A stretch of 64,000 nt of DNA, from the NCBI RefSeq assembly GCF_022095675.1, contig NZ_JAHYSG010000072.1, positions 1-64,000 on the forward strand, written 5' to 3'. The number at the start of each line of letters is the position of its first letter. The stretch's first letter is position 1. The translations under genes were made by a program, and so were the position numbers. The stretch is from Dactylosporangium sp. AC04546 (lineage in GTDB: Bacteria > Actinomycetota > Actinomycetes > Mycobacteriales > Micromonosporaceae). The notes under the pieces were generated by a model that did not search any database, was not told the origin of the DNA, and worked only from the letters and a program-made list of their open reading frames with translations. Shown here one piece after another: positions 1 through 64,000 of this stretch.

Positions 1-2
1 TC

Positions 3-1004
3 TCCGGCCCGCTCGCCGGGCGCGTCGCCATCGTCACCGGTGCGGCCGGCGGGGCGGGGCGGGCCTGCGCGGCCCGGCTGGCCCGCGATGGTGCGCGCGT
101 GGTGATCGCGGACATCGACGGTCGGCGCGCCGCCGCGACTGCGGCCGAGATCAATGCCGCGACTCTGACTTTGGTCAATGTCGCGACTGTGGCCGACATC
201 AATACTGCGGGTGGGGCCGAGGCAAATGCCGCAGCTGCGGCGTTGGTCGATGCCGTCACTGTGGCCGACGTCAATGCCAACGGCGCGGCCGACACGACGG
301 CGGTGGCCCGAATCGGCACCACGGCTGCGACTGGCGGCGCCGGCGAGGCGGTCGCCATCGCGGTCGCCGCCGACGTGAGTGACGAGGCGTCCGTCGTCGC
401 GATGGTGGCCGCCGCCGTCGACGCGTTCGGCGGCCTCGACATCCTCGTCAACAACGCCGCCGCCCTCCAGCCCGAACTGCACCGCCGCGACGGCGACCTG
501 GCCGGCCTCGACCTCGACGTGTGGGAGCGCACGATGGCCGTCAACGCCGGCGGCACGTTCCTCGCGTGCAAGCACGCCGTGCCGGCGATGCGGGCCCGCG
601 GCGGCGGCGCGATCGTGAACGTCGCCTCCGTCTCGGCGCTCGTCGGCGACGACATGCGCGCCGCGTACGGCTCGTCGAAGGCCGCGGTGCTCGCCCTGAC
701 CCGTTACGTGGCCACCATGTACGGCCGCGACCGCATCCGCTGCAACGCCGTCACGCCGGGGCTCATCCTCACCGACACCGCGCTCGCCGCGCTCAGTGAG
801 CACCACCTCGACGAGTTCGCCGCCGAGCGGCTGCTGCCCTACGCCGCCGGGCCCGAGGACATCGCCGCGGTCGTGGCGTGGCTGGCCGGCGACGAGTCCC
901 GCTGCATCACCGGCCAGTCCATCGTCGTCGACGCCGGCACGACCGCCCACCGGCCGCTGCACGCGATGCGCAACTGGTCCGACAAAACGCGCGAACACGC
1001 ATAG
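3..1004 (+). CDS. SDR-family NAD(P)-dependent oxidoreductase (5' end outside window)
   Basis: Short-chain dehydrogenase/reductase, probably oxidising or reducing a hydroxyl/keto group of a small catabolic intermediate. The frame is already open at base 3, and the dinucleotide motif TGxxxGxG lies at bases 36-59, so only a few N-terminal residues are missing. The NNAA motif is near base 450, the catalytic Ser near 627, and the YxxxK pair has Tyr at 666-668 and Lys at 678-680. A stretch of about 60 low-complexity Ala/Val/Asn/Thr residues sits between beta-2 and beta-3, where SDRs normally have a short loop; it comes from degenerate DNA repeats. The stop is followed 14 bases later by the next gene's start, so this is the first visible gene of a five-gene operon. 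The substrate cannot be told from sequence. Confidence 0.9.
   Translation, partial: SGPLAGRVAIVTGAAGGAGRACAARLARDGARVVIADIDGRRAAATAAEINAATLTLVNVATVADINTAGGAEANAAAAALVDAVTVADVNANGAADTTAVARIGTTAATGGAGEAVAIAVAADVSDEASVVAMVAAAVDAFGGLDILVNNAAALQPELHRRDGDLAGLDLDVWERTMAVNAGGTFLACKHAVPAMRARGGGAIVNVASVSALVGDDMRAAYGSSKAAVLALTRYVATMYGRDRIRCNAVTPGLILTDTALAALSEHHLDEFAAERLLPYAAGPEDIAAVVAWLAGDESRCITGQSIVVDAGTTAHRPLHAMRNWSDKTREHA
137..278. repeat. Degenerate 22-bp repeat cluster inside the SDR gene
   Basis: Three related copies of a 22-bp unit with the core GGCCGAC(A/G)TCAAT occur at 137-158, 185-206 and 257-278, with partial copies between them (for example TTGGTCAATG near 171). They encode the repeated peptide theme (V)TVAD(I/V)N. 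Codons such as AAT and ACT are frequent here, unlike the GC-ending codons of the rest of the gene. This looks like expansion of a short repeat within the coding frame; all copies keep the frame open. Confidence 0.6.
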
Positions 1005-1018
1005 GAAGGAGCGTGAAC

Positions 1019-1732
1019 GTGACCGAACAAGCCATCGGCGACGTCCTGCTGCACCTGCGCTGGACCGTCCCGGACGACCGGGTCCCCGGCTTCGAGGCGT
1101 GGTACGACCAGGAGCACCTCGCCGACATGGTCGACGTGCCGGGAATCCTTGGCGGGCGCCGCTTCGCCCGCGTCGAGAACGCCTACTCGTCGCCCAGCGA
1201 GTTCAACTTCCTCACGCTGTACCAGCTCGCCGGCGACGAGCCGCTGCGCAGCGACGAGTACAACCGGCTGTCCACCGACCCCAGCCCGTGGACGCTCGAG
1301 GTGGCCATGGGCCTGGACCTCGGCCGGACCGTGTTCCAGCAGATCCGGCCGGTCGAGCCGGAGCCGAAGCACCCGGCCGGGCCGGCGCTGTTCCACGTGC
1401 TCATGCGGGCCGACGCGGCCGTCGAGGACGACTTCACCCGCTGGTACGACGACGAGCACTTCCCGGCGATGCTCGCGGTGCCCGGCGTGCTCGGCGGGCG
1501 GCGGTGCCGCGCCGTCGACGACGACGCCGGGTTCGGGGTGCACCCGGCCCAGGCCGACTACCCCTACCTCGCGGTGTACGAGCTGGAGTCGCTCGACGTC
1601 GTCGGTACCGCCGAATTCAAGGCCGCCGGAAAGCGGACACCGCTGCGCGAGCAGCTCGGCGACGCGATCGCCGCGCATGTGCAGACGTACCGGCAGGTGT
1701 TCCCCGGAAGCGGTGCGTATGAGGGTCGGTGA
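1019..1732 (+). CDS. Tandem dimeric alpha+beta barrel (EthD-like) protein
   Basis: A 237-residue protein made of two related halves (about residues 8-110 and 125-230), each with a W(Y)D(Q/D)EH signature (WYDQEHL and WYDDEHF) followed by a GxLGGRR motif. This is the ferredoxin-like dimeric alpha+beta barrel fold seen in EthD and similar small catabolic proteins; the fused duplication would make an intramolecular dimer. Start GTG 1019 is preferred over GTG 1013 because the GGAAGGAG ribosome site at 1004-1010 is then about 8 bases away. It lies between the SDR and a metallo-hydrolase and overlaps the latter by 14 bases. Family members act as small mono-oxygenases, isomerases or accessory proteins; the reaction here is unknown. 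Confidence 0.8.
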   Translation: MTEQAIGDVLLHLRWTVPDDRVPGFEAWYDQEHLADMVDVPGILGGRRFARVENAYSSPSEFNFLTLYQLAGDEPLRSDEYNRLSTDPSPWTLEVAMGLDLGRTVFQQIRPVEPEPKHPAGPALFHVLMRADAAVEDDFTRWYDDEHFPAMLAVPGVLGGRRCRAVDDDAGFGVHPAQADYPYLAVYELESLDVVGTAEFKAAGKRTPLREQLGDAIAAHVQTYRQVFPGSGAYEGR

Positions 1733-2555
1733 CCTCGACGTCGTCGGCGTGCCCGACGGCATCGGCCACGTCCGGCCGCTCGAGCTGTACCTCGCGGGCG
1801 GCAAACGCCCGGAGGAGCTCGGCAAGGGCGGCCGCGACGAGGACTGGGCCGAGCACCGCGACCTGTGCCTGCCCGACGGCCGGCTGGAGATGCCCGTCGG
1901 CACGTTCCTCATCCGCACCGGCGACCGCGTGCTGCTGGTCGACGCCGGGTACGGGCCGCAGGCCCCCGCGTCGGTCAGCGGCACCCGGCTGATGGACAAC
2001 CTGGCGCAGGCCGGCGTCGCCCCGCGGGACGTGACCGACGTCGTGCTCACCCACCTGCACATGGACCACATCGGCTGGTCGGCGGTCGACGGCGTCGCGA
2101 CGTTCCCGAACGCGGTCTATCGCTGCCATGCGGCCGACTGGCGGTACTTCGTGGAAACCAGCGGGACGCAGGACGCCCGCTATCGCGAGGTCGCCGCCGC
2201 CACCCTGGCCCCGATCGCGGACCGGTTCACCACCTGGAGCGGCGACGAGACCCTCGCGCCCGGCGTCGACGCCGTCGTGGCGGCCGGCCACACGCCCGGC
2301 TGCACGACCGTGGTGCTCAGCTCGCGCGGTGAGCGCACCGTGCTCATCGGCGACGTCGTGCACCACCCGGTGCAGCTGCTCGACGACGCCTGGGCCCGGG
2401 TCGTCGACGTCGACGAGCAGCAGGCGCGCGACACGCAGGTACGCCTCGTCAACGAGTTCATCCGCGACGGCACGCCGGTCGTCGGCGCGCACTTCCCCGG
2501 CCTGCGCCCGGGCCGGATCGTGGTCGACGACAGCGGCAGGCGGCGGTGGATCTAG
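1719..2555 (+). CDS. Metallo-beta-lactamase-fold hydrolase
   Basis: A 278-residue MBL-superfamily enzyme. The metal-binding HxHxDH motif is intact (HLHMDH, residues 112-117), a further His is in the GHTPGC motif, and the late Asp is in IGDVVHH. The N-terminal half resembles the N-acyl homoserine lactonase/quorum-quenching type layout (LPVGTFLIRTG, VLLVDAGYG), but the same layout is shared by many lactone and thioester hydrolases. ATG 1719 is chosen because GGAAG at 1706-1710 gives correct spacing; GTG 1713 would be too close. It overlaps both neighbours, which implies translational coupling. In this operon it probably hydrolyses a lactone or ring-opened intermediate (inference). Confidence 0.85.
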   Translation: MRVGDLDVVGVPDGIGHVRPLELYLAGGKRPEELGKGGRDEDWAEHRDLCLPDGRLEMPVGTFLIRTGDRVLLVDAGYGPQAPASVSGTRLMDNLAQAGVAPRDVTDVVLTHLHMDHIGWSAVDGVATFPNAVYRCHAADWRYFVETSGTQDARYREVAAATLAPIADRFTTWSGDETLAPGVDAVVAAGHTPGCTTVVLSSRGERTVLIGDVVHHPVQLLDDAWARVVDVDEQQARDTQVRLVNEFIRDGTPVVGAHFPGLRPGRIVVDDSGRRRWI

Positions 2556-3493
2556 CCATTCTGGACGACTACCAGGGTGTGGCGCTGTCGATGGCCGACT
2601 GGTCGTCGCTGCCCGTGCGGCCGACCGTGTTCCGCGAACATCTCGGCGGCCCGGACGACGTCGTCCGCGCACTGCGACCGTTCGACGCGATCGTCGCCAT
2701 GCGCGAACGCACAGCGCTGCCGGGCGAGGTGTTGCGCGCCTTGCCCCGCCTGCGCCTCATAGCGACAGCCGGCATGGCCAACGCGGCCATCGACCTGCGC
2801 GCGGCGGCCGAGCTCGGGATCACCGTGTGCGGCACGACCGGCATGGCCGGCGCGGTCGCCACCGTCGAACACACCTGGGCACTCATCCTCGCCCTGGCGA
2901 GACAGATCCCGCGCCACGACGCGCTCGTGCGGGCCGGCGGCTGGCAGGCCGGCCTCGGCACCACGCTGCACGGCCGGACGCTCGGCATCGTGGGCCTGGG
3001 CAACATCGGCCGCGGCCTGATCCCGGTCGCGCACGCCCTCGGGATGCGGGTCACCGCGTGGAGCCGGCACCTCGCCGCAGTTCCGGAAGGCGTCGAGGCG
3101 CCGGGCCGGGAGGCGTTCTTCGCCGGCGCCGACGTGCTCAGCGTCCACATCAAGCTGGCCCCGTCGACCCGCCAGTACATCGGCGCCGCCGAGCTCGCGC
3201 TGCTGAAGCCCTCGGCGCTGCTGGTGAACACCTCCCGCGGCCCGATCGTCGACACCGCGGCCCTCGTGGCGGCACTGCGGGAGGGGCGGCTGGCCGGCGC
3301 GGCCCTCGACGTCTTCGACACCGAGCCGCTGCCGCCCGGCGACCCGCTGCGCGACGCGCCGAACGTGGTGCTCTCGCCGCACCTCGGCTACGTCACCCGG
3401 GAGTCGTACGCGCAGTACTTCCCGCAGCTCGTCGAGGACGTCGCGGCGTTCCTGGCCGGGCATCCCGTCCGTGTGCTGGAGGAGACGCCATGA
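2546..3493 (+). CDS. D-isomer-specific 2-hydroxyacid dehydrogenase
   Basis: A 315-residue NAD-dependent dehydrogenase of the phosphoglycerate dehydrogenase/hydroxypyruvate reductase superfamily. The Rossmann motif GLGNIG is near residue 152; the catalytic Arg lies in NTSRGPIVD, the Glu in FDTEPLP and the His in LSPHLGY, so the active-site triad is complete. The length is that of short family members without an ACT domain. The GTG start overlaps the previous gene by 10 bases and the stop forms an ATGA overlap with the next. It is not a serine-biosynthesis SerA (too short and wrong context); a role in reducing or oxidising a 2-oxo/2-hydroxy acid in the catabolic operon is inferred. Confidence 0.87.
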   Translation: MDLAILDDYQGVALSMADWSSLPVRPTVFREHLGGPDDVVRALRPFDAIVAMRERTALPGEVLRALPRLRLIATAGMANAAIDLRAAAELGITVCGTTGMAGAVATVEHTWALILALARQIPRHDALVRAGGWQAGLGTTLHGRTLGIVGLGNIGRGLIPVAHALGMRVTAWSRHLAAVPEGVEAPGREAFFAGADVLSVHIKLAPSTRQYIGAAELALLKPSALLVNTSRGPIVDTAALVAALREGRLAGAALDVFDTEPLPPGDPLRDAPNVVLSPHLGYVTRESYAQYFPQLVEDVAAFLAGHPVRVLEETP

Positions 3494-4476
3494 ACCCGCA
3501 GGACGTACCCGAGCCGCCGCTGTCGCCGTGGCGCCCGCCGTCGTACACCGTCGACCGGCACGGCAAGGTGAGCGGCGCCCGGCCCCGCCGCGCCAACAAC
3601 TGGGGCCGCTGGGGCGCCGCGGACCAGCGCGGTACCGCCAACCTCATCACCGACGACACCGTCCGTGCGGCGGCCGCCGCCGTGCGCACCGGCCGGCGGT
3701 ACCCCCTGGGACTCCCCATCGGCGGCCCACCCACCGGCGCCGTCCCGCGCGCCATGGTGGTGCGCACGTCCACCACGGCCGACGGGGTGGTCGCGCGGAC
3801 CGCGGCGCACCCGGCGTACTCCGACGACCTGCTGGTCATGGGCACCCAGACCTACACCCAGCTCGACGGGCTGGCCCACGTCGCCGACCGCGACACCCTC
3901 TACAACGGCTACTGGGCCGGGCTCGTCACCGCGGCCGAGGGCGCCCGGCGGCTCGGCATCCACCACCTCATCGACGGCATCGTCGGGCGCGGCGTGCTCG
4001 TCGACGTCGCGCGCCACCTCGGCGTGCCCGTGGTGCCGCCCGGCACGGTCATCGGTCCTTCGCTGCTCGACGCCGTCCTCCGCGCCACCGGTACCGCGGT
4101 GAACCCGGGCGACGTGCTGCTCGTGCGCACCGGCGTGCTGGGCAGCTGGGACGGCGTGGCCGGCAGCCTCGGCACCTCGCCGCAGGCCGGCCTCGACGTG
4201 TCGTGCGTACCGTGGCTGGCCCGCCACGACGTGAGCCTCGTCGGCGCCGACAACTCGGCGGTCGAGGCGCTCGACGCCACCGCCGGCTCGTGGCGCATCC
4301 CGCTGCACCTGGCCGCGCTGCGCGACCTCGGGCTGCTGCTGGCCGAGCTGCTGTGCCTGGACGACCTGGCCGAGGCGTGCGCCGAGGACGGCTTGTGGGA
4401 GTTCATGTTCGTGGCCCTGCCGCTACCCCTCGTCGGCGGCGTGGGCTCCCCGATCAATCCGCTCGCGATCCGCTGA
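3490..4476 (+). CDS. Cyclase-family (kynurenine formamidase-like) hydrolase
   Basis: A 328-residue member of the metal-dependent cyclase/KynB family, which hydrolyses amides or lactones. The usual metal motif HxGTHxDxxxH is present in a variant form around residues 115-128: GTQTYTQLDGLAHV, with Gln in place of the central His but the later D and H retained. The N-terminus has the NNWGRWG segment common in actinobacterial members. The ATGA overlap with the dehydrogenase (3490-3493) indicates coupling. It is the last gene of the operon, and its 3' end overlaps the convergent MFS gene by 54 bases. Confidence 0.8.
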   Translation: MNPQDVPEPPLSPWRPPSYTVDRHGKVSGARPRRANNWGRWGAADQRGTANLITDDTVRAAAAAVRTGRRYPLGLPIGGPPTGAVPRAMVVRTSTTADGVVARTAAHPAYSDDLLVMGTQTYTQLDGLAHVADRDTLYNGYWAGLVTAAEGARRLGIHHLIDGIVGRGVLVDVARHLGVPVVPPGTVIGPSLLDAVLRATGTAVNPGDVLLVRTGVLGSWDGVAGSLGTSPQAGLDVSCVPWLARHDVSLVGADNSAVEALDATAGSWRIPLHLAALRDLGLLLAELLCLDDLAEACAEDGLWEFMFVALPLPLVGGVGSPINPLAIR

Positions 4477-5643
4477 CGACCGCAGCAGATAGCCCGACGC
4501 CAGCGCGGTGACCACGGCGGCGGTGGTGAGCAGGATGCGGTACCCGAGCGCCGTGACGAGGCCCGCCCCGACCGCGATCGAGACCGTCTGCGGCACGGTG
4601 ATCATGGTGCTCGCCGCGGCGTAGACCCGGCCCTGCAGGTCGGCCGGCGTGACCCGCTGGAGCAGGGTGGTGAAGCCGACGACGATCCACGGCAGGCTCA
4701 CCCCGAACAGCCCGACCCCGCCGAGCACGACCGGCAGCGACGGCGGGGTCTGCAGCAGCGCCCCGAACGCCGCGGTGGCCAGGCCGAGCCCGATGACCCG
4801 CCGCTCGCCGAGCCGCCGGACCAGGGGCGCCGCGGTCGGCCCGCCCAGCAGTGCGCCGGCCCCCTGCACGGCGACGAGGACACCCACGAACGCCGGCTGC
4901 CGGTGCAGCCCCTGGCCGACCACGGCGAACACGGTCGTCTCGGTGAAGCCGAACACCAGCAGGGCGAGCCCGGTCGCCGCGACCACGTGCCGCAGCGGCG
5001 CGGTGCGGCCGACGAACCGCACTCCGGCGAGCATCTCCGCCGACCAGTGGTGCTGCCACGGTTTGGGCCGCGGTTCGCGCAGCCGGAGTTTCAGCAGACA
5101 CATCACCGGTACCGCGAACGTCACCGCGTCCAGCACCGCCACGAAATGCCCGCCGAGCAGCACGAACAGCCCCGACCCGGCGAGCGGCCCGATGAGGCGC
5201 AGCGTCTCCTGGGCGGTCCGCAGGAACCCGTTGGCGTCGGCGAGCTGCTCCGTCGGCACGATCTGGATCAGCAGCGCGGACTGCGCCGCACCGAGCACCG
5301 CGTAGGCGAGCCCGTGCAGGCTCATCACGAGGTACACGATCCAGACGTCCTCGGCGCCGTCGACCAGCAACAACAGCAGCACCACGGCCGCGCTGACGAG
5401 GTTGGCGGCGACGAGCAGCGGCCGCTTGCTCACCCGGTCGACGAGCAGCCCGGCCAGCGGTGCGAGCAGCGTCGGCGCGGTGAAGAAGAAGAACACGAGC
5501 CCGGCCGCGGCGCTGCTGCCGGTGAGCGACTTGACCCAGACCCCCATGGCCAGCCAGAGCGCGGAGTCCCCGAGCAACGAGCACACCTGCCCGCCGAGGT
5601 ACAACCGCACATCCCGGTTGTCCATCAGGCGGCGCATCGACAT
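4423..5643 (-). CDS. MFS transporter (drug-efflux type)
   Basis: A 406-residue major facilitator with about 11-12 hydrophobic segments. Loop 2-3 carries a version of the MFS motif A (GLLVDRVSKRP). The arrangement resembles the macrolide/multidrug exporters related to MefA and enterobactin exporter EntS. Start codons are available at 5643, 5637 and 5625; no clear ribosome site separates them. The gene converges on the catabolic operon and overlaps its last gene. Export of a toxic compound or metabolite is expected; the substrate is unknown. Confidence 0.85.
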   Translation of the reverse strand: MSMRRLMDNRDVRLYLGGQVCSLLGDSALWLAMGVWVKSLTGSSAAAGLVFFFFTAPTLLAPLAGLLVDRVSKRPLLVAANLVSAAVVLLLLLVDGAEDVWIVYLVMSLHGLAYAVLGAAQSALLIQIVPTEQLADANGFLRTAQETLRLIGPLAGSGLFVLLGGHFVAVLDAVTFAVPVMCLLKLRLREPRPKPWQHHWSAEMLAGVRFVGRTAPLRHVVAATGLALLVFGFTETTVFAVVGQGLHRQPAFVGVLVAVQGAGALLGGPTAAPLVRRLGERRVIGLGLATAAFGALLQTPPSLPVVLGGVGLFGVSLPWIVVGFTTLLQRVTPADLQGRVYAAASTMITVPQTVSIAVGAGLVTALGYRILLTTAAVVTALASGYLLRSSADRERIDRGAHAADEG

Positions 5644-5742
5644 CGCCCGAATCTATGTTCTTGACGGTTGAGGCGCTATGCCGCGCGACGGTCCTCCACG
5701 TGCACGATCTGAAGCAACCGCCCGTCGAGATCCCGGAAAACG

Positions 5743-5773
5743 TTGGACGGTGCTACGGCCCGCCTGCTACATT
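5743..5773 (+). promoter_or_regulatory. Possible sigma-70-type promoter for the GNAT-infA operon
   Basis: TTGGAC at 5743-5748 and TACATT at 5768-5773 resemble -35 and -10 boxes with a 19-base spacer. They lie about 140 bases before the GNAT gene and about 37 bases before a small leader reading frame. Prediction by eye only. Confidence 0.35.
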
Positions 5774-5809
5774 CCTCGCGCCGTGACACTCCCCGAGGAG
5801 GTGAGACCC

Positions 5810-5863
5810 GTGAACGTTGTATCGATGTGGGTGCTCCCCTCGCCGTCACGGGCCGGCCACTGA
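5810..5863 (+). CDS. Possible 17-residue leader peptide
   Basis: A GTG-initiated frame of 17 codons (begins MNVVSMW, ends RAGH) preceded by an excellent ribosome site, GAGGAGG at 5795-5801, with 8 bases of spacing. Its stop lies 52 bases before the GNAT start. Such a strong Shine-Dalgarno in front of so short a frame suggests either a translated upstream ORF that tunes the downstream operon or a chance match. No run of regulatory amino acids is visible, so no attenuation mechanism can be named. Confidence 0.35.
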   Translation: MNVVSMWVLPSPSRAGH

Positions 5864-5915
5864 CGTAGGTGTCGCCGGGAGCGCCCCGACAAGGCGATCC
5901 CGAAAGGCACCAGCT

Positions 5916-6683
5916 ATGAACCCTGTGGAATTCAGCCACACCGTCCTGATCTCGCGCGTCGCGCCCCGCCAATGGCATGCGCTGGAGGACGACCTCGTGG
6001 TCGGCCGCGGCGAGACGTCGACTCGGCCCGATGGGCGGATCTTCGTCAGCATCGACGCCTGGCACGGCGCGGCCTTCGACGCGCTGGTCGAGGCCATGCT
6101 CGCGGCCCTGCCGAGGCCGCTGCACACGGTGGTCGACGAGGCCGACCTCGACCTGACCGCTCAGTGGCAGCGAGCCGGCTTCACGACCCGGCGCCGCGAG
6201 TGGGAGTACGTCGTGCCGACCGACCCGCACGTCACGGGCCTCGACTCGGCGCTGTCGCCGGGCGTGACGATCCAGGCCTTCGGCAGTGCGCAGGAGGCCC
6301 CGCTACGGGCCCTCGACCGCATGATCCGCGACGAGGTCGAGGCCGGCCAGGGATGGCAGGACATGCCGGCCGAGGTGCTGACCACTCCCGTGCTCGATCC
6401 GTCGCGGTACGCCGTGGCGGCACTGGCCGGGCAGTATGTGGGTCTGCTGCGGGTCGCGACGGTGACCCGACGGCCGCGGATAGGACTGATCGCCGTCCGG
6501 GCCGACCACCAACGCCGCGGCATTGCCCGGGCGCTGCTGGCCCACACACTGGGCGCACTGCACCACATCGGCAGGGAAACGGCCTCGGCCGAGGTGACGG
6601 AGTCCAACGTGGCCGCCACGGCGCTGTTCGAGCGCATCGGCGGCCTGCGCGCCGCCAGCAGCCTCGAGCTGGTGCTCCGCTGA
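5916..6683 (+). CDS. GNAT-family N-acetyltransferase
   Basis: A 255-residue protein whose C-terminal half carries the GNAT acetyl-CoA site: [20 protein letters not shown] contains the Q/RxxGxG/A loop (QRRGIA), followed by the NxxAxxLFERIGG motif typical of the family. ATG 5916 fits a GAAAGG site at 5902-5907; an upstream in-frame GTG extension would have a non-conserved Arg-rich tail. Only 2 bases separate its stop from infA, so the two are almost certainly co-translated. The substrate is unknown; ribosomal protein or antibiotic acetylation would fit the partner but is speculation. Confidence 0.82.
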
Positions 6684-6685
6684 CC

Positions 6686-6910
6686 ATGGCCAGAACATCA
6701 AAGGGCATCGAACTCGAAGGCACCGTCCTGGAGTGCCTGCGCGACGCCACCTTCCGGGTGGAGCTCCAGAACGGCCACAAGGTGCTGGCCCACATCAGCG
6801 GAAAGATCCGTAAGAACTACATCAAGATCCTTCCGTACGACCGGGTGCTCGTGGAACTGAGCCCCTACGACCTGACCCGAGGCCGAATCGTCTTCCGCTA
6901 CCGCAACTAG
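6686..6910 (+). CDS. infA: Translation initiation factor IF-1 (second, stand-alone copy)
   Basis: A 74-residue single OB-fold protein matching IF-1 over its whole length: the [35 protein letters not shown] and FRYR blocks are all there. IF-1 occupies the ribosomal A site during initiation. The usual actinobacterial infA lies in the rpmJ-rpsM-rpsK ribosomal cluster; here none of those genes is near, and the protein has unusual residues ([13 protein letters not shown]), so this is a divergent extra copy. It is coupled to the upstream GNAT gene by a 2-base gap. Specialised conditions of expression are likely but not shown. Confidence 0.93.
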
Positions 6911-6990
6911 CGCCGTCTGCACGGTGCGGACACCCGGCCCCGGCCCGGTCGTCCGCACCGTACAGCCCCGCGGTGTGCGATCATGGTGGC

Positions 6991-7347
6991 ATGACGTCCG
7001 CCACGGCGGTGGTTCCCGGGCTGCCCGCCGGCGTGCTCGGGCAGCTCGCCCGTTGCGAGCGGGTCCACCTGTGGCCCGGCGCCGTGGCCGCGGCGTTCGC
7101 CGGGTGGAAGCAGGCCGTCCATCAGCCGGCGGCGCAGCTGCACCGGGACGCCGTGGGGGCCGGCTGTCTGTGCTGTGACCCACTTGAGCACCGCGACGTG
7201 CTGGAGCGCGCGCTCGTCGCCCTCGGCCCACGGGCGCGGCGCGCGCTGCTGGCGCAGGTAACGCCCCTGGACGACCACTTCATACGGCGGACCGTCCACG
7301 ATCCGCTCACCGCACCGGACCTGGCCTGGTGGCGCCGGCGGGCGTGA
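6991..7347 (+). CDS. Hypothetical protein with a CLCCD motif
   Basis: A 118-residue protein with no recognised domain. It has an Ala/Gly-rich start, a central CLCCD cluster (near residue 60) and a conserved-looking C-terminus with LGPRARRALLAQV and LTAPDLAWWRRR. GC-ending third positions across the frame support coding. A GTG at 6973 would add six residues; ATG 6991 follows GGTGG with short spacing. The cysteine cluster could bind a metal, but a single cluster is weak evidence. Confidence 0.6.
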   Translation: MTSATAVVPGLPAGVLGQLARCERVHLWPGAVAAAFAGWKQAVHQPAAQLHRDAVGAGCLCCDPLEHRDVLERALVALGPRARRALLAQVTPLDDHFIRRTVHDPLTAPDLAWWRRRA

Positions 7348-7435
7348 GGCCACTGCACTACCGTCAGCCGGGCGCAGGCGTCGGGCCTCGGTCAGAAGGG
7401 TCGACTTCGCGGAGGTGGCGGAGTGTAATGCCCTC

Positions 7436-8608
7436 ATGCTGGCCATCCGGGCCGGGCGGCTCTTCGACGGCGTGAGTGCCGCGACTGTCGAGCGGCCCGT
7501 CGTGATCGTCGAAGGCGCGCGCATCATCGCCGTGCTGGCCGGGGGCGAGCCTCCTGCCCAGGCCGAGCTCGTCGACCTCGGGGACGCGACACTGCTGCCC
7601 GGGCTCGTCGACTCCCACGTCCACCTAGTCTTCGACGCGAGTCCCGATCCCGTCGGTGCCCTGGCCGGCGCGGACGACGAGGCGGTACTGGCGATGATGC
7701 GCACAGCGGCGGAGCGTGCGCTGTCGGCCGGCATCACCACCGTCCGCGACCTCGGCGACCGCGGCTACCTGGCCGTCCGGCTCCGCGAGGAGACGGCCCG
7801 CACCGGCGGCCCGGAGATCCTCGCCGCCGGGCCGCCGATCACGACCGGGCAGGGGCACTGCTGGTTCCTCGGCGGCGCGGCCGCGACCGGGGCCGACGGG
7901 GTGCGGGAGGCGGTGCGCGAGCGCGCCGAGCGGGGCGTTGACGTGATCAAGCTGATGGCGACCGGCGGTGAGCTGACCCCGGGGTCGGCCTCGCACCTGG
8001 CGCAGTTCGAGGTCGACGAGCTGCGGGCGGCGGTCGACGAGGCGCGGCGGCACGGGCTGCCGACGACGGCGCACGCCCACGGTGCGGGCGGGATCGCCGA
8101 CGCCGTCGCCGCCGGGGTCGACATGATCGAGCACGGCACGTTCATGACCGTCGACGGGGCCGAGGCCGACGCGGCGATCGTGCGGGACATCGCCGACGCG
8201 GGCATCCCGATCGGTGCCACGATCGCGCAGAAGCCCAGGCCGGGCGTCACGCCGCCGCCGCGCATCCTCAAGGCGCTGCCGCTCATCGTCGCGGTGTTCC
8301 AGCAGCTCCGCGCGGCGGGCATCCCGCTGGTGTGCAGCAGCGACGCCGGCATCGGGCCGTTGAAGCCCATCGACTCCCTGCCGTACGGCCCGGCGATGAT
8401 GGCGAAGCACCTGGGCATGGCCCCCGCGGAGGCGCTGCGGTCGGTCACCTCCACGGCCGCGCAGGCGTGCCGGGTCGGCGGCCGGAAGGGCCGCGTCGCG
8501 CCCGGCTACGACGCCGACCTGCTCGCCGTCGCGGGCGACCCGCTGGCGGACCTGGCCGCGCTGACCGCGGTGAGCGCCGTGTTCCGCGGCGGCGTGCGGG
8601 TCAGATGA
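7436..8608 (+). CDS. Metal-dependent amidohydrolase (imidazolonepropionase-like)
   Basis: A 390-residue cytoplasmic amidohydrolase. The metal ligands are visible in order: HxH in DSHVHLVF (about residue 60), a bridging Lys in DVIKLMATGG, His in TAHAHG, His in IEHGTF and the catalytic Asp in SSDAGI. The N-terminal composite beta-sandwich and the C-terminal APGYDADLLAV return strand are typical. The family includes imidazolonepropionases and Xaa-Arg/Xaa-Pro dipeptidases; the exact substrate is open. ATG 7436 is chosen; the purine-rich GGAGGTGGCGGAG stretch (7411-7423) supplies the ribosome site. Confidence 0.87.
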   Translation: MLAIRAGRLFDGVSAATVERPVVIVEGARIIAVLAGGEPPAQAELVDLGDATLLPGLVDSHVHLVFDASPDPVGALAGADDEAVLAMMRTAAERALSAGITTVRDLGDRGYLAVRLREETARTGGPEILAAGPPITTGQGHCWFLGGAAATGADGVREAVRERAERGVDVIKLMATGGELTPGSASHLAQFEVDELRAAVDEARRHGLPTTAHAHGAGGIADAVAAGVDMIEHGTFMTVDGAEADAAIVRDIADAGIPIGATIAQKPRPGVTPPPRILKALPLIVAVFQQLRAAGIPLVCSSDAGIGPLKPIDSLPYGPAMMAKHLGMAPAEALRSVTSTAAQACRVGGRKGRVAPGYDADLLAVAGDPLADLAALTAVSAVFRGGVRVR

Positions 8609-8802
8609 GCGCGGCGAGCACGTCGCGGCCCACCAGGTGGGCCGGGCGGGCGGCGTCGAGCGACACCAGCATGCCCCGCAGCCGGTACCACGCGGTCAGC
8701 GGCGCGGCCAGCTCGTGGTACCGCCGAAGCCGCTCCCTGATCACGGGCTCGACGTCGTCGGAGCGCCCGCCCGAGGCGCCGCGGTCCAGGCAGCGCTCCA
8801 CC
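8601..8802 (-). pseudogene. Adenylate-kinase-like C-terminal remnant
   Basis: Read on the minus strand, the segment from about 8800 down to the stop at 8601-8603 gives the C-terminal signature of a nucleoside monophosphate kinase: a LID-like GGRSDD, then EPVIRERLRRY, LTAWYRLRG, and a closing Leu/Ala-rich helix. This equals the RxDDxxxxxxxRLxxY...PLxxYY region of adenylate kinase. Everything upstream (P-loop, NMP-binding domain) is absent. The homology stops abruptly where a plus-strand fragment of an unrelated gene begins. A non-functional remnant. Confidence 0.6.
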
Positions 8803-9045
8803 GCGATCCTCGACCGCTGCACCGCCGAGCTGTGCGACCACGTCACCGGCGGCCACGACGCCGCCGAGCGGCTGTACCGCGCCGAGCGCGAGCAGCTCTT
8901 CCTGGTGTCGCTCGGCAACCAGGGCCACTGGTTCCGCTACCACTGGATGCTGCGCGACGTGCTGCGCCGCGAGGCGCGCCAAACAGCACGGGCCGCCGTG
9001 TCCGGAGAGGGGTGTCCGCCGGGGCGATATTCCTGTGGGGAATGA
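8803..9045 (+). pseudogene. MalT/LuxR-type ATPase regulator fragment
   Basis: The plus-strand frame from 8803 reads AILDRC, then LCDHVTG, then EREQLFLVSL, WFRYHWMLRDVLRREA. This is the conserved stretch linking the NB-ARC and TPR parts of large MalT-type LuxR regulators (family pattern: LCDxVTG ... LERxNLFLVPL ... WYRYHHLFxDLLR). About 55 codons of homology remain, followed by unrelated sequence to the stop at 9045. No start codon, ATPase domain or HTH is left. It is an isolated internal fragment, abutting the minus-strand adenylate-kinase remnant. Confidence 0.6.
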
Positions 9046-9079
9046 ATATTCCGGACAGGAATACCGCGCACCGAGACCC

Positions 9080-10621
9080 CTACCAGGTGTCGACGAACCG
9101 GGGCGGCGACGGGGGTGACGGCGGACAGGCCGACAGGGTGGCGGCGATGATCGCGCGGGTGTCGGCCGGGTCGATCACGTCGTCGATCTCGAACAGGCGG
9201 GCCGCGTTGAGGGCCTCGACGCGTTCGCGGTACTCCTCCGTCAGGCGGCGGACCGTGCGTTCCCGCTCGGCCGGGTCCTCGATCGCGGCCAACTCCTGGC
9301 GCATGCCGAGCCGGACCGCGCCCTCCAGGCCCATCGGGCCGAGGTGGGCGGCCGGCCAGGCGACCGTCAGGACCGGCTCCTTGGTGCTGCCGCCCAGCAT
9401 CGCCTGCGCGCCGAGGCCGTAGCCGCGGCGCAGCACCACGCCCACGAGCGGCACCCGCAGGCGGGCGCCGGCCACGAGCAGCCGGGACGTGTGCCGCACG
9501 AGGGCGGTCTTCTCCGCCTCCGGGCCGACCATCATGCCGGGGGTGTCGACGAGGGAGACGACCGGGAAGCCGTACGCGTCGCACAGCTGGAGGAAGCGCG
9601 CGCCCTTGTCGGCCGCGTCGCTGGTGATCGCGCCGGCCGCGTGCCGGGTGTGGTTGGCGATGACGCCGACCGGGCGGCCCTCGATGCGGGCCAGGGCGGT
9701 CACCAGCTCCGGCGCGAAGCGCTCGCGGAGGAGGACGACCGAGCCGGTGTCGGCGAGGGTGGTCACGATCGGCCGCACGTCGTACGCGGTGCGCTCCCGC
9801 TCCGGCACCATCCCGCGCAGCACCGCCTGGTCGGCCGCCGGGCCGGGCGGCACCGGGCCGGCGAAGAAGCCGAGGAGGCGCTTCGTCACCGCGACCGCCT
9901 CGGCCTCGTCGGCGACGGCGACGTCGACCACGCCGTTGCGGGTCTGCACGTCGATCGGGCCGATCTCCTCGGGCGCGAAGGTGCCCAGGCCACCGCCGGC
10001 GATCATCGCCGGGCCGGCCATGCCGAGGTTCGCCGTCGCGGTGGCGACGATGAGGTCGGCCGCGCCGGCGATCACCGCGTTGCCGGCGAAGCAGCGGCCG
10101 GCGACGACCGCGATCCGGGGTACGACTCCGGAAAGGCGGGCCCACAGCGCGAACGTCCGCACGTCGAGGGCCGACGCGACCGGCACGTCGGTGTCGCCCG
10201 GCCGCCCGCCGCCGCCCTCGGCGAAGAAGACGACCGGGATGCGCAGCCGCTCGACCAGGTGCAGCAGCCGGTCGGTCTTCTGGTGCCCGCGCAGCCCCTG
10301 GGTGCCGGCGAGGACCGTGGCGTCGTAGGCGAGCACGGCGCACGCGGCGCCGCCGACCCGGGCGGTGCCGGCCACGACCCCGTCGGCCGGGGTGCGGGCC
10401 ATCAGCTCGGCCAGGTCGCGGCGCTGCTCCTGGGCCGCCACCGTGAGTGCGCCGTACTCCACGAAGCTGCCCTCGTCGACCAGGTCGGCGAGGTTCTCCC
10501 GGGCGGTGCGCCCGCCGGCCGCGTGCCGTTTCGCGACCGCCTCGGGCCGCGCGTCGTCACGGGTCCGGGCCTTGCGCGCGGCGAGCTCCTCCATGGACAT
10601 GCACCCATGGTGCAACATCAT
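9080..10621 (-). CDS. Acyl-CoA carboxylase carboxyltransferase (beta) subunit
   Basis: About 510 residues with the two crotonase-like carboxyltransferase halves. The N-terminal domain has the ARKARTRD ... ENLADLVDEGSF start and the acyl-CoA oxyanion region; the C-terminal half has SLVDTPGMMVGPEAE and a GxxxRxGYGLGAQAM-like stretch. This subunit transfers CO2 from biotin to an acyl-CoA (acetyl-, propionyl- or another short acyl-CoA). No biotin carboxylase subunit is next to it, so it must pair with one elsewhere. Start codons lie at 10621, 10600 and 10594; the first adds a His-containing 7-residue tail and the internal ATG 10600 may be the true start. Confidence 0.88.
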   Translation of the reverse strand: MMLHHGCMSMEELAARKARTRDDARPEAVAKRHAAGGRTARENLADLVDEGSFVEYGALTVAAQEQRRDLAELMARTPADGVVAGTARVGGAACAVLAYDATVLAGTQGLRGHQKTDRLLHLVERLRIPVVFFAEGGGGRPGDTDVPVASALDVRTFALWARLSGVVPRIAVVAGRCFAGNAVIAGAADLIVATATANLGMAGPAMIAGGGLGTFAPEEIGPIDVQTRNGVVDVAVADEAEAVAVTKRLLGFFAGPVPPGPAADQAVLRGMVPERERTAYDVRPIVTTLADTGSVVLLRERFAPELVTALARIEGRPVGVIANHTRHAAGAITSDAADKGARFLQLCDAYGFPVVSLVDTPGMMVGPEAEKTALVRHTSRLLVAGARLRVPLVGVVLRRGYGLGAQAMLGGSTKEPVLTVAWPAAHLGPMGLEGAVRLGMRQELAAIEDPAERERTVRRLTEEYRERVEALNAARLFEIDDVIDPADTRAIIAATLSACPPSPPSPPRFVDTW

Positions 10622-10646
10622 GGTGGCGCGTCGGCGGGCCGGTGGT

Positions 10647-11471
10647 TCATCCTTTCAGGCCGCTGCGCGAGACGCCTTCGATGACGTACCGCTGGGCCAG
10701 CACGAACAGCACCAGCGCCGGCACGCTGGCCAGCACCGCCCCGGCCATGACCACCGGAAAGTCGGTGTTGTACGCGCCCTGCAGCAGCCCCAGCCCGGCC
10801 GGCAGGGTCAGCCGGTCGGCGCTGAACAGCGTGAAGATCGGCCACAGGAAGTCGTTCCAGTTGCTCAGGAAGGACAGCACGGTCAGCGTGGCGAGGGCCG
10901 GGCGGGACAGCGGCAGCACGATGCGGGTGAACACGGTCCACGGCGCGGCGCCGTCGAGCACCGCCGCCTCCTCCAGCTCCCGCGGCAGCGACAGGAAGAA
11001 CTGGCGTAGGAAGAACACCCCGAACGCGCTCGCCGCACCCGGCACCACGATGACGAGCAGGGTGTCGAGCCAGCCGAGCGTGTCGACGACCAGGAAGTTC
11101 GGGATGATGAGCGTGGCCGGTGGCACGAACAGCGTCGCGACGACGACGGCGAACATCAGCCCGCGGCCACGGAAGCGCATCCGTGCGAGGGCGTAGGCGG
11201 CCGTCGAGGCGGTGACGAGCACCAGCGCGGCGTGCAGGACGGCGGCGAGCATGCTGTTGACGAACCAGCGCAGCACCGGGTTCTGCGAGCCGGGCTCGAA
11301 CAGCCGGTGGTAGCCGTAGCCGGAGACCGGGTCGGGCAGCCAGGCGGGCGGGGTGCGTTGGGCGTCGGGGTAGGTCTTCAGCGACGTGAGCACCATCCAG
11401 ACCACCGGCACGACGAACACCGCCGTCAGCAGCACCAGCAGGGTGTAGCGCACGACTCGGCGGAGGGTCAT
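10647..11471 (-). CDS. Carbohydrate ABC transporter permease (MalG type)
   Basis: A 274-residue inner-membrane protein with six hydrophobic segments and the EAA motif that docks the ATPase (EEAAVLDGAAPWTVFTRIVLPLSRP, about residues 186-210). It forms the translocation pore of a CUT1 sugar importer with the upstream permease. The ATG overlaps the previous gene's stop (ATGA, 11468-11471). No ATPase gene is present in the locus; actinobacterial CUT1 systems usually share a MsiK ATPase encoded elsewhere (known for Streptomyces, inferred here). Confidence 0.9.
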   Translation of the reverse strand: MTLRRVVRYTLLVLLTAVFVVPVVWMVLTSLKTYPDAQRTPPAWLPDPVSGYGYHRLFEPGSQNPVLRWFVNSMLAAVLHAALVLVTASTAAYALARMRFRGRGLMFAVVVATLFVPPATLIIPNFLVVDTLGWLDTLLVIVVPGAASAFGVFFLRQFFLSLPRELEEAAVLDGAAPWTVFTRIVLPLSRPALATLTVLSFLSNWNDFLWPIFTLFSADRLTLPAGLGLLQGAYNTDFPVVMAGAVLASVPALVLFVLAQRYVIEGVSRSGLKG

Positions 11472-12328
11472 GTGTCCTCCTGATAGCGGAACAGGCGGAA
11501 GTTGGCGAGGCTGACCACGGCCAGCATGAGGGTCAGGACCACGCTCATCGCGGCGGCCCGCCCGGCGTCGTTCTGGCCCAGGCCGAGCGACACGACGTAG
11601 GACACCACCGTGCGGGTCTCGGTGCCCGGCGCGCCCTGCGTGATGAGGTACGACTGCCCGAACATGTTGGCCGAGGCGAGGATCGTGGTCGTGAGCACGA
11701 ACAGCAGCACCGGCCGCAGGCCCGGCAGCGTGACGTTGCGGAAGCGCTGCCACGCCGAGGCGCCGTCGACGGTGGCCGCCTCGTAGAGCTCGGCCGGGAT
11801 GTCCTGCAGGCCGGCGAGGTAGATGACCGCGTTGAACCCGCAGGTCCACCACACGGTGACGCCGACCAGTGACACCCAGGCCCACGGCGTGGCGGTGAGC
11901 CACGGCGTCGTGGTGCCGAGCAGGTGGTTGACGAAGCCGAGGTTCGCGTCGAGCAGGAAGCGCCACAGCAGCCCGACGACGGCGACACCGAGCACGTACG
12001 GGGCGAAGTAGACGGCGCGGAAGAAGGTGCGGCCGGGGAACGAGCGGTTGAGCAGCAGCGCCATGGCCAGCGGCAGCGCCACCAGCAGCGGCACGGACGC
12101 GACCGTGAAGATCGCGGTGGCCCGCACGCTCTCCCACCAGTCGCCGTAGACGAGCGAGTCGGGGCTGAACAGCTCGGTGTAGTTGTCCAGCCCGACGAAC
12201 GGCTTGTTCGGCAGCTGGAAGTCCCACTGGTGCAGGCTCAGCCAGACGCCGAGGGCGATGGGCAGGAGCCCGAAGACGCCGAACAGCAGCAGGTAGGGCG
12301 CCAGGAAGAGGTACGGGGTGGCCCGCAC
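11468..12328 (-). CDS. Carbohydrate ABC transporter permease (MalF type)
   Basis: A 286-residue permease with six membrane segments starting YLFLAPYLLLFGVFGLLP and an EAA loop (YEAATVDGASAWQRFRNVTLP). It lies 6 bases after the binding-protein gene and overlaps the second permease by 4 bases, so GH51, binding protein and both permeases form one transcription unit. Expected substrate from context: arabino-oligosaccharides. Confidence 0.9.
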   Translation of the reverse strand: MRATPYLFLAPYLLLFGVFGLLPIALGVWLSLHQWDFQLPNKPFVGLDNYTELFSPDSLVYGDWWESVRATAIFTVASVPLLVALPLAMALLLNRSFPGRTFFRAVYFAPYVLGVAVVGLLWRFLLDANLGFVNHLLGTTTPWLTATPWAWVSLVGVTVWWTCGFNAVIYLAGLQDIPAELYEAATVDGASAWQRFRNVTLPGLRPVLLFVLTTTILASANMFGQSYLITQGAPGTETRTVVSYVVSLGLGQNDAGRAAAMSVVLTLMLAVVSLANFRLFRYQEDT

Positions 12329-12334
12329 GGTCCG

Positions 12335-13660
12335 TCAGCTCCCGTACTTCTTGCGGTTGTCCTCGAGCAGCTTGTCGGCCTTGGCCACGCCGTCGTCCAG
12401 GGCCTGCTTCACCGGCTTCTTGCCGAGGATCGCCTCGTTGAACGCGGTGTAGAACAGCGCCGTGACGTCGCCGACGCCCGGCACCGCCGGCGGGAACGCC
12501 GCGTCGGGCAGTTCGGCGGCGAGCGTGCCGACCTCCTTGAGCTCGCCGAACTTCGGGTCGTCGAGCACCGACCGGCGGGCCGGCACCTGGCCGCCGGCGG
12601 CCCAGTCGAGGGAGTGCTGGCTGAGCCAGTTGATGAAGACCTTGGCCCCGGCGACCTTGTTCGCGTCGGTCTTCTTCTGCTGCACGACGGTGAAGTTGTG
12701 CGAGTTGGCCCAGACCGCCTTCTTCGTGCCGATCTGCGGCACGGGCGCGACGCCCCACTGCACGTCGGGGCTCTTCTTGAGGTCGTTGACCTGCCAGATG
12801 CCGTTGACGTTGAACGCGTTCTTGCCGCTCTTGAGGGCCAGGTAGTCGGCGTCCTGGCCGACGTTGGCGGGGGAGTGCCCGTCGGCGACGAGCTTGGCCA
12901 GCCAGCTGACCGCCTCGACGGCCGGGTCGGAGTTGAAGGCGGCCTTCGTGGCGTCGTCGTTGTAGAGGCTGCCGCCGAACTGGTAGATGAGCGAGTAGCC
13001 GGTCATACCGCCGGTGAACTGGAACGGGCTGATCCAGAAGCCCTGGATGCCGGCTCCCTTGAGCGCGGTGAGGGCGGCCTCCATCTCGGCGCGGTCGGCC
13101 GGGGGCTTCTGCGGGTCGAGGCCGGCCTGCTTGAACAGGGCCTTGTTGTAGTAGAGGCCGACCGGGTGCATGTCGAGCGGGATGCCGTAGCGCTTGCCGC
13201 CGTACATGCCGCCCTTCCACACCGTGGCCGCGAAGTCGGACTCGGTGAGGCCCAGGGCGCCGGCCACGTCGTCGACCGGCTGGATCACCTTGCGGGCGGC
13301 GAAGGTGGCGAGCTGGTCCATGTGCATGACGGCGATGTCGGGGCCGTTGCCGCTGGACACCGCGCCGGGCAGCTTGGCGTAGTAGTCCTCCCACTTGTAC
13401 GTGGCGACGGTGAGGGCGATGTTGGCGTGCTCGGCGTTGAACTGGTCGACGAGCTTCTTGAAGATGTCGCCGTCGCCGCCGGTGAAGCCGTTCCACAGGT
13501 TCAGCGAGACCTTCGGGCCGGTGTAGTCCTTGCCGCCGTTGCCTGCGGTGGACGGGCCGGCGTCGTCGTCGCCACAGCCGGCGAGGGCGAGGCCGGCGGC
13601 GGCGCCGAGGCCGAGGCCGAGCAGCCGGCGGCGGCTGACGGGGTGCAGGGGTGTCGTCAT
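12335..13660 (-). CDS. Extracellular sugar-binding lipoprotein of an ABC importer
   Basis: A 441-residue family 1 solute-binding protein. The N-terminus has a Tat-like SRRRLLG motif and a lipobox LALAGC (Cys near residue 29), so it is anchored to the outer face of the membrane. The mature part has the NLWNGFTGG start and the aromatic-rich segments typical of CUT1 oligosaccharide binders. It lies 10 bases after the GH51 stop in the operon. The GH51 neighbour and shared LacI control point to arabinose-containing oligosaccharides as ligand (inference). Confidence 0.9.
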   Translation of the reverse strand: MTTPLHPVSRRRLLGLGLGAAAGLALAGCGDDDAGPSTAGNGGKDYTGPKVSLNLWNGFTGGDGDIFKKLVDQFNAEHANIALTVATYKWEDYYAKLPGAVSSGNGPDIAVMHMDQLATFAARKVIQPVDDVAGALGLTESDFAATVWKGGMYGGKRYGIPLDMHPVGLYYNKALFKQAGLDPQKPPADRAEMEAALTALKGAGIQGFWISPFQFTGGMTGYSLIYQFGGSLYNDDATKAAFNSDPAVEAVSWLAKLVADGHSPANVGQDADYLALKSGKNAFNVNGIWQVNDLKKSPDVQWGVAPVPQIGTKKAVWANSHNFTVVQQKKTDANKVAGAKVFINWLSQHSLDWAAGGQVPARRSVLDDPKFGELKEVGTLAAELPDAAFPPAVPGVGDVTALFYTAFNEAILGKKPVKQALDDGVAKADKLLEDNRKKYGS

Positions 13661-13670
13661 GGCGGTACTC

Positions 13671-15179
13671 CTAGTTGGCGGGGGCGAATCGCAGCAGGTT
13701 CCAGGAGGCGGCCGGCAGCGCGACCGTGCAGCGGCCGCCGTCGACGACCGGCACGGCCAGGGCCTGCGGCGTGACCCGGTCGGGATCGTCGGCGGTGTTG
13801 GCGGCGTCGGGGTCGGCGCCGGCGTCGATGGTCAGGTGCTCGACGCCGCCGAGGCCGGGCAGGCCGCGCAGGTCGACGTCGAGGGCGAGCGGCCGGTCGC
13901 CGCGGTTGACGGCGAACACGGCGAGCGTGCCGTGCTCCTCGTCGAGGACGGCGGCGGTGTCGAGCGAGGGCACCGGGCCGTACCGGGCGGTGTCGTGCGC
14001 CGGGCCGGTCGGCTCGGTGCGCAGGACGGTGCCGCGGGCGTGGCGGGCGGTGAGGGCGAACGGGTGGAAGATGCTCTGCCTCCAGGCCGGGCCGCCGGTG
14101 ATCGTGCGGATCGGGGCGATGACGTTGGCGAGCTGGGCCTGGCAGGCGATGCCGACCCGGTCGGCGTGGCGCAGCAGCGTGACGAGGAGGTCGCCGACGA
14201 CGACGGCGTCGGTGGCCGTGTAGGTGTCCTCGATGAGGGGCGGTGCCTCGGCCCAGTCGCGGTCCAGGTCGGCCTGGAGCCGGGACTGGTACCACACGTT
14301 CCACTCGTCGAACGACACTTTGAGCCGGCGCGTGCGGCGCTGCTTGGCCGCGACGTAGTCGGCGGCCGCGACGACCTCGGTGATGAAGGCGTCCATGTCC
14401 ACGGCGGAGGCCAGGATGCTGGGCCGGTCGCCGTCGGACGGGTCGTAGTAGGTGTGCGCGGAGATGTAGTCGACGTGCTCGTAGGTGTGCTCCAGCACGG
14501 TCGCCTCCCAGGCGGCGAACGTGGGCATCCCGCGGTTGGAGCTGCCGCAGGCGACGAGGCTGATCGAGGGGTCGACGAGCTTCATCGCCCGGGCGGTCTC
14601 GGCGGCCAGCCGCCCGTACTCGTCGGCCGTCTTGTGCCCGACCTGCCACGGGCCGTCGAGCTCGTTGCCCAGGCACCACAGCCGGATGCCGTAGGGTTCC
14701 TCGGCGCCGTGCTTGCGGCGCAGGTCGGCGAGGTGGCTGCCGCCCCGGTGGTTGGCGTACTCCAGCAGGTCGCAGGCCTCCTGCACGCCACGCGTGCCGA
14801 GGTTGACGGCCATCATCGGCTCGACGTCGGCGGCACGGGCCCAGCCCATGAACTCGTCGAGCCCGAACGCGTTCGTCTCGATGCTCTTCCAGGCGAGGTC
14901 GAGCCGCCGGGGGCGATCGCCCGCCGGGCCGACGCCGTCCTCCCAGCGGTACCCCGAGACGAAGTTGCCGCCCGGGTAGCGCACGACGGTGACGCCGAGC
15001 TCCCGGGTCAGCGCCAGGACGTCGCCACGGCGACCGGCGTCGTCGGCCGCCGGATGGCCGGGCTCGAAGACACCGCCGTAGACGCAGCGCCCCATGTGCT
15101 CGACGAACGACCCGAACAGCCTGCGGTCCACCTCGCCGATGCGGAACGCGGGGTCGATCACCACCTGTGCTGTGTTCAA
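13671..15179 (-). CDS. abfA: Alpha-L-arabinofuranosidase, GH51
   Basis: A 502-residue intracellular GH51 enzyme releasing L-arabinofuranose from arabinan, arabinoxylan or imported oligosaccharides. The acid/base Glu is in CLGNELDGPWQ (E173) and the nucleophile Glu in SFDEWNVWY (E292); other family landmarks are FVEHMGRCVYGG, VRYPGGNFVSGY and the SAHTYY loop. Length equals typical bacterial GH51, and there is no signal peptide, consistent with hydrolysis after import. It is the first gene of the sugar-uptake operon, divergent from lacI across the double operator at 15213-15238. Confidence 0.93.
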   Translation of the reverse strand: MNTAQVVIDPAFRIGEVDRRLFGSFVEHMGRCVYGGVFEPGHPAADDAGRRGDVLALTRELGVTVVRYPGGNFVSGYRWEDGVGPAGDRPRRLDLAWKSIETNAFGLDEFMGWARAADVEPMMAVNLGTRGVQEACDLLEYANHRGGSHLADLRRKHGAEEPYGIRLWCLGNELDGPWQVGHKTADEYGRLAAETARAMKLVDPSISLVACGSSNRGMPTFAAWEATVLEHTYEHVDYISAHTYYDPSDGDRPSILASAVDMDAFITEVVAAADYVAAKQRRTRRLKVSFDEWNVWYQSRLQADLDRDWAEAPPLIEDTYTATDAVVVGDLLVTLLRHADRVGIACQAQLANVIAPIRTITGGPAWRQSIFHPFALTARHARGTVLRTEPTGPAHDTARYGPVPSLDTAAVLDEEHGTLAVFAVNRGDRPLALDVDLRGLPGLGGVEHLTIDAGADPDAANTADDPDRVTPQALAVPVVDGGRCTVALPAASWNLLRFAPAN

Positions 15180-15212
15180 ACCTGTTGCCTTCCGTGTGAA
15201 CGTGAGGCAGTT

Positions 15213-15238
15213 TTACAACGTTGTATGCAACGTTGTAA
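15213..15238. promoter_or_regulatory. Double LacI-type operator
   Basis: TTACAACGTTG, a 4-base spacer TATG, then CAACGTTGTAA: a perfect 11-bp inverted repeat. Each arm contains its own AACGTT palindrome, so the site is also two adjacent 12-mers (15214-15225 and 15226-15237) with the central CG typical of LacI-family operators. It lies 34 bases before the GH51 start on one side and 56 bases before lacI on the other, well placed to repress both and to let two dimers bind side by side. Confidence 0.75.
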
Positions 15239-15260
15239 AGGGCGGGCACCGCGATAGAGT
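15233..15260 (+). promoter_or_regulatory. Candidate lacI promoter overlapping the operator
   Basis: TTGTAA (15233-15238) and TAGAGT (15255-15260), separated by 16 bases, resemble -35 and -10 boxes. The -35 is the right arm of the operator, so LacI bound there would block its own transcription (autoregulation, inferred). Confidence 0.45.
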
Positions 15261-15293
15261 CCGTTCGTTTCCCAACTGCGATCGGGGGAGTGC

Positions 15294-16313
15294 GTGCGGC
15301 ACAGGCTCAAGGACGTCGCCGAGCGGGCCGGGGTGTCGGTGAAGACGGTCTCCAATGTCGTCAACGGATACGCCCACGTCAGCCCGGACACCCGCGCGAG
15401 GGTCGAGGAGGCCGTCGCCGCGCTCGGCTACCGGCCCAACCTCACCGCGCGCAACCTGCGCCGGGGCCGCACCGGCGTCATCGCGCTGGCGGTGCCCGAG
15501 CTCGACCAGCCGTACTTCGCCGAGCTGGCCGGCCATGTGGTCGCCGCCGCCGCCACCCGCGACTGGACGGTGCTCATCGACCAGACCAACGGCGACCCGG
15601 AGCGGGAGCGGCTGGTCGCCGAGGGCATCCGCGACCACCTGGTCGACGGGGTCATCTTCAGCCCGCTCGCGCTGACCGGCGCCGACCTGGCCGGCGATGC
15701 AGCCGGCGGCGACGGCCGCCCGCCGCTGGTCCTGCTCGGCGAGCGGGTCGAGGGCGCCGCGGCCGACCACGTCGCGATCGACAACGTCGCCGCCGCCCGC
15801 GACATGACCGTCCACCTCGCCGCGGCCGCCCGCCGGCGGGTCGCCGCCATCGGCGCCCAGGAGAGCGCGGAGGGCGCCACCGCCCGGCTGCGGCTCGCCG
15901 GCTACCGGGCCGGCCTGCGCGACGCCGGCCTGCCGTTCGACCCGGCGCTCGTCGCGCCGGCCCGGGCCTGGCGGCGCACCGACGGCGCCGCGGCCATGCG
16001 GGCACTGCTCGCCGTCACGCCGCCGCCCGACGCGGTGTTCTGCGGCAACGACACGCTCGCCCTCGGCGCGCTGCGCGCGCTGCACGAGGCCGGCCTGCGG
16101 GTGCCCGACGACGTGGCCGTCGCCGGTTTCGACGACATCGAGGACGGCCGGTTCGCCACGCCGAGCCTCACCACGGTCGCGCCGGACAAGGCCCGCCTCG
16201 CCGGCGTGGCCGTCGAACTGCTCGCCGCCCGCCTGTCCGGCGTGGGCTCGGGCCCGCCCCGCGCCGAGACCGTCCCCTACGAGCTGCGCCTGCGCGAGAG
16301 CACCGGCGGTTAG
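15294..16313 (+). CDS. LacI-family transcriptional regulator of the arabinoside locus
   Basis: A 339-residue repressor. Residues 3-50 form the LacI helix-turn-helix and hinge (LKDVAERAGVSVKTVSNVVN, then YRPNLTARNLRRGRTG); the rest is a periplasmic-binding-protein-like sensor (IALAVPELDQPYF, PDAVFCGNDTLALGA, VAGFDDIE). The hinge helix contains Leu/Ala typical of minor-groove insertion at a central CG, which fits the AACGTT operator. GTG 15294 is preceded by GGGGGAG (15284-15290). It is divergent from the GH51 operon and probably senses arabinose or a short arabinoside. Its stop overlaps that of the convergent POT gene. Confidence 0.93.
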   Translation: MRHRLKDVAERAGVSVKTVSNVVNGYAHVSPDTRARVEEAVAALGYRPNLTARNLRRGRTGVIALAVPELDQPYFAELAGHVVAAAATRDWTVLIDQTNGDPERERLVAEGIRDHLVDGVIFSPLALTGADLAGDAAGGDGRPPLVLLGERVEGAAADHVAIDNVAAARDMTVHLAAAARRRVAAIGAQESAEGATARLRLAGYRAGLRDAGLPFDPALVAPARAWRRTDGAAAMRALLAVTPPPDAVFCGNDTLALGALRALHEAGLRVPDDVAVAGFDDIEDGRFATPSLTTVAPDKARLAGVAVELLAARLSGVGSGPPRAETVPYELRLRESTGG

Positions 16314-17734
16314 CGTACGCTGCCCAGCAGCCGGCGGATCATCGGCGTGAGCATGGCCAGGACCGCGGCGAACAGGATCGCGGCCAGGCCGAGCGCGCCG
16401 AAGTACGGCCGCTCGCGGGACGGGTCGTAGAACCCGGCGAGCACCCCCGCCATGGCCGTGCCCAGGGCCACGGACAGGAAGAACAGCGCCACCGTCTGGG
16501 TGCGGAACACGGCCGGGGCGACCTTCGTGGCCAGCGACAGCCCGACCGGCGAGAGCAGCAGCTCGGCCACCGTGAACACGAGCAGGATGCCGGCCAGGGC
16601 GAGCAGCGGCGCGCTGTTCGGCCCACCACCGGCGAGCGGCAGGAACAGCAGGAACGCCACACCCATGATCGCGGTGCCGGCGGTGAACTTCACCGGCGTC
16701 GACGGCTGGCGGTCGCCGAGCCGGGTCCACAGCGCCGCGAAGAGGCCCGAGAGGATGATCACGAAGATCGGGTTGATCGCCTGCACCCAGGAGACCGGCA
16801 CCTCCCAGCCGAGGACGTGCCGGTCGAGCCGCTGGTCGGAGTAGATCGTGACGACCGTGAACTGCTGCTGGTACAGCGACCAGAACACGGCACTGGCCAG
16901 GAACAGCGGCACGAACCCGGCCACCCGCCGCCGCTCTTCGGCCGTGACCCGCCGGCTGAGCAGCAGCAGCGCGAAGTAGCCGACCGCGGCGGCCGCGCTG
17001 AGCACGACGACGGCGGTGGCCAGCCGCCCGGCCGGGACGACGACGGCACCGGCCGCGAGCAGCAGGAGGGCGGCGACGGCGATCCCGGCGGCCCGGGGCC
17101 AATGGTTCCTCGGCAGCGGATTCGGTACCGCACGGGCCGCGCCGCCCAGCCGCCGCCGGCCGAACGCGTACTGCGTCAGCCCGACCGCCATCCCGATCGC
17201 CGCGAGCGCGAAGCCGTAGTGGAACCCGAGCCGCTGCTGGGCCAGCCCGGTCAGCAGCGGGCCGGCCAGCGCCCCGAGGTTGACGCCGAGGTAGAACAGC
17301 GAGAACCCGGCGTCGCGGCGCGGGTCGTCCGGCGCGTACAGCGTGCCGACGAGCGAGGTGGCGTTGGCCTTGACGCCGCCGCTGCCGACCGCCACGAGCA
17401 CCAGCCCGGCGGCGACGCCCGCTCGTCCCGGCAGTACCGCCAACGCCACATGACCGGCCATGACCACGACGGCGCTGGCGAACAGCACCCGCTCCGGCCC
17501 GAACAGCCGGTCGGCGGTCCAGGCGCCGAGGATCGTCGACAGGTACACCGCACCGCCGTAGGCACCGACGATGCTGGTGGCGACCGCCTGGTCGATGCCG
17601 AGCCCGCCGCGCTCCGCCTCGTAGTAGAGGTAGATGAGCAGGATGCCCTGCATGCCGTAGAAGGAGAACCGTTCCCACAGCTCGACGCCGAAGAGGTTGC
17701 CGAGCACGCGTGGCTGGCCGAAGAAGGTCTCCAT
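16310..17734 (-). CDS. Proton-dependent oligopeptide transporter (POT/PTR family)
   Basis: A 474-residue MFS-fold proton symporter for di- and tripeptides. The diagnostic ExxERFxxYG motif is in the first helix (ELWERFSFYGMQG, about residues 19-31), followed by the G-rich second-helix region and the conserved FYLGVNLGAL helix. Roughly 14 hydrophobic segments match DtpT/YdgR relatives. It is convergent with lacI, sharing the last bases of the two stop codons. No regulator is adjacent. Confidence 0.92.
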   Translation of the reverse strand: METFFGQPRVLGNLFGVELWERFSFYGMQGILLIYLYYEAERGGLGIDQAVATSIVGAYGGAVYLSTILGAWTADRLFGPERVLFASAVVVMAGHVALAVLPGRAGVAAGLVLVAVGSGGVKANATSLVGTLYAPDDPRRDAGFSLFYLGVNLGALAGPLLTGLAQQRLGFHYGFALAAIGMAVGLTQYAFGRRRLGGAARAVPNPLPRNHWPRAAGIAVAALLLLAAGAVVVPAGRLATAVVVLSAAAAVGYFALLLLSRRVTAEERRRVAGFVPLFLASAVFWSLYQQQFTVVTIYSDQRLDRHVLGWEVPVSWVQAINPIFVIILSGLFAALWTRLGDRQPSTPVKFTAGTAIMGVAFLLFLPLAGGGPNSAPLLALAGILLVFTVAELLLSPVGLSLATKVAPAVFRTQTVALFFLSVALGTAMAGVLAGFYDPSRERPYFGALGLAAILFAAVLAMLTPMIRRLLGSVR

Positions 17735-17764
17735 GACCCTCCCGGCTACCCGGCCGCGCGGCGG

Positions 17765-18127
17765 CTACTCCCTGGGGTGATCCGCGCGGACGCGCACGTC
17801 GCCGACCCAGCCGACGACGACCTGGTTGACCCGGTCGTAGATGCTGCGGGCGCCGACCGAGACGTGCGCGGCGGGCGGCAGGACGGCCGTCAGCCGGCCG
17901 TAGAGGCCCTCGCCGGCGGCGATCGCCTCGGCGCGGTTGCGGGTCACCGGGCCGGCCTGCGCGGTGACCCGCACGTAGCTACAGTTGGCCTCGACGGTCC
18001 AGCCCCAGACGTCGATCTCGCGGAACTCGAAGGCCGACTGACCGTAGCCGTCCAGGCGCTGGTGGTCGGCGGCCGACATCGCGTGCTCGGCCAGGATCGC
18101 GCTGAGCTGGTCGGAGAGCGCACTCAT
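17765..18127 (-). CDS. Hypothetical protein
   Basis: A 120-residue protein with no recognised family. It has an N-terminal helical part (SALSDQLSAILAEHAMS) and a mixed strand region with VWGWTVEANCSYVRVTA; there is no signal peptide or membrane segment. Codon use supports coding. The internal ATG 18127 is preferred to 18148 because the longer form adds only MRATIIC. It is divergent from the sigma-factor gene, with 71 bases between the two starts. Confidence 0.6.
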   Translation of the reverse strand: MSALSDQLSAILAEHAMSAADHQRLDGYGQSAFEFREIDVWGWTVEANCSYVRVTAQAGPVTRNRAEAIAAGEGLYGRLTAVLPPAAHVSVGARSIYDRVNQVVVGWVGDVRVRADHPRE

Positions 18128-18198
18128 GCAGATGATTGTCGCTCGCACGCAACGTTTCCGGTGTCCCGAACCGTCGGGTCGACGGAAGGGGGCCGTCC

Positions 18199-18702
18199 AT
18201 GGCTGATGCCGATCAGGGGTACGTCGACTATGTCTCGGCGCGGCTGCCCGCTCTGCACCGCGCGGCGTATCTGCTCTGCGGCGACGCGCACCTCGCCGAC
18301 GACGTCGTCCAGCAGACGATCACGGCGCTCTACGTCCACTGGAGCCGGGCCCGCCGCGCCGACAACCTCGACGCCTACGTGCACCGCATGCTCGTGCGCA
18401 AGCTCATCGACGAGAAGCGGCTCGGCTGGGCGAAGGTGCGGCTGCTCGGCTGGACACCGGAGCCGCCGCCCGAGCCGCCCTTCGCCGAGGATCTCGCCGA
18501 CCGTGACGAGATGACGGCGCTGCTCGGCACGCTGCCGAAGGGGCAGCGGACGGTGCTGGTGCTGCGGTACCTCTGCGATCTCTCGCTCGCGGAGACGGCG
18601 GCGGTCATGCGGTGCTCGGAAGGCAACGTGAAGGCCCAGGCCAGCCGGGCGCTGGCCGCGGTACGCCAGGCGCTGGGCGTCTTGGAGAGGAGCCGGGAGT
18701 GA
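18199..18702 (+). CDS. RNA polymerase sigma-70 factor, SigE-like ECF subfamily
   Basis: A 167-residue ECF sigma factor. Region 2 is RAAYLLCGDAHLADDVVQQTITALYVHW (about residues 17-44) and region 4 with its HTH is at about 118-160 (LPKGQRTVLVLRYLCDLSLAETA, CSEGNVKAQASRAL). ATG 18199 is fixed by GGAAGGGGG at 18184-18192. Its stop overlaps the GTG of the next gene (GTGA), the usual pairing of a sigma factor with its membrane partner/anti-sigma. Target promoters are not identifiable here. Confidence 0.92.
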   Translation: MADADQGYVDYVSARLPALHRAAYLLCGDAHLADDVVQQTITALYVHWSRARRADNLDAYVHRMLVRKLIDEKRLGWAKVRLLGWTPEPPPEPPFAEDLADRDEMTALLGTLPKGQRTVLVLRYLCDLSLAETAAVMRCSEGNVKAQASRALAAVRQALGVLERSRE

Positions 18703-19817
18703 CCACATCGGAGGAGCATCGGGTCGCCACGCTGCTGCGGGCGGCGGCGGTGCCCGGCCCGCGGGTCGACATCGCGCGGGCGATCCGCGACGGGCGCCGC
18801 CGGCGCCGTCGCCGGCAGACCGCCGTCGCGGCGACCACGGCCGGGCTGGCGGTGGGCGTGACGGCGCTGGGCGTGCCTTGGCTCGGCGCGGACCGGGCGG
18901 TGGACCGGGTGGCGCCGCCGCTGGCCTCGGCACCGGTGTCGGTGGCGGCGCCCGCCGCCCTGTCCTGCGCGGCGGAGCGCCTGCCCATGCCGATCGACGG
19001 GCCGGTCGCGGTCGCCCTGAGCGTCGACCCCACCGGCCGCCACGTCCTCGGCGAGATCGGCGGCGGCGAGGAGAACAACCACGTCGTGCTCTGGTCCGCC
19101 GGGTCGGCGACCGTGCTGCCGGCGGCGGCGCGGCACCCGGGCGGCGTCAACGCGGCCGGCATGGTCGTCGGCACCGACGGCGCCGGCGCGGGCTGGCTCT
19201 GGCGGGGCGGCGGCCTGGTGGCGGTCACCACGCCGGCCGGGTACGACCGCGTCCTGCTGTACGCGATCAACGGCCGGGGCGAGATCGCTGGCACCGCCTG
19301 GGGCCCGGGCGAGCGACACCGGGCCGTGGTGTGGACCGCCGAGCACCCGGACCAGTACCAGTTCGCCGCCCCGGAGGGCTCGTCCGCGACCGGCATCACC
19401 GACGACGGCACGGTGTTCGGCGAGCTCGGTGCCCGGCCGTACCGGTGGCCGGGCGGGCCCCTCGCGCTGCCGGCGGGCGTCACGACCGGCACGGTCGAGG
19501 CGGTGCGCGGGCAGTGGGCGATCGGCACCGTCCCCGGTGAGCAGCACATGATCCTGCCCGTGCGCTGGAACCTCGCCACGGGTGAGGTGAGCCGGTTGCC
19601 GTTCGGGTCGGCCGACGCCGTCACCCGGGCCGGGGAGGTGCTCGCCACCGACGGCGCACCGGCGCTGCTGTCCGCCGACGGGTCGGTGCGCCGGCTGCCC
19701 GGCCTGCCATCGGGGGGTACCTACCAGGCGACGGGGCTGTCGGACGACGCCCGGACGGTGGTGGGCAGCGTCTTCGAACAGTCGCGATACAGCCCGATCG
19801 TCTGGCGCTGCAACTAA
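18699..19817 (+). CDS. Membrane-anchored HAF-repeat protein, probable sigma-factor partner
   Basis: A 372-residue single-pass protein. Residues 1-35 are cytoplasmic and end in an Arg run, residues about 37-57 form one membrane helix, and the remainder is extracytoplasmic with repeated GINxxGxIxG-like HAF units (for example GITDDGTVFGEL, NAAGMVVGTDG, INGRGEIAGTAWG). Such repeats build beta-propeller-like folds. The position behind a SigE-type sigma with a 4-base overlap and the inside-helix-outside layout suggest it tethers or senses for the sigma factor, although no ZAS zinc motif is seen. Function inferred from context only. Confidence 0.72.
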   Translation: MTTSEEHRVATLLRAAAVPGPRVDIARAIRDGRRRRRRRQTAVAATTAGLAVGVTALGVPWLGADRAVDRVAPPLASAPVSVAAPAALSCAAERLPMPIDGPVAVALSVDPTGRHVLGEIGGGEENNHVVLWSAGSATVLPAAARHPGGVNAAGMVVGTDGAGAGWLWRGGGLVAVTTPAGYDRVLLYAINGRGEIAGTAWGPGERHRAVVWTAEHPDQYQFAAPEGSSATGITDDGTVFGELGARPYRWPGGPLALPAGVTTGTVEAVRGQWAIGTVPGEQHMILPVRWNLATGEVSRLPFGSADAVTRAGEVLATDGAPALLSADGSVRRLPGLPSGGTYQATGLSDDARTVVGSVFEQSRYSPIVWRCN

Positions 19818-19828
19818 GGTCTTCCCTT

Positions 19829-20839
19829 GTGGATGCGACGTTGTGGGACGCCTCGCCGGGCTGGCTCAACACCGCGAGCTACGGGCTGCCGCCCCGGCGG
19901 GCGTTCGAGGCGCTGCAGGCGATGCTCGCCGACTGGCGGGTGGGCCGCACGTCGTGGGAGGGCTGGGACGCCTCGACCGGCCGGGCGCGGGAGGCCTACG
20001 CCCGGCTGATCGGCGTCCCGGTGGCCGACGTCTGCGTCGGGGCGCAGGTGTCGCAGCTGCTCGCCCCGGTCGCGACGGCCCTGGCCGGCCGCCGGTTCCT
20101 GGTGCCGGACATCGAGTTCACCTCGAACCTGTTCCCGTGGATGGTCGCCGGCTCGGTCCGCACCGCGCCGGCTGCCGGCTTTGCCGACCATGTGGACGCC
20201 TCGGTCGACGCGGTCGCGTTCAGTCTGGTCCAGTCGGCGACCGGCGCCGTCGCCGACTACGCCGCGGTGGTGGCCGCCGCCCGCGCCCACGGCGCCCTGG
20301 TCATCGTCGACGCCACCCAGGCCTGCGGCTGGCTGCCGTTCGACGGCACGCTCGCCGACGTGGTGGTCACCGGCGGCTACAAGTGGCTGATGACCCCGCG
20401 CGGCGCCTCGTTCGCCTACCTGGCCCCGGCGCTGCGCCCGCTGCTGACGCCGTACGCGGCCGGCTGGTACGCGGGCGAGGACGTCCACGCCTCGTACTAC
20501 GGCCCGCCGCTGCGCCTGGCCGCCGACGCCCGCCGCTTCGACATCTCCCCGTCCTGGCCGGCGTACGTGGGCGCGGCCCCGGCCCTGGAACTGGTCGAGG
20601 AGCTGGGCGTGGCGGCGATCGGCGCGCACAACGTCACCCTGGCCAACCGTTTCCTGGCCGGTCTGGGACGCCCGCCGGGCGACAGCGCGATCGTGACCGT
20701 CGACGTGCCGGGCGCCGAGGAGCGCCTGGCCCGGGCCGGCATCCGCGCCGCCGTCCGCGCGGGCCGGGTGCGCGCGTCGTTCCACGCCTACACCACGGAC
20801 GCCGACGTCGACGCGGCCCTGACCGCCCTGACCGGCTGA
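19829..20839 (+). CDS. Class V aminotransferase-fold PLP enzyme
   Basis: A 336-residue fold-type I PLP enzyme. The Schiff-base Lys is in VTGGYKWLMTPRG and the ring-stacking/pyridine-binding Asp in IVDATQACG. The family covers cysteine desulfurases, kynureninases and ergothioneine EgtE-type C-S lyases; the short length and lack of a desulfurase Cys loop argue against a cysteine desulfurase. The GTG start lies 11 bases after the HAF gene's stop, so it could be part of the sigma operon. The reaction cannot be assigned. Confidence 0.82.
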   Translation: MDATLWDASPGWLNTASYGLPPRRAFEALQAMLADWRVGRTSWEGWDASTGRAREAYARLIGVPVADVCVGAQVSQLLAPVATALAGRRFLVPDIEFTSNLFPWMVAGSVRTAPAAGFADHVDASVDAVAFSLVQSATGAVADYAAVVAAARAHGALVIVDATQACGWLPFDGTLADVVVTGGYKWLMTPRGASFAYLAPALRPLLTPYAAGWYAGEDVHASYYGPPLRLAADARRFDISPSWPAYVGAAPALELVEELGVAAIGAHNVTLANRFLAGLGRPPGDSAIVTVDVPGAEERLARAGIRAAVRAGRVRASFHAYTTDADVDAALTALTG

Positions 20840-20946
20840 ATGCGGAGTGCCCCTTGCCCGCCCTCGCCGTCGTGGATCTGCACCCGGTGATGTGCCGTGC
20901 TCGGTGCGCCGTCACTTGTGTGCCGTGCTGGGCATGCGTTGTCTGT

Positions 20947-20963
20947 CGGGGAGTCGAACCCCC
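20947..20963 (-). other. tRNA T-arm-like hairpin (no complete tRNA)
   Basis: On the minus strand this reads GGGGG-TTCGACT-CCCCG: a 5-base arm (4 pairs) around a perfect TTCGANT T-loop, then ACAGACAA, which would be an acceptor 3' strand. No matching TGTCTGT 5' acceptor strand and no credible D- or anticodon arm are found within 100 bases. It may be the remnant of a tRNA gene 3' end, as left at integration sites, or chance. The rest of the 222-base space between the flanking genes shows nothing else I can support. Confidence 0.3.
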
Positions 20964-21061
20964 ACGTCCGCCCACGACGCGCCAGAGAAAGGAGCCGAAT
21001 TACCCGCCGGCTCTCGGGTTCGTGCACGCCTCCACGTCGGCTACCTGCTCCGCTTCCGAGT

Positions 21062-21526
21062 TCAGTCCAGCAGGTCGGCCTCCCAGTTCGTACGCTGGAT
21101 GAGGGTGTCGACCTCGCGGAGCTGCCGGGCCAGGTCGTCGGCCTCGGCGCGCAGCTCGGCCACCGGCAACGCCGAGATCATCTTGAGCTCGGAGCGCAGC
21201 TGCCGGTATCCGCGCTGGCCGTCCCCAGCCGCGGCACTCGCCGCCGTGGTCACCACGCCATGTCGCAGGCGCAGCACGTCCCGGCGGGCGAGCGCGTCGG
21301 TCAGCGTGCCGCCCTCGACCGTGGTCGCGGCATTGGTACGGTTGATTCGCCGGATCAACGACTCCAGCTCGTCGAGCACCGCACCGGTCTCGGCAAGCAA
21401 CGCCGCCGCGTCCTCGGCGGGTTGCTCCCCTTCCTGATAGCGGGCGCTGCCCGTGATGCGCGCCCGGAGCTGTTCGACCCGGCGCGATGCATCCGCACGC
21501 AGCGCAAGCGCCTCCGCAAGCTTCAC
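21062..21526 (-). CDS. DIP1984-family protein
   Basis: A 154-residue helical protein matching the DIP1984 (septicolysin-like) family from its first residues: KLAEALALRAD, EQLRARI, a central LIRRINRTN, LTDALARRDVLRLRH, and a final REVDTLIQRTNWEADLL. Two long amphipathic helices predict a coiled-coil dimer. GTG 21526 is chosen because family members begin M-KLAEALALRAD there; a longer frame to 21562 adds unrelated residues. Biochemical role unknown in the family. Confidence 0.85.
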   Translation of the reverse strand: MKLAEALALRADASRRVEQLRARITGSARYQEGEQPAEDAAALLAETGAVLDELESLIRRINRTNAATTVEGGTLTDALARRDVLRLRHGVVTTAASAAAGDGQRGYRQLRSELKMISALPVAELRAEADDLARQLREVDTLIQRTNWEADLLD

Positions 21527-21592
21527 GGCGAGCAGTATCGCCGAAGATGATCCACACGGCACCCCGGTTTCCCGGGCGTACCGGGGGCTGTG

Positions 21593-22000
21593 TCAGTCGG
21601 TGCCGGTTGGCCCGGGCAGGCGCTCCTGGATGATGCACATCTCGCGGCCGGGGGAGACCGCGACCCGGACCGCGTCGCCGGTGGTGACCTTGCGGCGGCG
21701 GCGCCACATGCGGGTGCTGCGCATCGCGGGCAGCCGGCTTCCGTCGGGGAACGCCACCTCGTAGTGGTCGTCGGACAGCACCGCCGCGACCACCCCGCGG
21801 TCCTCGACCGAGTTCAGTGCCGCGTGCACGCCGAAGGCGATCAGCTGCTCCCGGGTCAGCGGACGGCCGGCGGCAACCGCGTCGAGGGCCTCCCGCGTCA
21901 GCTGCGGGTCCATCGGGCGGCGGCGCCGCGACAGCAGCACCAGCGCGACCCCGGCCAGCACCGGCACCGCAAGCACCGCCATGTGTGGCCACAAGCGCAT
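21593..22000 (-). CDS. Membrane-anchored protein with an IF-1-like OB domain
   Basis: A 135-residue protein. Residues about 6-24 form one membrane helix followed by an Arg cluster (stop-transfer, so the rest is cytoplasmic). Residues about 68-130 resemble a divergent IF-1/S1 OB fold: GVVAAVLSDDHYEVAFPDG, a basic MRSTRMWRRRRKV, then GDAVRVAVSP and a closing strand. The spacing matches IF-1 (GxVxxxLxDxxFxV...NG...DxVxVxLSP). The fold call is by eye. It could bind RNA or a ribosomal partner at the membrane. Confidence 0.6.
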   Translation of the reverse strand: MRLWPHMAVLAVPVLAGVALVLLSRRRRPMDPQLTREALDAVAAGRPLTREQLIAFGVHAALNSVEDRGVVAAVLSDDHYEVAFPDGSRLPAMRSTRMWRRRRKVTTGDAVRVAVSPGREMCIIQERLPGPTGTD

Positions 22001-22109
22001 CGGATCGACCCCTTCCGTCAGCCGGTCACGGTACCCCGTGTGGACTGCTCGGGCGGGGTAGCGAGGTGATCAGCTCAGAAGAGGGCACCGAGCGGGACAA
22101 CGGGTAACG

Positions 22110-22703
22110 TCACTTCGCGAATCCCGCCGCCACCTGTCCCATCAGCGTCGCGAACGGCATGTCCAGGGCGGCGTACACGTCGTTCGCCTTGGGATCGGCA
22201 TTGTCGGCCATGATCTCGACCATGAGGGTGGAGTAGTCCGACACCTCGATCCGCAGGGCGGTCAGGCGGGCCAGACCCGCCTCCCGCTTGTGGAGGCTGA
22301 AGGTGCCGCAGGCGTCGACGGCGACCACCGGCTGGTAGCCGTCAGCCTGCGCCGCGATGGCCGGCAACGACGCGCACACCTCGAACGAGAGCCCGGCCAG
22401 GATCAGGTGGTCGCGCCCGGTCTCCCGGACCTTCGCCACGAAGGCCTCGTCGTCCCAGGCGTTGACCGTGGACCTGTCGTGGATCTCCAGGTCGCCCAGC
22501 GCGGCCCGCAACTCGGGGACGGTGGGTCCCCACATGCTGTCACGCGCCGTGGTCGCCGCGACGATGGGCAGGCCCAGCAACCGCGCGGCCTTCGCCAGCC
22601 CGACCACGTTGTGCTTGAGCTCGGCGACGCCGATGTCCCTCACGCCGGTGAACAGGCCGACCTGGTGGTCGAGGAGCAGCACCGCGGTGTTGTCCCTGGT
22701 CAT
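22110..22703 (-). CDS. YcaC-like isochorismatase-superfamily hydrolase
   Basis: A 197-residue cysteine hydrolase. The N-terminal AVLLLDHQVGL supplies the catalytic Asp (D12), and the Cys nucleophile is in AGLSFEVC (C110); SMWGPTVPEL and NAWDDEAFV are YcaC-family landmarks. YcaC relatives form large rings and their substrate is unknown. ATG 22703 gives the usual family N-terminus; GTG 22727 would add eight residues without a better ribosome site. It stands alone, divergent from a decayed hydrolase gene. Confidence 0.85.
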   Translation of the reverse strand: MTRDNTAVLLLDHQVGLFTGVRDIGVAELKHNVVGLAKAARLLGLPIVAATTARDSMWGPTVPELRAALGDLEIHDRSTVNAWDDEAFVAKVRETGRDHLILAGLSFEVCASLPAIAAQADGYQPVVAVDACGTFSLHKREAGLARLTALRIEVSDYSTLMVEIMADNADPKANDVYAALDMPFATLMGQVAAGFAK

Positions 22704-22806
22704 CCTGGTGCGCGGCTTCTCAGTCACGCTGGGAGAGCTACCCGCCTTGACCAGGTCGACACCTCGGCTCCCCCGTGTGAGGATGCTGCGGACACGGGGG
22801 GCCGAC

Positions 22807-23384
22807 ATGGCGCTGACGCTGCCTGACGGGCGCACGCTGGGCTGGGCCGAGTACGGCGACCCGGGCGGCCGATCGTGTTCCTGCACGGCACACCGGGGTC
22901 GCGGCTCAGCCGGCCCGACGACGACGCCCTCGGCGGTGTCCGGCTCATCACCCTCGACCGGCCCGGCTACGGCCTGTCCACCCCGGTCCGCCGGCCGAGC
23001 CTGCTCGGCGTCGCCGGCGACGTCGCCGCGCTGACCGGCTCGCTGGGCATCGAGCGGTTCGGGGTCGCCGGGTTCTCCGGGGGCGCCCCGTACGCGCTGG
23101 CCTGCGGGGCCCGGTTCCCGCAGCGGCTCACCGGCGTGATCGTGGCCGGCGGCACCGGGCCGGCGAGAGAGCTCGGCACCCTCACCCGTTGGGAGTGGCT
23201 CCAGGTGCGCGACGTGCGGTGCCGGGTCCTGCTCTGGGCCGGGCGGGACGACCCCGGCCGGGCCGTGCCCGACGCGGCGCTCATGGCCGAGCGCCTGCCC
23301 GACGCCGAGGTCACCATCGCCGGGGACGCCGCCCACACGCCGTCGCCGGAGCACTGGCGGGCGATGCTCGGCCGGTTCGAGTAG
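22807..23384 (+). pseudogene. Frameshifted and shortened alpha/beta hydrolase
   Basis: The gene starts at ATG 22807 (ALTLPDGRTLGWAEYGDPGG), then loses one base near 22868-22873; the homologous sequence continues in another frame with FLHGTPGSR (oxyanion HG), DRPGYGLS and the nucleophile elbow GFSGGAPYA. After TGVIVAGG the normal 60-70-residue cap region is missing and the text jumps to CRVLLWAGRDDP and a catalytic His region (AAHTP). Both the missing C and the lost cap indicate decay; a sequencing error could explain only the first. Confidence 0.75.
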
Positions 23385-23453
23385 TCCCGAAAAGGTGCCA
23401 GGGCGTCGGCAGCACGACGGCGCCGGCGTGATCAAGCGGCTACGGTCTCCGGC

Positions 23454-24719
23454 ATGAACCCGTCAGGAGCACCCGTGCGGCGGTTCGGCGCCGGCCACGG
23501 CGTCGTGCTGGCGCTGTCCGTCGCCGTCGTGACGGCGGTGGCGGTGCTCCTCGCCCAGTTCGTCGCCGTCGTGCCCGGCGACCGGGCGTACGCGGCGGCC
23601 GGCATCCCCGCCACCGGGCCGATGCTGCCGCCTGGCGAGAACCCGCTGTACGCCATCCAGGAGGTCCTGGAGAAGCAGTCGGCGGCGCTCCTGCGCGGCG
23701 ACCGGGCCGGCTACCTGCGGGCGATCCCCGCCACGCAGGGCGAGCTGCGGGCACAGGCCACGGCGCGGTTCACCACGCTCACCGCCCTGCGGGTGCGCAA
23801 GTGGACGATGACGACCATCGGCATCCCGGGGCGGGTCGACGACATCTGGAAGCTCTCGGTCGACATCTCGTACTGCTTCGACCGCGACGACTGCGCGCCG
23901 CTCGACGCCCGCGTCGAGACCCGCTGGGCGGTCCCCGACGGGCGGCTGCAGCTGGTCGCCTACGAGGGCTCCGACCGGCCGTGGGACGACGGTACCGCGC
24001 TCGTCGTGAAGGACGGCGCCCGCGTCACGGTGGCCAGCGCGGACGCCGACCCGGCGATCCTGGACCGGGTCCTGCGGGCGGCCGAGGCCGCGGCGGTGAC
24101 CAACGACCGGTTCGCCACCACGCTCGGCGGGGCGCCTCAGCGGTACCACGTGTACGTCGCCGGCGACGAGGAGTGGCTGGAGTGGTACGGCGGCGCCTCC
24201 GAGAACGCGGCCGCGTTCACGATCCCGCTCGCCCCGGGCGTCAGCGACGTGGTCGTCGACCACGGCACCGTCACCTCCGACGGCTGGGCCACGACCCTGC
24301 TCACCCACGAGTTCGCGCACGTCGTGAGCCTCGGCGGCGAGAACCCCCCGTACAGCGCGTGGTGGCTGACCGAGGGCATCGCCGAGTACATCGCGAACAC
24401 CGACGGCTCGGTCCTCGAGGACGACCTGCGCTCCGTGCGCCGGTACCTCGCCGCCAGCAAGTGGGACGGCACGGTGACGCTCGGCCCGCCGCCGTCCGGG
24501 ACCTCCCTGGCGGACGCGAACGCGCGCTACGGCATCGCCTTCCTGACCGTCCAGTACCTCGCCGACCGGTTCGGCGAGGAGCGGATGCTGGCCTTCTTCA
24601 CCCAGGTCGTCCGCCGGGACGTCGCGGTTGACGCCGCGTCCAGGAGCGTCTTCGGTACCGCCTGGTCGCCCGTCGCCAAGGATGCCGCGTCCTCGATCCG
24701 CGCGGCTGCGCAGGCCTGA
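23454..24719 (+). CDS. Membrane-anchored zinc metallopeptidase (HExxH, MA clan)
   Basis: A 421-residue protein with an N-terminal signal anchor (about residues 17-40) and an extracytoplasmic catalytic part. The zinc site is HEFAH (H285, E286, H289), followed by the third ligand in LTEGIAEY (E307), the gluzincin arrangement. Residues 50-230 form a non-catalytic domain resembling NTF2-like or accessory domains of such peptidases. It precedes a small hypothetical gene by 27 bases. Substrate unknown. Confidence 0.8.
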   Translation: MNPSGAPVRRFGAGHGVVLALSVAVVTAVAVLLAQFVAVVPGDRAYAAAGIPATGPMLPPGENPLYAIQEVLEKQSAALLRGDRAGYLRAIPATQGELRAQATARFTTLTALRVRKWTMTTIGIPGRVDDIWKLSVDISYCFDRDDCAPLDARVETRWAVPDGRLQLVAYEGSDRPWDDGTALVVKDGARVTVASADADPAILDRVLRAAEAAAVTNDRFATTLGGAPQRYHVYVAGDEEWLEWYGGASENAAAFTIPLAPGVSDVVVDHGTVTSDGWATTLLTHEFAHVVSLGGENPPYSAWWLTEGIAEYIANTDGSVLEDDLRSVRRYLAASKWDGTVTLGPPPSGTSLADANARYGIAFLTVQYLADRFGEERMLAFFTQVVRRDVAVDAASRSVFGTAWSPVAKDAASSIRAAAQA

Positions 24720-24746
24720 CCCGGCCGCCCTGTAGGCTCGCCGCTC

Positions 24747-25001
24747 ATGACCGTTGACGTTGCCGAGGCGACGCCTGAAGTGCAGGCCGAGCCGTCGATC
24801 CTCTACACCGTGTACCTGTCGAGCGCGGAGGAGCTCATCGAGCACATCCGCGCCGCCGACGTGCTGAACCTGGGCTTCCGCGTCGAGTCCTACCTGGTGA
24901 CGGCCGAAGTCACGGGCGAGGACGCCCCCGAGTCGACCCAGACCGAGTTCGAGTTCACCCTGTTCGCCGAGCAGCCGGCCCGCGAGGACGACCGCGACTG
25001 A
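24747..25001 (+). CDS. Small acidic hypothetical protein
   Basis: An 84-residue, strongly acidic, Cys-free protein with a ferredoxin-like alternation of helix (AEELIEHIRAADVL) and strands (FRVESYLVTAEV, TEFEFTLFAE). It follows the metallopeptidase closely and ends at a strong hairpin terminator, suggesting a two-gene unit. No family recognised. Confidence 0.6.
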   Translation: MTVDVAEATPEVQAEPSILYTVYLSSAEELIEHIRAADVLNLGFRVESYLVTAEVTGEDAPESTQTEFEFTLFAEQPAREDDRD

Positions 25002-25014
25002 CCGGGCCCGACGA

Positions 25015-25046
25015 CGAGGAGGCGACCCGCGCCGGCCGCCTCCTCG
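25015..25046. terminator. Bidirectional hairpin terminator
   Basis: CGAGGAGGCG (25015-25024) pairs perfectly with CGCCTCCTCG (25037-25046) around a 12-base loop, directly between the convergent small hypothetical and RidA genes. There is no T-run, as is common for actinobacterial terminators. Confidence 0.7.
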
Positions 25047-25099
25047 CCATTCACCGCCGCTGACCAGGCACGCGCCGCCGGCCCAGCGGTCGAGGCCCA

Positions 25100-25504
25100 T
25101 CAGTCGGGGAGGGCGGCCGTGAGGTCGATCTCGATGAGCTGGCCGCGGTAGCCCAGCGACGCCACGCCCAGCAGCGTGCTCGCCGTGGTGAAGGCCGGGG
25201 CGAGCGCCGAGGCCATCAGCTGGTCCCAGACCGCGGACAGGACCGTGCTGTCGGGGCTGACCACGTAGACGATCGAGCGGACCACGTCCGCCGGGGTCGC
25301 GCCGGCGGCGGCCAGGACCGCGAGGCAGTTGGCGATCACCTGGTCGGTCTGTGCGGTGAAGTCGCCCGGGGCGCCGACGACCGTGCCCGCCAGGTCGAGC
25401 GGGCACTGGCCGGCCAGGTGGGCCAGGCGGCCGGCCGAGGAGATGGTCACGTGGCTGTAGCCGGACGGCTCGTGGACGTCCGGTGGGTTGAACCTCTCGA
25501 TCAC
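25100..25504 (-). CDS. RidA/YjgF family protein
   Basis: A 134-residue Rid-family protein. The core reads LAGQCPLDLAG, FTAQTDQVIANCLAVLAAAGA, then VVRSIVYVVS with the Arg that in RidA positions the enamine/imine substrate, and a closing LIEIDLTAAL. RidA hydrolyses reactive 2-aminoacrylate; other Rid subfamilies differ, and this one lacks some canonical RidA residues, so imine deaminase activity is only likely. GTG 25504 gives the family-like N-terminus. Confidence 0.85.
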   Translation of the reverse strand: MIERFNPPDVHEPSGYSHVTISSAGRLAHLAGQCPLDLAGTVVGAPGDFTAQTDQVIANCLAVLAAAGATPADVVRSIVYVVSPDSTVLSAVWDQLMASALAPAFTTASTLLGVASLGYRGQLIEIDLTAALPD

Positions 25505-25564
25505 CCGCCGATTCTGGCCGACCGCGCCGCGACACCGCACCCGAATTGCGGGTAGCGTGCCCCG

Positions 25565-26848
25565 GTGACCGAGTATCGCGAGCTGGGCGAGGCCGCCTGG
25601 GGCTGGGTGCGGGCACGGGTCGGCGACGACGACGGGCCGTGGCTGCGGGAGGAGGGCGCCTCGGCGCCGCCGGACGACCGGGACTCGCTGTACGCGGGAG
25701 TGGCCGGGCTCGCGCCGCTGCTCGCCGAGATCGGGCTGGGCCGGGCGCTGACCGGCGACGAGCAGGAGCTGGCCGAGCGGGTCGCCGACCGGCTGGCCAC
25801 GCGGGCCCGCACGCGGCGGGAGCCGTCGCTGTACGACGGGCTCGCCGGGGACGCGACCGCGCTGCGGCTGCTCGCGCCCGGCCGGGAGGCGGTGGCGCTG
25901 CGGCGCATCGCCGAGCTGCGCACCGACCGCGGGTGGGACACCACGCTCGACGGCCTGGGGTACGAGGGGGCGATCACCGACGTCATCCTGGGCACCGCCG
26001 GGATCGTGCTCACCGCCGTCTGGGCCGGGGACCCGGAGACCGCCGAGCGCGGGGGAGAGACGCTGCTGCTGTGTGCCGAGGAGACCGAGGGCGGGCTCGA
26101 CTGGCGGATGTGGCCGGGGTACCGATCCAGCAACCCGAACTTCTCCCACGGTACCGCCGGGGTCGCGTCCGCACTGGCGGTCGCCGGTCACGCCCTCGGG
26201 CGGGCGGACTTCGTCGCCGCCGCCGTGCGCGGCGCCGAGCACCTGTTCACCGTGGCCGATCAGACCGGCGGCGGGTTCGTCGTGCCGCACACCCTGCCGT
26301 ACTCCACCCGGGACGTCGAACCCCTCACCTACACCTGGTGCCATGGCCCCGCCGGCACCTCGCAGCTGTTCGCCGCGCTCGCCCGTGCCGGCGTGCCGGC
26401 GGCGGGCGGCCAGGACGTCGCCGACCTGCGCCTGCGCTGCCTGCGCACGGTCCTCGCGGCGGGCGTGCCGGCCCGGCTGCGCCCCGGCTTCTGGGACAAC
26501 GACGGTCGATGCTGCGGTACCGCCGGCGTCGGCGACGTCCTCCTCGACGCATACCAGGACACCGGCGAGGCGTGGCTGCTCGACGCCGCCCGGCTGATGG
26601 GCGACGCCCTCGCCGAGCGCGCGGTCCGCGACGCGGACGGGGCGTGCTGGCGGTTCATCGAGCACCGGCAGGACCCGCCGCTGCTGCCGCCCGGCGCCTC
26701 CTGGATGCAGGGCGCGGCCGGCATCGCGGCGTTCCTGCTGCGCCTGGACCGGGTCCTGGAGCAGGGCCCGGAGGCGCCGGTGCCGGACCGGCCCGACCAG
26801 TGGTGGTGCGTCCCCGACCGCCTCCGCACCACCCGGGCTCAGGCCTGA
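25565..26848 (+). CDS. Stand-alone LanC-like protein with CCG zinc motif
   Basis: A 427-residue alpha/alpha-barrel protein with LanC-type GxxG repeats: SLYAGVAGL, NFSHGTAGV (near 195), TWCHGPAGT (C259), RCCGTAGVG (C316, C317) and WMQGAAGI. LanC cyclases bind zinc through Cys, Cys and His; here the third position is Cys, the CCG form known from ProcM-type lanthipeptide synthetases. No dehydratase (LanB/LanM) and no Cys-containing precursor peptide is visible nearby. It may be a glutathione-adding or orphan LanC-like protein, or act on precursors elsewhere. It overlaps the convergent gene by 10 bases. Confidence 0.8.
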   Translation: MTEYRELGEAAWGWVRARVGDDDGPWLREEGASAPPDDRDSLYAGVAGLAPLLAEIGLGRALTGDEQELAERVADRLATRARTRREPSLYDGLAGDATALRLLAPGREAVALRRIAELRTDRGWDTTLDGLGYEGAITDVILGTAGIVLTAVWAGDPETAERGGETLLLCAEETEGGLDWRMWPGYRSSNPNFSHGTAGVASALAVAGHALGRADFVAAAVRGAEHLFTVADQTGGGFVVPHTLPYSTRDVEPLTYTWCHGPAGTSQLFAALARAGVPAAGGQDVADLRLRCLRTVLAAGVPARLRPGFWDNDGRCCGTAGVGDVLLDAYQDTGEAWLLDAARLMGDALAERAVRDADGACWRFIEHRQDPPLLPPGASWMQGAAGIAAFLLRLDRVLEQGPEAPVPDRPDQWWCVPDRLRTTRAQA

Positions 26849-27369
26849 GCGTGGAACCCGAGCACGGCCATCGGCTCGCCGGTCGCCTGCTCGTACCGCA
26901 GCACGTCCGCGAGCCCGACCCGCCGCCCGTCGCCGAGCCGCCGGTACGTCAGCCGCAGCTGCGCGAGCAGTGCCGGATTCGACACGGCGCGCAGCGTGTC
27001 CTCGCGCTCCAGCTCGACCCCGTTCTCGTCGCACCACGCGACGACCTTCGCCCAGAACCGGTCCACGGTCTCCCAGGCCTCCACGGTCCGCGGCCCGCGC
27101 AGCGGTAGCAGGTCCTCGACGCCGAGCAGCTCGTCGGCGCCGTGCGAGGCGATGTTCTGCACGTCCTCGAGGAACGACACCGCCACCTGGGGGGCGTCGG
27201 CGAGCAGCTCCTCGACCACGGCCAGGACCGCCGCCGCCGGCTTGCCCGGCCGGCGCACCACCTCCGGCGCGATGTCGTCCAGCGGCAGCTCGCCGCCCGC
27301 GATCGGGAGCTTGGCGGCCTTCATGAGGCGCTCGACCGGGGTCAGCGGCCGACGCGAGAACAGTCCCAT
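26839..27369 (-). CDS. Hypothetical cytoplasmic protein
   Basis: A 176-residue mostly helical protein beginning MGLFSRRPLTPVERLMKAAKL, a phosphatase-free short adaptor-like start seen in many actinobacterial hypotheticals. No catalytic motif stands out; ETVDRFWAKVVAWCDENG and LTYRRLGDGRRVGL are its most distinctive parts. Convergent with the LanC-like gene and divergent from the secreted hydrolase. Coding supported by third-position GC. Confidence 0.65.
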   Translation of the reverse strand: MGLFSRRPLTPVERLMKAAKLPIAGGELPLDDIAPEVVRRPGKPAAAVLAVVEELLADAPQVAVSFLEDVQNIASHGADELLGVEDLLPLRGPRTVEAWETVDRFWAKVVAWCDENGVELEREDTLRAVSNPALLAQLRLTYRRLGDGRRVGLADVLRYEQATGEPMAVLGFHAQA

Positions 27370-27397
27370 GGCGATCGATCATGCCATCCCGAAGGCA

Positions 27398-27458
27398 TTG
27401 ACGGCGGTACCCTCCCATCCCGTATCGTCTGCGGTAACAGTGTTTCGTCTATCGAAAC
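27398..27458 (+). promoter_or_regulatory. Promoter and TetR-type operator of the secreted hydrolase
   Basis: TTGACG (27398-27403) and TATCGT (27423-27428) resemble -35/-10 boxes. Just downstream, GTTTCG (27442-27447) and CGAAAC (27453-27458) form a perfect 6-bp inverted repeat around TCTAT, the size and style of a TetR-family operator. It ends 9 bases before the ATG, so binding would block transcription or translation start. No TetR gene is adjacent. Confidence 0.5.
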
Positions 27459-27467
27459 GGAGTTCGG

Positions 27468-28400
27468 ATGGGACGTCGTTTCAGCCGCCGTGGCGTGCTG
27501 CTCGCGGCCGGTGGTGCGGTCATCGCCGGGGCGCTTGCCCGGCCCGCACCGGCCAGTGCCGCCTACTCGACCGTCGACACCTACGCGACCACCGTCAACG
27601 GCGACGCCGCGGACGTGTACCACCCGCACACCTCCTCGTCGCACCAGCCGTGGCCGGTCGTGCTGCTCCTGCAGGGCGCCGCCGTCGGGCGGGCCAACTA
27701 CGCCGGCTTCGCGCGCAAGGTCGCCTCCTACGGCTTCGTCGTGGTCGTCCCCGACCACACCCGGGTCCTGTTCGGGGTGCCCGGCCTGTACGCCGACGGT
27801 GCCGAGGCGACCTGGACCGTCGCCTGGGCCGCCGCCGAGAACGCCCGCACCGGCTCGCCGTTGCGCGGCCAGATCGACACCGGCACGCTGCTGCTCACCG
27901 GCCACTCCTTCGGCGGCGCCGCCGGGCTGGGGCTGTCCACCGGCCTGTCGACGCCCCCGTTCACCGACCTCCCGATCCCCGCGCCGGCCCAGCTCAAGGC
28001 GGCCGCGTTCTACGGCACGAACAACGCCGCGCCCGGCACGACGGTCATCCCACCGGTGGCCAACACGATCCCGGTCGCGCTCATCCAGGGCAGCGCCGAC
28101 GGCGTCGCCAGCCCGGCCAGCGGCCTCGGCACGTACGCGGTGCTGGCCGGCACGCCGAAGCTGTACGTCAGCGTCACCGGCGCCAACCACTACGGCATCA
28201 CCGACGCGCAGAACCCGGCCGGGGCCCGCCCCGACCTGTCCCCGCAGACCCTCGACCAGGCCACCGGCGTGGAGGTCGTGGCCCGCTGGTCGGCGCTGTG
28301 GCTGCGCGCGCAGCTCGGCGACCCGGTCGGCCGGGCCTGGGTCTACGGCGTCGGCGACGCGGTCGACGGCCTCGTGGAGACGCAGTACGACCGCGGCTGA
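27468..28400 (+). CDS. Secreted alpha/beta hydrolase
   Basis: A 310-residue hydrolase with a Tat-type signal (RRFSRRGVLLAAGG, cleavage near ASA at about 31). The mature enzyme has the nucleophile elbow GHSFGG, an oxyanion LLLQGAAVG region and a late GANHYG His. It resembles chlorophyllase/PET-hydrolase-like serine esterases in layout, but without the GWSMGG-type elbow of cutinase-like enzymes. Expected to act on esters or polymers outside the cell. Confidence 0.82.
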   Translation: MGRRFSRRGVLLAAGGAVIAGALARPAPASAAYSTVDTYATTVNGDAADVYHPHTSSSHQPWPVVLLLQGAAVGRANYAGFARKVASYGFVVVVPDHTRVLFGVPGLYADGAEATWTVAWAAAENARTGSPLRGQIDTGTLLLTGHSFGGAAGLGLSTGLSTPPFTDLPIPAPAQLKAAAFYGTNNAAPGTTVIPPVANTIPVALIQGSADGVASPASGLGTYAVLAGTPKLYVSVTGANHYGITDAQNPAGARPDLSPQTLDQATGVEVVARWSALWLRAQLGDPVGRAWVYGVGDAVDGLVETQYDRG

Positions 28401-28427
28401 GTTGACCACGGTCGATACCGTGGCGGC

Positions 28428-29033
28428 ATGGACGAGGACTGGTACGACTTCGCCCTGCTCTGGCTGACCGGTATCGCCACACTGGTGGTCCTGTGTGCGT
28501 GCACCTTCGATGCGGACTGGATCAACCCGTCCGAGGAGGGCACCGGCCCGTTCGTCACCCCCGGCCGCGTGCACACGTTCCACGTCGTCATCTGGGTGGC
28601 GGCCGTCGGCGGCCTGCTCTGCCTGGTCCGCGCCTGGTGGGCCGGCACCGGGCTGCCGCTGGCCGCGGCCGCGCTGCTCGCGGGCATCGTCGTGGTGTTC
28701 GCGGTGGCGATCTATTTCCCGCGCCCGCGGGTGGAGCTGCGCGCCGAGGGCTTCGCGACCGACCAGATCGACGTCGCGACCCGCGGCACGCTGACGTTCT
28801 GAAACCGCACCGGCGCCGACCTGGTCATCTGCCTGGGCCTCAGCGGCGACTGCGACGCCGGTGCGGCGGGCCCGGCCGACCTGCGCTCACCCGGCCTGAC
28901 GGTCGCCCCCGACCACCGCGTGAGCGCGACCATGCCGGCCCGCCGCGGCGACTTCCGGATCACCCTGGTCAACCCGGCCCAGGGCACCACCCGCCGGGAC
29001 ATGCTCGTGCACACGTACGTCGAGAGCAGCTGA
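28428..29033 (+). pseudogene. Membrane protein gene interrupted by an in-frame TGA
   Basis: The frame from ATG 28428 encodes two membrane helices (ALLWLTGIATLVVLCACTF and the segment near residues 45-95) and then a beta-rich tail that stops at TGA 28800-28802 right after GTLTF. The same frame continues for 76 sense codons to TGA 29031-29033 with a coherent domain: NRTGADLVICLGLSGDC, LTVAPDHRVSATMPARRGDF, RITLVNPAQG, MLVHTYVESS. A Trp codon (TGG) at the TGA would restore a 201-residue protein. It is therefore a nonsense-split gene, a readthrough gene or a sequence error. The small N-terminal product alone would be 124 residues. Confidence 0.6.
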
Positions 29034-29050
29034 CAACCAGCTCCGCGCGG

Positions 29051-29245
29051 CTACCGGAACCATTCCCGGGCGGCGGCCGTGCTGGGCAACGCGAGGCACA
29101 GCAACGGGTACGCCGCGGCGAGCAGCACCGCCTGCGCAGGCATCGGCCACCACGCCACGGTCGCCGTGGCCACGCCGGCCAGGGCCAGGGCGCCGAGGAC
29201 CATGGACGCCGTGCGGGCCCACAGGCGGCCCTGCCACAGGCGCCA
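29051..29245 (-). pseudogene. C-terminal fragment of a small membrane protein
   Basis: On the minus strand, between an upstream TAA (29246-29248) and the stop at 29051-29053, the frame reads WQGRLWARTASMVLGALALAG, then a second hydrophobic helix (AQAVLLAAAYPLLCLAL) and ends REWFR. The RxWARTAS-helix pattern is a common C-terminus in actinobacterial membrane proteins. It has no start with a ribosome site; an internal ATG would leave only 50 residues. Probably a truncated remnant. Confidence 0.45.
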
Positions 29246-29259
29246 TTAGTCTGCCGGGC

Positions 29260-29790
29260 ATGGGTGCTTCGCAGTGGAGCTGGCAGGTGCCGTACGAGCC
29301 GGACATCGCCGCCGCACTGGAGCGCGCCCGGCAGGAGACCTACGACCAGGGCCAGTTCTACCGGCAGCCGCCGAACGAGCAGGCCCGCTCGATGACCGAG
29401 GAGGAGTTCGTCGCCGCCGACATCGCGTACATGCGGGCGAGCATGGCTGAGGCCTTCGGCGACGACGTCGGAGAGATCGACGACGCAATGGCCCGCGCAT
29501 CCTGGCACGCGGCCCACGTCGACGTGCGCGACCCCGACTCGCTGCTGGAGTCGCAGCCGTTCTCCAGGACCCACTCGGTCATCGACATGTCCCCGTCGTC
29601 GATCTCACCGGTGCCGGACGACGAGCTCCAGGCCCTGTTCGCCACGCTCCGGCCGACGCCGGACGCGGTGGAGGCGGCCATCGCCGACCGGTCGCTCACC
29701 GGGTACGTGCGCGACCACGGCCGGTACGTCGTCACCTACACGGACGGCAGCCCGTCGACGATCGTCTTCGTCGGGCACAGCGGCGACTGA
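29260..29790 (+). CDS. Hypothetical protein
   Basis: A 176-residue soluble, acidic protein starting GASQWSWQVPYEPDIAAALERARQ. No motif is recognised; the C-terminal YVVTYTDGSPSTIVFVGHSGD resembles an immunity-protein-like strand pair, but that is weak. Good coding statistics by third-position GC. The 212 bases to the next gene hold nothing I can identify. Confidence 0.65.
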   Translation: MGASQWSWQVPYEPDIAAALERARQETYDQGQFYRQPPNEQARSMTEEEFVAADIAYMRASMAEAFGDDVGEIDDAMARASWHAAHVDVRDPDSLLESQPFSRTHSVIDMSPSSISPVPDDELQALFATLRPTPDAVEAAIADRSLTGYVRDHGRYVVTYTDGSPSTIVFVGHSGD

Positions 29791-30002
29791 GCCGCCCACC
29801 TGAGGACCAACGCAGCCTGTAGATCAGGATGCGAGCAGCATGCACGTTCGCTGCCGGCCGGTTGCACGTGGGGCGCCGCAGGATCTGGGTGTGGGTGGCG
29901 GCGAGGACGTGCGCGTGACCGCAACCATTGCGCCGGTGAAGCGAGCCGTCACCCACCCCCCTCCGCCCCGTTTGGGTGGGGCTCAGCGGGTAGTGCCCCG
30001 CG

Positions 30003-30845
30003 ATGGACATCCGCCATCGTCGCGTCGAGACCAACGGGATCCGGCTGCATTTCATCACCGGTGGTTCCGGGCCGGTCGTGCTCGGGATGCACGGGTGGCC
30101 GGAGTCGCACCGGCAGTACCGGTGCCTCATCGAGCGGCTCGGGGACCGCTACCGGTTCGTCGCGCCCGACCTGCGGGGATGTGGGGACAGCGACAAGCCG
30201 CAGAGCGGGTACGAGCCGACCACCATCGCCTCCGACATGCTCGGGCTGCTCGACGCCGAAGGGGTCGAGCACTTCCACATCCTCAGCCACGACCTCGGCG
30301 GGCCGCCCGCGCTCGCGCTCGCCTACCTCAGCGGCGGCCGGGCGCTGTCGCTCGCCACCGTCGAGACGCCCTTCTTCGGGCTCGACTACCCCGGCTACGT
30401 CGATCCGCAGGTCGCCTACTGGCACCTCGGCATGCACATGAACATGGACATCACCAGGCTCCTGGTGGAGGGGCACGAGGAGGAGTACCTGCGGCACTTC
30501 TTCCGCGACTTCGCCTACAACCCGGCCGCAGTGCCGGAGGAGGAGGTCCAGGCGTACGTCGCCGCGATGCGCCAGCCGGGCACCCTGCGCGCCAGCCTGA
30601 ACCTGTACGGGTACATCCCGCAGATCGCCGCCCAGACCCGGCAGCTGACCGAGCAGCGCCTCTCGGTGCCCATGATGGCCTGGGGCGGCCGGTCGTCGTT
30701 CGGCACGCACTGCATCGACAGCGCCAACGCCATCGCCAGCGAGGCCTACGGCGGGGTCATCGAGGAGTGCGGCCACTGGGTCTTCCAGGAGCGCACAAGT
30801 TTCATCTGCGACCAGCTAGACCGGTTCTGGGCCGGAAAGGCCTAG
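30003..30845 (+). CDS. Epoxide-hydrolase-type alpha/beta hydrolase
   Basis: A 280-residue hydrolase. HGWPES near residue 31 gives the HGxP oxyanion motif; the nucleophile Asp is in SHDLGGP, the pattern of epoxide hydrolases and haloalkane dehalogenases; the catalytic His is in ECGHWVF. The late acid residue is not obvious (GGRSSFG where GxxDxxG is usual). A cap-domain Tyr region is present (ASLNLYGYI). It converges on and overlaps the antibiotic-monooxygenase-like gene by 30 bases. Confidence 0.83.
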   Translation: MDIRHRRVETNGIRLHFITGGSGPVVLGMHGWPESHRQYRCLIERLGDRYRFVAPDLRGCGDSDKPQSGYEPTTIASDMLGLLDAEGVEHFHILSHDLGGPPALALAYLSGGRALSLATVETPFFGLDYPGYVDPQVAYWHLGMHMNMDITRLLVEGHEEEYLRHFFRDFAYNPAAVPEEEVQAYVAAMRQPGTLRASLNLYGYIPQIAAQTRQLTEQRLSVPMMAWGGRSSFGTHCIDSANAIASEAYGGVIEECGHWVFQERTSFICDQLDRFWAGKA

Positions 30846-31145
30846 GTTCACCGCGACGTCGTGGTGGGTAACGTGCTCGTCCCAGCGGGACAGCACGCGC
30901 CGGGCCGCCTCCTCGACCACGGCCCGGTCGAACGAGTCGCCGGCGAACGACCGCACCGACGACATGTCCTCGAAGAACGTGATCGAGGTGAACAGGACGA
31001 GATCGCCGTCCGTCGTGCGCAGCAGGCGGGCGCCGCGGAATCCGGGCACCTGCGTCAGGTGCCGGGCGACCTCGGACGCGTAGTGGCGCTGGTACTCGTC
31101 CGCCGTCGCGGGCGGGGCCCAGCCCCGCCAGATCCGGGCGATCAC
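30816..31145 (-). CDS. Antibiotic biosynthesis monooxygenase-like (ABM) domain protein
   Basis: A 109-residue dimeric alpha+beta protein: ARIWRGWAPP, YQRHYASEVARHLTQVPGFRGARLL, then a strand LVLFTSITFFED and VRSFAGDSF. It fits the ABM/quinol monooxygenase fold. The GTGA overlap (31142-31145) with the LLM gene shows co-translation, so it may process the flavin enzyme's product or act as an accessory. Confidence 0.78.
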   Translation of the reverse strand: MIARIWRGWAPPATADEYQRHYASEVARHLTQVPGFRGARLLRTTDGDLVLFTSITFFEDMSSVRSFAGDSFDRAVVEEAARRVLSRWDEHVTHHDVAVNLGLSGPEPV

Positions 31146-32053
31146 AGCGCGCCTGCCACGCGCTCCAGCTGCTCGCGCTGGTCGCGCAGGTCGAGGCCGC
31201 CCAGGCGGAGCACAACGTGCCGCGCGCCAGCGGCCGCATACCGGTCGAGTGCCATCCGCACCTCCGCAGCCGTGCCGGTCACCACCGCCTGGATGCGCTC
31301 CAGGTCGGACAGGGGCATGCCATAGCTGGCCCGAGCATAGTCGTCGAGGACGCGCCGGCCGGTGGCCACGTCCCGGTCCACGCGCACGGTGACGAACAGC
31401 GCCGGGGTCACCGGACGGCCGCCGGCCGCGTCGAGGACCGCCCGCAGGCCGGCGGCGTAGTCGGCCGGGTCCGGCGGATAGGGCAGCCAGCCGTCATACA
31501 GCCGGCCCGCCCGGGCGAACGCGCCCGGCGTGAAGCCACCGAGCCAGATCGGCGGGCCGCCCTTGCGGAACGGGCGCGTGGCAGGCGGGAGGTCGTCGAG
31601 GCTCAGCAGCTTGCCGTGGAACGAGGAGGCGCCGTCCCACAGCGCCCGCCACAGGGCGACCGTCTCGTCGAGCCGCAGGAATCGCCGCTCCCATGGTACT
31701 TCTGACAGGTCGTAGAACGGGCGCCCGAACCGGCCCGGGAAGCCCGCGCCGACGGTGACCACCAGGCGGCCGCCGGACAGCAGGTCGATCGACGCGAGGG
31801 ACTGCGCCGCCTGGACCGGCCGGCGCAGGAACGGCAGCAGCGCGGCCGTGCCGAGGGCCACCCGCTCCGTCGCCGGGGCGAGCGCGGCGAGCATGGTCAG
31901 GGCCTCGATGCGCGGGCTGATGAGCGAGTCGTTGACCCACAGCGAGGCGAAGCCCGCCTGTTCCGCGGCACGGGCGAAGCCGACGAGGTCGCGGGGGTCG
32001 TCGCCGGGGACCCACTGGGCCGCGCCGGTCGGCAGCAGTACACCGGAATCCAT
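31142..32053 (-). CDS. LLM-class flavin (F420- or FMN-) dependent oxidoreductase
   Basis: A 303-residue luciferase-like TIM barrel: LVGFARAAEQAGFASLWVND, TERVALGTAAL, QSLASIDLLSGGRLVVTVGAG and the GGPPIWLGG motif. Many actinobacterial members use F420. ATG 32053 is selected because GAGGA lies 7 bases upstream; a frame extending to 32098 has no such site. It forms a pair with the ABM gene and is divergent from the XRE regulator, which probably controls it. Confidence 0.87.
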   Translation of the reverse strand: MDSGVLLPTGAAQWVPGDDPRDLVGFARAAEQAGFASLWVNDSLISPRIEALTMLAALAPATERVALGTAALLPFLRRPVQAAQSLASIDLLSGGRLVVTVGAGFPGRFGRPFYDLSEVPWERRFLRLDETVALWRALWDGASSFHGKLLSLDDLPPATRPFRKGGPPIWLGGFTPGAFARAGRLYDGWLPYPPDPADYAAGLRAVLDAAGGRPVTPALFVTVRVDRDVATGRRVLDDYARASYGMPLSDLERIQAVVTGTAAEVRMALDRYAAAGARHVVLRLGGLDLRDQREQLERVAGAL

Positions 32054-32096
32054 GGCCGAATCCTCGGCCGGGGCCCGCACCGGCGGCAATTCCGCC
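32054..32096. promoter_or_regulatory. Inverted repeats between LLM and XRE genes
   Basis: GGCCGA (32054-32059) and TCGGCC (32064-32069) form a perfect 6-bp repeat over the LLM ribosome site; GGCGG (32082-32086) and CCGCC (32092-32096) form a second around CAATT. Either could be the XRE operator; the first could also fold in mRNA and cover the LLM start. Confidence 0.4.
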
Positions 32097-32112
32097 AAGG
32101 GAATATGGATCC

Positions 32113-32856
32113 GTGGACTTCCCGACCGCCCTGCGCGAACGCCGGACCAGCCTGCGGCTCAGCCAGCTCGACCTCGCGCTGCGCGCGGGCACGACCCAGC
32201 GGCACGTGAGCTTCATCGAGTCGGGGCGGTCGGTGCCCGGGCGCAACATGGTGGTGCGGCTGGCCGAGTCCCTCGACCTGCCGCTGCGGGAGCGCAACGC
32301 GCTGCTGCTCGCGGCCGGGTACGCGCCGGCCTACCCCGAGTCCGGGCTCGACGCCGCGGCCCTCGCGCCGGTCCGCGAGGCGATCGGGCACATCCTGCGC
32401 GGGCACCTGCCGTACCCGGCGATCGTCGTCGACGGCGGCGGTGCGCTGGTCGCCGCGAATGAGGCGTACGGGCTGCTCATCGAGGGCGCCGCCGCGGAGC
32501 TGACCGGGCCGGGGCGCAACGTGTACCGCCTGGCGCTGCACCCGCGGGGCATCGCGCCGCGCATCCGCAACCTCGCCGAGTGGGCCCGGCACATCGTGGC
32601 GCGGCTCGACCACCAGCCGCAGCTGCGCGACGAGCTCGCCGCGTACATGCCGGAGCTCGGGCCCGACGACGCCCCGCTGGGCTTCGCCGTCCCGCTGCAC
32701 CTGGCCTCGTCCCGCGGCGAGCTGCACCTGATGACCACGATCACGACGTTCGCCACGGCCGTCGACGTGACTCTCGCCGAGTTGAAACTGGAGGCGTTCC
32801 TGCCCGTCGACGCGGCGACGGCCGCGGCGCTCGCCGGCTACTCGGGGAACATGTAG
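32113..32856 (+). CDS. XRE-family regulator with MmyB-like ligand domain
   Basis: A 247-residue regulator. Residues 3-60 are an XRE helix-turn-helix (LRERRTSLRLSQLDLALRAG, TTQRHVSFIESGRSVPGR). Residues about 85-240 form the PAS-like MmyB sensor domain (PAIVVDGGGALVAANEAYGLL, YRLALHPRGIAP, LMTTITTFATAVDVTLAELKLEAF). MmyB-type regulators often control adjacent divergent oxidoreductases, matching the LLM/ABM pair. GTG 32113. Its 3' end overlaps the convergent SnoaL-like gene by 19 bases. Confidence 0.9.
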   Translation: MDFPTALRERRTSLRLSQLDLALRAGTTQRHVSFIESGRSVPGRNMVVRLAESLDLPLRERNALLLAAGYAPAYPESGLDAAALAPVREAIGHILRGHLPYPAIVVDGGGALVAANEAYGLLIEGAAAELTGPGRNVYRLALHPRGIAPRIRNLAEWARHIVARLDHQPQLRDELAAYMPELGPDDAPLGFAVPLHLASSRGELHLMTTITTFATAVDVTLAELKLEAFLPVDAATAAALAGYSGNM

Positions 32857-33251
32857 TCGGTCTGGATCCGCCCGTCGGCGGCGAGGACGAGCAGGTCGAT
32901 CCCGCCGCCGTGGACCTCCCCGCCGAGCACCGCGTCCCAGCCGATCCGCACGACGCCGTCGAGGCGGATCGCGCCGCCCCGGGCCCGGAAGGTGAACCCC
33001 TGGCCGGCGATGAAGTCGTCGTAGCTGCGGCTGACCCGGCGCTCGATCGCGTCGTGGCCCTCGGCCCGCAGCGCCTGGTCCGCGAACCCGAGCCGGTCAG
33101 CGGCCTCCCGGATCTCGACCGGCGGGTGCAGCACGTGCGTGGCGTCGTCGGCCCAGAGCCGCTCGATCGCGTCCCGCCGCTTCGCGGGGTCGGGCTCGGT
33201 CCAGTGGGCGACGTATCGTTCGGCGAGTTCCTGCGGGTCGATGTCAATCAT
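32838..33251 (-). CDS. SnoaL/NTF2-like protein
   Basis: A 137-residue cone-shaped NTF2-like protein: LAERYVAHWTEPDPAKRRDAIERLWADDA is the typical first helices, and VRIGWDAVLGGEVHGGGIDLLVLAADGRIQTDYMF the sheet and tail. ATG 33251 is fixed by GAGG 8 bases upstream. Family members are cyclases, isomerases or ligand binders; no activity can be assigned. Confidence 0.8.
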   Translation of the reverse strand: MIDIDPQELAERYVAHWTEPDPAKRRDAIERLWADDATHVLHPPVEIREAADRLGFADQALRAEGHDAIERRVSRSYDDFIAGQGFTFRARGGAIRLDGVVRIGWDAVLGGEVHGGGIDLLVLAADGRIQTDYMFPE

Positions 33252-33319
33252 GCCTGCATCCTCGGATCGGCCCGCGGGCCCGGCAATTCCCTGCACGGAA
33301 TGCTGATACATTCACGTTC

Positions 33320-33577
33320 GTGCTGCTGAGACCGAGCGGGCCGGACCGCTCCCTGTCGGCCCAACTGGCCGCTGTCGAACGCAAGCTCGACCTGCTCCTC
33401 GCCCACCTCGGCATCGAGGTCCCCGAGCCACCCGGCCCCGCCGGCCTCCTCGATGAGCTCCAGGCCGGCCGCAAGATACAAGCGATCAAGTTGTACCGCG
33501 AGGCGACCGGCGCCGGCCTCAAGGAGGCCAAGGACGCCGTGGAGGCCCTGGCCGCCCGCTACGGCCTCGGCCGCTGA
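33320..33577 (+). CDS. Orphan ribosomal protein L7/L12 C-terminal-like protein
   Basis: An 85-residue protein. Residues about 10-30 form an amphipathic helix (LAAVERKLDLLLAHLGI), then a Pro-rich linker, then residues 48-80 match the bL12 C-terminal domain core (KIQAIKLYREATGAGLKEAKDAVEAL), the surface that binds translational GTPases. The ribosome-anchoring N-terminal domain of real L7/L12 is missing. GTG start. Small L7/L12-CTD proteins occur widely in actinobacteria with unknown roles. Confidence 0.8.
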   Translation: MLLRPSGPDRSLSAQLAAVERKLDLLLAHLGIEVPEPPGPAGLLDELQAGRKIQAIKLYREATGAGLKEAKDAVEALAARYGLGR

Positions 33578-33642
33578 GCCGGCCGACCGACGTCCGGCGC
33601 CCGCAGTTGTGAAAAACAGACCCCAGACCGGCGAGGGCGGCG

Positions 33643-34305
33643 ATGAGCACCGACGATCGGATCGAACGGGCCAGAGCGGCCTATGAGCGGGCAGTGTTCG
33701 GCGGCGATTCCAGCGCGCTGGTCGACGCCGAACGGGGCCTGGACGCGGTCGAGGCCGATGCCGCGTTGGCGCGTGGGTTGATACTGCATGCGCGGTTTCA
33801 GAGCGCCCCCGCCGACGCTGGTTCGTTGCCCGCTGAGGACCCCGCTGAACTGCCGTTGTTCGAGCGCGCGCTCGAGCTGTACCGGGCACTGGGGGACACG
33901 CGCGGCGAGGCCGAGGCATTGTTCTGGGTCGGTTGCCTCCACCAGTTCATCCGGCGTGACCACGAGACCGCGGTTCCGTACCTCGAGCGCTCCTGCCGAC
34001 TGGCAGCGCAGACCGGCGACAAGCCGACGCAGTCCGAGGCGCTGCGGCACCTGGGCATCGCGGCGCACGCGGCCGGCCGGCTGGACGAGGCGCGTGAGCG
34101 GCTGGACGAGTCGTCCCGGCTGCGCCGGGAGGTCGGGGCCCTGCCGGGCGTGGCCTCCAACATGATCGGGCTGGCCTACATCGCCGCCGCCCAGGACCGC
34201 CGCGCGGACGCGTTCGCAACACTCGACGAGGCGGATGCCATCGCACGCGCGCATGGTGCTCACGCCATCGTCCGGCACATCGAACAGGCGAGAACGCAGA
34301 TCTGA
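33643..34305 (+). CDS. Tetratricopeptide-repeat protein
   Basis: A 220-residue all-helical protein with three to four TPR units between residues about 70 and 215 (ALELYRALGDTRGEAEALFWVG, HLGIAAHAAGRLDEARERLDES, GLAYIAAAQDRRADAFATLDEA). The N-terminal ERARAAYERAVF helices may be a further degenerate repeat. No catalytic domain; a scaffold or partner-binding role is expected. Confidence 0.82.
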   Translation: MSTDDRIERARAAYERAVFGGDSSALVDAERGLDAVEADAALARGLILHARFQSAPADAGSLPAEDPAELPLFERALELYRALGDTRGEAEALFWVGCLHQFIRRDHETAVPYLERSCRLAAQTGDKPTQSEALRHLGIAAHAAGRLDEARERLDESSRLRREVGALPGVASNMIGLAYIAAAQDRRADAFATLDEADAIARAHGAHAIVRHIEQARTQI

Positions 34306-34370
34306 GCGTGCGGCACGCACATCTGCCGCGGCGGGTGCTCTGGCGTGCATCGCCGTGACCCGGTCCTCGC

Positions 34371-36893
34371 CTACATCGGGGGAATCTGGGACAGGTTCGG
34401 GTGAGGTCGTGGGCTGCCCTCGGCCAGGACGTGTGTCGGGGTCGGGTCCCTGGCCACGTCGGCGAGCATGCCCGTGGCCGCCTTCCAGAAGGCCGGGCGG
34501 TCCGCTGGTTCGTACCACTTGATGCCCGCCGACCACGGGTCGTACGGGTACGCCTCGTCCGGAGGCGGCATGGCGTCGGCGGACGCCAGGAGGTCCTCGT
34601 AGGCGGGGGCGTTCTCGTGGACCACGTGGCGCAGCTGCTGGGCGTTGTCCAGGCCGATGCGCAGGCGGAGCCAGCGGTACCGCGTCCACTGGGCCGGGTT
34701 CGCGAAGCGGCGGCTCAGCCGGGCGCCGGCCAGAGCGCCGCGCAGGGCCATCGACGCGATGATCTCGCGGGGCATGAACAGGTTCTCGCCGCCCTCGTCG
34801 GGGCGCTGGCGGACCCAGGCGACGCGCCCGCGGTATCCCGGCATCCCCGTCTGCATCGTGTCACGCCAGTTCCGCGCCGTGTCCAGGATGGTCATGACGA
34901 AGCCGAACAGGGACCTCGGGACCGTCGTCGACGGGGCGCGGCTGGCCTGCCAGTCCTGGGGCAGCCAGACGTCCTGGTGCGGGAACGCCTCCGGGTGCTC
35001 GCCGAGGTTCAGGCCGAACGTCGGCCACGCCGGCAGGAGCGTGTCGAACAGGTGCACCGGGAAGTTCGACGTGATGCCGCCGTCGGAGAACCACAGCTCC
35101 TCGGCGCCGGGCGGCGACTGCAGGAGCTTGCCGTCCTCCGTCACGGCGCGGCCCAGGTCGTCCCGGATGGTCGTGGCCGGGGTGCGCCGATAGAGGCGGA
35201 CCGCCTTGAACAGGCCGGGCAGCGCCATGCTGAGCCGCACGGCGACCACGACCGGCAGATCCCACGGGCCCGGCAGCCGGTGCAGCATCCGACCGCCGGC
35301 CGTGACCTGCTCGGTCGCGCACATCGCCGCGACGACCGGCTCGGCGAACACGCCGTCGAGGTCCGCCGGGTCGAAGAACAGCTCCTCGCCGTCGGGGTCG
35401 AGCGGGAACACATACGGCCGCTGGCGGGTCAGGTCGGTGGTGACCAGCTGCAGGTTGACCAGGCGGGCCCGCGGCTCGACGCCCCGCTGCTCGCCGCCCG
35501 GCGTGAACGACGGGCCGTGCCACAGGTGGCCGAAGCGCAGCACCTGGTCGCGCTCCAGACCGGCCAGCTCGCTGAAGCACCCGCCGAGCCACTCCACCAG
35601 GCCCCGCTCGACGTCAGGTTTGGGCGCCCCGGCGAGGAACTCGGCGAGCGAGCGGCGCACCTTGCCCGCCTCCGGCGCGCCCGCCAGCAGGCCGTAGCCG
35701 TAGTCGTGCTGCTTGCCGAGATACGCGAGCACGGCGACCAGCACGACGATCGTCATGGCGGTGCTCAGCACGATCCCGACGAGCAGCCCGGCGGTCCAGT
35801 TCCACCAGCCGGCCGCGGCCGCCACCACGAGCGCGACGACGACCAGGACGGCCGCGACGGGCCAGAGGGTCCTGGGGGCGGGGCGCTCGAACCGGCTGGA
35901 GACGGCCTGGAGGCTGGCCAGCCACTTCGGCCGGTCGGCCGGCACGGTGGGCTTGGCGCGGACGAGGGGCGCGGCGGTCAGCAGCGCGGTCGCCAGCACG
36001 AACGCCAGCAGCAGGTCGAGCGGCCCCCACCAGAAGGCGCGGTCCGCGGACGGCCAGGACAGCTGCGTGCCGACCCAACCGGTGAGCAGTACCCCGGCCA
36101 CGGTGAGCAGGGCGAGCGCGAGCTTGGACTTCCAGCCGAACGCGAGCAGCGCGGTCACCGGCACGGCCCACAGCCGCTGCCGCATCACCGCGACGATGAC
36201 GGCGAACACCCGCCGGTCCCGTGTCTCCGGCCCGGCCCGGAACAGCTGGGCGAGCCGGTACAGGTCGCCGTTGTCGCGGTCGGTCTGGCTGAGCCAGGCG
36301 ATGAGGTCGGACAGCCCGGCGAACCCGGACCGCACGTGCCCGGCCCGCCGGTCCTCGTCCGACAGCTTCGAATACCGCGCGTCGGTGACCCGCCCGGGTG
36401 CGAGCATCCGCCCGCTGCGCCCGAGCTCCGCGGCCGCGGTCGCCGCCGCCGCGATCGCCCCGGCCGACGCGCCGCCGACGTTGCGGACTCGGTACTGCCG
36501 GGCGATCTCGCACACGGCGAGCGGATACACGACGCCGGACGTGGTGCCGCCGCGCATCGCGAGGTCGACGCTGCGGCGCCGGTACTCCTGGCGCTCCGCG
36601 TCGGTGTGCCCCGAACCCTCCGGCAGCACCGCGTCGGGCGCGAGCCAGACGGCCGGCCCGGAGCCGCGCAGGGCGAACCGCTCCGGGTCCCCGTATCCGC
36701 CGACGTCCATCGGCGGCGGGTCGGTCCAGAGCCACTGCGCGCCCTCGCCGCGCGGGTCGACCTGCTCGAAGCCCTCCGGAAGGTATCCCGGGATCCGCCC
36801 GCCGTCGCGGAGCAGTTCCGTGTAGGGCACCGGCTCGGGGCCGAGCAGCCTGCGGAGAACCTCGAGGGCTCGGTCGGAACTCGGCACCGCCAC
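34371..36893 (-). CDS. Patatin-like phospholipase with a membrane insert
   Basis: An 840-residue protein. The oxyanion GGTTSG (about 115-120) and the nucleophile GASAG (Ser143) form the first half of a patatin site, and the DGG Asp of the dyad is in WFSDGGITSNFPVH (about residue 615). Between them lie four to five hydrophobic helices (about residues 238-425), so the lipase halves are joined by a membrane-embedded insert. GTG 36893 follows GGGAG. A membrane lipid acyl hydrolase is expected. It is downstream of a single-pass membrane gene on the same strand (111-base gap). Confidence 0.82.
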   Translation of the reverse strand: MAVPSSDRALEVLRRLLGPEPVPYTELLRDGGRIPGYLPEGFEQVDPRGEGAQWLWTDPPPMDVGGYGDPERFALRGSGPAVWLAPDAVLPEGSGHTDAERQEYRRRSVDLAMRGGTTSGVVYPLAVCEIARQYRVRNVGGASAGAIAAAATAAAELGRSGRMLAPGRVTDARYSKLSDEDRRAGHVRSGFAGLSDLIAWLSQTDRDNGDLYRLAQLFRAGPETRDRRVFAVIVAVMRQRLWAVPVTALLAFGWKSKLALALLTVAGVLLTGWVGTQLSWPSADRAFWWGPLDLLLAFVLATALLTAAPLVRAKPTVPADRPKWLASLQAVSSRFERPAPRTLWPVAAVLVVVALVVAAAAGWWNWTAGLLVGIVLSTAMTIVVLVAVLAYLGKQHDYGYGLLAGAPEAGKVRRSLAEFLAGAPKPDVERGLVEWLGGCFSELAGLERDQVLRFGHLWHGPSFTPGGEQRGVEPRARLVNLQLVTTDLTRQRPYVFPLDPDGEELFFDPADLDGVFAEPVVAAMCATEQVTAGGRMLHRLPGPWDLPVVVAVRLSMALPGLFKAVRLYRRTPATTIRDDLGRAVTEDGKLLQSPPGAEELWFSDGGITSNFPVHLFDTLLPAWPTFGLNLGEHPEAFPHQDVWLPQDWQASRAPSTTVPRSLFGFVMTILDTARNWRDTMQTGMPGYRGRVAWVRQRPDEGGENLFMPREIIASMALRGALAGARLSRRFANPAQWTRYRWLRLRIGLDNAQQLRHVVHENAPAYEDLLASADAMPPPDEAYPYDPWSAGIKWYEPADRPAFWKAATGMLADVARDPTPTHVLAEGSPRPHPNLSQIPPM

Positions 36894-37004
36894 GATGGGC
36901 TCCCTTGGTGACCGTCGGCACGTCCGGCGTCAACGTACCGCGTGGGCGTACCGGAGCGACACGCTCGATCGGCTGACGCCACCTCGGCCGCGAAGCACGG
37001 ACAG

Positions 37005-37787
37005 CTAGCCCCCTTCGGCGCAGGCGGCCGGGGCGCGGCCGCTCGGTGCGGAGACCGCGACGTCGGCGTGGGCCTCGCTGAAGGTGAGCCGCAGCGCGAG
37101 CCAGCCGCACGACCAGTGCAGCGTCGTCAGCGAGGCGGCGCCGAACGGGTCGGTCGGGTCGATCGGCCGGTCGATCGGCCCCAGCTTCGCGTCGAGCCAG
37201 GCCCTGGTGGCCGCCGCGACGTCGTCGGTCAGGGTCGCGAACGCGCACTGCTTCACGAAGTCGAGCGCCTGCTCGGACAGCGGGGCCCGGCCGGCGACGT
37301 CGACGGCGCACTCGACCGTCCGCAGGTGGCTGTCCGCGCCGTACGTCAGGATCACCCGGCCCTGGCTGTTGACCGTCATCTGCGCGCCGATGCCACCGGC
37401 CGGCTTGCCGCTGACCGGCTCGCGCACGGAGAGCGTGCCTTCCAGCAGGCCCTCACGCTCCTGCCGGGAGTAGACCGGGCGGTGGCGCTCGGGGAGCCGG
37501 TCGAACCAGTCTGCGACGGTGCTGCCGGGGACCGGGGCGACACCCTGGTCACGGTCGGCGCACAGGCCCACCCGGGCCTGCTCGCAGGCGGCCCCGCTCG
37601 GCCGGGGCTCGGGCGGGGCCGCCGACGTCGGCGCCGACATCACCTCCGGCTCGTCGCGCAGGACGAGGTTCTGCACCGCCACGAAGACCACGATGTCGGC
37701 CACCGCCAGCACGAAGACCAGCGCCACGAACACCCGGAACCACCAGGATGATCGCGGCGCGAGCCCTGCGGCCGTGCGGTCGCCCAC
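37005..37787 (-). CDS. Membrane-anchored hypothetical protein
   Basis: A 260-residue protein with one N-terminal helix (about residues 17-40, FRVFVALVFVLAVADIVVFVA), a Pro/Ala-rich linker and an extracytoplasmic domain with several Cys (ACEQARVGLC, ECAVDVAG, WSCGWLAL), likely disulfide-bonded. No family is recognised. It may work with the downstream membrane patatin. Confidence 0.65.
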   Translation of the reverse strand: MGDRTAAGLAPRSSWWFRVFVALVFVLAVADIVVFVAVQNLVLRDEPEVMSAPTSAAPPEPRPSGAACEQARVGLCADRDQGVAPVPGSTVADWFDRLPERHRPVYSRQEREGLLEGTLSVREPVSGKPAGGIGAQMTVNSQGRVILTYGADSHLRTVECAVDVAGRAPLSEQALDFVKQCAFATLTDDVAAATRAWLDAKLGPIDRPIDPTDPFGAASLTTLHWSCGWLALRLTFSEAHADVAVSAPSGRAPAACAEGG

Positions 37788-37835
37788 CGCGCCTCCCCGT
37801 CCGGTCCATTGATACCAGCCGACCCGGGCTCCCGG

Positions 37836-38207
37836 TCAGCCCGCGACGGGCGCGCCGGTCGCCGGACGCGGCCGGCGGAGCACCGCGACGAGTCCGGCGA
37901 TCACGACATACCCCAGCGGCGCCAGCGGCGACACGCCGAGCACCGCGACGTTCGTGACCGCCGCGCCGACGAGCAGCACCGCGAGCCCGACGGCCGCGGC
38001 GAAGGCGAGCCGCGGGACCAGCAGGCCGACCGCGCCCGCGACCTCCAGGGTACCGACGGCGTACCGGAACCACTGACCCGCACCGATGTCGGCGAAGAGG
38101 TCGACCATCACCGGATCGCCGAAGACCTTGGCCAGCCCGCCACCCCCGATCACCAGCGCCAGCACCACCTGCGCGACCCATGCCAGATACCGCCATCTGC
38201 CGTTCAT
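37836..38207 (-). CDS. DoxX-family membrane protein
   Basis: A 123-residue protein with four membrane helices in DoxX layout: VLALVIGGGGLAKVFG, FRYAVGTLEVAGAVGLLVP, AVGLAVLLVGAAVTNV, LGYVVIAGLVAVL. DoxX-like proteins take part in thiol/redox or quinone chemistry, but their role is usually unproven. ATG 38207 is fixed by GGAGG 6 bases upstream. Confidence 0.83.
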   Translation of the reverse strand: MNGRWRYLAWVAQVVLALVIGGGGLAKVFGDPVMVDLFADIGAGQWFRYAVGTLEVAGAVGLLVPRLAFAAAVGLAVLLVGAAVTNVAVLGVSPLAPLGYVVIAGLVAVLRRPRPATGAPVAG

Positions 38208-38322
38208 GCCGTTCCTCCGTCCGGTGTGGGCGTCCACCGGGTACGTCGGAGCTGATCCGCGGAACCGGACCGGTCAGCGGCAAGTGGAGTCGTGACGGCG
38301 GGGAACGGCGAGGTGCTGGGCG

Positions 38323-38709
38323 TTACGGTGCGATGCTGCGGAGCACGCAGAACTCGTTGCCTTCGGGATCCGCCATCACCACCCAGGTCTGTTCGCCCTG
38401 ACCGAGGTCGACGCGGCTGGCGCCGAGACCGATCAGCCGGTCGACCTCGTCGTCCTGGCTCGCGTCGATCGGCATGACGTCGAGGTGGAGCCGATTTTTC
38501 GTGGTTTTGGCCTCCGGGACCCTGATGAACATGACCGTCGACGGTATCGGCTGCTGCCGCACCGCTTCCACGGTCGGCTCCCACGAGGCGATCTCGACCT
38601 TGTCCCCCCTGTCCTCGATGACCGTGTAGTCCAGGACGGCGGCCCAGAAATTGGCCAGCCGGTGCGGGTCCCGGCAGTCAACCGTCACTTGCAGCAGTCT
38701 GCTCGTCAT
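38323..38709 (-). CDS. VOC/glyoxalase-like domain protein
   Basis: A 128-residue single-domain vicinal oxygen chelate protein of the actinobacterial glyoxalase-like type: VTVDCRDPHRLANFWAAVLDY, NRLHLDVMPID, VMADPEGNEFCVL. These proteins are often drug-binding or of unknown function. ATG 38709 has GGAAGG 6 bases upstream. It overlaps the macrodomain gene by 32 bases, implying coupling. Confidence 0.85.
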   Translation of the reverse strand: MTSRLLQVTVDCRDPHRLANFWAAVLDYTVIEDRGDKVEIASWEPTVEAVRQQPIPSTVMFIRVPEAKTTKNRLHLDVMPIDASQDDEVDRLIGLGASRVDLGQGEQTWVVMADPEGNEFCVLRSIAP

Positions 38710-39256
38710 TGCGGCCTTCCAGTTGTTGGGTTTCATGGATCTGTCTGACGTGTTCGGCAACCTGTCGGGTGTCGTTGTCGAAGAGGACCAGACGCACGAG
38801 CTCGATGGTCGGGGGTGGGGTCTGCAACGCGGTCAGCGCCTGGGTGACGGCGTCCTCCTTGGGCCAGCGGTACACGCCGGAGGAGATCAGCGGGAACGCG
38901 ACGGACCTGGCGCCGAGCTCCGCCGCGACGATGAGTGCGTTGTGGTAGCAGCGGCGCAGCAGCGGTGACCGGTCCTCCGTCGCGCTCCACACCGGCCCGA
39001 CGGTGTGGATGACCCAGCGGGCGGGGAGGCGGCCGGCGGTGGTGGCCACGGCCTGCCCGACCGGCAGGCCACGGCCGTAGTGGCTGGCCCGCAACGCGCG
39101 GCATTCCTCGAGGATCGCGGGTCCGCCCTTGCGGTGGATCGCGCCGTCCACGCCGCCGCCACCCAGCAGCGATGAGTTGGCGGCGTTGACGATCGCGTCC
39201 ACCCGCTCGGCGGTGATGTCACCCGTGACAAGCTCGATCTGCACGATCGACATCAT
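38678..39256 (-). CDS. Macrodomain protein (ADP-ribose/O-acetyl-ADP-ribose hydrolase type)
   Basis: A 192-residue macrodomain. NAANSSLLGGGGVDGAIHRKGG is the ADP-ribose binding loop with the catalytic Asp, and FPLISSGVYRWPK the second loop; both are those of the MacroD/YmdB class, which deacetylate O-acetyl-ADP-ribose or remove mono-ADP-ribose. It overlaps the VOC gene and lies 49 bases from the PucR gene. A C-terminal Gln/Glu-rich tail is extra. Confidence 0.92.
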   Translation of the reverse strand: MMSIVQIELVTGDITAERVDAIVNAANSSLLGGGGVDGAIHRKGGPAILEECRALRASHYGRGLPVGQAVATTAGRLPARWVIHTVGPVWSATEDRSPLLRRCYHNALIVAAELGARSVAFPLISSGVYRWPKEDAVTQALTALQTPPPTIELVRLVLFDNDTRQVAEHVRQIHETQQLEGRNDEQTAASDG

Positions 39257-39305
39257 GGCCCATGCCCGTCCCCGCGCGCAGGGACATGTGGACGCGAGCG
39301 GCCGG

Positions 39306-40523
39306 TCACTGGTGGCCGCGCCAGCGCAGGACCTCCAGGGCGGCGCCGACCTCGACGGTGTGCTGGGGGAGTGGGCGCGGCAGCAGGCGTTCGGCGCGGG
39401 CCAGGCGGCGCAGCAGCGTGTTGCGGTGGGTGAACAGTCGCTCGGCGGCGCGGGAAGCGTTGCACTGCTCGGCGATGAAGACGCGCAGCGTCTCGAGGAG
39501 CTCCGGCGGTGCCGTCTCCAGGCCTCCGAGGGTGCGTTTGACGAACCGGTCGGCGCGTTCGGGGTCGGCGGTGAGCAGCGCCACGAGTTCGATCTCGTCG
39601 TGCGAGGCGAGCCGTGACGCCGACGTGAGCCGGGCGAGCATCTGCTGTGTGGTCAGGGCGTCGAGGTGGCTGCGGCGGAACCCGTCGACGCCCGTGGCGG
39701 TGGGGCCGAGCGCGATGCGGACGGCCGGCAGGCTGTCGAGGGCCGTACGGAGGTGGTTCATGTCGGGTTGGCCGTGGACCCATACCCATCGGGTGGCGGC
39801 GCTGGCGAGGATGCTCAGCGGCCGGGCCCGCGCGGCGGCTTCGGCCAGAGCGTCGGCCGCGCGGTCGAGCTGGCGCAGGTCGGCGTCCGGGTCGTCGGTC
39901 CAGACGATCGCCGCGGTGTGGGTGGACTGCAGCCCGTAGCCCAGCCGGTGCTCGGCGCGCTCGCGGGTGATCGGCGCCCCGTCCAGCAGCAGCGTGACGG
40001 TCTCCCTGCGCTCCGCGTGGGTGCCACGGGTGAGCTCGTCACGTTCGGCGCGCATGCGAGCCGAGATCGCCGTCACGGTGTCGTCGACGAAGGCGGCGAT
40101 GGACCGCAGGGACACGTCGAGCAGCTCGCGCAACTCCTCGGGGTCGGCGGTGAGCGAGCAGGCGATCTGCGTCCACAGCCGTACCGCTACGCTCTCCCCG
40201 GCCCGGTAGGCATCCAGGGCCGACTCGTCCAGGCCGCGCCGGATGAGGTCGCGTGCGACGCTCAGCGGCTCCTCGGTGTCGTTGGCCGGCACCCGTTCGC
40301 CGGGGGCGCGCACGTTGGCGGCCGCCCAGAACAGCAGATTCGAGCGGTTGGTCCGGCGCGTCCCGGCGGCGAGCACCGGATCGGCGGCGATCTGCTGCCT
40401 GGCCTGGCCGGTCAGGGTGGCCTCGTCCAGCTCGGCGAGCCAGTGGGCCGGCGGGTTGAGCGCGATCTCGGCGCCTTGGCGGATCAGCTCCCGCACCCGG
40501 GGTGACGGCTTGTTCCATGGCAC
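39306..40523 (-). CDS. PucR/CdaR-family transcriptional regulator
   Basis: A 405-residue regulator. The first 170 residues are a helical sensor; residues about 180-290 are the CdaR GGDEF-like domain (IVWTDDPDADLRQLD, VRIALGPTATGVDGF); the C-terminus holds the HTH_30 (NASRAAERLFTHRNTLLRRLARAERLL, about 355-382). GTG start without a clear ribosome site. It is divergent from the monooxygenase operon with 111 bases between starts and is its likely regulator. Confidence 0.88.
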   Translation of the reverse strand: MPWNKPSPRVRELIRQGAEIALNPPAHWLAELDEATLTGQARQQIAADPVLAAGTRRTNRSNLLFWAAANVRAPGERVPANDTEEPLSVARDLIRRGLDESALDAYRAGESVAVRLWTQIACSLTADPEELRELLDVSLRSIAAFVDDTVTAISARMRAERDELTRGTHAERRETVTLLLDGAPITRERAEHRLGYGLQSTHTAAIVWTDDPDADLRQLDRAADALAEAAARARPLSILASAATRWVWVHGQPDMNHLRTALDSLPAVRIALGPTATGVDGFRRSHLDALTTQQMLARLTSASRLASHDEIELVALLTADPERADRFVKRTLGGLETAPPELLETLRVFIAEQCNASRAAERLFTHRNTLLRRLARAERLLPRPLPQHTVEVGAALEVLRWRGHQ

Positions 40524-40634
40524 ATGGTGAAGAATGCCACGTTCAGCCGGTACATCTGGTGCAGTTTGTGTCTTGGATTGACGCCGTCAGCGGCACAGGA
40601 TGGAAGGCCGACCGACCCCGCTTGGAGCGCCGCC

Positions 40635-42137
40635 ATGCTCGAAGTCCCTGACCAGCCCGTCCTCGAGCACCTCGACGTCCTCATCGTGGGAGCCGGGATC
40701 TCGGGGATCGGCGCCGCCCGCTACCTCACGGTGGAGTCGCCCTCGAAGCGCTTCGCGATCCTGGAAGCCCGGGAGGCCTCCGGCGGGACCTGGGACCTGT
40801 TCCGCTACCCGGGCATCCGGTCGGACTCGGACCTGCACACCTTCGGCTACGAGTTCAAGCCCTGGCGGGACGAGCAGTCCATCGCCGACGCGCCCCGGAT
40901 CCTGGCCTATCTGCGGGAGACCGCCACGGAGCACGACCTTGACCGGCACATCCGCTACCGTCACCGGGTGCTCGGCGCGTCCTGGTCGACCGGCGAGGCG
41001 CGGTGGACCGTGGACGTGGAGCGCACCGACACCGGCGAGCGGGTCCGGCTGGCCGCGCGATGGATCTTCTGCGCCGGCGGCTACTACCGCTACGACGAGG
41101 GCTACACCCCGACGTTCGAGGGGCAGGACCGCTTCGCCGGGACTGTCGTGCATCCGCAGGCCTGGCCCGAGGACCTGGACTACGCGGGCAAGCGGGTGCT
41201 GGTCATCGGCAGCGGCGCCACCGCTGTCACACTGGTGCCGGCGATGGCCGGCGCGGCCGCGCACGTGACGATGCTGCAGCGCACCCCCACGTACATCTTG
41301 CCGGTGCCGCGGAAGGACGCCCTCGCCGACGCGCTCAAGCGGTACCTCGGCCAGCAGCGCGGCTACGCGTGGACCCGGCGCAAGAACATCGTCCAGCAGC
41401 AGCTGATCTGGAGGTTCTGCCAGAGGTACCCGCGGGCGGCCCGCCGGCTGATCCGGCGGATCAACGCGAAGTACCTGCCGGTCGGCTACCCCGTCGACGA
41501 GCACTTCAACCCGCCGTACGACCCGTGGGACCAGCGGCTGTGCATCGTGCCGGACGGCGACCTGTTCCGCGCCATCCGGCAGGGCAGCGCCGCCGTGGTC
41601 ACCGACCGGGTCGCGACCTTCACCGAGACCGGGGTCCTGCTCGAGTCCGGCCGCGAGCTGGAGGCGGACGTCATCGTCACCGCCACCGGGCTGAACGTGC
41701 AGGCCCTCGGCGGTATCGCGCTGAGCGTCGACGGCGCCGCGGTACACCTGCCCGACACCGTCGCCTACAAGGGCATGATGCTGTCGGGGGTGCCGAACTT
41801 CGCCTACGCGATCGGCTACACGAACTCGTCCTGGACGCTGAAGGTCGGCCTGCTCTGCGAGCACTTCTGCCGGCTGCTCGCGCACATGGACGCGCACGGC
41901 TACGACATCTGCCGTCCCGAGCCGGCCGACCCGGACATGCCGACCCGGCCGTTGCTCGACTTCGGCGCCGGCTACATCCAGCGCGCCGTCGACCTTCTGC
42001 CCCGCCAGGGCGACCGTATGCCATGGAGGACCTCGATGAACTACCAGGCCGACGTCAGGCTGCTGCGCGCCGCCGGCGTCGCCGATCCCGAGCTGCACTT
42101 CGCCCGGGCGGCCACGACGGCGCAGGTGGCGGCCTGA
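40635..42137 (+). CDS. Flavin-containing monooxygenase (Baeyer-Villiger type, MymA/EthA-like)
   Basis: A 500-residue FAD/NADPH monooxygenase. FAD motif GAGISG is at residues 19-24; the BVMO region FAGTVVHPQAWP matches FxGxxxHxxxW; the NADPH motif is VLVIGSGATAV; FRYPGIRSDSD is another family hallmark. BVMOs insert oxygen next to ketones and activate thioamide drugs in mycobacteria. ATG 40635 is fixed by GGAG with 7 bases spacing. It overlaps the hydrolase gene by one base, and gene order (monooxygenase, alpha/beta hydrolase, SDR) copies the mycobacterial mymA operon. Confidence 0.92.
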   Translation: MLEVPDQPVLEHLDVLIVGAGISGIGAARYLTVESPSKRFAILEAREASGGTWDLFRYPGIRSDSDLHTFGYEFKPWRDEQSIADAPRILAYLRETATEHDLDRHIRYRHRVLGASWSTGEARWTVDVERTDTGERVRLAARWIFCAGGYYRYDEGYTPTFEGQDRFAGTVVHPQAWPEDLDYAGKRVLVIGSGATAVTLVPAMAGAAAHVTMLQRTPTYILPVPRKDALADALKRYLGQQRGYAWTRRKNIVQQQLIWRFCQRYPRAARRLIRRINAKYLPVGYPVDEHFNPPYDPWDQRLCIVPDGDLFRAIRQGSAAVVTDRVATFTETGVLLESGRELEADVIVTATGLNVQALGGIALSVDGAAVHLPDTVAYKGMMLSGVPNFAYAIGYTNSSWTLKVGLLCEHFCRLLAHMDAHGYDICRPEPADPDMPTRPLLDFGAGYIQRAVDLLPRQGDRMPWRTSMNYQADVRLLRAAGVADPELHFARAATTAQVAA

Positions 42138-43072
42138 TGGGTACCGTGCCGATCCCCGGCGACACCGACGACCGCTTCGTCGACCTCCCCGCCGGCCCCC
42201 GCATCTGCTACCGGGTCGAGGGACCCGCCGACGGCGACCCGCTGTTGCTGATCGCCGGGCTGGGCCTGGACCTGACGTCGTGGCCGGCCGGGATGCTCGA
42301 CGGGTTCACCGGCCGCGCGTTCCGGGTCGTCCGCTTCGACAACCGCGACGCCGGCCGCTCCAGCCGGATCGACGCTCCACCACCCGGCCGGGTGCGACAG
42401 CTGCTGGCCCGGCCCCGGCCGGACGCCTACGACCTGGCCGACATGACCGCCGACACGCTGGGCCTGCTCGACCACCTCGGCATCGAGCGGGTACACCTGC
42501 TCGGCATGTCGATGGGCGGGATGATCGCGCAGACCCTCGCCGCCCGCCATCCCGGCCGGGTCGCGAGTCTCACGTCGATCTTCTCCACCACCGGGCACCG
42601 GCGGGTCGGCCAGCCGGCCTGGTCGACGATCGTCCGCCTCGCCAAGCCGCCGGCCCGCACCGCCGGGGAGTTCGTGGAGCGGCACCTGGCGATGCTCGCC
42701 CACATCGGCGGCACCGGGTATCCGCCCGACGAGGCGCTGGAACGGACCTGGGCGTCCGCGTTGTGGGACCGGCGCGGCGACCAGGGCTCGGGCGCACCGG
42801 TGGCGAGGCAGATCGACGCCATCCGAGCATCCGGGAACCGCACCGCCGAGCTGCGGCGCATCACCGCGCCCACGCTCGTCGTGCACGGTGACACCGACCG
42901 GATGGTGCACCCCAGCGGCGGCCGGGCCACCGCCGCCGCGATTCACGGAGCCCGGCACGTGGAGGTCCCCGGCATGGGCCACCACATCGCACCGGGCGTC
43001 GTCGACCGGCTCGTCGCGCTCACCACCGAGCTGGCCCGCAGCTCCGGCGCACTGCGAGGAGAACCCGCATGA
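42137..43072 (+). CDS. Alpha/beta hydrolase of the monooxygenase operon
   Basis: A 311-residue esterase-like hydrolase with the nucleophile elbow GMSMGGM (about residues 123-129), acid Asp in HGDTDRMV and His in GMGHHI. DNRDAGRSSR is the typical signature of the AB-hydrolase group including LipV/aclacinomycin methylesterase relatives. After Baeyer-Villiger oxidation it could open the ester or lactone product. It overlaps its neighbours by 1 and 4 bases (TGATG and ATGA). Confidence 0.88.
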   Translation: MGTVPIPGDTDDRFVDLPAGPRICYRVEGPADGDPLLLIAGLGLDLTSWPAGMLDGFTGRAFRVVRFDNRDAGRSSRIDAPPPGRVRQLLARPRPDAYDLADMTADTLGLLDHLGIERVHLLGMSMGGMIAQTLAARHPGRVASLTSIFSTTGHRRVGQPAWSTIVRLAKPPARTAGEFVERHLAMLAHIGGTGYPPDEALERTWASALWDRRGDQGSGAPVARQIDAIRASGNRTAELRRITAPTLVVHGDTDRMVHPSGGRATAAAIHGARHVEVPGMGHHIAPGVVDRLVALTTELARSSGALRGEPA

Positions 43073-43199
43073 GCAGGGTCACCGGCAAGGTCGCCGTCGT
43101 CACCGGTGCGGGCTCCGGCATCGGCCGGAGCCTGGCGTACGAACTGGCCCGGCGCCCGGCTGGCCCTCAGCGACGTCGACGACCGCGGTCTGGGGCCGC
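43069..43199 (+). pseudogene. Truncated, frameshifted SDR (mymA-operon third gene)
   Basis: ATG 43069 begins RVTGKVAVVTGAGSGIGRSLAYELARR, a complete SDR nucleotide-binding start (TGxxxGIG). One base is gained near 43150-43156; the next frame continues ARLALSDVDDRGL, the expected beta-2 strand with its cofactor-selecting Asp. Homology then ends at about 43195, exactly where the minus-strand pectate-lyase-type gene terminates (43200). Over 200 residues with the Ser-Tyr-Lys site are missing. Confidence 0.82.
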
Positions 43200-44777
43200 T
43201 CAGAAGCGGGCTCCGACGTCTGCGCCGTTCGACGGGCGCAGGAAGTTCGACGACGGGATCGAGCCGTCGGCGTTGCGGGGCCCGGTGACGGCGGCGGGGT
43301 CGGTGCTGGCCAGCGACCAGCTGCCGCCGATGTCCCACGAGTTGCCGGAGCCGCTGGAGTTGGATCCGAGTGAGGCGTTGGTGCCGTTGGAGACGGCGAG
43401 GTTCTGGTTCAGGGTGCTGTCGGAGCGGCTGAAGTCGAAGCCGGCCTTGGGGTGGTTCCACGCGGTGCAGCGATCGATCCCGTGCTGGCCGGGGTTGTCG
43501 TTGTCGACGAACCCGCCGGCGGAGTTGCCCCAGGCCATGCTGTTGCGGACGGTGTGGTTGGCGGACACGCCGTTGCCGCCCAGCTTGAACCCGTTGCCGT
43601 CGCCCTGGTAGTCGGGGAGGCTCCACCGGTTGTACCCGTTGCCCCAGGCCAGGCTGTTCTCGATGAGGATGGGCGACTGGAACATCCAGAAGTCCAGTCC
43701 GTCGTCGGAGTTGTTCCACATCCGGGCACCCCGCACGACGTTGCCGGATCCGGAGCCCTCCTTGATGGCCACGCCGTCGGCGCTCTCGCCGTTCTTGCGC
43801 GGATCACGGTTGCCGTAGCTGTCCAGGTTGATCACCTGGTTGTTGCCGGACGAGCCCTGCAGGTGCAGTCCGCTCTCGTAGTTGTCCCGGGTGACCAGGC
43901 GCTCGAAGATGCTGTTGTTCACGTCGACGCCGAACACCCCGTACGGGCCGTGGATGATCTCCAGGCCGATGAGGCGCCACCAGTCGCCCTCGATGTGGAT
44001 GGCGCCGCGTTCCGCGCGGGGGATCGTGGAGCCGACGGCACCCGGGGTGTACGACATGTTCTCCCCGTCGATGATCACGCGTTCGCCGTCGTAGTTGCGC
44101 ATCGTGATCGGCTGGCTCGACGTGCCGTTCTTCATCAACTGGATGTTCGTGGCCGGCGCGTACGTCCCGCCCCGGATCAGAATCGTGCCGCCGGGCTGCG
44201 CCAGGTCCACGGCGCGCTGGATGGTCTTCAGCGGTGCGCTCGGCGTGCCCGCGTTGCTGTCGTTGCCGCTGGTCGCCACGTACAGCGTGCCGGTCGGCTG
44301 CGGCGGTCCGCTCACGTCGACGTCGAGGTAGTCGATGTTCGGCAGGCCGGCGGAGCTGGTGGGGTTGAACCGCACGGTGTTGCTGCCCGCGACGACGTCG
44401 ACGGTCAGCGTCCTGGTGACCCAGGTGGTCCAGGCGCCCGTGCCCTCGAACGACGCCGACTGCACGGTCGAGCCGTTGACGATCACGCTGGCGGTGCGGG
44501 CGCTCGTCGTGCCGCTGGCGAACCGTACCCCGAGCGTCGCCGTGCCGGCCGCCGCGGCGTTCACCGTGAACTGGGCATACGCGCCCGTCGCGTTGGTGCC
44601 GTTGCAGAAGCCGGATCCGGAGAATCCGGACCAGTTGCTGTCGATGGTGCCCATGCAGACCGCCGGGGAGGCCTCCGCCTCGTAGCGCGCAGTCGCGGCG
44701 GACGCTGCACCGGCGGTCAGCCCGACGACCGCCCCGACTGCCAGGACGGTGCCGACGACGAGCGGCTTGGACCTCAT
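43200..44777 (-). CDS. Secreted pectate lyase-like protein (CBM35 + right-handed beta-helix, PL9-like)
   Basis: A 525-residue exported protein. ATG 44777 follows GGAGA and starts a Sec signal (about residues 1-30, ending GAASAA). Residues about 33-155 form a CBM6/35-like beta-sandwich (ARYEAEAS, YAQFTVNAAAAG, NIDYLDVDVSG). Residues about 165-520 have DUF1565/right-handed beta-helix repeats (LYVATSGNDSNAGT, GGTILIRGGTYAP, GLHLQGSSGNNQVINLDSYGN), as in PL9 pectate/exopolygalacturonate lyases; the catalytic Lys and Ca ligands could not be confirmed by eye. It sits where the SDR gene is cut, implying that it arrived by insertion or deletion joining. Confidence 0.82.
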   Translation of the reverse strand: MRSKPLVVGTVLAVGAVVGLTAGAASAATARYEAEASPAVCMGTIDSNWSGFSGSGFCNGTNATGAYAQFTVNAAAAGTATLGVRFASGTTSARTASVIVNGSTVQSASFEGTGAWTTWVTRTLTVDVVAGSNTVRFNPTSSAGLPNIDYLDVDVSGPPQPTGTLYVATSGNDSNAGTPSAPLKTIQRAVDLAQPGGTILIRGGTYAPATNIQLMKNGTSSQPITMRNYDGERVIIDGENMSYTPGAVGSTIPRAERGAIHIEGDWWRLIGLEIIHGPYGVFGVDVNNSIFERLVTRDNYESGLHLQGSSGNNQVINLDSYGNRDPRKNGESADGVAIKEGSGSGNVVRGARMWNNSDDGLDFWMFQSPILIENSLAWGNGYNRWSLPDYQGDGNGFKLGGNGVSANHTVRNSMAWGNSAGGFVDNDNPGQHGIDRCTAWNHPKAGFDFSRSDSTLNQNLAVSNGTNASLGSNSSGSGNSWDIGGSWSLASTDPAAVTGPRNADGSIPSSNFLRPSNGADVGARF

Positions 44778-44902
44778 CTTGTCTCCAGGTGTGAGCGCGG
44801 CACGCGGGCGATCCATCGAAGAATTCGCGTACATGACTCTAGGAATGCGCTTTCCGGCGTTCAAGACGGGTGCGTTTGCAGGTTTGTTGCAGGATTCGGT
44901 GC

Positions 44903-45685
44903 TCAGCCGGGTGTACGGCGGATCGGCACCACCAGCGGGCCGTGCTCGCTGTGCACCACGCGGACCCGGGCCCGGTAGTGGGTGGCGAGCAGCTCCTCCG
45001 TCAGCACGTCGACCGGGGCGCCCGAGGCGACGACCGCGCCGCCGGCGAGCAGCACCATCCGGTCCGCGTACTCGCCGGCGATCGCGAGGTCGTGCATCGT
45101 CGCCAGGACCGTCAGCCCGCCGTCCCGGCGCAGCTCGTCGACCAGCTCCAGCACCTCCTGCTGGTGCCCGATGTCGAGCGCGGTGCCCGGCTCGTCCAGC
45201 AGCAGCAGGCTGGCGCCCTGGACGAGCGCACGGGCCAGGAACACCCGCTGCCGCTCACCGCCGGAGAGGGTGCCGAGCAGGCGGCCGGCGAAGCGGTCCA
45301 GGTCGAGTTTGCCGAGCACGTCGCTCACCGCGGCCACGTCGGCGGCGGACTCGCGGCCCAGCGGCGGGACGTACGGCGTGCGGCCGAGCAGGACGTAGTC
45401 GAACACGGCCATGCCGGGCGGGACGACCGGCGACTGCATGACGGTCGCGACGGTCCGGGCCCGTTGCCGGCGGGGCATGCGGGCCACCGGCGTGCCGAAC
45501 AGGGCGACCGATCCGGTGCTGGGCACCAGGCCGCTGACGGCGCGCAGGAGGGTCGACTTGCCGGCGCCGTTCGGCCCGATGATCGTGACCCATTCGCCGG
45601 CCTCGACGGTCAGGTCCACGCCGGCCAGGATGGCCGCGCCGTCCAGCGTCACCCGCAGGTCCCGTACCTCAACGGCGGTGTTCAC
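44903..45685 (-). CDS. btuD: Vitamin B12 ABC transporter ATP-binding protein
   Basis: A 260-residue ATPase of the FecE/BtuD group: Walker A GPNGAGKST (about 38-46), signature LSGGERQR, Walker B LLLLDEP, and H-loop TMHDLA. It energises the permease. The four-base overlap with the permease gene and the cobalamin riboswitch upstream of the operon identify it as part of a corrinoid importer rather than a siderophore one. Confidence 0.9.
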   Translation of the reverse strand: MNTAVEVRDLRVTLDGAAILAGVDLTVEAGEWVTIIGPNGAGKSTLLRAVSGLVPSTGSVALFGTPVARMPRRQRARTVATVMQSPVVPPGMAVFDYVLLGRTPYVPPLGRESAADVAAVSDVLGKLDLDRFAGRLLGTLSGGERQRVFLARALVQGASLLLLDEPGTALDIGHQQEVLELVDELRRDGGLTVLATMHDLAIAGEYADRMVLLAGGAVVASGAPVDVLTEELLATHYRARVRVVHSEHGPLVVPIRRTPG

Positions 45686-46746
45686 AGTGCCACCCGCCCC
45701 GTGGTGCGCAGGACGAGCACGAAGAACGGCGCGCCGAAGAACGCGGTGACCACGCCGATCGGGATCTCGGCGGGGCTGGCCGCGGTACGCGCCACCAGGT
45801 CCGCGACGGTCAGGAACGCGCCGCCGAAGAGCATCGACAGCGGCAGGATCGCCCGGTAGCTGGCCCCGGCGAGCAGCCGGACGGTGTGCGGCACGATGAT
45901 GCCGACGAAGCCGATGAGGCCGGACACCGACACCGCCGCCGCGGTGGCCAGGCTGGCCGCGGCGAGCAGCACGTACCGCGACCGCTGCGGGTGCAGCCCG
46001 AGGCTCGCGGCCTCCTCGTCGCCGACCGAGAGCACGTCCAGCTCCCGGCGCAGGAGCAGGATCACCGCGGCGGTGACGCCCGCGTAGGGCAGGACGACCC
46101 GCACGTCGGACCAGCCGGCGGTGGACAGGTGCCCGAGCAGCCAGGAGTACACCTCGCGGATCGCGTCGATGTTGCGCTGCATCACGTACGTCTGGGCGGC
46201 GACCAGGAAGGCCGAGACCGCCACGCCGGCGAGGATCAGGGTGGTCGGCGAGCGTTCCCGGCCCCCGCCGGCGCTGAGTAGGTAGGCCAGCACCACTGCG
46301 GAAATCGCGCCGGCGAACGCGACCATCGGTGTGGTCAGCGGAACCCCGCCGAGCGCGCTGTCCGACGCGGCGCCGCGGTACGCGATGAGGACGGTGACCG
46401 CCAGGCCCGCGCCGGCGGCCACGCCCAGCAGGCTCGGATCGGCCAGCGGATTGCGGAAGACGCCCTGGAAGCAGCCGCCGGCCAGGGCCAGCATCGCGCC
46501 GACCAGCAGGCCGAGGACGACCCGCGGCAGCCGGATCTCGGTGACGATGGCGATCTCGCGTTCGTTGAGGCCGCTGTCCAGGTGCACGCCAGGCACCAGA
46601 TTCAGCAGCTCGGCGGCGACGCTGCCGGGCGGCAGGCTCACCGGGCCCAGGGCGACGCCGCCGACCAGCGCTACGAGCACCGCCAGCACGCCGGCCAGGA
46701 CCCAGCGCGGGCGCAGCCGGCCGGCGGGCTGACGGCCGGGTCTCAC
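45682..46746 (-). CDS. btuC: Vitamin B12 ABC transporter permease
   Basis: A 354-residue FecCD-family permease with about ten membrane helices. Family landmarks: RLPRVVLGLLVGAMLALAGG, NPLADPSLLGVAAGAGL, and GLIGFVGIIVPHTVRLLAG. GTG 46746 overlaps the binding-protein stop (GTGA). Works with btuD and btuF; corrinoid assignment rests on the riboswitch. Confidence 0.9.
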   Translation of the reverse strand: MRPGRQPAGRLRPRWVLAGVLAVLVALVGGVALGPVSLPPGSVAAELLNLVPGVHLDSGLNEREIAIVTEIRLPRVVLGLLVGAMLALAGGCFQGVFRNPLADPSLLGVAAGAGLAVTVLIAYRGAASDSALGGVPLTTPMVAFAGAISAVVLAYLLSAGGGRERSPTTLILAGVAVSAFLVAAQTYVMQRNIDAIREVYSWLLGHLSTAGWSDVRVVLPYAGVTAAVILLLRRELDVLSVGDEEAASLGLHPQRSRYVLLAAASLATAAAVSVSGLIGFVGIIVPHTVRLLAGASYRAILPLSMLFGGAFLTVADLVARTAASPAEIPIGVVTAFFGAPFFVLVLRTTGRVAL

Positions 46747-47675
46747 GCCGGTACCTTGGCCACTGCCTCGACGATCGCCCGGAGCAGATCGACCACGCGC
46801 GGCCCCCAGCGGGACGCCACGTTGTCGTCCAGCGTGACGATCCGCCCGGTCTTCACGGCGGTGATGCCGGACCAGCCGGGGCGGGCGGCGACCGTCTCGG
46901 CCGACTGCTTGCAGCACTTCGTGTCGGCGAGGAACACCAGGTCCGGGTCGGCCTGGACCAGCACCTCGACGGAGAGCTGGGGATAGCCGCCCTTCGCGCC
47001 GCCGGGATCCGCCGGATCGGCCACGTTCTGCAGGCCCGCCATGGTGAACAGCGAGCCGACGAACGTGGTGCTCGTGACCGTGTACAGCGTCGGGTCGAGC
47101 TCGTAGTAGTACGTCGGCCGGCTCGAGCGGGACGGCAGATCCTTGATCAGCTTGTCGATGTCGCTGCGCATGCGCCCGACCAGGTCGGTGGCCTCGGTGC
47201 CGTGGCCCGTGAGCCGGCCCAGCTCGTCGATCTGCCGGTACGTGTCGTCGAGCGTGACGGCCGCCGGTGCCAGGTAGACCGGGATCTTGAACTTGGCGAG
47301 CTGGTCGACGATCTTGTTGGCGTCGGTGGTCAGCACCACCAGGTCCGGGTTCTTGGCCACGATCGCCTCGGCGTTCGGCTGGAACCCGGACAGCTGCGAC
47401 GTCGGCGCCTCGGCCGGATAGTCGGAGTTGTCGTCGACCGCCGTCACCTGCGCGCCCGCACCGACCGCGAAGAGCATCTCGGTGGTGCTCGGCGACAGCG
47501 ACACGATCTTCGTCGGACGTTGCTCCAGCGTGACGTTGCCCACCGTCACCGGATATGCGGCGGCGCCGGTGGAGCCGGGCCGCGGGGTGTCGTCCGCGTC
47601 GCTGGCGCAGGCGCCGAGCGCGAGCGCGATGGCGACCAGGGTGGCGCCGACGGTTGCCGGCGTGCGTCTGCTCAT
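46743..47675 (-). CDS. btuF: Vitamin B12-binding lipoprotein
   Basis: A 310-residue class III substrate-binding protein. Lipobox LGAC (Cys near residue 22) anchors it outside the membrane. The two lobes are joined by a rigid helix (RQIDELGRLTGHGTEATDLVGRMRSDIDKLI); RPTKIVSLSPSTTEMLFAVGAG and KNPDLVVLTTDANK are family landmarks. ATG 47675 follows GGAGG 4 bases upstream; a longer frame to 47744 would run through the riboswitch expression platform. CC in DTKCCKQS is unusual. First gene of btuFCD. Confidence 0.9.
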   Translation of the reverse strand: MSRRTPATVGATLVAIALALGACASDADDTPRPGSTGAAAYPVTVGNVTLEQRPTKIVSLSPSTTEMLFAVGAGAQVTAVDDNSDYPAEAPTSQLSGFQPNAEAIVAKNPDLVVLTTDANKIVDQLAKFKIPVYLAPAAVTLDDTYRQIDELGRLTGHGTEATDLVGRMRSDIDKLIKDLPSRSSRPTYYYELDPTLYTVTSTTFVGSLFTMAGLQNVADPADPGGAKGGYPQLSVEVLVQADPDLVFLADTKCCKQSAETVAARPGWSGITAVKTGRIVTLDDNVASRWGPRVVDLLRAIVEAVAKVPA

Positions 47676-47679
47676 CTTT

Positions 47680-47717
47680 CCTCCTGTCGGTCGAGGAGTC
47701 GGTGCTTCGCCGACAGG
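47680..47717 (-). promoter_or_regulatory. Ribosome-site-sequestering hairpin of btuF
   Basis: On the minus strand CCTGTCGG (47717-47710) pairs perfectly with CCGACAGG (47690-47683) across a 19-base loop. The GGAGG ribosome site of btuF (47684-47680) overlaps the base of the stem. This is the expected expression platform for cobalamin control at the level of translation. Confidence 0.65.
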
Positions 47718-47770
47718 GGTGACGAACATGGCCCCGGCCCGCAAGGCGCCCTTCCTCGAGAGCGCGGTTC

Positions 47771-47878
47771 GCGACCGTCCCCGGCAGGCGACCTGGCTCG
47801 TCCCCGGCCGGATCGGACCGGGGCATCACAGTTGCGGGACAGCACCGGCGTCGCACCGGTTTCGCTGCGGGTGGTCGC
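47771..47878 (-). promoter_or_regulatory. Cobalamin riboswitch aptamer
   Basis: Minus-strand sequence carries the ordered cobalamin-aptamer boxes: GAAACCGGTGCGACGCCGGT, then CTGTCCCGCAACTGTGATG (around 47842-47824), then the B12 box AGCCAGGTCGCCTGCC at 47798-47783. P1 is closed by GCGACC (47878-47873) with GGTCGC (47776-47771). It lies about 100 bases before btuF in the same direction. B12 excess should lower btuFCD expression. The remaining bases to the divergent gene (to 48054) hold no other feature I can name. Confidence 0.93.
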
Positions 47879-48054
47879 CTGCACGGTAGTACATCGAAGC
47901 CGGTCAGGCACGATCAGGACCACGACTGTGACCTTGTACCTCAACCGCCCGGGACCCCCGGCCCTGGCGGCAAGGGCCGCCGCGGGGCAGCGTTGTCCAC
48001 CGGGCGGAACGACCCGGCCACACGACCGCCACCGACGGCCCGGAGGGGGCACTC

Positions 48055-49545
48055 ATGCACGGACCGTCCCACACGCATCCCGACGACGCCGTCACGGCGA
48101 ACCCGGCGACGAGCCTGCCGGTGGTGATCCAGGGCGGGATGGGCGTAGGGGTGTCCGGATGGCGGCTGGCCCGCGCGGTGGCCCGGGCCGGCCAGCTCGG
48201 TGTGGTGTCAGGGGTGGCGCTCGACACGCTGATCGCCCGGCGGCTGCAGCGCGGCGACGAGGGCGGACACATCCGGCATGCCCTCGCCCGCTTCCCGGAC
48301 CCGGACCTCGCCGAGCGGGTGCTGCGGCGCTACTTCGTCGCCGGCGGCATCCCGCCGGGCACCCCGTTCCGGCCGGTGCCACGGCTCGGGCTGCGCTCCA
48401 ACCGGCTCCGTGAGGAGCTCACGATCACGGCGAACTTCGTCGAGGTGTTCCTGGCCAAGGAGGGCCACGACGGCGCCGTCGGGGTCAACTACCTGGAGAA
48501 GATGCAGCTGGCGACGCCGGCGGCGGTGTACGGGGCGATGCTCGCCGGCGTCAACTACGTCCTCATGGGCGCCGGCGTGCCCAGCGAGATCCCGGCGCTG
48601 CTCGACGCCCTCGCCCGGCACGAGCCGGCCCGGCTGACGGTCACCGTGGACGGTGCGCTGTCCGGCGAGCGCTTCACGACCGGTCTCGATCCGGCCCGGC
48701 TGCTGGGCCCGGCGCTGCCCGGTCCGCTGACCCGGCCGCGGTTCCTCGCGATCGTGTCCGCCGCCGCGCTGGCGGCGTACCTCGCCCGGGACGAGCGCAC
48801 GTGCCCGGACGGATTCGTCCTCGAAGGCCCGGACGCGGGCGGCCACAGCGCCCGGCCGCGGGGCCGGATGACGCTCACCGCCGTCGGCGAGCCGGTCTAC
48901 GGCCCGCGCGACCGCATCGACCTGGCCAAGGTCGCCGCCATCGGGCTGCCGTTCTGGCTGGCGGGCGGGCAGGCCGACGCGGCCCGGCTGGCCGCCGCCC
49001 GGGCTGCGGGCGCGGCGGGGATCCAGGTCGGGACCGCGTTCGCACTGTGCCGCGAGTCCGGCCTGGACCCTCAGCTGCGCCGGCAGATCCTCGCGGCGGC
49101 GACCGACGCGACCCTGGTCGTGCGCAACGACGCCGCCGCGTCGCCGACCGGGTTCCCGTTCAAGCTGGTGCACCTGCCGGGCACCGCCGCCGCGGACGAC
49201 GTCTACGCCGACCGGCCACGCCACTGCGACCTCGGCTATCTGCGGACCCCCTATCGCCGGCCCGGCGGGGACGTCGGCTACCGCTGCCCGGCCGAGCCCG
49301 TCGAGGAGTACCTGCGCAAGGGCGGCGCGGCCGGCGACACCACCGGCAGCCGCTGCCTGTGCAACGGCCTGACCGCCACCATCGGGCTCGGGCAGCTCCG
49401 CACCGGCGGGTACGTCGAACCGCCGCTGGTCACGCTGGGCCAGGACACGTCGTTCCTCGCCCGGCTCCGCCACCGGGCCGGCGCCGACTACACCGCCGCC
49501 GACGTCATCGACCACCTGCTCGGAGCCGCGGACGGCGACGCCTGA
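48055..49545 (+). CDS. Nitronate monooxygenase-family protein (long form)
   Basis: A 496-residue FMN TIM-barrel protein. PVVIQGGMGVGVSGWRLARAVARAG is the phosphate/FMN-binding start, GVNYL the next conserved block, VLEGPDAGGHS holds the catalytic-type His, and FWLAGGQADAARLAAARAAGAAGIQVGTAF the second phosphate site. It is about 130 residues longer than fungal/bacterial class I enzymes, with a C-terminal Cys-containing part (SRCLCNGL) typical of the PfaD/2-nitropropane dioxygenase-like long form. Divergent from the B12 operon. Confidence 0.87.
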   Translation: MHGPSHTHPDDAVTANPATSLPVVIQGGMGVGVSGWRLARAVARAGQLGVVSGVALDTLIARRLQRGDEGGHIRHALARFPDPDLAERVLRRYFVAGGIPPGTPFRPVPRLGLRSNRLREELTITANFVEVFLAKEGHDGAVGVNYLEKMQLATPAAVYGAMLAGVNYVLMGAGVPSEIPALLDALARHEPARLTVTVDGALSGERFTTGLDPARLLGPALPGPLTRPRFLAIVSAAALAAYLARDERTCPDGFVLEGPDAGGHSARPRGRMTLTAVGEPVYGPRDRIDLAKVAAIGLPFWLAGGQADAARLAAARAAGAAGIQVGTAFALCRESGLDPQLRRQILAAATDATLVVRNDAAASPTGFPFKLVHLPGTAAADDVYADRPRHCDLGYLRTPYRRPGGDVGYRCPAEPVEEYLRKGGAAGDTTGSRCLCNGLTATIGLGQLRTGGYVEPPLVTLGQDTSFLARLRHRAGADYTAADVIDHLLGAADGDA

Positions 49546-49567
49546 CGCCGGTCGGAGCCGACGTCAG
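49542..49567. terminator. Bidirectional hairpin covering two stop codons
   Basis: CTGACGCCGG (49542-49551) pairs with CCGACGTCAG (49558-49567), one mismatch, loop TCGGAG. The stem contains the TGA of the nitronate monooxygenase gene and the TGA (minus) of the amidotransferase gene. No T-run. Confidence 0.5.
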
Positions 49568-50397
49568 CGCGGGGGCTCCGGCTGGAAGGCGTGGATCACG
49601 TCCTGTCCGCCCGTGATGACGCTGCATGTCGACTCCGGCACCTCGTTCCAGGCGCCCGGCAGGTCGCCCAGCGGTTCGGAGACGATCAGCCGGGACTCGT
49701 CCGACACCAGCCGGAGCGCGGGAATCTCCGGGTGGAGCATGCGCAGGTTCCGGGTCTCGCTGCTGTAGAACAGCGACCGCGACTCGTGTCGGGTGGAGTA
49801 CCGGAACACCCAGACCGCCGATCCGTCGGAGGTGGCGACGGTCATCTGGACCGGTTCCGGAACGTCGTGCCGGCGCGCGACGGCCTCGACGAGGCCGACC
49901 ATGCGGGCCACCGCGCCGGGCGGGTCGTCGCGCAGGCCGAAGGTGAGCGCCAGGAAGAACATCAGCTCGGAGTCGGTGGATCCTTCGATCGCGGGGAAGA
50001 ACTCGGCGTCGACGGCCAGCGTGAGGTCGCGTTTCAAATGGGCGAACCGGGCGATGGAGCCGTTGTGCATCCAGAGCCACCGCTCGAACCGGAACGGGTG
50101 GCAGTTGGTCTGCTGGACCGATGTTCCGGTCGAGGAGCGGACGTGCGCCAGGAACAGCGGCGAGGTGACATGGGCGGCCAGCTCGCGGAGGTTGCGGTCG
50201 CTCCACGCCGGGCCGATGGCACGGACCAGCCCTGGAACATCGCCCGCGCCATACCAGCCGACGCCGAACCCGTCGCCGTTGGTGGTGTCCACGCCGAGGC
50301 GGGCGTGGCGGCTCTGGTCGATCAGCGAATGGCGCGGCTTGTACAGCACCTCCTCGAGGAGCAGTGGTGAGCCCGAGTACACGAGCCACCGACACAT
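49564..50397 (-). CDS. Class II glutamine amidotransferase (EgtC-like)
   Basis: A 277-residue Ntn-type amidohydrolase. Cys2 right after the initiator Met is the nucleophile (MCRWLVYSGSP); NGDGFGVGWY, LAHVRSSTGT, NCHPFRF and MHNGSIARF are the glutamine-site blocks. It belongs to the stand-alone EgtC/YafJ type, which cleaves gamma-glutamyl bonds. No other ergothioneine genes are near, so EgtC function is not claimed. Confidence 0.9.
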   Translation of the reverse strand: MCRWLVYSGSPLLLEEVLYKPRHSLIDQSRHARLGVDTTNGDGFGVGWYGAGDVPGLVRAIGPAWSDRNLRELAAHVTSPLFLAHVRSSTGTSVQQTNCHPFRFERWLWMHNGSIARFAHLKRDLTLAVDAEFFPAIEGSTDSELMFFLALTFGLRDDPPGAVARMVGLVEAVARRHDVPEPVQMTVATSDGSAVWVFRYSTRHESRSLFYSSETRNLRMLHPEIPALRLVSDESRLIVSEPLGDLPGAWNEVPESTCSVITGGQDVIHAFQPEPPR

Positions 50398-50501
50398 CGC
50401 CGCCTCCGCTCATCGTCCGTACAGCACGAGTCTGACTCGGCGCCGTCCCGTCGGCGGAGGATTCGCAGGATGAGGCGGCTCCGGGACGCCGGCCGATCCA
50501 C

Positions 50502-50696
50502 CTACGGTCGCTCGGTGCACGCCGACGCGTGCTCGGCCAGCCACTGCAGCGCCGGGGCCAGGGCGATCGCGTCCTCGTCGATGCCGCACCCGGTGCACCG
50601 CCTGGTGAGGTACCCGGTGAGGTTCATCTCGATCCAGGCCTGCGCTCCGCCGGTGGTCGTGAAGACGTCCGACACGATCTCCCGATATTCCTCCAC
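50502..50696 (-). CDS. Small Cys-containing hypothetical protein
   Basis: A 64-residue protein from GTG 50696: EEYREIVSDVFTTTGGAQAWIEMNLTGYLTRR, then CTGCGIDEDAIALAPALQWLAEHA. The CTGC pair could be redox-active or bind metal. A longer frame to 50777 adds residues unlike a natural start. No family known. Confidence 0.5.
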   Translation of the reverse strand: MEEYREIVSDVFTTTGGAQAWIEMNLTGYLTRRCTGCGIDEDAIALAPALQWLAEHASACTERP

Positions 50697-50770
50697 GCCG
50701 CCATCGTGCCCGGGGCGCCGAAGGTTTCGGCAAGAAACTCCGAAGGTCGCTCCTCGATGGTGAACAGGCG

Positions 50771-53700
50771 TCACCAACGGCGCCCTTCTCGAGAGGAAAC
50801 ACCATCGTGTTGAAGAAGCTCGCCACCGCCGTCACCGGCCTGGGCACCGTCGCCGCCGGGGTCGCACTGGCGGTGGGGCCGGCCACGCCGGCCCACGCGG
50901 TCGTGGTCTCCACGGACCCGGTCAAGATCACCGAGCAGGAGCTCGACTTCGGCGGCGACAACTGGCTCGTCGGTGCTCCGACCAACAGCGGCGTCCTGGG
51001 CTGGGACGTCACCGCCGGTGTGGTCACCCCGATCCTCTCCGGCTACCTCTACATCAACAACGCCGCCGGGACCTGCGCCCGGATGCGACTGGAGACCTTC
51101 GACATCAACCACAACTTCATCGGCTCCGCCAACGGCGGAACGGTCTGCGCGTCCAGTGGCGCCCGGTACGTGTGGCGGGTCCACTTCGACGCTCCGGGCG
51201 ACCCCGACACCACCCACGTGCACGTCATCCTCCAGGTGCAGACCGCCGGTGGCGGGTACACCACGGTCGGGACCGAGGACGAGGACTTCTGACCCCCGAC
51301 CTGCCGACAGGCGAGCGGCGTCCGGATGGCCGAGCACCCGCAGCAGCCGCGCCGAGCGCTGCCACGCCGTCCGCGCCGCATCGACATCACCGAGCGCCGC
51401 GTACGCGTCACCGAGGTGCTCGTTGACCACCGCCTCCAGGTACCGGTCGGCCTGCTCACCCAGCAGGCGGGCCGCCCGGTGGAAGCCGGCGACCGCCTGC
51501 CGGTGGTCGCCGCTGCGGTACCAGGCATAGCCGAGGGTGTCCCACGTCATCCCCTCGCCGTGCACGTCACCGATCCGTTGCTGGATGGCGATGGCCTGCC
51601 GGCAGCGCAGTACCGCCTGGTCGTGCTCACCGAGATGGGCGTGATGCCAGCCCAGCGCGTTCAGGGCCAGTGTCCGGCCGTGGTCGTGCCCGGCCGTGTC
51701 GAACAGGTCGAGGGCCCGCCGGTCGTCCGCCAGGGCCCGCCGGGGCAGACCCTGGCGGGCCGAGACCCGGGCGAGACCGCGGTAGGCGAAGCCCTGACCA
51801 GCGACGTCACCGAGCCGCCGGAACGCGGCCAGGGCGGACCGGAGATGGGTGCGCGCCTCGTCGAAGCGGGCCAGCCAGGTGTACCCGCGTGCCAGGCCGC
51901 ACCGCGCGTGGGCGAGCGCGACGTCGTCGGCGAGACGCTCCGCGGACGCCAGCGCGATCCGGTGGACGTCGACCTCCTCGTGCCAGTTGCCGCGCTGGTC
52001 GAGCAGGTGCACCAACGCCCATGCCAGCTGCCAGGCGTGCCGATGGAAGCCGGCGGTCGGCGCGAACCGTACCGCCGCCGTCAACACCTGGTGCTCGGCG
52101 GTGAGCCAGGCCAGCGCGGCCCGGTGGTCGGCGGGCGCCTCGACGCGCACGCCCGGCCGAACCGGCGGCAGGGTCAGCGGGTCCCGCAGCGGCTGGAGCC
52201 GGCGGTCGGCCGCGTGCGCGGTGTGCAGGTAGTGGTCGAGGAGGCGCTCCATCGCCGGCTGCCGGTCGGGTACCGAGACCCGCTCGATGACGTACAGGCG
52301 AATCAGGTCATGCATCCGGTACCGGCGCGGCGGGTCCTCGGTGAGCAGGTTGGAGTCGACCAGCTCCCGCAGGACCGGGCTCAGCGACTCCGGGTCGGCG
52401 CCGGCCATGCTCGCGGCCCCGGAGCGCCCGATGTCCGGGCCCGGTGCCGAGCCGAGGTAGCCGAGCAACCGGATCGCCCGCGGCGACAGCGCCCGAACCG
52501 AACTGGCCATCACCGCCCGGAGGCCGACCTGGAGGTCGCCGGGGTCGAGCACGTCGAGCCGGGTCCGCGGGTCGCCCAGCTCGGCGGCGAGCGCCGCCAG
52601 CTCCTCGGTCGGGCGCCGGCCGGTGGCCGCCCGCGCCGCCACGACACCCAACGCCAGCGGTAGCCCCGCGCAGTGCGGCAGCAGGGCCGCCAGCGCCTCG
52701 ACGGGTCCCAGCCGCGTCCGGAGCAGCTCGAGCGCCTCGGCATCCGTCATCAGATCCAGCGGTACCGGGCGCGCGCCGTGCACGGCGACGAGGCCGGTCA
52801 GCCGGTGCCGGCTGGTGACGATGACGGCACACCCGGGCGATCCGGGAAGCAGCGGGATGACCTGGGCACTGTCGCGGGCGTTGTCCAGCACGACGAGCAT
52901 GCGCCGGCCGGCCACCAGGCTGCGGAACATGCCGGCCTGGCAGTCGGGTTCGACGGGCAGCGCCTCGACCGGCACGCCCAGCGCGGCCAGCAGCGAGCGG
53001 ATCGCTGCCGGCGGCTCCACCGGCTCGCCGGACGGGTCGAAGCCGCGGAGGTTGACGTACAACTGGCCGTCGGGAAACCGTTCGGACTGCAGATGCGCCC
53101 AGTGCAGCGCCAGCCAGGTCTTGCCGATGCCGCCGGCGCCGCTGATCGCCACGATCGCCACCGCGTTGCCGCGCACCGCGTCCGTCATCTCGCCGAGTTG
53201 GCGCACCCGGCCGACGAACGGCACCGGCGGCGGGGGCAGCTGGCGCGGCACCGGCCCCGCGACGGCACCCGCCACCGTCAGGCCCGGATCGGCCCGGAGG
53301 ATGTGGTCGAACGTACGGCGCAGCGCCTCGCCGGGTTCGATACCCAGCTCCGTGGCCAGCCGCCGGCGCAGCTGGTCGTAGCGGGCCAGTGCCTCGGCCT
53401 GCCGGCCGCACCGGTACAGGGCCAGCAGCAGCTGGCTGGCGAGGTGCTCGTCGAGCGGATCGCGCTCGGCGCGGGCGAGCAGCCCGTCGAGGACCGCCGC
53501 GTGGTGGCCCAGCCGCAGCGCCAGCTCGTCCCGGCCGCGTTCGGCCGCCCGCCGGCGGTGGTCCCAGTCGGCCCGGATCCCGTTCAGCCATGGCGTGTCC
53601 AGCGTGCCGAAGGCGTCCCCGGCCCACAGCGCCAGCGCCTCTTCGAACCGGTCGAGCGCCCGCTGCTGCTCCGCGTCGGCTTGCGCCTGCCTGACCAGGT

Positions 53701-54028
53701 GGTCGAACCGGTGCGCGTCGATCGCCAGCGGGTCGACCTCGATCAGGTACCCGCCGTTGCGGCGTACCAGCTCGGCGCCCACCGGTGCCAGCAGCTGCTT
53801 CAGCCGTGACACGCAGCTGTACAGGGAGTCGCGCGGCCGACGAGGCAACCGCTCGCCCCAGGCGCGCTCCAGCAGCGCCTCGACCGGTACCGGCCGGTTG
53901 GGCTCGACCAGCAGCACGGCCAGTACGCATCGTTGCCGGCGGTGGCCGAGGTCCACCGCACGGCCACCGTCGTGACGCACCACGACGTCGCCGAGCAGCT
54001 GGATCCGCAGCTGACCGTCCGTCTTCAT
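50771..54028 (-). CDS. AfsR/SARP-type BTAD regulator with NB-ARC and TPR domains
   Basis: A 1085-codon frame. Residues about 8-95 are an OmpR-type winged helix (QRCVLAVLLVEPN, RDSLYSCVSRLKQLL), about 98-245 the bacterial transcriptional activator domain, about 265-560 an NB-ARC ATPase with P-loop AISGAGGIGKTWLAL (near 294) and LVVLDNARDS, and about 640-920 TPR repeats (FAYRGLARVSARQGLPRRALADD). Homology ends around LGHPDAARLSAG (about residue 913, base 51295). The last 170 codons run antisense through the secreted-protein gene at 50807-51292 and do not look like protein; the native stop appears lost. Likely an activator of an unlinked or neighbouring pathway. Confidence 0.85.
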   Translation of the reverse strand: MKTDGQLRIQLLGDVVVRHDGGRAVDLGHRRQRCVLAVLLVEPNRPVPVEALLERAWGERLPRRPRDSLYSCVSRLKQLLAPVGAELVRRNGGYLIEVDPLAIDAHRFDHLVRQAQADAEQQRALDRFEEALALWAGDAFGTLDTPWLNGIRADWDHRRRAAERGRDELALRLGHHAAVLDGLLARAERDPLDEHLASQLLLALYRCGRQAEALARYDQLRRRLATELGIEPGEALRRTFDHILRADPGLTVAGAVAGPVPRQLPPPPVPFVGRVRQLGEMTDAVRGNAVAIVAISGAGGIGKTWLALHWAHLQSERFPDGQLYVNLRGFDPSGEPVEPPAAIRSLLAALGVPVEALPVEPDCQAGMFRSLVAGRRMLVVLDNARDSAQVIPLLPGSPGCAVIVTSRHRLTGLVAVHGARPVPLDLMTDAEALELLRTRLGPVEALAALLPHCAGLPLALGVVAARAATGRRPTEELAALAAELGDPRTRLDVLDPGDLQVGLRAVMASSVRALSPRAIRLLGYLGSAPGPDIGRSGAASMAGADPESLSPVLRELVDSNLLTEDPPRRYRMHDLIRLYVIERVSVPDRQPAMERLLDHYLHTAHAADRRLQPLRDPLTLPPVRPGVRVEAPADHRAALAWLTAEHQVLTAAVRFAPTAGFHRHAWQLAWALVHLLDQRGNWHEEVDVHRIALASAERLADDVALAHARCGLARGYTWLARFDEARTHLRSALAAFRRLGDVAGQGFAYRGLARVSARQGLPRRALADDRRALDLFDTAGHDHGRTLALNALGWHHAHLGEHDQAVLRCRQAIAIQQRIGDVHGEGMTWDTLGYAWYRSGDHRQAVAGFHRAARLLGEQADRYLEAVVNEHLGDAYAALGDVDAARTAWQRSARLLRVLGHPDAARLSAGRGSEVLVLGPDRGVPATGGLHLEDDVHVGGVGVARSVEVDPPHVPGATGRADRSAVGGADEVVVDVEGLQSHPGAGPGGVVDVEVAGEDRGDHTGGDVPAQDAAVGRSTDEPVVAAEVELLLGDLDRVRGDHDRVGRRGRPHRQCDPGGDGAQAGDGGGELLQHDGVSSREGRRW
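50807..51292 (+). CDS. Secreted hypothetical protein
   Basis: A 161-residue exported protein. GTG 50807 is preceded by GAGAGGAAA; residues 1-31 are a Sec signal (LKKLATAVTGLGTVAAGVALAVG, cleavage after AHA). The mature part is all-beta, with GYLYINNAAGTCARMRLETFD and HVHVILQVQTAGGGY, plus two Cys likely bonded. No family recognised. The whole gene lies antisense to the 3' extension of the AfsR-like frame. Confidence 0.75.
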   Translation: MLKKLATAVTGLGTVAAGVALAVGPATPAHAVVVSTDPVKITEQELDFGGDNWLVGAPTNSGVLGWDVTAGVVTPILSGYLYINNAAGTCARMRLETFDINHNFIGSANGGTVCASSGARYVWRVHFDAPGDPDTTHVHVILQVQTAGGGYTTVGTEDEDF

Positions 54029-54278
54029 CCGGTCACGGTAGGTCTGGGGCTACGCCGCAGCTAGCTCGAACTACCACCAGCGGTTGTCGGATTCCGTAGG
54101 TCGCCGGTCGTCCTCGTGTCTGTATGGATGTACCCCGGGCCATACTTTCGGTCCCGATCCGGCACCCACCGCTCCATTGCGCAGGTCGCGGGCTCGATGC
54201 CATTGTCCTGTGATCGTTGATGTTGGTGGATTGGGACCGTTCACCGTGGGGCCGCAGGTCGAGGAGGGGACGTGACGG

Positions 54279-54977
54279 ATGCCCGACCGGGACGAGGCCT
54301 CCGGCGGCTCCGACCGCCAACCGCGACGGCTCTGGTGGTCAGTGCGGCGTCACCGGCAGGGCGCGGGGAGTCCGCCACCCGCGGCGGGCACGCCGCCGGC
54401 GGGCAGCGCACCGCCTGCGGGGAGCGGGCCGGCCGGGCCCGGCCAAACCGTCATCGACGATCAGGAACCGCCGCAAACGCCAGATCCGGCAGCCGTCGAA
54501 CGGGTCGCGACAGCCGAGGCCGCCCAGGCGCTCGGCGAGCAACACCGAGACGCGCCACAACGCCCCCGCCCGCCCGGGCGGCATCGAGCTAGGACGGACG
54601 GAGCACCGCAGATGAGCAAACAGGAAGACCTCTTGCGGATCATCACCGGGATCCGGCGCGCGATCCCCGAGCTGCACGGCGTCATGATCGCTTCGACGGA
54701 CGGCCTGTCCATCGCGCACGACTTCCCGGAGGCCGAGGCCGAGAGCGTCGCCGCCATGGCCGCCACGGCGCTCGGCCTCGGCCAGCGCATCACCGAGCGG
54801 GCCCACCTCGGCGGCCTCATGGAGACCGTGGCCCGGGGCGAGTACGGGTACATGGTGGTCTACGGCGCCGGCCAGAACGCCGTGCTCGTCATGTCGGGCC
54901 CGACCAACTCCAACCTCGGCCTCATGCGCATCGAGGCCCGCTCCGCCTCCGCCCAGATCAGCCAGGTCCTCAAGTAG
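54279..54977 (+). CDS. Roadblock/LC7-domain protein with Pro-rich N-terminus
   Basis: A 232-residue frame. Residues 1-110 are a low-complexity Pro/Gly/Arg region; residues about 112-232 are a roadblock/LC7 domain (LLRIITGIRRAIPELHGVMIASTDGLSIAHD, AALGLGQRITER, YMVVYGAGQNAVLVMSG). GAGGAGGGG (54262-54270) supports ATG 54279, but an internal ATG at 54612 with GGAG upstream would give a minimal 121-residue domain, and third-position GC is lower before it. Roadblock proteins are GTPase-activating or scaffold partners of MglA/Cvn-type GTPases. 17 bases precede the protoglobin gene. The 250 bases upstream show no other clear feature. Confidence 0.85.
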   Translation: MPDRDEASGGSDRQPRRLWWSVRRHRQGAGSPPPAAGTPPAGSAPPAGSGPAGPGQTVIDDQEPPQTPDPAAVERVATAEAAQALGEQHRDAPQRPRPPGRHRARTDGAPQMSKQEDLLRIITGIRRAIPELHGVMIASTDGLSIAHDFPEAEAESVAAMAATALGLGQRITERAHLGGLMETVARGEYGYMVVYGAGQNAVLVMSGPTNSNLGLMRIEARSASAQISQVLK

Positions 54978-54994
54978 ACAACGGAGCCTGTCAT

Positions 54995-55639
54995 ATGGAG
55001 AGCACCCACCTCGTCGCTCGCGCGGCCATGGAGCAGATGCCGCCGGAGTTCCGGTTCAAGGCCGAGGACGGAGCGCTGATCCACAAGTACCGCGACGTCC
55101 TGCTGTCGCTCGAACCGGCGTTCGTCGACGGCTTCTACAGCCACGTGTACGCCCACCCGCCCACGGCCGGCATCTTCCGCGAGGGCGAGCGGCCGGAGCG
55201 GGAGGCCACCCTCGCGAACTGGTGGCGGCGTACGGTCAACGGCCCCCTCGACGACGACTATTTCGCGTGGATGGCCATGGTCGGGCTGGTCCACGTCCTG
55301 CGCGGGGTGACCAACCCGATGATGCTGGCGATGAGCGACTACATCGTGATGTTCGTGTTCGAGCACCTGCCCGAGCTCGCGGCCGGGTCCGTCTCGGCGG
55401 GCGACCACTCGGACTCGCCGCTGGAGGCCGCGCAGGCCAGCGCCGAGGTGTTCGAGCTCAGCTCGGCGTTCTTCCGCCTGGGCGCCACGGTCGGCGCGGT
55501 GATCGCCCACGGGTACGACGAGGCCGTCGCCTCCGCGATGTTCAACATCGCCGGCATGCAGAAGACGCTGCTGGAGCGCCTGCGTGACCAGGAGGTCTCG
55601 GCGGCGCTGCAGACGGCCCGCAAGGAGCTGCAGGGCTGA
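54995..55639 (+). CDS. Protoglobin-domain haem protein
   Basis: A 214-residue protein. Residues about 22-130 fit the protoglobin/globin-coupled-sensor fold: DGALIHKYRDVLLSLEPAFVDGFYSHVYAHP, LANWWRRTVNGPLDDDYFAWMAMVGLVHVLRG. H100 in GLVHVLRG is the candidate proximal haem ligand. The remaining C-terminal helices (about 150-214) may serve as dimer or output helix. There is no kinase or cyclase output domain, so signalling must pass to a partner; the roadblock gene 17 bases upstream is the obvious one. Gas (O2, NO, CO) or redox sensing is inferred. Confidence 0.78.
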   Translation: MESTHLVARAAMEQMPPEFRFKAEDGALIHKYRDVLLSLEPAFVDGFYSHVYAHPPTAGIFREGERPEREATLANWWRRTVNGPLDDDYFAWMAMVGLVHVLRGVTNPMMLAMSDYIVMFVFEHLPELAAGSVSAGDHSDSPLEAAQASAEVFELSSAFFRLGATVGAVIAHGYDEAVASAMFNIAGMQKTLLERLRDQEVSAALQTARKELQG

Positions 55640-55648
55640 GGACGTGCT

Positions 55649-55678
55649 GCCGGCGGCAGGAGCGGGGCCGCCGCCGGC
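55649..55678. terminator. Bidirectional hairpin between the two roadblock operons
   Basis: GCCGGCGGC (55649-55657) pairs perfectly with GCCGCCGGC (55670-55678) around a 12-base loop, 10 bases after the protoglobin stop and directly before the convergent roadblock stop. GC-rich stem without T-run. Confidence 0.6.
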
Positions 55679-55679
55679 C

Positions 55680-56084
55680 TCAGCGCGGCGAGTAGGGCAC
55701 CAGCGGTACCAGTTGCTCGGCCGTCACCCGGCTCTGCTGCAGCAGCAGGCCGAGGTTGACCTTGGCGTCCGCGGTGACGGCCATGACGTGCCGGTCCGCG
55801 ATGGCCAGCACGCACACCACGGCCTCGGTGCTGCGGATGACGCAGTCGATGAAGACCCCGCCGCCGACGGTCGCGCCGACCTGGCTGCCGAGGGCGAGGA
55901 TCGTCGCCGACAGCGCGGCCTCGTGCGGCTCGCTCTGCGCGCGGTCCCCCTCGAACATGGGCAGGCCGTCGCTGGTCGCGAGCATGACCTGCCGGACCAG
56001 GGGTACCTCGGCCCGCAGGTTCGCCAGCACCTGCGCGACCTGCCCGGTCGAAGCGGGATGGTGGCGGCGCGTAGCAGGTGTCAT
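55680..56084 (-). CDS. Roadblock/LC7-domain protein
   Basis: A 134-residue single-domain roadblock protein: VAQVLANLRAEVPLVRQVMLATSDGLPMFE, ALSATILALGSQVGATVGGG, VVCVLAIADRHVMAVTADAKVNLGLLL. It overlaps the GTPase gene by ATGA (56081-56084), the usual CvnB-CvnD-like partnership. It could act as GAP or cofactor for that GTPase, and could pair with the other roadblock protein of this locus. Confidence 0.88.
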   Translation of the reverse strand: MTPATRRHHPASTGQVAQVLANLRAEVPLVRQVMLATSDGLPMFEGDRAQSEPHEAALSATILALGSQVGATVGGGVFIDCVIRSTEAVVCVLAIADRHVMAVTADAKVNLGLLLQQSRVTAEQLVPLVPYSPR

Positions 56085-56698
56085 TTCGACCCTCCGGTCT
56101 GGGCCACGGGCGCGTCCTCACCCTGCCGGACTGGCAGTGACGTGTGCCGGGCGATCTCGAGGAAGAGCGTGAGCAGCACCTCGATCGCGGAGGAGCGGTC
56201 GCGCGGGTCACAGGTGACGACGGGTACCTCCGGGTCGACGCCCAGGACCCGGGCGAGCCGGGTCAGGTCGGTGCCGGGGCCGGCACGGTTGACCGCGACG
56301 ACGTGCGGGAGTCCCGCCCCGGCGGCCAGGGTGGCGTCGATGACGACCGCCTCCCGCCACGTCTCGGGGTCGCTGGCGTCGACGAGCAGGACGTACCCGA
56401 GGGCACCCTGCGCCAGGATGCGCCACATGAAGTCGAATCGGGCCTGGCCAGGGATACCGAAGAGGAGCAGTTCCACGCGGCCGGTGTCCGCTCCCGCGTC
56501 GATGGCGAACCGGCCGAAGTCCATCGCGACGGTCGTCGTGGCCTTCGTCTCGGTGTCGTCGCTGGGGACGGTCTCCGTCGACACGACGCCGTCGTCGGCG
56601 ACGCTGCGGATGAACGTCGTCTTGCCCGCCCCGTAGGCGCCGGCCACGACGACCTTGATCGAGGTCGGGGGTGTTGCGTGCATGTTCTGGCTCGCCAT
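56081..56698 (-). CDS. Small Ras/MglA-like GTPase (CvnD type)
   Basis: A 205-residue GTPase. P-loop GAYGAGKT is at residues 20-27, a Thr-rich switch I at 54-56 (TTTVAMDFG), the G3 region is FGIPGQ (80-85) in place of DxxGQ, as in CvnD relatives, and G4 is VNRA (137-139) instead of NKxD. FDFMWRILAQGALGYVLLVDASDP follows. It begins TGATG on the stop of the upstream gene and overlaps the roadblock gene at its end, so the three are one translational unit. Confidence 0.88.
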   Translation of the reverse strand: MASQNMHATPPTSIKVVVAGAYGAGKTTFIRSVADDGVVSTETVPSDDTETKATTTVAMDFGRFAIDAGADTGRVELLLFGIPGQARFDFMWRILAQGALGYVLLVDASDPETWREAVVIDATLAAGAGLPHVVAVNRAGPGTDLTRLARVLGVDPEVPVVTCDPRDRSSAIEVLLTLFLEIARHTSLPVRQGEDAPVAQTGGSK

Positions 56699-57600
56699 CA
56701 GAGGTTCTTCAGCCGATCGATGATGCGCCGCAGGATGTCGTTGCCGACGACCGCGGGGGCGCCGAGCGGTGTCCCGGCGGCCGTCGACGCCGCCTTGCGC
56801 CGCAGCTCGGCGAGCTCGCCGGCCAGGGCCTCGTGGCCGTCTTCGCCGGGCTGGTCGCGCAGCTCGGCGATGCCGGCCAGCGAGGCTCCGGGAACGCGCT
56901 TGGGCCAGCCGGCGGTCGGCGAAGACACCGGCGAGGAGACCGGCGAAGTGGCCGCCGGGCGTGCCTCGGGCTGGGGGGCGAGGACCGTGCGTGGGCGTGC
57001 CTCGGGCTTTGGGGCGAGGACCGGGCGTGCCCCGGGCCCGGGGGCGAGGACCGGGCAGTGCTCCGCGCCCGCCACTACGACGCCGCGGGTCCGCAGCACC
57101 TTCGCCGCGGCGGGCCAGGCGCGCTCGGCGGCGACCGCAGTGAACCCGCCCAGCAGCATGGCCCGCACGACGCGCCACTCGTCGTGGTCGAAGACCGCCT
57201 GCTCGCCGGGGCCGGGCCCCGGGCCGAGGACGAGCCGCGCGTGCGCGTCGATCCAGGAGTACGGGACGGTCGCGGCACCGGACACGGCGGCGTCGCAGAC
57301 GGCGGCGACCTCGGCCACCGGCGCGCGCATCGGCGCCCGCGGCTGCCCGAGCAGCTCCGGCGTCGCCGGGACGGTCGCGGGGTCCGTCGCGGTGCCGGCC
57401 GCGACCAGCAACGCCTGGAGGTCGTGGGCGAGGCCCCGCACACATTCGGTACCGCCGCAGATGAGCCCGACGACGTACGCGTCGGCGACCACGAGCCACA
57501 GCGGCCGCGCCGGATCGGGAGCGATGACGTTCGGCAGCGGCGAGGCGGCGGCCCGGCGGAGCAGGCTACTGAGCGCAGACCTCGGGCGACTTTCCGTCAC
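56698..57600 (-). CDS. Hypothetical protein of the GTPase operon (Pro/Ala-rich linker)
   Basis: A 300-residue protein. Residues about 20-130 form a globular part (ARPLWLVVADAYVVGLICGGTECVRGLAHDLQALL, DAHARLVLGPG), then a Pro/Ala linker with three near-repeats of VLAPxPxARP (DNA about 56960-57060), then a C-terminal helix pair ending NDILRRIIDRLKNL. GTG 57600 is chosen with GAGG 9 bases upstream; GTG 57630 is an alternative. No family recognised. Overlap with the GTPase start suggests it is a partner, perhaps an effector or exchange factor (inference). Confidence 0.65.
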   Translation of the reverse strand: MTESRPRSALSSLLRRAAASPLPNVIAPDPARPLWLVVADAYVVGLICGGTECVRGLAHDLQALLVAAGTATDPATVPATPELLGQPRAPMRAPVAEVAAVCDAAVSGAATVPYSWIDAHARLVLGPGPGPGEQAVFDHDEWRVVRAMLLGGFTAVAAERAWPAAAKVLRTRGVVVAGAEHCPVLAPGPGARPVLAPKPEARPRTVLAPQPEARPAATSPVSSPVSSPTAGWPKRVPGASLAGIAELRDQPGEDGHEALAGELAELRRKAASTAAGTPLGAPAVVGNDILRRIIDRLKNL

Positions 57601-57975
57601 GGCGTGTACCTCGGCCTCAATGGAGACCACCGCGGCGCCGTTCTGGCCGGGCGTTCGTCACGTCTTCTCCTCAACCTGTGGACATCCCCGCGTGACTGAA
57701 TTCCCGGACGGTGCGACATTCGATCAAAGGACATTGACATCAGGTCCGCCGCCAGCGCAAGGGCGCGGCCGGTCAGGCCCGCGACTCGGTCGGCGCCGGA
57801 CGTGGGCCGAAAGTATGGGCGCGGCGCATTCGCAAGGACATCACCGGAATCGCACCGGCGAACCGCACGGCGTCCACCCGGAGCGCTCGCGTCCGCACAC
57901 GCCTTGACGTCGCCGAACCGTGTGGTGAACTGTCGTGTCGGGTTCGTCGTGTTCGTCGTTGAGGGCAGGCGTTTG
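57601..57975. other. Intergenic region, no gene seen
   Basis: 375 bases between divergent genes. GC is lower from about 57660 to 57760, and a TTGACA occurs at 57734-57739 without a convincing -10 partner. It presumably carries the two divergent promoters. A CCGGTG...CCGG hairpin near 57845-57872 resembles part of a cobalamin aptamer but lacks the B12 box. Confidence 0.4.
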
Positions 57976-58452
57976 ATGACCGTGGGCTTCGGCTTCCTTG
58001 CCGGCCTGGCCGTGCTGTTCCTGGTGCTCGCGGTGGTCGCCGGATTCCTCGCCGGCCGGCTCGCCAGGGCGCAGGGCCACGCCGGTCGGCCGGTCGACGG
58101 CTGGGAGGCCGTCGAGGACGCCAAGGCCGCGGGCAGCGAGCGGGAGCGGCGGCTGCGGGCCGAGGTCGCGGAGCTGCGGGCCGCGCTGGTGAACGTCGCC
58201 GACCGCAAGGACGCCGAGATGGGCCGCCTGGAGACCGCGGCGATCGAGGCCCTCGAGTCGACCAACACGGCGTACGGGGAGCGCATCGCGCTGCTCGAGG
58301 ACGCGCTGCGCGCCACGGCGTCGGTGGTACAGGAGCAGGACCTGCAACTGGCCGAGCAGCAGCACCGCATCGACCGCCTGCGCTCGGCGCTGGCCGAGCG
58401 CGACCGCCTGCTCGCCGAGCACCCGGTCCAGGCGCGCGACCGCGGGGTCTGA
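57976..58452 (+). CDS. Membrane-anchored coiled-coil protein
   Basis: A 158-residue protein: one N-terminal membrane helix (residues about 4-28, FLAGLAVLFLVLAVVAGFLAG), then an unbroken charged helix with heptad pattern from about residue 50 to 150 (LRAEVAELRAALVNVADRK, LEDALRATASVVQEQDLQLAEQQHRIDRL). ATG 57976 is preferred over an upstream extension. Resembles small scaffold proteins; no specific family. Confidence 0.72.
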   Translation: MTVGFGFLAGLAVLFLVLAVVAGFLAGRLARAQGHAGRPVDGWEAVEDAKAAGSERERRLRAEVAELRAALVNVADRKDAEMGRLETAAIEALESTNTAYGERIALLEDALRATASVVQEQDLQLAEQQHRIDRLRSALAERDRLLAEHPVQARDRGV

Positions 58453-58496
58453 CCAGGGCTCAGCTCCGGGGAAAGAATTCGGTCTCGGGGCGCGCG

Positions 58497-59507
58497 TCAG
58501 TTGTCCGGGTTGCCGTCGAGGGCGGCCCGCTCCGCCGGCGACAGGCCCGCCACGGCGGCCTCGCGGGTCGCGGCCAGCTGCTTCTCGAGCTCGGCGATCC
58601 GGGCGGCCTGCCGTGCGAGCAGGCCCGTCACGTCGGCGGACCGCTCGTCGATCCGGGCCAGGATCACGGCGACGTCGAAGTTGCCGCTGCCGGCCTGGGC
58701 GAGCGCGGTCAGCGCGGTGAGCATGTCCTGCTCGCGCAGCGCGGACGCGGCCAGCGCCGCCTCGATGGCGCCGAGACGCGCGATGACCTGCTTGAACGGG
58801 GGCGGGAAGTGGAACCGGTCGCTGGGTCGGCCCGTGTCCGGCGTGTTGGGGTCCATCTGGGCGGCGATCCACTCCCAGATGTCCTTCTCCTGTTCCTCGC
58901 TGAGCGCCATGAACAGCCTCCTGGTGGTGACGGCGGTGAGCGGAACATTGGCCACGGCGGCCCGCATGATCTGCAGCAGCCGCTTGAGCGTCCGCTGCAT
59001 GAGCGGCGTTGCGAGGGTGTCTCGCCAGAACTCGTAGTGGGTGTGCCACAGCACGGTGTCCGTGCTGGCGATGACGCCCGCCTCCGGGTGCAGCGAGTCG
59101 TACCGCCGCTTGACCTTGCCGTCCGGCGTGAAGTTGACCGCCCGGAGCGCGCCCAGCTCAGGGTCACGCGCCTGCATCTGCGCCACGATCATGTTGTTGT
59201 GCCGGATCCACGCCGCCCGGCCGCCGCGCGGCCAGTTGTCCGGGCCGTCCACCGCCGCGGAACGGTCGTCGATGGCGTTGCGGTCCCGGGCCTGCCGGGC
59301 CGAATAGTCCTCCCGTGAGCTGCCCACGTTGGCGGTGCGCGGCGGGTGGAACCGGCCGATGCGAACCAGGTCGGTCAGGCCGCAGTGATACCCGCCGCCT
59401 TCGAGGTGGTCCTGATCCGGCAACATGCCGAAGTCGGCCACCGGGTTGCCGGTGATGGCGGCGGCATCCCGGCGGAATTGGTCGAGGTCCGGCGACTTGA
59501 CGGCCAC
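58497..59507 (-). CDS. Phage-type M15-like peptidase domain with coiled-coil tail
   Basis: A 336-residue protein. Residues about 30-165 match a phage-associated hydrolase domain: GGGYHCG, DYSARQARDRN with Asp, a FTPDGKVKRRYDSL strand and HTHYEFWRD, giving the His-Asp-HxH zinc pattern of M15/DD-peptidase-fold proteins. Residues about 200-330 are helical and partly coiled coil. GTG 59507 follows GAGGAGG. No other phage gene is nearby, so this is a domesticated or stray cargo gene. Peptidoglycan or other peptide hydrolysis is inferred. Confidence 0.6.
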   Translation of the reverse strand: MAVKSPDLDQFRRDAAAITGNPVADFGMLPDQDHLEGGGYHCGLTDLVRIGRFHPPRTANVGSSREDYSARQARDRNAIDDRSAAVDGPDNWPRGGRAAWIRHNNMIVAQMQARDPELGALRAVNFTPDGKVKRRYDSLHPEAGVIASTDTVLWHTHYEFWRDTLATPLMQRTLKRLLQIMRAAVANVPLTAVTTRRLFMALSEEQEKDIWEWIAAQMDPNTPDTGRPSDRFHFPPPFKQVIARLGAIEAALAASALREQDMLTALTALAQAGSGNFDVAVILARIDERSADVTGLLARQAARIAELEKQLAATREAAVAGLSPAERAALDGNPDN

Positions 59508-59667
59508 GGCTACCTCCTCAGCCCCCGGTCAACTCCAGGAAGCTGCCGTCCAGCACCTGCGTGTTCACCGCGGTCGCGACGTTCTGCGACCATCAGGTTC
59601 CCGCGCGTACCTGCCGTGATCCAGGTGCCTGTCATGAAGGCGACCGTGCGGTGGACCGATCGGATGA

Positions 59668-60630
59668 CTACGGGGCCAGCACGATCCGGCCGAACACCTC
59701 GCCGGCGTCCATCTTCTGGTGCGCCAGCACAGCGCGTTGCAGCGGCAGGACTTCGTGGACCACCGTGTGGAGCTCGCCACGGGCCGCGGCGGCGAACTGG
59801 GCCGTCCGCACGGCGCGCCGGGCGGGCTCGGGAACCGTCGCGGCGCTGAAGGTGGCGACGGACATCGACTTCTGGAACGCGGCCGTCAGCCTCGTGCCGA
59901 AGTCGGCCGGAGGCTGGCCCCCGACCGCGCCGACGACCACGAGCCGGCCGTTGGGATTGAGCCTGTCGATGAACGAGGGCAGGTCGCCGCCCGCTACGAC
60001 GTCGATGATGACATCGAAGCCGGTGGGATCGGCCGGCCCTCCTGCTCCCGAGCGGTCCAGCACGTGGGTCGCGCCGAGGTCGCGCAGCCGACGGCCACGC
60101 TCGGGGGAGGAGGTGGTGACCGCCACGGCGCCGGCACCGTCGCGGGCCGCGAGCTGGACCGTCATGATCCCTATGCTGCCGGCGGCGCCGCGCACCAGCA
60201 CGGTCTCGCCCGGCTTGAGATGAGCATGGGCAAGACCGAAGTGGGCCACGACACCGGAGCTCCCGAGCGTCACGGCCTGGACGGCGGACAGGGCCGCCGG
60301 GAGGGGGAGGATCTCCTCGATCGGCGCGATCGCCTGCTCGACGTAGCCCCCGCCAGTGCCGGTGAACGCCCACACGCGCTGCCCGACCCATACGGGGTCG
60401 ACGCCGTCGCCCACCGCCGTCACCGTCCCCGCCACCTCGCCGCCCGGGATGTGACCCTCCCGGAAGCCGTAGGCGGCGAGCGCACCGCTCCGGATCAGGA
60501 CGTCGACGCCTCCGACGCCGATCGCCTCACTGGCGATCAGCACCTGCCCCGGAGCGGGAAAAGGGTCGGGGACGTCGATGACCGCCAGCCCCCCGGGGCC
60601 TCCGAACTCGTCGATCGCGACTGCCTTCAT
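59668..60630 (-). CDS. Quinone oxidoreductase-like zinc-free MDR dehydrogenase
   Basis: A 320-residue medium-chain reductase of the QOR type. The N-terminus has the GroES-like fold (VLIASEAIGVGGVDVLIRSG, GGEVAGTVTAVGDGV), and the NADPH motif is VRGAAGSIG (about residues 150-158), followed by ATHVLDRSG. The Cys/His zinc ligands of alcohol dehydrogenases are missing. ATG 60630 has GGAGG 6 bases upstream. Divergent from a TetR gene across a perfect palindrome, which suggests TetR control, commonly in response to quinones or electrophiles. Confidence 0.9.
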   Translation of the reverse strand: MKAVAIDEFGGPGGLAVIDVPDPFPAPGQVLIASEAIGVGGVDVLIRSGALAAYGFREGHIPGGEVAGTVTAVGDGVDPVWVGQRVWAFTGTGGGYVEQAIAPIEEILPLPAALSAVQAVTLGSSGVVAHFGLAHAHLKPGETVLVRGAAGSIGIMTVQLAARDGAGAVAVTTSSPERGRRLRDLGATHVLDRSGAGGPADPTGFDVIIDVVAGGDLPSFIDRLNPNGRLVVVGAVGGQPPADFGTRLTAAFQKSMSVATFSAATVPEPARRAVRTAQFAAAARGELHTVVHEVLPLQRAVLAHQKMDAGEVFGRIVLAP

Positions 60631-60672
60631 TGCTGTCCTCCGTAGGGCGACCTGGTGCCTCGGCACGCTAGT

Positions 60673-60686
60673 GGACGCCGGCGTCC
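60673..60686. promoter_or_regulatory. TetR-type operator palindrome
   Basis: GGACGCCGGCGTCC is a perfect 14-bp palindrome midway between the divergent oxidoreductase and tetR starts. TAAAGT (60694-60699) is a possible -10 for tetR, only 6 bases from its GTG, implying a near-leaderless mRNA, so the palindrome would fall over its -35 region. Confidence 0.65.
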
Positions 60687-60705
60687 GTTTCGGTAAAGTG
60701 AGAGC

Positions 60706-61275
60706 GTGGCGGACCATTTGCCTCAGACGCTGCGCTCGGACGCGCTGGACAACCGGGTGCGCATTCTCGAGGTGGCCCGGGCGGTGTTCGCCGCCGATGG
60801 GCTGGACGTGCCGATGCGCGAGGTGGCCCGGCGCGCCGGGGTCGGCCCCGCCACCCTGTATCGCCACTTCCCCACCAAACAGGCACTGGCCACCGAGGCC
60901 TTCGCCGAGCAGATGCACGCGTGCCACGCCATCGTCGAGGAGGGACTCGCCGACCCGGATCCGTGGCGCGGCCTGTGCCTGGTGATCGAGACGCTCTGCG
61001 AGCTGCACGCCCGGAACCGGGGATTCACCGCGGCGTTCACCTCGGCGTTCCCGCACGCGGTGGATCTCGCCGCCGGGCGCGAACGCGCGCTCACGCTGCT
61101 CGCCGAGCTTGCGCGCCGAGCCAAGGACACCGGCCGCCTGCGGCCCGACTTCGTCCTGGACGACCTTGTCCTCGTGCTGATGGCGAACGGCGGCCTGCAC
61201 GCCACGTCGACGAACGCCCGGGTCGCTGCCTCCCGCCGCTTCGCCGCGCTCGCGATCAGGGCGTTTCAGGCCTGA
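60706..61275 (+). CDS. TetR-family transcriptional regulator
   Basis: A 189-residue repressor. The HTH spans residues about 17-62 (NRVRILEVARAVFAADGLDVPMREVARRAGVGPATLYRHFPTK), with the helical ligand domain following. Divergent from the quinone oxidoreductase with the 14-bp palindrome between. It likely represses both genes until it binds a ligand. Confidence 0.92.
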   Translation: MADHLPQTLRSDALDNRVRILEVARAVFAADGLDVPMREVARRAGVGPATLYRHFPTKQALATEAFAEQMHACHAIVEEGLADPDPWRGLCLVIETLCELHARNRGFTAAFTSAFPHAVDLAAGRERALTLLAELARRAKDTGRLRPDFVLDDLVLVLMANGGLHATSTNARVAASRRFAALAIRAFQA

Positions 61276-61300
61276 TCGGCGGTCACCGGGCGCGGCCGGC

Positions 61301-62977
61301 TCAGCGGCGGGCGAGCCAGGCCCGCAGGTTGCCGATCCACAGCGCCACGGCGCTCGCGGCCAGCAGCGCGGCCACGGTGAGGCGCCAGTGGCGGGCCACG
61401 GTCTCGACGACCGTCCAGCCGGCCAGCAGTACCGCGGCCGTCACGAACGCGCGCCGCAGCAGCCGCAGGAGCCGGGCGCGGGCCGCGGCCTCGACCGCGA
61501 CGAGCACCGCGAGCAGCGCGACGATCGACCAGAACACGCCGAACGGCGGGCTGAACACGATGAGTGCGGCTCCACCGAGCACGACCGACGCCGACGCCGC
61601 CGACCACAGCAGCAGGAACCGGCGCCGACCCACCCGCTCGGCCGGCGACGGCAGCCGGCGCTCCGGCGGGGCCGCGGGCGCGGGCGGCGGCGGGCCGTCC
61701 TCGAGCGCCGTCCGCTCGGCCTGAAGGCGTTGGAGCTCGGGGTCGGCGCGGGTGCCGGTGGGGCGGCCCATCGCCCTGGTGCCGGCGCTGCTGCGGCGGA
61801 TCTCCCCGCGGTACCGCTGGATCAGCCGGACGACCTCATGCAACCGCTCGTCGGCGGCGGTGCCCGGGTCCGGGCCCTCGGCGTCGAGCCCGGCCCAGGT
61901 GACCGGGTAGGCCCAGGACGCGCGCACCGAACCGTCGCGCTCGTAGCGGGGGCCGGCCGGTGCCCGCTCGCCGCCGAAGCGGTCCTCGGTGTCCAGGCCC
62001 CACAGGCCGCGGTACGCGCGGACCCAGGGGGTGTCGTCGTCGACCAGGACGGGCGTCCACGCGTGCCGCTCACCGGGGCCGATGCCCGGGCCGTCGCCGC
62101 GGTGGTAGTCCAGGAACGGCAGGCCGAGACCCGGGCCCGGCCCGTCGGCGGAGCGCGGCGCCACCAGCCGGCGGGCCGACCGCCACCAGCGCCCGACCGC
62201 CTCGAGCCAGGGCCAGGTGACCGCGGTGACGTAGTCGCCGGGTGCGTAGGCGCCCGCGTGCGAGCCGGCGCCGGCGTAGACGACGGGATGGTCGCCGACC
62301 CGTTCCAGGCGCGGGTCGTCCCAGCGCCGGCGCAGCTGGGGGCCGGGCTTGTCGTGCGAGGAGAACACCACCCAGGCCGGGCTCCCGCCGTCCTCGGTGA
62401 CGAACACGGTGACCTGCTCCCAGTCGGCCTCGTGGTCGTTGACCCCGCCGAACGTGGAGCGCCAGTCGTTCATGGCGTAGAAGAACCAGTACTGCAGCAC
62501 CAGGTAGCCGCCGTCGCGGCTGACCCGTCCGTAGTACGGGCGGACGTCCGGCGAGGCGCGCCCCTCGTACTCCACGTGGGCCGCGGCCCGCGTGCCGCCC
62601 GGCACGGCGCCGCGCAGGAGCAGCGACAGCCGCAACGCGGCGTCGACCAGCCGCGCCGCCAGGCCGACGGCGGCGAACCGGTCGCCGGGCCGGATGGCGT
62701 TGCCGGCCTGGGCCTTCCGCCACCGGCGGTACGCCGCTCCGCGCAGCGGCCGCTCCACGTACCGCAGGTACAGCACCTCGCCGCGGTGCCGCTCGCCGCA
62801 CTCGGCGAGCATGGCGGCGTCCAGCCCACCGGCCGGCACGAGGCACTCGGCGGGCCCGCCACGCCACAGCGCGGCCCGGGCCAGGAACCCGTCCACGTGC
62901 GTGGGCAGGAACAGCTCGCCCGCGGTGTACCGGATCACCGGCTCGTAGCGGGTGAGCAGCCGCAGTTCGTCGGACAT
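61301..62977 (-). CDS. Vps62-like membrane protein
   Basis: A 558-residue protein. Residues about 130-300 match the Vps62/DUF946 domain, with the core QYWFFYAMNDWRSTFGGVNDHEADWEQVTVFV and SSHAGAYAPGDY (GxHEGDWE-type motif). Residues about 450-550 contain four hydrophobic helices (FLLLWSAASASVVLGG, FWSIVALLAVLVAVEAAA and two more), so it is a C-terminally anchored cytoplasmic or surface protein. A Pro-rich linker joins them. Function is not established for bacterial members. ATG 62977 gives the family-like start SDELRLLTRYEPVIRY. Confidence 0.75.
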   Translation of the reverse strand: MSDELRLLTRYEPVIRYTAGELFLPTHVDGFLARAALWRGGPAECLVPAGGLDAAMLAECGERHRGEVLYLRYVERPLRGAAYRRWRKAQAGNAIRPGDRFAAVGLAARLVDAALRLSLLLRGAVPGGTRAAAHVEYEGRASPDVRPYYGRVSRDGGYLVLQYWFFYAMNDWRSTFGGVNDHEADWEQVTVFVTEDGGSPAWVVFSSHDKPGPQLRRRWDDPRLERVGDHPVVYAGAGSHAGAYAPGDYVTAVTWPWLEAVGRWWRSARRLVAPRSADGPGPGLGLPFLDYHRGDGPGIGPGERHAWTPVLVDDDTPWVRAYRGLWGLDTEDRFGGERAPAGPRYERDGSVRASWAYPVTWAGLDAEGPDPGTAADERLHEVVRLIQRYRGEIRRSSAGTRAMGRPTGTRADPELQRLQAERTALEDGPPPPAPAAPPERRLPSPAERVGRRRFLLLWSAASASVVLGGAALIVFSPPFGVFWSIVALLAVLVAVEAAARARLLRLLRRAFVTAAVLLAGWTVVETVARHWRLTVAALLAASAVALWIGNLRAWLARR

Positions 62978-63076
62978 CGCTCGGCGGTACCCCGGACGGC
63001 ACCCCGCGACGGGTGAGCATCCGGGTGGTCGGCCGCGCCGCGCGGTTGCGCCCCCGGCGGCGGGTAGCCCAGTCGT

Positions 63077-63550
63077 GTGATGCGCAGCATGCTCGCCGGC
63101 GCGGCGGCCGGCGCCGCTGGGACGACCGCCCTGAACGCCGTCGGCTACGCCGACATGGTCTGGCGCGGGCGGGCCGCCTCGCATGTGCCCGAGGAGACCG
63201 TCGAGGCGCTCGCCGAGCGGGCCCACGTGTCGGTGCCGGGCGACGGCGACGCCCGCGAGCACCGCCTGGCCGGCCTGGGTGCCCTGTCGGGCATCCTGAC
63301 CGGTGTCGGCATCGGCGCGCTGGTCGGTTCCGTGCACGGCCGCGGTGCCCGCCCGCCGGGGGTGCTCGGCGCCGCGCTCGCCGGTGCGGCCGCGATGGCG
63401 GCGACGGACGGCACCATGGCCGCGGTCAAGGTGACCGACCCGCGCAAGTGGTCGTTCGAGGCATGGGTGTCGGACGTGCTGCCGCACCTGGCGTACGGCG
63501 CCGTCACCTATGCCGTCCTCACCGTTCTGGACCGCCGCCCTTCTCGGTAG
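63077..63550 (+). CDS. Gly/Ala-rich membrane hypothetical protein
   Basis: A 157-residue protein with three or four glycine-rich hydrophobic segments (LAGAAAGAAGTTALNAVGYADM, LSGILTGVGIGALVG, LGAALAGAAAMAATDG, LAYGAVTYAVLTVL) typical of glycine-zipper membrane proteins. GTG 63077 and ATG 63080 are both possible. Divergent from the Vps62-like gene and followed by a strong terminator. Possible role in membrane structure; not assigned. Confidence 0.65.
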   Translation: MMRSMLAGAAAGAAGTTALNAVGYADMVWRGRAASHVPEETVEALAERAHVSVPGDGDAREHRLAGLGALSGILTGVGIGALVGSVHGRGARPPGVLGAALAGAAAMAATDGTMAAVKVTDPRKWSFEAWVSDVLPHLAYGAVTYAVLTVLDRRPSR

Positions 63551-63552
63551 GC

Positions 63553-63580
63553 GCGGCGCCGGCCTGATGGCCGACGCCGC
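63553..63580. terminator. Bidirectional hairpin terminator
   Basis: GCGGCGCCGGCC (63553-63564) pairs with GGCCGACGCCGC (63569-63580), one mismatch, TGAT tetraloop, immediately after the plus-strand stop and 12 bases before the end of the convergent gene. Confidence 0.65.
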
Positions 63581-63592
63581 TCCCGGGCGCGG

Positions 63593-64000
63593 TCAGGCGA
63601 CCGTGGTGAACCTCCACTGCTGGTTGGTGCCGCCGTGGCAGGTCCACTGCAGCAGGCGTGCGCCGTCGGCGGTGGAGTTGCCGTTGACGTCGATGCACAG
63701 GCCGCTGTTGACGTTTTTCACGGTGTACACGCCCGCCGTGGCGGTGGGTGTGACGGTGAACTTCTGGTTGTTGCCGTTGTTGCAGGTCCACTGCTGCAGG
63801 AACGCGCCCGCGGCGGTGGAGCTGTCGGTGATGTCCAGGCACTTGCCGCTGTGGACGGCCCGCAGGTAGACGGCGCCGCCGCCGGCGTCCACCGCCTGCC
63901 ACTTCTGGTTGTTGCCGCCGGTCGGCGCCCACTGGATGATCTGCGCGGCGTCGGCGGTGGACACGCCGTTGACGTCCACCAGCTTGCCGCTGTGCTGCGC
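63593..64000 (-). CDS. Ricin-type beta-trefoil lectin (CBM13) protein, 3' part
   Basis: The C-terminal 135 residues of a protein whose start lies beyond the window. Three QxW-type units are visible (NNQKW, NNQKF, TNQQW), each in a GKCLDI/GLCIDVNGNST repeat with Cys pairs, which is the beta-trefoil carbohydrate-binding module of family 13. In actinobacteria this module usually ends a secreted glycoside hydrolase, lyase or esterase; the catalytic part, if any, is upstream of base 64000. Fits the polysaccharide theme of the window. Confidence 0.9.
   Translation of the reverse strand, partial: AQHSGKLVDVNGVSTADAAQIIQWAPTGGNNQKWQAVDAGGGAVYLRAVHSGKCLDITDSSTAAGAFLQQWTCNNGNNQKFTVTPTATAGVYTVKNVNSGLCIDVNGNSTADGARLLQWTCHGGTNQQWRFTTVA

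Follow-up and report, generated by a model that had tools for sequence, protein, structure and literature searches.

Organization of the locus

The analysed window covers 64,000 nucleotides (positions 1–64,000, forward strand) of contig NZ_JAHYSG010000072.1 from Dactylosporangium sp. AC04546 (GCF_022095675.1), a strain with a genome of approximately 13 Mb. In this window, plus-strand genes encoding a roadblock/LC7 protein (rb1) and a protoglobin (Pgb) converge on a minus-strand operon encoding a hypothetical protein (hyp), a P-loop GTPase-like protein, and a second, divergent roadblock/LC7 protein (rb2), whose reading frames overlap by 1 nt (hyp/GTPase) and 4 nt (GTPase/rb2) according to their coordinates (Table 1). 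To these five genes we added a sixth, overlooked in the first-pass annotation, which encodes a protein designated TMcc. The roadblock, protoglobin, GTPase, and second roadblock recognized in that annotation were borne out at their positions by Pfam scores over the cut-offs; the HMM search that it had suggested returned PF03259 for rb1 (48.7 bits, cut-off 23, scanned from 54279) and rb2, and PF11563 for Pgb (64.7 bits, cut-off 25).

Table 1. Coordinates of the genes and features at the protoglobin locus
Feature	Positions	Strand	Basis
Shared upstream element CCATACTTTCGGYCCNNNTCCGGC, copy 1, directed into rb1-Pgb	54140..54163	+	
rb1, roadblock/LC7 protein, 121 aa	54612..54977	+	PF03259, codon-position G+C, orthologue length, tree
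Pgb, single-domain protoglobin, 214 aa, His100 at proximal haem-ligand position	54995..55639	+	
G+C-rich hairpin between convergent stop codons	55640..55679	.	Folding energy
rb2, second divergent roadblock/LC7 protein, 134 aa	55680..56084	-	PF03259, 25.1 bits (cut-off 23)
P-loop GTPase-like protein, 205 aa	56081..56698	-	PF03029
hyp, 300 aa, Ala/Pro-rich stretch with 36-nt repeats	56698..57600	-	No known family
Shared upstream element, copy 2, directed into hyp-GTPase-rb2	57795..57818	-	
TMcc, 158 aa, one hydrophobic stretch and predicted-looking coiled coil	57976..58452	+	Profile from other loci

The rb1 gene had previously been placed at 54279–54977. Its identity as a roadblock gene stood, but the start most likely lies at 54612, because the third-codon-position G+C is 0.98 across 54612–54977 and 0.77 across 54279–54611, and because the Thermus orthologues measure 120–121 aa; 54279 was discarded on these grounds as the less likely start. 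In Pgb, which exceeds the curated PF11563 cut-off and has a globin fold, Pfam found this domain alone, in agreement with the earlier description of a globin without a fused output domain. The same description had hinged on a conserved His at position 100, and this residue was invariant in 24 of 24 aligned Pgb rows, matching the conserved His of three solved sensor-globin relatives, which we take to be the haem ligand in those proteins; Pgb probably holds haem via His100. Among the families listed, the Pgb fold was closest to sensor globins. Four Pgbs (loci L063 and L065–L067) lack the stretch before Gly64 as well as the common Tyr48. The list of invariant residues from one alignment (A3) was left unused, as it contained a wrong row (L002:1-600) that misses the globin of that locus. 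By eye, the L002 globin sits in a flavohaemoglobin-like gene.

The GTPase-like protein scored 70.1 bits for PF03029 (cut-off 27) and fell under the cut-offs for Ras (PF00071, 14.4 vs. 21.6 bits) and Arf (17.8 vs. 22.3 bits). Its closest relatives in our set were the Thermus GTPases (9e-27). The P-loop and a PGQ motif are kept in the seven aligned GTPases, while the canonical NKxD is absent in all seven, so the guanine specificity of these proteins is itself unproven. Elsewhere in the host genome, seven relatives share 27–34% identity with the Millisia query. NCBIfam gave nothing for rb1, Pgb, rb2, or hyp, and scores below the cut-off for the GTPase (26.8 vs. 42.5) and TMcc (23 vs. 135); hyp and TMcc were also without Pfam matches. 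By eye, hyp resembles the DUF4388-type proteins of Thermus and Deinococcus at its C-terminal end. It has no DUF4388 match in Pfam, however, hhalign gave a probability of 0.2 (not significant), and the structure model (pLDDT 42.7) was unusable for comparing folds, so this assignment was dropped. A defence system was rejected as the identity of the locus, none of the six proteins having a match in the PADLOC scan. Recent insertion of the cluster was likewise set aside, an empty site not being demonstrable: within 19.9 kb of the closest relatives of the neighbouring regulator (63% and 60%) in two of the six same-genus genomes, tblastn matched none of 16 further genes of the window.

Both operons are preceded by CCATACTTTCGGYCCNNNTCCGGC, of which two perfect copies occur in the whole 13-Mb genome, both at this locus; this count is not an independent test, as the pattern was derived from the two sites themselves. 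The copies form part of the longest inverted repeat in 53900–58500 (32 nt, 81%). Such an inverted element could possibly represent transposon ends; however, the interval enclosed by its arms contains no transposase and leaves out TMcc. The shared terminator proposed earlier between the two operons is a G+C-rich hairpin separating their stop codons. Its folding energy is −31.8 kcal/mol for both strands (stretches 55636–55690 and 55630–55684), with z −0.69 on the plus strand, where it is no better than shuffled sequence, and z −2.30 on the minus strand; it has no T run, and the terminator scan detected no terminator.

Distribution and gene neighbourhood of the protoglobin

Searching with Pgb alone yielded 22 loci besides the window; of these 23, 19 are actinobacterial and 4 are located on Thermus plasmids, the proteins of L011 and L012 being identical and hence not independent. 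The rb1 gene is situated immediately 5' of Pgb in 21 of the 23 loci, in both Actinomycetota and Thermus plasmids, with a gap of −4 to +17 nt. Identity to rb1 reaches 68–71% in four actinobacteria and 51–56% in the three Thermus plasmids having an rb1 match, and in the tree rb1 falls together, at support 96/92, with the 17 further Pgb-linked roadblocks from actinobacteria. These observations show that a single roadblock subfamily is co-inherited with Pgb, nearly always in a tight pair of genes. Counting against a Pgb-rb1 module, close relatives of rb1 also occur without a neighbouring Pgb: no Pgb match was found within about 5–6 kb of the rb1-like roadblocks of two Streptomyces and two Deinococcus plasmids, the Deinococcus proteins being related to rb1 and placed just outside its group in the tree.

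Within the family of the host, a Pgb match was detected in 2 of 300 genomes, one being the window's own and the other a weak partial match of 32% identity (L008); rb1 found no counterpart in the 3.3-kb locus of L008, which was excluded from the 23 loci. Among 394 genomes of the class (8 candidates scored per genome), the window's own was the only one. The side-by-side conservation that the first-pass annotation had expected in related genomes is thus missing in the host's family and present in more distant bacteria.

The TMcc profile, built from other loci, picked this ORF alone among 536 window ORFs (E 2.2e-13). TMcc matches were obtained in 17 of the 19 actinobacterial loci, although 10 of the 17 were profile seeds (each scored with a profile omitting itself) and similarity is easily overrated in coiled-coil families such as this one. 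The exceptions were L063 and L064, the latter cut by a contig end; the L068 match has no hydrophobic stretch, and none of the four Thermus plasmids matched. An OmpA-type gene is present in 15 of the 19 loci. These data show that Pgb in actinobacteria shares both its locus and its inheritance with a membrane coiled-coil protein, frequently joined by an OmpA-type protein.

The GTPase is less regularly associated: 8 of the 23 loci have it close to Pgb, and a match (E ≤ 1e-3) is absent from the whole genome in 14 of the 19 actinobacterial Pgb holders. Genes for rb1, Pgb, TMcc, a GTPase, and a second roadblock-like protein occur together in Millisia, Gulosibacter, and a Micrococcales MAG. In Millisia, this second protein showed no match with the window's rb2 and lacks a Pfam match itself; its homologue in the MAG scored 23.6 bits (cut-off 23). 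The window's rb2 is nearer to the Thermus roadblocks (5e-16) than to rb1 (9e-9). An apparent N-terminal fusion of the Millisia GTPase was dismissed, as it arose artefactually from an open frame that overlaps TMcc; this GTPase starts near position 9815 of L003. On three of the four Thermus plasmids, the GTPase, roadblock, and Pgb genes form one row, with two further protoglobin-type genes between GTPase and roadblock in pTB1. Genes for c-di-GMP enzymes are located downstream of Pgb on the Thermus plasmids, with EAL in three of four.

Proposed mechanism and alternative explanations

The conserved pairing leads us to propose a trans-acting haem gas sensor module that is read by its own roadblock protein and has interchangeable outputs, the likeliest of the readings considered, with chances that we judge to be even. 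Communication between the globin and the roadblock is well supported; physical contact between Pgb and rb1 we infer from gene order only. Pgb would bind haem through His100, and O2, NO, CO, or the redox state would alter the face presented to the rb1 dimer. As the fixed reader of the globin, rb1 would pass this state on to an output, which may be a TMcc/OmpA membrane assembly in most of the actinobacteria seen, a GTPase with an added second roadblock in the window and three other actinobacterial loci, and a GTPase together with c-di-GMP enzymes on the Thermus plasmids. In this way the roadblock would take over, in trans, the role that falls to a fused output domain in globin-coupled sensors.

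The first-pass annotation had the haem state passing through the roadblock proteins to GTP hydrolysis. Its link between globin and roadblock agrees with the position of rb1 5' of Pgb, but a GTPase output as a general rule does not agree with the 14 unmatched holders, and GTP hydrolysis is at best the output of a subset that includes the window. There, a GTPase step is possible because both convergent operons share the upstream element and three of four Thermus plasmids hold the GTPase-roadblock-Pgb row. That the haem state of Pgb acts via rb1 and rb2 on the GTPase as the real switch at this locus, with hyp and TMcc as effectors, strikes us as rather unlikely. The Thermus row, the presence of a GTPase and second roadblock-like protein beside rb1-Pgb-TMcc in Millisia, Gulosibacter, and the Micrococcales MAG, and the common upstream element all favour such a switch, which is nevertheless at odds with the scarcity of the GTPase near Pgb and in holder genomes, the missing NKxD, the mismatch between rb2 and the Millisia second roadblock, and a window GTPase nearer to Thermus. 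The differences of rb2 and the GTPase from those of Millisia would suit a chance adjacency of the window's two operons, with rb1-Pgb as the sole unit, as would the lack of a close Pgb in any other of the 300 same-family genomes; the recurrence of all five gene kinds in three distant actinobacteria and the matching upstream elements make chance a distinctly poor explanation.

MglA-MglB steer pili, and by analogy the module could take oxygen or NO as a cue for steering structures at the cell surface, be they type IV pili or some other machine of the envelope. In one genome (G764), genes for a prepilin peptidase, PilM, a PilN-like protein (without a Pfam match, and named by position and similarity to L038), PilO, rb1, Pgb, TMcc, and DnaJ follow each other on one strand. 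The OmpA-type and TMcc genes likewise suggest the envelope, the Thermus c-di-GMP enzymes fit, and the host itself holds a pilus cluster whose ATPase carries an MshEN domain. This placement inside a pilus cluster is nonetheless confined to 1 of 19 actinobacterial loci, queries with PilD, PilM, PilN, and PilO giving nothing in the other 18. PilM exceeded the cut-off in three of six actinobacterial holder genomes tested; none was found in Gulosibacter, and the weak matches in Millisia and G693 were rejected by eye for their EutJ-like/microcompartment context. We regard a steering role as improbable. Many single-domain globins are enzymes, and Pgb could be an enzyme or scavenger (e.g., for NO dioxygenation or peroxide protection) with rb1 merely as a membrane anchor, consistent with the membrane protein TMcc in the locus and with flavoprotein genes flanking the Millisia locus. 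Against this, no obvious reductase partner was seen by eye among the genes common to at least 4 of 21 loci, the fold is closest to sensor globins, and the c-di-GMP enzymes 3' of Pgb in Thermus fit signalling better, leaving an enzymatic role with little probability.

Comparison with known systems and implications

When compared to globin-coupled sensors and protoglobins (PF11563), such as AfGcHK, HemAT, and the M. acetivorans protoglobin, Pgb differs in having no fused output domain and instead has a separate roadblock partner encoded immediately upstream. The conservons CvnA–CvnD of Streptomyces are defined by the sensor kinase CvnA and the DUF742 protein CvnC beside a roadblock (3leq being a CvnB5 structure) and a GTPase. 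The window shares with them a roadblock protein and a small P-loop GTPase of similar kind. In contrast, the Pfam scan of the six genes and the neighbours at 50771–54028, 58497–59507, and 59668–60588 showed neither a sensor kinase nor DUF742, as the first-pass annotation had remarked; instead, the locus contains a globin together with a membrane coiled-coil protein, and most actinobacterial Pgb holders are without a match to such a GTPase. Because the partner set differs, the locus is not a conservon with its kinase replaced. The MglA-MglB polarity switch likewise combines a GTPase with a roadblock protein, and here the GTPase adjoins rb2 and one Pgb locus lies within pilus genes; however, the GTPase was not found in most Pgb holders tested, a globin is present, and the window GTPase scores below the Ras/Arf cut-offs. 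The hypothetical-GTPase-roadblock trio of Deinococcus plasmids has the gene order of the window's hyp-GTPase-rb2 and of the Thermus DUF4388-GTPase-roadblock but was without a globin match at either of the two loci examined.

We know of no agreed function for stand-alone protoglobins, and the conserved partner offers a direct experimental handle on them. Tentatively, and with somewhat less confidence than in the module itself, the locus may exemplify a signalling unit of general use: a free haem globin with a dedicated roadblock protein as its reader, which can connect to small GTPases, to c-di-GMP enzymes, or to membrane assemblies of the coiled-coil/OmpA kind, and which has been moved between phyla. 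To our knowledge, it would be the first globin sensor with a roadblock scaffold as transmitter. If true, gas sensing would be tied to the cell envelope, pili, and c-di-GMP, and the role of roadblock proteins would widen from GTPase helper to sensor reader, since 14 of 19 actinobacterial holders lack a match to such a GTPase. The pairing of rb1 with Pgb across only remotely related bacteria, in many cases with a membrane protein close by, points to an unexplained intracellular route for a gas signal.

Gene content and organization of the locus

The six genes listed in the table below form one set. They encode a roadblock/LC7 protein (rb1), a single-domain protoglobin (Pgb), a second, divergent roadblock/LC7 protein (rb2), a P-loop GTPase-like protein, a protein without a known family (hyp), and a membrane coiled-coil protein (TMcc).

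Genes of the six-gene set, with window positions and Pfam results
Gene	Position	Strand	Pfam	Arrangement
rb1	54612-54977	+	roadblock	
Pgb	54995-55639	+	protoglobin	
rb2	55680-56084	-	roadblock	faces rb1-Pgb
GTPase-like protein	56081-56698	-	PF03029	
hyp	56698-57600	-	nothing found	
TMcc	57976-58452	+	nothing found	divergent from the hyp side

The Pfam matches bear out the two roadblock, the protoglobin, and the GTPase-like genes of the first-pass annotation. The start of rb1, placed there at 54279, very likely lies at 54612, because third-position G+C is 0.98 from this position versus 0.77 upstream of it and the Thermus orthologues have 120-121 residues. Within hyp, a 36-nt repeat occurring three times (56957-57058) encodes an Ala/Pro-rich stretch. 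Directly upstream of rb1, and divergent from it, is the gene of an AfsR-like regulator (BTAD, NB-ARC, TPR; 50771-54028), with relatives in six of six same-genus genomes. The contig likely belongs to the listed host, short of certainty since assembly contamination is listed as 11.54%.

Across 13 Mb, a 24-base pattern has two mismatch-free copies. The one at 54140-54163 (+) is directed into rb1-Pgb, the one at 57795-57818 (-) into the convergent operon hyp-GTPase-rb2. With up to three mismatches, one more site was found in 13 Mb, as was one for a control pattern, and a 12-base core with up to two mismatches, searched in the window only, gave two sites versus 1.22 expected, not above chance. Since the pattern was derived from its own two sites, it is at most suggestive of co-regulation of the two operons.

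Distribution of the protoglobin and its pairing with rb1

A collection scan revealed four Pgb relatives (Millisia brevis, Gulosibacter, a Propionibacteriaceae MAG, and a Micrococcales MAG), and the plasmid collection yielded four Thermus records with 48-51% identity. In genome surveys by family or class, whose counts include the centre genome, Pgb was matched in 2 of 300 genomes of the host's family (the host and one weak partial match, 32%), 1 of 394 of its class (the host itself, with eight candidates per genome scored), 2 of 199 of Gulosibacter's family, 1 of 251 of Millisia's (Millisia itself), and 14 of 198 of the family of the Propionibacteriaceae MAG. The module is therefore patchy and, among the groups surveyed, frequent only in the last.

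The locus sample comprised 19 actinobacterial loci (the window, L003-L006, L027, and L056-L068) and four Thermus plasmids, of which L011 and L012 have identical proteins. All loci except the window were picked by Pgb alone, so the neighbour counts are a fair test. In 21 of the 23, rb1 lies directly upstream of Pgb, the two genes being separated by -4 to +17 nt. The exceptions are L068, with a Pgb remnant of about 104 residues, and plasmid pTbrSNM4-1b, where Pgb has a start like one and an end like the other of two pTB1 Pgb genes and no roadblock match is left. The four actinobacteria had rb1 at 68-71% identity, and three Thermus plasmids gave an rb1 match at 51-56%; for Pgb, identity was 52-57% in L003-L006, rb1 being the more conserved. 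Pgb and rb1 are co-inherited, their genes are tightly coupled, and the fold and the conserved His of Pgb, a residue already named in the first-pass annotation, are evident.

The pTbrSNM4-1b gene (L013, 11971-12567) resembles a natural cross of the two pTB1 genes, and the roadblock absence a natural deletion. In T. brockianus pTB1 (L010, 10462-12567), one operon holds three protoglobin-family genes, the middle one scoring 26.3 bits and carrying, by eye, a Tyr at the proximal His position.

In a 29-row roadblock tree with long rb2 branches, the 18 actinobacterial rb1 proteins formed a single group (support 96/92). Next to it, with weak support (88/68), were two roadblocks encoded on Streptomyces plasmids with no Pgb close by, and further out the Thermus rb1 and then Deinococcus GTPase-linked roadblocks; rb1-like roadblocks are thus not confined to the company of Pgb. 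Two Deinococcus plasmids (L069, 3857-5366; L070, 3929-5366) carry a hypothetical-GTPase-roadblock trio where a globin match was not found, with a GAF-domain protein near the trio in L070. In genome G693, another roadblock adjoins a PAS-domain protein (L036, 5685-6553), perhaps a parallel case of a sensor read by a roadblock.

Variation among neighbouring genes

A TMcc profile, built from tails with the tested locus left out each time, matched exactly one ORF in 17 of the 19 actinobacterial loci (ten matches served as seeds of other profiles, seven did not) and none on the four Thermus plasmids. No match was obtained in L064, which stops at a contig edge, or in L063, whose long protein was grouped by BLAST with those of L005 and L065-L067. 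Every match except that of L068 has a strong hydrophobic stretch. An OmpA-type gene was present in 15 of these 19 loci (Pfam-checked in L003 and L006) and was not found in the window, L004, L027, and L060. An ABC-type ATPase adjoins TMcc in several Propionibacteriaceae (Pfam-checked in L056); in L056 (5637-7190), and similarly in L057 and L060, it is a tandem gene after TMcc, occupying the place of the GTPase in some other loci.

In genome G764, genes for prepilin peptidase, PilM, a PilN-like protein, PilO, rb1, Pgb, TMcc, and DnaJ run in one direction; the other 18 actinobacterial loci had no PilD, PilM, PilN, or PilO matches. The host has a pilus cluster at another place in its genome. A pilus ATPase of the host (L037, 17145-18872) contains an MshEN domain, a type that binds c-di-GMP. 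As annotated in an incomplete gene table, with domains verified on single examples, the Thermus plasmids encode a DUF4388 protein and a GTPase (4/4), an IclR-type regulator and a roadblock (3/4 each), an EAL protein after Pgb (3/4), and HD-GYP (2/4).

The first-pass annotation had proposed that the haem state of the protoglobin is passed through roadblock proteins to GTP hydrolysis by the GTPase. A GTPase was near Pgb in 8 of 23 loci, namely the window, Millisia, Gulosibacter, the Micrococcales MAG, and, as annotated, the four Thermus plasmids. The Millisia GTPase query (E ≤ 1e-3) matched in 5 of the 19 actinobacterial holder genomes, weakly in G1253 (4.6e-4), and nowhere in the other 14, although more distant GTPases may escape it and the set includes small or fragmented genomes (for example G1166, 1.1 Mb). 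The query is not blind to moderate divergence, since it recovers the window's GTPase at 36% identity, and the 14 holders without a match are the strongest result against this mechanism being general. Both the GTPase and rb2 of the window are closer to their Thermus counterparts than to those of Millisia. In seven aligned GTPases, the P-loop and PGQ motif are kept and NKxD is not.

The conserved core is the globin, for which haem is predicted, together with its roadblock, and the outputs vary. We infer the haem of Pgb, its ligand, the contact with rb1, and the output; in the simplest mechanism, haem ligation would change the Pgb-rb1 complex, and rb1 would then engage TMcc/OmpA, a GTPase, or c-di-GMP enzymes.
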